Positions 1-7,164 of a DNA stretch of 7,164 nucleotides are shown here, piece after piece (position 1 is the stretch's first letter; every line of letters begins with the position of its first letter). The notes below the pieces were generated by a model. The model saw only the letters and a list, made by a program, of their open reading frames with translations, was not told the origin of the DNA and ran no database searches. Source of the stretch: Victivallales bacterium (GTDB lineage Bacteria > Verrucomicrobiota > Lentisphaeria > Oligosphaerales > Oligosphaeraceae); NCBI GenBank assembly GCA_017543165.1, contig JAFYGL010000088.1:1-7164 (forward strand), written 5' to 3'. The position numbers were made by a program, and so were the translations under genes.

Positions 1-1130
1 GCTCCTGGCTTGATTACTTTCTCAAAGTTAGTGTAATTCCTGAATATTGTGTCCTTGTTGTTCAATTCACTTAAGCCCTTGAGCAATTCCTTTGGTGATG
101 TACAGTTTGCCGCCAGGCTTCTCACCCATGACGAAGGCATCCATTCTGTTATCTTCAACAACTCTATCCCTGCGGCCAGTCTCCTCCACGGCCTGTTATA
201 TGGCCTGCTTTCCGTATTGTCCCATTCAATATCAAGTTTTCTCCTTTGACCTATCCTCCACCAAGCATCCCATAATGCATCTACATATTCTGTCATTTCT
301 TTATCCAAGTTGCACCTTGTCGTGTCTGGAAGCATATTCGCTGTACCAAATATCAATGCCTCCTTCTCTATATTCCCTATTTCTCCTGAATGTAGCACTC
401 CTAAATCCAATGCCTCTGCAATTCGCCGAAACTGCCTCCTGTTGTTCTTGTACCCCAACACGTCGAATATCCCCTCCAGCAATGCCCTCTCCTCTCCTTT
501 CTTTTCTATTTCATGCCTAATGTTGCTGACTTTTGTACTAAATCTGGCAAGTCCCGCTGCTTCCAATAGCCTTCTGACCTTGCTATCCTCTGTCATTGCC
601 CATCTCAATGCACATTCCCCCTTCCCGATTTTATCAGCGTATGAGTATCTTGATTCCTCTAGTTCCCATAACAGTCTTCTCCAGTTCTCGTCTACATATT
701 TGCTTAATACCAATATCTGCATTCTCCCTGCAGTCTGCGGCATGTCATTCTCCCAAACCACATGCAGTATCACATTACCGTAACGTTCATCTCCTTCGTG
801 GCCATGCCTGTACCAGTCGCTTCTTTTCTTATGTATCTCCACATCTCCACAGCTTAATTTCCCGTCAATTAACATTGACGCGTTATGGAAATCCGGACCA
901 GCCCCATTGTTCCATATCCCGTTTGACAGTACTTTCAAACTAGCACCGTCCTCCGTTGTCAATTCACCTTCCAGTTTCTGCTCGTTCCATATAGTCTGGA
1001 GAAACCTTTCGTTGAATTCAAAGTCCAAAGCCCCATCTTCCATTACTGCGTCCAATTCCTTTTCCTTGCTGGCTCCTGCTATTTTCGCAGCATACCTGTG
1101 CATTCTGTATTTCTCTACTAGATTTTCCAT
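1..1130 (-). CDS. DUF2851 family protein, 5' part only (runs off left edge)
   Basis: Reading the minus strand from the ATG at 1130-1128 gives an unbroken frame of 376 codons that leaves the window with no stop, so the C-terminus is missing. I recognise the DUF2851 family from its conserved core: an N-x-G-A-G-P-D-F box (about residues 75-81), G-D-V-E-I-H (95-100), S-D-W-Y-R-H-G-H (104-111) and N-V-I-L-H-V-V (119-125). Members are usually a little over 400 residues, so most of the protein is present. The start is fixed: an in-frame TAA lies at 1148-1146, with AGGA at 1142-1139 as a somewhat distant ribosome site. The function is not established. The order G-P-D ... V-E-x-H loosely recalls the PD-(D/E)xK nuclease core, but that is speculation. 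It is transcribed away from the winged-helix operon. Its codons look more A-rich (AGA, GGA, ATA) than those of the plus-strand genes. Confidence 0.88.
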   Translation of the reverse strand, partial: MENLVEKYRMHRYAAKIAGASKEKELDAVMEDGALDFEFNERFLQTIWNEQKLEGELTTEDGASLKVLSNGIWNNGAGPDFHNASMLIDGKLSCGDVEIHKKRSDWYRHGHEGDERYGNVILHVVWENDMPQTAGRMQILVLSKYVDENWRRLLWELEESRYSYADKIGKGECALRWAMTEDSKVRRLLEAAGLARFSTKVSNIRHEIEKKGEERALLEGIFDVLGYKNNRRQFRRIAEALDLGVLHSGEIGNIEKEALIFGTANMLPDTTRCNLDKEMTEYVDALWDAWWRIGQRRKLDIEWDNTESRPYNRPWRRLAAGIELLKITEWMPSSWVRSLAANCTSPKELLKGLSELNNKDTIFRNYTNFEKVIKPG

Positions 1131-1317
1131 CTTCTGCTTTCCTATTTATTTCATTCATCTGTTCATATTGAAATCACTACATTCCTTAACTACTATATAA
1201 CGTAATCTTTATGATTTTCTTGTATCATATTTCATAATTTCATCAAAAATTCTTATTTCTATCTAAATCTGCTATTGACCCATTTGTGCCTCCCCTGTTT
1301 CCCCTCATACGCCAAAG

Positions 1318-1370
1318 ACTATACTAAACTATAATGCAATATATTGTAATATAGTGTAGTATAGTATAGT
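1318..1370. promoter_or_regulatory. 48-bp palindrome with ACTATA/TATAGT half-sites: putative operator or centromere-like site
   Basis: Bases 1318-1365 form an inverted repeat with a dyad between 1341 and 1342; 21 of 24 base pairs match. The perfect core is CAATATATTG (1337-1346). Each arm carries two copies of one hexamer 10 bp apart: ACTATA at 1318-1323 and 1328-1333, and TATAGT at 1350-1355 and 1360-1365. A further TATAGT lies at 1365-1370 and a variant TGTAGT at 1355-1360. Ten-bp spacing puts the half-sites on one face of the helix, as expected for cooperative binding of a dimeric winged-helix protein. It lies 130 bp upstream of such a gene. In tubC-tubR-tubZ partition loci an AT-rich repeat array sits upstream of tubR. 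That the downstream protein binds here is inference; the repeats are seen directly. Confidence 0.75.
1343..1370 (+). promoter_or_regulatory. candidate sigma-70-type promoter inside the palindrome
   Basis: TATAGT at 1365-1370 matches the -10 consensus at five of six positions. A weak -35-like TATTGT lies at 1343-1348 with a 16-base spacer. A transcript would start near 1377, just ahead of the AGGAGG at 1384-1389. If real, the half-sites overlap the promoter and binding there would repress it, consistent with autoregulation. A second, weaker option is TTATCT (1430-1435) with TAATAA (1454-1459). The AT-richness makes chance matches likely. Confidence 0.3.
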
Positions 1371-1394
1371 TTAATATTGGCCTAGGAGGCGTAG

Positions 1395-1463
1395 ATGCCT
1401 GCGGGAATTTGCAAAATGCGGCGATTGGGTTATCTTACGACGATTTTTTGTTCTAATAAATAA
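1395..1463 (+). CDS. 22-codon small ORF with strong ribosome site (possible leader peptide)
   Basis: ATG at 1395 is preceded by a full AGGAGG at 1384-1389 with 5-base spacing, the strongest Shine-Dalgarno match noticed in this window. The frame runs 22 codons to TAA at 1461-1463. The peptide begins MPAGICKMRR and continues into a short hydrophobic stretch (L-G-Y-L-T-T-I-F-C) before a polar end, so a very small membrane or leader peptide is possible. It ends 36 bases before the winged-helix start. AGGC (1387-1390) can pair with GCCT (1397-1400), which could hide the ribosome site and the start codon. No family is recognised. The site may be chance, or a remnant of an older gene start. Confidence 0.35.
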   Translation: MPAGICKMRRLGYLTTIFCSNK

Positions 1464-1499
1464 GAAACACGCGTACGCAAGCAAAAAACAGGAAAACGA

Positions 1500-1859
1500 A
1501 TGAAAAAGAACGTCGCCATGGTAGATGAACTTGGGCCTCTGTTTGAGGAACAGGTGCTGCGGCTTCAGGAAAGTCATTTCATGATCCTGTATTGGGCTAC
1601 GCAGAGCGAAGGGCGGGGCTACAAATACAACATAACCAATGCCTTTGACGACATGAAGCAGGCGGGGCTGACACGAACAAAGCAGACCGCCGTCTCATCC
1701 GTCTTTGCACTTTCCACATTGTGTTTCATTGACATTCGGGACGAGCATAACAGAAAGAACATATACATAACCCGCTATGGTGCCCGTGCGCTTGAGATGA
1801 TGGTCAAGAGAGACCTGTTCAAACCGCAGGCATCGGCATATCTGGAGAACTTGCAATGA
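1500..1859 (+). CDS. winged-helix DNA-binding protein (TubR/MarR/PadR-like fold)
   Basis: A 119-residue protein with the layout of a small winged-helix regulator. A long amphipathic helix comes first (about 14-35). A recognition-helix-like stretch follows (about 58-74, T-R-T-K-Q-T-A-V-S-S-V). Then comes a beta hairpin wing (about 76-91, F-I-D-I-R-D-E-H-N-R-K-N-I-Y-I-T) and a C-terminal helix opening R-Y-G-A-R-A-L, the usual 'LT..G...L' ending of MarR/PadR-type folds. The start at 1500 has AGGA at 1490-1493 with 6-base spacing; M7 is a weaker alternative. Its stop overlaps the next start as ATGA, so translation is probably coupled. Position and size match TubR, the winged-helix centromere binder of TubZ partition systems, and a palindromic array lies upstream. 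The fold call is fairly firm; the TubR-like role is inference from context, and a plain autorepressor is the alternative. Confidence 0.75.
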   Translation: MKKNVAMVDELGPLFEEQVLRLQESHFMILYWATQSEGRGYKYNITNAFDDMKQAGLTRTKQTAVSSVFALSTLCFIDIRDEHNRKNIYITRYGARALEMMVKRDLFKPQASAYLENLQ

Positions 1860-2956
1860 CAATTGGAATCGGCGGCGCAGGCTGCAAATTGGCCGTGGAA
1901 CTCGACAATGAAGCAGTTCTGGTGAACGTGTCCCAGGTTGAGCTTAACAAGGTTCAAGGCGGAGGGGAGAGAATATTGGCTACCGTAAGGGCTGAGCACG
2001 GCCAGTTCCGCGGCTCCAGGAAGAATCCCGAAATCGGGCATGACGCATACGAATCCATCAAGAGGGAACTTCAGGCAGCCATACGCGGCAACAAGGTGTT
2101 CAGCTCCACAGGCGGCGGAACAGGGAACGGCATCACCTCTGGCATTCTGAACGACTTGGCGAAAGCGGAGAACGTCAGCACATCTGACAAGACATTCTTC
2201 GGCATAGTGCTGCCTTACGCTGGCCTTGAATCATCGGAATTCGTGGACAATACCATCGACTTCCTGACTGGGCCGCTTACGGAGGCAATCGACAGCGGAA
2301 ACACAGGAAACATAGTGCTCTTCAGCAACAAGGACAAGTTCGAAAAGGAAATAGCGGAGGATGTGTTCAACACAATGCTGATAGATTCCCTCAAGGTCTT
2401 CCTTGCAATACCTGACAAGAACGAGATGTACCGCTTGAGGGACGGCCATATTGACCATGAGGACTTCGCACTGTACATTTCCAAGCCCTACTTCAACTAT
2501 TTCACAAGTTTTGAATACGAGCCATCCAAGGACTTCGAGGCGCAGCTGGACGCGAACATGAACACCTTGCTCCTTGAGCCAGACAATGCGATCGAGGCGA
2601 TGTTCCTGCTTGAGATACCACAGGGCGGAGACCCCACCATCTTCTACAGCGTGCTGCGCTATTTCAACGGCAAGGATGTAACACCCATATACAGCGTGAT
2701 AGAGAATCCATCCCTTAAGAAGCCGTTCATCACAGTTTCACTGTTGTATTCACGAAAGCCAGATGAATTGCTGGAGGATTTCAACAGAATCAGCGAGCAC
2801 CACGCGCAGGTGAAGGTGAAGAAGTCCCTTGACCAGTATGTCCCAATGCCGAAGCTGGCAGTGAACATGGAGGACGAGGCCAAGAAGGCAGTAAGCAAAC
2901 GGACAGATGTGCAGGAAGACGTGCTTGCAACATTGCGTCGTATTGGTAAACTATGA
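1856..2956 (+). CDS. divergent FtsZ/tubulin-superfamily GTPase (TubZ-like or FtsZ-like)
   Basis: Several FtsZ/tubulin nucleotide loops can be read in order. T1 is I-G-I-G-G-A-G-C at residues 3-10. A strand and loop V-L-V-N-V-S-Q-V-E-L-N (21-31) resembles the FtsZ N-T-D-x-Q-x-L region. The tubulin signature is G-G-G-T-G-N-G at 86-92 (canonical GGGTG[TS]G). F-S-N-K-D-K-F (156-162) matches the guanine-contacting N-D/R segment and is followed by helix H7 (about 165-185). D-G-H-I-D-H-E-D-F (196-204) sits where the catalytic T7 loop (N-x-D-x-x-D) is expected, with D200 and D203 as candidate acids. So nucleotide binding and polymer-dependent hydrolysis look intact. No start codon exists upstream before an in-frame stop at 1793-1795, so T1 begins only two residues in, shorter than in typical FtsZ. 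GGAG at 1844-1847 is the ribosome site. The last residues (355-362, D-V-L-A-T-L-R-R) resemble the FtsZ C-terminal peptide. It is not the cell's canonical FtsZ: no division genes adjoin it and similarity is weak outside the loops. TubZ, phage PhuZ and distant FtsZ-like families are the alternatives. Confidence 0.87.
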   Translation: MTIGIGGAGCKLAVELDNEAVLVNVSQVELNKVQGGGERILATVRAEHGQFRGSRKNPEIGHDAYESIKRELQAAIRGNKVFSSTGGGTGNGITSGILNDLAKAENVSTSDKTFFGIVLPYAGLESSEFVDNTIDFLTGPLTEAIDSGNTGNIVLFSNKDKFEKEIAEDVFNTMLIDSLKVFLAIPDKNEMYRLRDGHIDHEDFALYISKPYFNYFTSFEYEPSKDFEAQLDANMNTLLLEPDNAIEAMFLLEIPQGGDPTIFYSVLRYFNGKDVTPIYSVIENPSLKKPFITVSLLYSRKPDELLEDFNRISEHHAQVKVKKSLDQYVPMPKLAVNMEDEAKKAVSKRTDVQEDVLATLRRIGKL

Positions 2957-2971
2957 GGCTCGGCTTTTGAA

Positions 2972-4057
2972 ATGAAGACGGATACTGATAGAATTGACGC
3001 AAGCATCACCTCGCAGGGTTTGACTTCAAGGAATGTGGAGCTTGAGGAAAAGACAAAGGTGATGGCACCCAAGGGCGGCAGGCAATATATCTCCACAAGA
3101 AAGAAGACCATCGATCATGCGGGCATCAAGCGCAAGGCCCAGGAAAATCCATACACCATTGAGAGCGAACTGGCGAAAGGCGCGGAAAGTGTCCTGTACA
3201 TTGGTGATTTGGAGGGGCAGCAGGTCTGCATAAAGTGCGTCAGGGGCTTTTTGAACAAAATCATAGGCGACAGCGCCACAAGGCGCCAGGAGGAGAGGCT
3301 GGAGAAAGTCTCCTACCGCACCAAGGTCAGGCACATAATGAATGAATACGAGGTGTCCAAACTTGTCTGTACAGATACTGATGACACGCCCCTTGTTCAT
3401 ATCTACGCGCTGCGCAAAGTGAAGAAATTCGGCCTGGAGCTGGGATACGATCTGATAATGGAATACCTGACAGGCCATGACCTGGCGGACAAGGCACTGA
3501 CAAAGAGCCTCTCCGTGGAGGACAAGATAGATGTGTTCGCGCAGGCTGTAAAGGCAATTTGCTATTTCCACAGCAAGCGCCTCATACACCTGGACATAAA
3601 ACCCTCCAACTTCATCCTCAACAATGGGCGCGTCAAGCTGATTGACTTTGGTGTTTCAGTGGGCGACGGCTTCAAGCCCATGGCAATCACAGGAACAGGC
3701 GGCTACCTCTCGCCTGAACAGATATGCAAGGCACCACTCAATGGCGCAACGGATGTGTTCGCACTTGGAGTGGCGTTTGCCGTCTTCTTTGGCGCAAAAC
3801 CGCTGAACCAGCCACAAAGCAGCCTGGTGCAGAAACAATTCCGCACAGACGCCAAATACCACCTTGAAAAAGACAACAGGCCCAGCATTCTGGACATACC
3901 TGAACTGGATGATTATCCAGAACTGCAGGAAATCATAAGGGACTGCACAATACCCAGAAGAGATCTGCGCATAAACAGCAGCCAGGGACTTTACCTAAGA
4001 ATAAAGGACTGGGCAAAAACAAACAACATAACGCTTCCTTCGCTGGCAAACAACTAA
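2972..4057 (+). CDS. cytosolic Hanks-type Ser/Thr protein kinase
   Basis: A 361-residue protein with a kinase domain from about residue 61. Key residues are visible: a degenerate glycine loop (L-A-K-G-A-E-S-V, 67-74, keeping one of three glycines), the ATP lysine K88 in V-C-I-K-C-V, a helix-C glutamate at E125 or E127, the hinge L-I-M-E-Y-L (161-166), the catalytic loop H-L-D-I-K-P-S-N (206-213), D-F-G (225-227), G-T-G-G-Y-L-S-P-E (241-249) and the helix-F aspartate in A-T-D-V-F-A-L-G-V. Catalysis should be intact. The H-L-D motif replaces H-R-D, so this is a non-RD kinase that may not need activation-loop phosphorylation. The first 60 residues are basic and Ser/Thr-rich, probably disordered. 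No membrane segment or extracellular sensor is seen. The start at 2972 lies 15 bases after the FtsZ-like stop with GAGG at 2955-2958; M31 (3062) is an alternative start. The genetic link suggests the GTPase or winged-helix protein as substrate, which is inference. Confidence 0.92.
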   Translation: MKTDTDRIDASITSQGLTSRNVELEEKTKVMAPKGGRQYISTRKKTIDHAGIKRKAQENPYTIESELAKGAESVLYIGDLEGQQVCIKCVRGFLNKIIGDSATRRQEERLEKVSYRTKVRHIMNEYEVSKLVCTDTDDTPLVHIYALRKVKKFGLELGYDLIMEYLTGHDLADKALTKSLSVEDKIDVFAQAVKAICYFHSKRLIHLDIKPSNFILNNGRVKLIDFGVSVGDGFKPMAITGTGGYLSPEQICKAPLNGATDVFALGVAFAVFFGAKPLNQPQSSLVQKQFRTDAKYHLEKDNRPSILDIPELDDYPELQEIIRDCTIPRRDLRINSSQGLYLRIKDWAKTNNITLPSLANN

Positions 4058-4067
4058 CAGGTGTTCA

Positions 4068-5219
4068 ATGTCAAGGACTATCTGGATAATCAGCGGCGAG
4101 ACCTCGGGAGACATGTACGGGGCTGCTCTGGCAAAGGAACTTTGGGAACGCCAGCCAGAACTGACCATAAAGGGAATGGGCGGCGTCGCAATGCGCGAGG
4201 CCGGCGTGGAAATAATGGTGGATTCCACGGAGCTCGGCGTGGTGGGAATAGTCGAGGTGCTCAAGAGCATTTTCTTTTTCATAAGACTGCTGAAGGACAT
4301 GGCGCGCCGCGCCGCCGAGGAACGGCCTGACGCTGTGATTCTTATTGACTATCCTGGCTTCAACCTGCGCCTGGCGCAGCGGCTCCACAAGGCAGGAATC
4401 CCAGTAATCTACTACATCAGCCCACAGGTCTGGGCATGGAAGAAAGGCAGAATCAAGACCATCGCAAAATGCGTGCGCAGAATGCTGTGCATATTCCCGT
4501 TCGAGCCCTCTGTCTATGAAGGAACTGGGCTTGACGTAAAGTTCATCGGCCATCCATTGCTGGATATCCTCGCCCCGCTGCGCAACAGCGATATCCAGCG
4601 CGATGAAAAACTGGTTCTCCTGCTCCCTGGCAGCCGTTCCAATGAACTCAAGGCACTGCTTGGGACTTTTGTGCAGGCGGCCTTGCTCCTCATGGAAAAA
4701 CATAAGGAACTGCATTTCGCAATCCCGCTGCCACGGGAGAAAACCAGAAGACTGGCGGAACGGCTCCTGGCGGAATGCAATCTAAACGAAGAACAAAGGA
4801 AATGCTTCCAGATAAGCGTCGGCGATACCAGGCAGCTGATGAAAAAGGCAATTGCAGGCATTGCCGCCAGCGGGACAGTCACCGTGGAGGCCGCCATGCT
4901 TGGCCTGCCACTGGTGGTGTCCTACAAGGTCAGCTGGTTCACATATCAAGTGGCAAAGGCACTGGTCAAACTGCCGTCAATCACTATTGCAAATCTTGTG
5001 ACGGGGCAGACTGTATATGAGGAAAGACTGCAATACGACGCAGTGCCAGGCAAACTGGCAAAGGCGCTTGATGACATTCTTCCAGGCGGCTCCCGCAGGC
5101 GGACTTGCCTTGAAGGTATTGAAAAATGCGTGAAAATGCTTGGAGAAGACACAAAGGCGAGCGCCAGGGCGGCGGAAGCCGTACTTGATGTGCTTGAGGG
5201 CAGGGCAGGGGATTTATGA
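4068..5219 (+). CDS. lpxB: lipid-A-disaccharide synthase LpxB
   Basis: LpxB (glycosyltransferase family 19) joins UDP-2,3-diacylglucosamine to lipid X to give the lipid A disaccharide, at the cytoplasmic face of the inner membrane. The 383-residue length matches the family (382 in E. coli). Family landmarks in order are S-G-E-T-S-G-D (9-15), G-V-V-G-I-V-E-V-L (57-65), I-D-Y-P-G-F-N (93-99), Y-I-S-P-Q-V-W-A-W-K (116-125), F-P-F-E-P (143-147), F-I-G-H-P-L (159-164), L-L-P-G-S-R-x-x-E (185-193) and A-S-G-T-x-T-V-E-A near the C-terminal donor-binding domain. The ATG at 4068 has AGGTG at 4059-4063. Only 10 bases separate it from the kinase stop, and no promoter or terminator is seen between them. 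It overlaps the next gene as ATGA. The usual partners lpxA/lpxD/lpxI are not adjacent. LpxB implies an outer membrane with lipopolysaccharide. Confidence 0.97.
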   Translation: MSRTIWIISGETSGDMYGAALAKELWERQPELTIKGMGGVAMREAGVEIMVDSTELGVVGIVEVLKSIFFFIRLLKDMARRAAEERPDAVILIDYPGFNLRLAQRLHKAGIPVIYYISPQVWAWKKGRIKTIAKCVRRMLCIFPFEPSVYEGTGLDVKFIGHPLLDILAPLRNSDIQRDEKLVLLLPGSRSNELKALLGTFVQAALLLMEKHKELHFAIPLPREKTRRLAERLLAECNLNEEQRKCFQISVGDTRQLMKKAIAGIAASGTVTVEAAMLGLPLVVSYKVSWFTYQVAKALVKLPSITIANLVTGQTVYEERLQYDAVPGKLAKALDDILPGGSRRRTCLEGIEKCVKMLGEDTKASARAAEAVLDVLEGRAGDL

Positions 5220-6004
5220 GCGAAGACAACATTGGCATAACAGTTCTGGGCAGCGGCAGTTCGGGAAACTGCACGATTATCCAATACGGCGGCACTGCAA
5301 TAATGGTGGACGCTGGCTTCAGTGCTCGTGAAACCCAAAGACGCCTGCAAAAGGCTGGACTGGAGGGGCTGCACATCAACGCAATACTTGTCACCCATGA
5401 GCATGATGACCACGTAAAGGGCCTTCGCGTGTGCTCCCAGACATTCGACGCCCCTATATTCGCCTCCATGAAATGTGCACAGAAAATGCGCAGCAAGGAC
5501 GAGCGCCTGCGCCAAATGGCTACTTTTGCACCTGGCGGGACATTTGACATAGGCTCCATCACGGTCTGCCCATTCTCAATTCCACATGACGCTTCGGACC
5601 CTGTGGCGTTCTCATTCATCTGCGGCAACAGGAAAATCGCTGTTGCAACCGATATCGGCTATGCAAGTTCAATGGTGGAATACCAGCTCAAGGAATGCAC
5701 AGCACTCGTGCTGGAAAGCAACCATGACCTGAACATGCTGGCCGCATCGTCCCGCCCATGGCACCTCAAGCAGAGAATCTTGAGCAGGCAGGGACACTTG
5801 AGCAACGAAGCCAGTGCACAACTCCTCGCGGACGTGGCTTCCGACTGCACCAGGAACGTCATCCTTGCCCACATCAGCAGGGAGTGCAATTTGGAGAAAA
5901 TTGCACTTGACAGGGCGCAGCAATGCCTCCAGAACATTGACAGGCCTGACATAGCCTTGCAGACCGCACATCAGGACAGCCCAATCGAAACGCTCTGGTG
6001 CTGA
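5216..6004 (+). CDS. MBL-fold metallohydrolase, YycJ/WalJ family
   Basis: A 262-residue metallo-beta-lactamase-fold protein. The N-terminus L-G-S-G-S-S-G-N-C (11-19) and the motifs G-H-L-S-N-E (193-198) and L-A-H-I-S-R-E-C-N (217-225) mark the YycJ/WalJ group. Metal ligands are H61, H63, D65 and H66 (T-H-E-H-D-D-H), H124 (I-P-H-D), D146 (A-T-D-I-G) and H219. The length is normal for the group. Firmicute WalJ is encoded with the WalRK two-component genes and has been tied to nuclease activity and DNA-damage phenotypes; the exact substrate here is unknown. The ATG overlaps the lpxB stop (ATGA), with AGGGG just upstream at 5207-5211, so translation is probably coupled to lpxB. A long hairpin element begins 6 bases after the stop. 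The family call is firm; the cellular role is not. Confidence 0.93.
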   Translation: MSEDNIGITVLGSGSSGNCTIIQYGGTAIMVDAGFSARETQRRLQKAGLEGLHINAILVTHEHDDHVKGLRVCSQTFDAPIFASMKCAQKMRSKDERLRQMATFAPGGTFDIGSITVCPFSIPHDASDPVAFSFICGNRKIAVATDIGYASSMVEYQLKECTALVLESNHDLNMLAASSRPWHLKQRILSRQGHLSNEASAQLLADVASDCTRNVILAHISRECNLEKIALDRAQQCLQNIDRPDIALQTAHQDSPIETLWC

Positions 6005-6010
6005 TTGCCA

Positions 6011-6172
6011 CTAGTGCTCTGTTTCAATTGAAAACAAATAGAGCTGATGTAGTTTTCGAGATGTTTGTTTGCGAGTTGCGCCGCGCATAGTTTCCTATGT
6101 AAGAAGCAACTCACAAGGAAACGGCCGAAAAATACGCGGCTATGTTAGTTTTCAATTGAAACAGAGCACTAG
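6011..6172. mobile_element. MITE-like 162-bp palindromic element with 25-bp perfect terminal inverted repeats
   Basis: The left arm 6011-6035 and right arm 6148-6172 are exact reverse complements over 25 bases, beginning CTAGTGCTCTGTTTC. Pairing continues imperfectly inward: TTTTCG (6053-6058) with CGAAAA (6126-6131), GTTT (6063-6066) with AAAC (6119-6122), GAGTTGC (6073-6079) with GCAACTC (6106-6112) and CATAG (6086-6090) with CTATG (6095-6099). The whole unit can therefore fold into one hairpin around 6092. The arms contain the 12-bp palindrome TTTCAATTGAAA. No gene fits inside. The outer CTAG is itself palindromic, so a 4-bp CTAG or 2-bp TA target duplication cannot be told from repeat sequence; TA would fit an IS630/Tc1-type mobiliser. 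As RNA it could also end or stabilise the lpxB transcript. A dedicated bidirectional terminator is the alternative, though the arms lack a T-run and exceed usual terminator length. Confidence 0.7.
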
Positions 6173-6247
6173 GCTTCTACTTTACTGAATTGCAACATAT
6201 CGCATTATTCTATTGATTAAAAAGGTAATTTCAAAATAAGGAACGGT
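6173..6247 (+). promoter_or_regulatory. AT-rich trkA leader, possible weak promoter
   Basis: After the palindromic element, 75 AT-rich bases precede trkA and must hold its promoter unless it is read from upstream. TTGCAA (6190-6195) with TATTGA (6211-6216) is the best -35/-10-like pair, but the 15-base spacer is short. The ribosome site AAGGA lies at 6238-6242. Confidence 0.25.
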
Positions 6248-7164
6248 ATGAGAATAATAATAATTGGCGCAGGTGAACTTGGACAGCTGGTGGCGGCAAA
6301 GTTAAGCGCACTGCAGCATGATGTCACCGTGGTGGACATGGTGTCCGAGGGACTGGACAAAATACGCGGCAGCCTGGACGCAATGTTTCTCGAGGGGGAG
6401 GGCACCAATGTGGAGACCCTCAAGAAGGCGGGCGCTGAGAACGCGGACGTGCTTCTTGCCCTTTCTGGCGACGAGGCAGTGAACGTGCTTTCTTGCCAGA
6501 TTGCAAAAAGACTTGGCACGGTGCAGACGCTCTGCCGCATTTATTCCAGCAGCATTTTCTCTCCCGATGACGGCATAACGCCAGAGTATCTGGGCATTGA
6601 CAAGGCCTTCTCCTCAATTGATGAAAGCCTGGAATTGATACAGAATGTGCTTCACAGCCACATTCTCCATGAGCAGATTGCCTTCTCAAATCCAGAGGCC
6701 AGGATTGCAATCGTGAGTGTTCCGCTCAATTCTGAAATCAGCAACGTGCCTGTCAAGGAACTGCCATGCCAGGAACTGCTGAAGAAAATCCGCATTGCCG
6801 CTTTGGTGAGGGACAATTCACTGGTGGTGCCGCATGGAGACACGGTGCTTGAGCCTGGCGACAGGATCTATGTCTCAGGACGGGCCGATGATGTGGAGGC
6901 CTTCGTGTCATGGTTGTCCAATAAGGCAAACGATCCTGTGCGCAGGATAGTCATAGCGGGTCTTACGCCCGCCAGCCTCAGGCTCATAGACTACCTTGTG
7001 AAGCATGATTTGGATGTGCGCGTGGTTGAGAATGACCAGGGCAGGGCGGAACGCGCCCTTGCAACATTGCCCAAGGGCGTGGCGGTGATACAGGGAGACC
7101 CCACAAACACGAGCATTTTGGATGAAGCAGATGTTTCAAGCTGCGATGCATTCGTGGCAATGAC
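6248..7164 (+). CDS. trkA: TrkA, NAD-binding regulatory subunit of the Trk/Ktr potassium transporter, 5' part
   Basis: TrkA is the peripheral cytoplasmic protein that gates TrkH/TrkG potassium channels in response to bound nucleotide. The frame stays open for 305 codons to the right edge; full TrkA is about 450 residues, so roughly two thirds is here. Domain order is as expected. First is an RCK_N Rossmann domain with G-A-G-E-L-G (7-12) and the ribose-binding acid D30 in V-T-V-V-D. An RCK_C (TrkA_C) domain follows (about 145-220, ending L-E-P-G-D-R-I-Y-V-S-G). A second RCK_N begins near 230 with I-V-I-A-G-L-T-P-A-S. In this second domain the glycine motif is degenerate (G238 kept, the other two replaced by T240 and S243), though an acid, E261, follows. 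The ATG at 6248 has AAGGA at 6238-6242 with 5-base spacing. A separate unit from lpxB is likely, given the element and AT-rich gap between them. Confidence 0.95.
   Translation, partial: MRIIIIGAGELGQLVAAKLSALQHDVTVVDMVSEGLDKIRGSLDAMFLEGEGTNVETLKKAGAENADVLLALSGDEAVNVLSCQIAKRLGTVQTLCRIYSSSIFSPDDGITPEYLGIDKAFSSIDESLELIQNVLHSHILHEQIAFSNPEARIAIVSVPLNSEISNVPVKELPCQELLKKIRIAALVRDNSLVVPHGDTVLEPGDRIYVSGRADDVEAFVSWLSNKANDPVRRIVIAGLTPASLRLIDYLVKHDLDVRVVENDQGRAERALATLPKGVAVIQGDPTNTSILDEADVSSCDAFVAM

Follow-up and report, generated by a model that had tools for sequence, protein, structure and literature searches.

The locus described here occupies positions 1318 to 4057 of a 7,164-nucleotide stretch of DNA from a Victivallales bacterium (the window). 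It is probably a system for DNA segregation, chromosomal and linked to the origin, whose mode of action resembles that of type III partition (TubZRC). Some Lentisphaerota appear to keep, close to the replication origin of the chromosome, a plasmid-style DNA-pulling machine based on a relative of tubulin. The core unit is a winged-helix/GTPase gene pair together with a repeat array, and a protein kinase gene is linked to this core in one clade only.

A TubR- and TubZ-like gene pair and its upstream array

The initial annotation had named repeats followed by winged-helix, tubulin-superfamily GTPase and active-looking kinase genes, and all four parts were confirmed at the coordinates of Table 1. 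The winged-helix and GTPase ORFs overlap by 4 bp, and a gap of 15 bp separates the GTPase ORF from that of the kinase; an Rfam scan of the window gave no match. The pair was adjacent in 50/50 loci with the 5' side covered and also in genomes G026, G027, G028 and G252, while Oligosphaera ethanolica DSM 24202 (L002) possesses the array, the pair and the linked kinase. Among 197 genomes of the class, 58 carry the pair and 139 manage without it, which counts against a role in segregation. The counts over loci are not statistically independent since related loci are included (the window, L001, L002 and L003 among them), and absences from the searched genomes are weak evidence because genome completeness was not given.

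Table 1. Features of the locus, with positions in the window
Feature	Position	Strand	Evidence
ACT/AGT triplet array, proposed centromere-like site	1318..1375	no strand	inverted repeat, phase score, period test
Winged-helix protein, TubR-like, proposed centromere-binding protein, 119 aa	1500..1859	+	profile and predicted fold
TubZ-like GTPase, FtsZ/tubulin superfamily, 366 aa	1856..2956	+	motifs, profile, fold
Protein kinase with intact catalytic residues, 361 aa	2972..4057	+	Pkinase match, residue conservation

The GTPase contains the motifs GIGGAG, GGGTGNG and GHIDHEDF, which we take to be T1-, T4- and T7-like, respectively. Its match to the Pfam Tubulin family (E 2.1e-5) is under Pfam's curated cut-off. 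By profile ranking TubZ came first (E 2.2e-7), followed by FtsZ (E 6.8e-7), and the first seven ranks in the comparison of the model fold were all TubZ, the seventh lying less than 1 Z unit from FtsZ. By both rankings, then, this is a tubulin-superfamily GTPase closest to TubZ. Residues D200 and D203 were kept in 48/48 TubZ-like proteins, and the C-terminus is a conserved DVL..L.R.GKL-like tail.

No convincing family match was found for the winged-helix protein, its best NCBIfam and PHROG matches having E values of 0.054 and 0.19. The structure model is nonetheless a confident winged helix (pLDDT 92.8), and the best profile match among solved proteins was TubR (E 0.0041). By fold score TubR tied with MarR, PadR and RosR. 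The protein is small and of the winged-helix fold that TubR has in type III partition, and a DNA-binding role is predicted for it. In support of this assignment, the order of helices and strands in the model is, with the exception of the first strand, the one printed for TubR in an excerpt of PMC5016525. Together, these matches bear out the kinship with TubZRC that the initial annotation had proposed.

The site first described as a phased palindrome is real, and an inverted repeat (I2, 88% complementary) lies there; its wider nature, however, is that of a pentamer array in which ACTNN repeats turn into AGTNN repeats. It is composed of three ACTNN units, four degenerate AAT/ATT pentamers, four AGTNN units and one AAT, and it scores 7/11 for ACT/AGT triplets in phase at a spacing of 5 bp. 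Apart from the 1.5-kb upstream stretch, the window scored 3 triplets at best, and 200 dinucleotide shuffles of the upstream stretch all stayed below 7. At least 5/11 in-phase triplets were present upstream of the winged-helix gene in 46/51 loci, with no score above 4/11 outside the 1.5-kb upstream stretch, and the arrays of G026, G027, G028 and G252 scored 7-8/11. The order of repeats, TubR-like gene and TubZ-like gene expected from TubZRC is borne out. The remaining 5/51 upstream regions, that of L045, which is cut short, among them, had no array above 3/11, and G012 none above 4/11.

This phase score was designed after the arrays had been seen. A less biased test scanned all 32 triplet pairs at periods 3-12 in 50 loci, and ACT/AGT at period 5 ranked first of the 320 tests: 39/50 loci reached at least 5/8 at this period, as against 0/50 at periods 3, 4, 6-9, 11 and 12. 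Genome-wide, arrays of six units other than simple tandems were found at this locus only, in 12/58 pair-bearing and 0/139 other genomes. We propose that the array is a putative centromere-like binding site for the winged-helix protein.

With as many as 11 units in a row, as in L005, the main array mostly lies 130-450 bp before the winged-helix gene (range 85-588). Short copies of it overlap promoter-like sites in some loci, as counted without a chance control; such copies are suggestive of repression of the tubRZ-like promoter by the winged-helix protein. An operon that does nothing but regulate itself, with a MarR/PadR-type repressor, the array as operator and the GTPase as an FtsZ paralogue for cell shape, would suit these copies as well as the fold tie with MarR and PadR. 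Even so, we regard it as quite improbable, given that the main array is set at such distances and apart from the promoter copy in several loci, that the profile searches ranked TubZ and TubR first, and that the locus lies at a switch in GC skew.

Chromosomal location and the replication origin

A negative-to-positive switch in GC skew is expected at a replication origin. The locus was found at such a switch in four of the five genomes sampled (G002, G027, G028 and G252), G027 and G028 probably being close relatives; the surveys were samples, mostly of 20-kb stretches (5-10 kb in G252). The skew of the fifth genome, G012, was noisy, with a sampled minimum at about 0.7-0.8 Mb and the locus at 1.31 Mb. 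Contigs bearing the locus measure 5.73 Mb in G002 and 3.88 Mb in G252; both also carry rplB, whose strand fits an origin at the locus. In G027 and G028 the skew minimum and maximum are about half of the surveyed contig C1 apart, so there may be two replicons, of which C1 is one. Coding-strand bias as a sign of the origin was present in G252 and absent in G002, G027 and G028.

The origin itself is not pinned by these data, because dnaA and the locus are 0.7-1.5 Mb apart in G002, G012 and G027, the three genomes in which a single contig carries both, and because the 51 loci scanned had no cluster of DnaA boxes, whose consensus was taken as TTWTNCACA. For the latter reason we rejected the array as oriC. 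The same result bears on the idea that the array is an iteron site through which the pair would control initiation of chromosome replication and not origin movement. The position at the skew switch would agree with it, but the loci lack a DnaA-box cluster and simple iteron control would hardly need a tubulin-type GTPase with an intact T7, making this a distinctly unlikely explanation.

The initial annotation had also considered a domesticated plasmid or phage module and a defence module besides chromosomal segregation. We favor the last because 57/58 pair-bearing genomes of the class have one GTPase gene match each (the 58th is a split gene) and because of the skew switch in 4/5 genomes. Plasmids and a phage carry the known TubZRC systems, and kinases do occur in defence systems, as the PADLOC matches of the kinase illustrate; these, however, were to many different kinase models, and PADLOC had no match for the winged-helix protein or the GTPase, for which reason a defence module was rejected. 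A mobile element, domesticated or active, was rejected as well: carriage of the locus on a plasmid or phage, a mark of type III partition, was not seen, and no relatives were found in plasmids, phages or IMG/VR. These searches reach close relatives only, because a single query sequence was used against plasmids and phages and the known plasmid TubZ proteins were not among the matches listed. Overall, a mobile-element or defence module seems to us extremely improbable.

ParB was detected over the cut-off in 3/58 pair-bearing and in 7/139 pair-less genomes of the class. Since ParB is mostly missing without the pair too, its absence does not single out the pair-bearing genomes, and it was discarded as a discriminator.

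The linked kinase and the ordinary FtsZ

The kinase matched Pkinase with an E value of 7.4e-25 and has intact catalytic residues (K88, E125, HLDIKPSN at 206-213 and DFG at 225-227), which at least 96% of 27 kinases share. Its gene lies behind the pair in 26/52 loci, all of one clade; it is the commonest third gene and directly follows the pair in all 26 kinase-bearing loci. The kinase family was present in 36/58 pair-bearing genomes vs. 0/139 pair-less ones; besides the genomes with linkage, eight pair-bearing genomes have an unlinked member. The three genes do co-occur, but linkage of the kinase is confined to one clade, and because of the unlinked members we replaced "gained once" by "linked once" for its history.

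Ordinary FtsZ is encoded in these genomes by a gene separate from that of the TubZ-like GTPase, so the latter is not the lineage's usual FtsZ paralogue. Among FtsZ proteins of the kinase-linked clade the T7 aspartate was kept in 0/14, seven of which have a gap there, and elsewhere in 21/22. This comparison set comprised 10 FtsZ from pair-bearing genomes without a linked kinase, with the aspartate in 10/10, and 12 drawn from the best TIGR00065 matches; the alignment (A4) took 25 of the 34 FtsZ ORFs listed, and FtsZ regions were examined for 12 of the 28 matched genomes. An earlier notion, that the kinase clade has no tubulin-family gene besides the TubZ-like one, was dropped upon finding an FtsZ in G001 (E 9.6e-19). 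The degraded FtsZ may still act, because its gene sits behind that of FtsA in L065 and L063 and because the tail D-[ILV]-P-T is kept in 12/14.

These data bear on whether the TubZ-like GTPase of the kinase-linked clade has become the main cytoskeletal polymer and performs or times division instead of FtsZ, the kinase acting as its cell-cycle switch and the array tying the polymer to the origin. The loss of the FtsZ aspartate alongside the retention of D200 and D203 in the TubZ-like proteins, as well as the coincidence of kinase linkage and FtsZ decay in the same clade, would fit. We nevertheless judge such a takeover unlikely: the FtsA-linked, tail-bearing FtsZ could still function, G028 has a degraded FtsZ and no kinase match, G006, G007 and G020 keep the T7 aspartate and have an unlinked kinase, and loss of FtsZ catalysis would also fit a division that uses no tubulin-type polymer. 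Division without active FtsZ in this clade is, by virtue of the lost catalytic residue, directly testable.

Proposed mechanism and comparison with known systems

For the segregation system that we favor, the analysis establishes the genes, their motifs, the predicted folds, the array, the co-occurrence and the position at the skew switch; we infer DNA binding, polymerisation, segregation, autoregulation and the kinase target. The TubR-like protein would coat the 5-bp-phased ACT/AGT array beside its own gene and repress its own promoter; the resulting nucleoprotein array would capture filaments of the TubZ-like GTPase, probably via the conserved C-terminal tail, and filament turnover would move sister origins apart. 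The kinase accompanies the pair and is the third operon gene in one clade; it probably acts by phosphorylation, tuning either the assembly of filaments or the contact between TubR and TubZ. Such a system would be one way in which bacteria lacking a clear ParABS part their origins, and would give a kinase-coupled segregation system open to testing. A broader proposition is that in a Lentisphaerota branch a tubulin-type motor pulls origins by a pentamer centromere, in parallel to a kinase-controlled spindle, and that in the kinase-operon clade it replaced FtsZ, leaving a non-catalytic, FtsA-linked remnant with a decayed catalytic loop; as a whole we find this doubtful. Searches of the open-licence literature turned up no account of a tubulin-type partition system that is fixed, chromosomal and origin-linked in this lineage.

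Like chromosomal ParABS, the locus would segregate DNA from a centromere site near the origin, but its proteins are unrelated, with a tubulin-type GTPase in place of ParA. With FtsZ the window GTPase has in common the superfamily, the GTPase motifs and the T7 loop; unlike FtsZ, it matched neither TIGR00065 nor FtsZ_C at E values up to 1, it ends in a different tail without D-[ILV]-P-T, and its gene was not beside ftsA in any locus seen, the winged-helix gene being upstream in 50/50 and the FtsZ gene behind ftsA in L065 and L063 being another one. A tubulin-superfamily GTPase gene close to a kinase gene is also a trait of FtsZ-like 1 (Tubulin_2), which lies near Ser/Thr kinase genes in a Halorhabdus locus (Makarova and Koonin 2010, PMC2875224, in excerpt). 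Here, in contrast, PF13809 gave no match to the GTPase at E values up to 1, and the neighbours are a winged-helix gene and an array, those named in the figure legend of that paper being VWA and OmpA.

The known hosts of tubulin-type partition (TubZRC) are plasmids and phages, among them Bacillus plasmids and the Clostridium phage c-st. The window locus resembles it in having repeats upstream, a small winged-helix gene next and a tubulin-type GTPase gene last, in TubR and TubZ being the best solved matches of its two proteins, and in the tie of the repeats to the promoter in some loci; excerpts of PMC7762940 and PMC5016525 give the same order, tubC-tubR-tubZ. It differs in its carriage on large, chromosome-sized contigs with a GC skew suggestive of an origin-linked site, in the 5-bp phasing of its ACT/AGT array and in having, in one clade, a kinase gene in third place. 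We hold that the locus is homologous to TubZRC and works like it without being a standard member, carriage on plasmids or phages being a habit of such systems and not their mechanism.

The upstream repeat array and the TubR- and TubZ-like genes

The gene encoding the TubR-like winged-helix protein was found directly upstream of that of the TubZ-like GTPase in all 50 related loci with the 5' side present, among 52 obtained from one scan of genome contigs; L048 and L049 start inside the GTPase gene. In the window this pair is followed by a kinase gene and then by lpxB and genes for an MBL-fold and a TrkA-type protein, while a DUF2851 gene lies upstream of the operon on the opposite strand. The nearest genome contig belongs to a goat-rumen Victivallales MAG (L001), whose GTPase is 98% identical. 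An inverted repeat separates the MBL-fold and trkA genes; the Rfam search of the window, this repeat included, gave no match, and a 25-base segment from one arm had no identical copy in the 299 loci searched.

Features of the window and promoter-like sites of related loci
Feature	Position or locus	Strand	Sequence or description
Repeat site (palindrome)	1318-1375		ACTAT ACTAA ACTAT AATGC AATAT ATTGT AATAT AGTGT AGTAT AGTAT AGTTT AAT
119-aa protein	1500-1859	+	winged-helix, TubR-like
366-aa protein	1856-2956	+	TubZ-like GTPase
361-aa protein	2972-4057	+	kinase
Inverted repeat	6011-6172		34-nt arms, 91% complementary, 94 nt apart
Promoter-like site under short array copy	L047		TTGACA-16-TATAGT
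Promoter-like site under short array copy	L012		TTGACC-16-TATAGT
Promoter-like site under short array copy	L011 and L013		TTGACC-17-TATAGT

The repeat site consists of ACT at 5-bp spacing, switching mid-way to its reverse complement AGT, and the same array design was present upstream of related loci. In a survey of 51 upstream sequences (50 relatives and the window), the best 11-unit stretch contained at least five in-phase triplets in 46, reaching 11 of 11 in L005 and L006. Within these 46 loci the score never exceeded 4 outside the 1.5-kb upstream stretch, and only in L026 and L042 was it equalled by four or more of 200 shuffles (4 and 8, respectively). Orientation differed among loci, with all-forward, inverted-half and mixed arrays. 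The score was below five in L023, L030, L032, L051 and L045, the latter with only 104 bp of upstream sequence. The first four possess the pair, and over 1-1.5 kb of upstream sequence their best score is 3 of 11 or lower; a promoter-like site in L023 and L051 still contains three AGT units in phase.

A less biased test, covering each of the 32 reverse-complement triplet pairs at every period from 3 to 12 (320 tests, 50 loci), ranked ACT/AGT at period 5 first (mean 5.60 of 8; at least 5 in 39 loci), followed by its harmonic at period 10 (mean 4.18); the best other triplet pair reached 3.46, and the remaining eight ACT/AGT periods gave 0 of 50 loci. A search for six consecutive units in the 197 genomes of the Lentisphaeria class set matched 16, and in 12 of them, all pair-bearing, a match was located just upstream of the pair. 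The other matches were simple tandems of 5 or 10 bp (in G002 at 4.14 Mb, G016, G122, G123 and, as a second site, G046); a control search with the reversed pattern gave matches as well, in G013, G015, G104, G122 and G123.

In some loci a short array copy overlaps a promoter-like site close to the gene, which suggests that the operon may be autoregulated; the window carries the main array only.

The kinase and the decay of FtsZ

The kinase gene was directly downstream of the GTPase gene in 26 of the 52 loci; of the remaining 26, three (L041, L046 and L047) have less than 720 bp of contig beyond the GTPase. The genes past the kinase vary by group (lpxB, cluster 3, cluster 5 or cluster 18). In a 50-row tree of the GTPase (49 loci and the window), all 26 kinase-linked rows formed one group with support 100/99, requiring one change versus a shuffled mean of 17.0. 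The catalytic lysine, HxDxKxxN and DFG are conserved in at least 96% of 27 kinases (26 loci and the window).

The GTPase profile matched 58 of the 197 class genomes, once in each save for one split gene. Using the window kinase as query (E up to 1e-30), we detected its family in 36 class genomes, that is, 36 of the 58 pair-bearing and 0 of the 139 pair-less ones. It adjoins the GTPase in 28 of these and lies on a different contig from the pair in eight (G006, G007, G020, G031, G032, G034, G036 and G037); loci L017, L018 and L051, carried by the first three, branch close to the kinase-linked clade. No match was obtained in pair-bearing genomes farther from it, such as G012, G014-G019, G026-G028 and G252. 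The association of the kinase with the pair therefore extends beyond the loci where the two are linked, and that linkage either arose or was retained in a single clade; as lineages cluster, independent co-occurrence events are few. Because this family is tied to pair-bearing genomes, and to the operon itself in one clade, the GTPase or the TubR-like protein is the most likely candidate substrate of the kinase.

TIGR00065 gave matches in 180 of the 197 class genomes, none of which passed the cut-off; the weak ones among them may be the TubZ-like gene itself. An FtsZ gene sits behind that of FtsA in Oligosphaera ethanolica (L065) and in L063. A Lentisphaerota FtsZ profile (A4) was run against 27 kinase-linked genomes and five further ones. 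In 15 of the 27 the match was split in two and left out the T7 and C-terminal region (positions ~200-340); eight matched in one longer piece and G005 in the tail alone; three (G045, G046 and G053) showed no match, possibly owing to assembly gaps. The T7 aspartate, a catalytic-loop residue, was kept in 0 of 14 FtsZ sequences of the kinase-linked clade (7 gapped there) versus 21 of 22 others, and all 14 degraded sequences came from genomes where the kinase adjoins the pair. The tail D-[ILV]-P-T was retained in 12 of the 14. An exact GGGTG signature was rare in both sets (2/14 vs 5/22), and Lentisphaerota FtsZ is therefore divergent in general. Loss of the T7 aspartate or of the entire C-terminal domain, with the tail peptide mostly retained, was observed in L063, L064, L065 and L288-L299, L299 (G028) being a separate case.

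FtsZ decay thus tracks kinase linkage in one clade. The kinase alone does not explain it, since the T7 aspartate was kept (L057, L058 and L059) in G006, G007 and G020, where the kinase is unlinked, and FtsZ was also degraded in G028, which has no kinase match. The boldest reading is that the TubZ-like polymer might also have replaced FtsZ in the kinase-linked clade. One report describes the dcw genes as highly conserved in Lentisphaerota (PMC12283558), a statement that our T7-aspartate counts qualify for one clade.

Chromosomal position and distribution

GC skew was computed from sampled stretches of five genomes, with 5-10 kb samples for G252. In O. ethanolica (G002, 5.73-Mb contig) the locus at 2.097 Mb falls on the cumulative minimum plateau (~2.02-2.15 Mb). 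The switch was at ~0.60 Mb in G027 (locus 0.608 Mb), 2.66-2.72 Mb in G028 (locus 2.730 Mb, close to the contig end) and between 1.38 and 1.425 Mb on the 3.88-Mb contig of G252 (locus 1.430 Mb); in G012 the skew was noisy, and ~36 kb of masked N at ~1.65-1.72 Mb of its contig C1 added to the noise. G026, G027, G028 and G252 all carry the pair and an array (7-8 of 11), and the kinase was absent from the 10-20 kb examined around these loci.

rplB is on the same contig as the locus in G002 and G252, on the strand expected for replication starting at the switch, and coding-strand bias supports an origin there in G252 only. dnaA shares a contig with the locus in G002, G012 and G027, at a distance of 0.7-1.5 Mb, and no DnaA-box cluster was found in the loci scanned; the origin is therefore placed near the locus by inference from skew, good to tens of kb.

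In G027 and G028 the skew minimum and maximum are separated by 1.2-1.4 Mb on contig C1 (2.7-2.8 Mb), which is accompanied by a contig C2 of 2.4-2.6 Mb; these genomes possibly have two replicons, or a single chromosome cut in two. The two extremes are about half of C1 apart, as if C1 were its own replicon. C2 carries rplB in both genomes, and dnaA is located on C1 of G027 and C2 of G028.

ParB exceeded the cut-off in 10 of 197 class genomes (3/58 with and 7/139 without the pair), in a search that matched 9 of 14 control genomes. One strong match (G014:C20:6017-6469, L171; E 9.9e-44), unusual in the class, is in a pair-bearing genome.

In a phylum-wide draw of 387 genomes the GTPase profile matched strongly in 36, two of which (G018 and G252) lie outside the class set; a further 29 matches were weak (E 1e-7 to 3e-4). 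Among the best 120 of 320 and best 120 of 515 matches of the protein searches, most were unnamed metagenome proteins, and those with names came from Lentisphaerota. Searches of plasmids, phages and IMG/VR turned up no relative, at a sensitivity that also left known plasmid TubZ proteins unlisted.

Proposed mechanism and relation to type III partition

In the simplest mechanism, the TubR-like protein would load onto the array and a TubZ-like filament would engage the resulting complex, moving sister origins apart; the promoter-linked copies could provide autoregulation, and the kinase would act by phosphorylating its putative target.

In the open-licence literature searched, no TubZ system was described from a Lentisphaerota chromosome; 'TubZ' and 'Lentisphaer' both occur in PMC7203096 and PMC3232192. 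Plasmidic TubZ is mentioned for Firmicutes in PMC9871819. The system resembles type III partition (TubZRC) in the order of its genes, the kinship of its proteins and the logic of its repeats, but here it resides on contigs of chromosome size, at the GC-skew switch.
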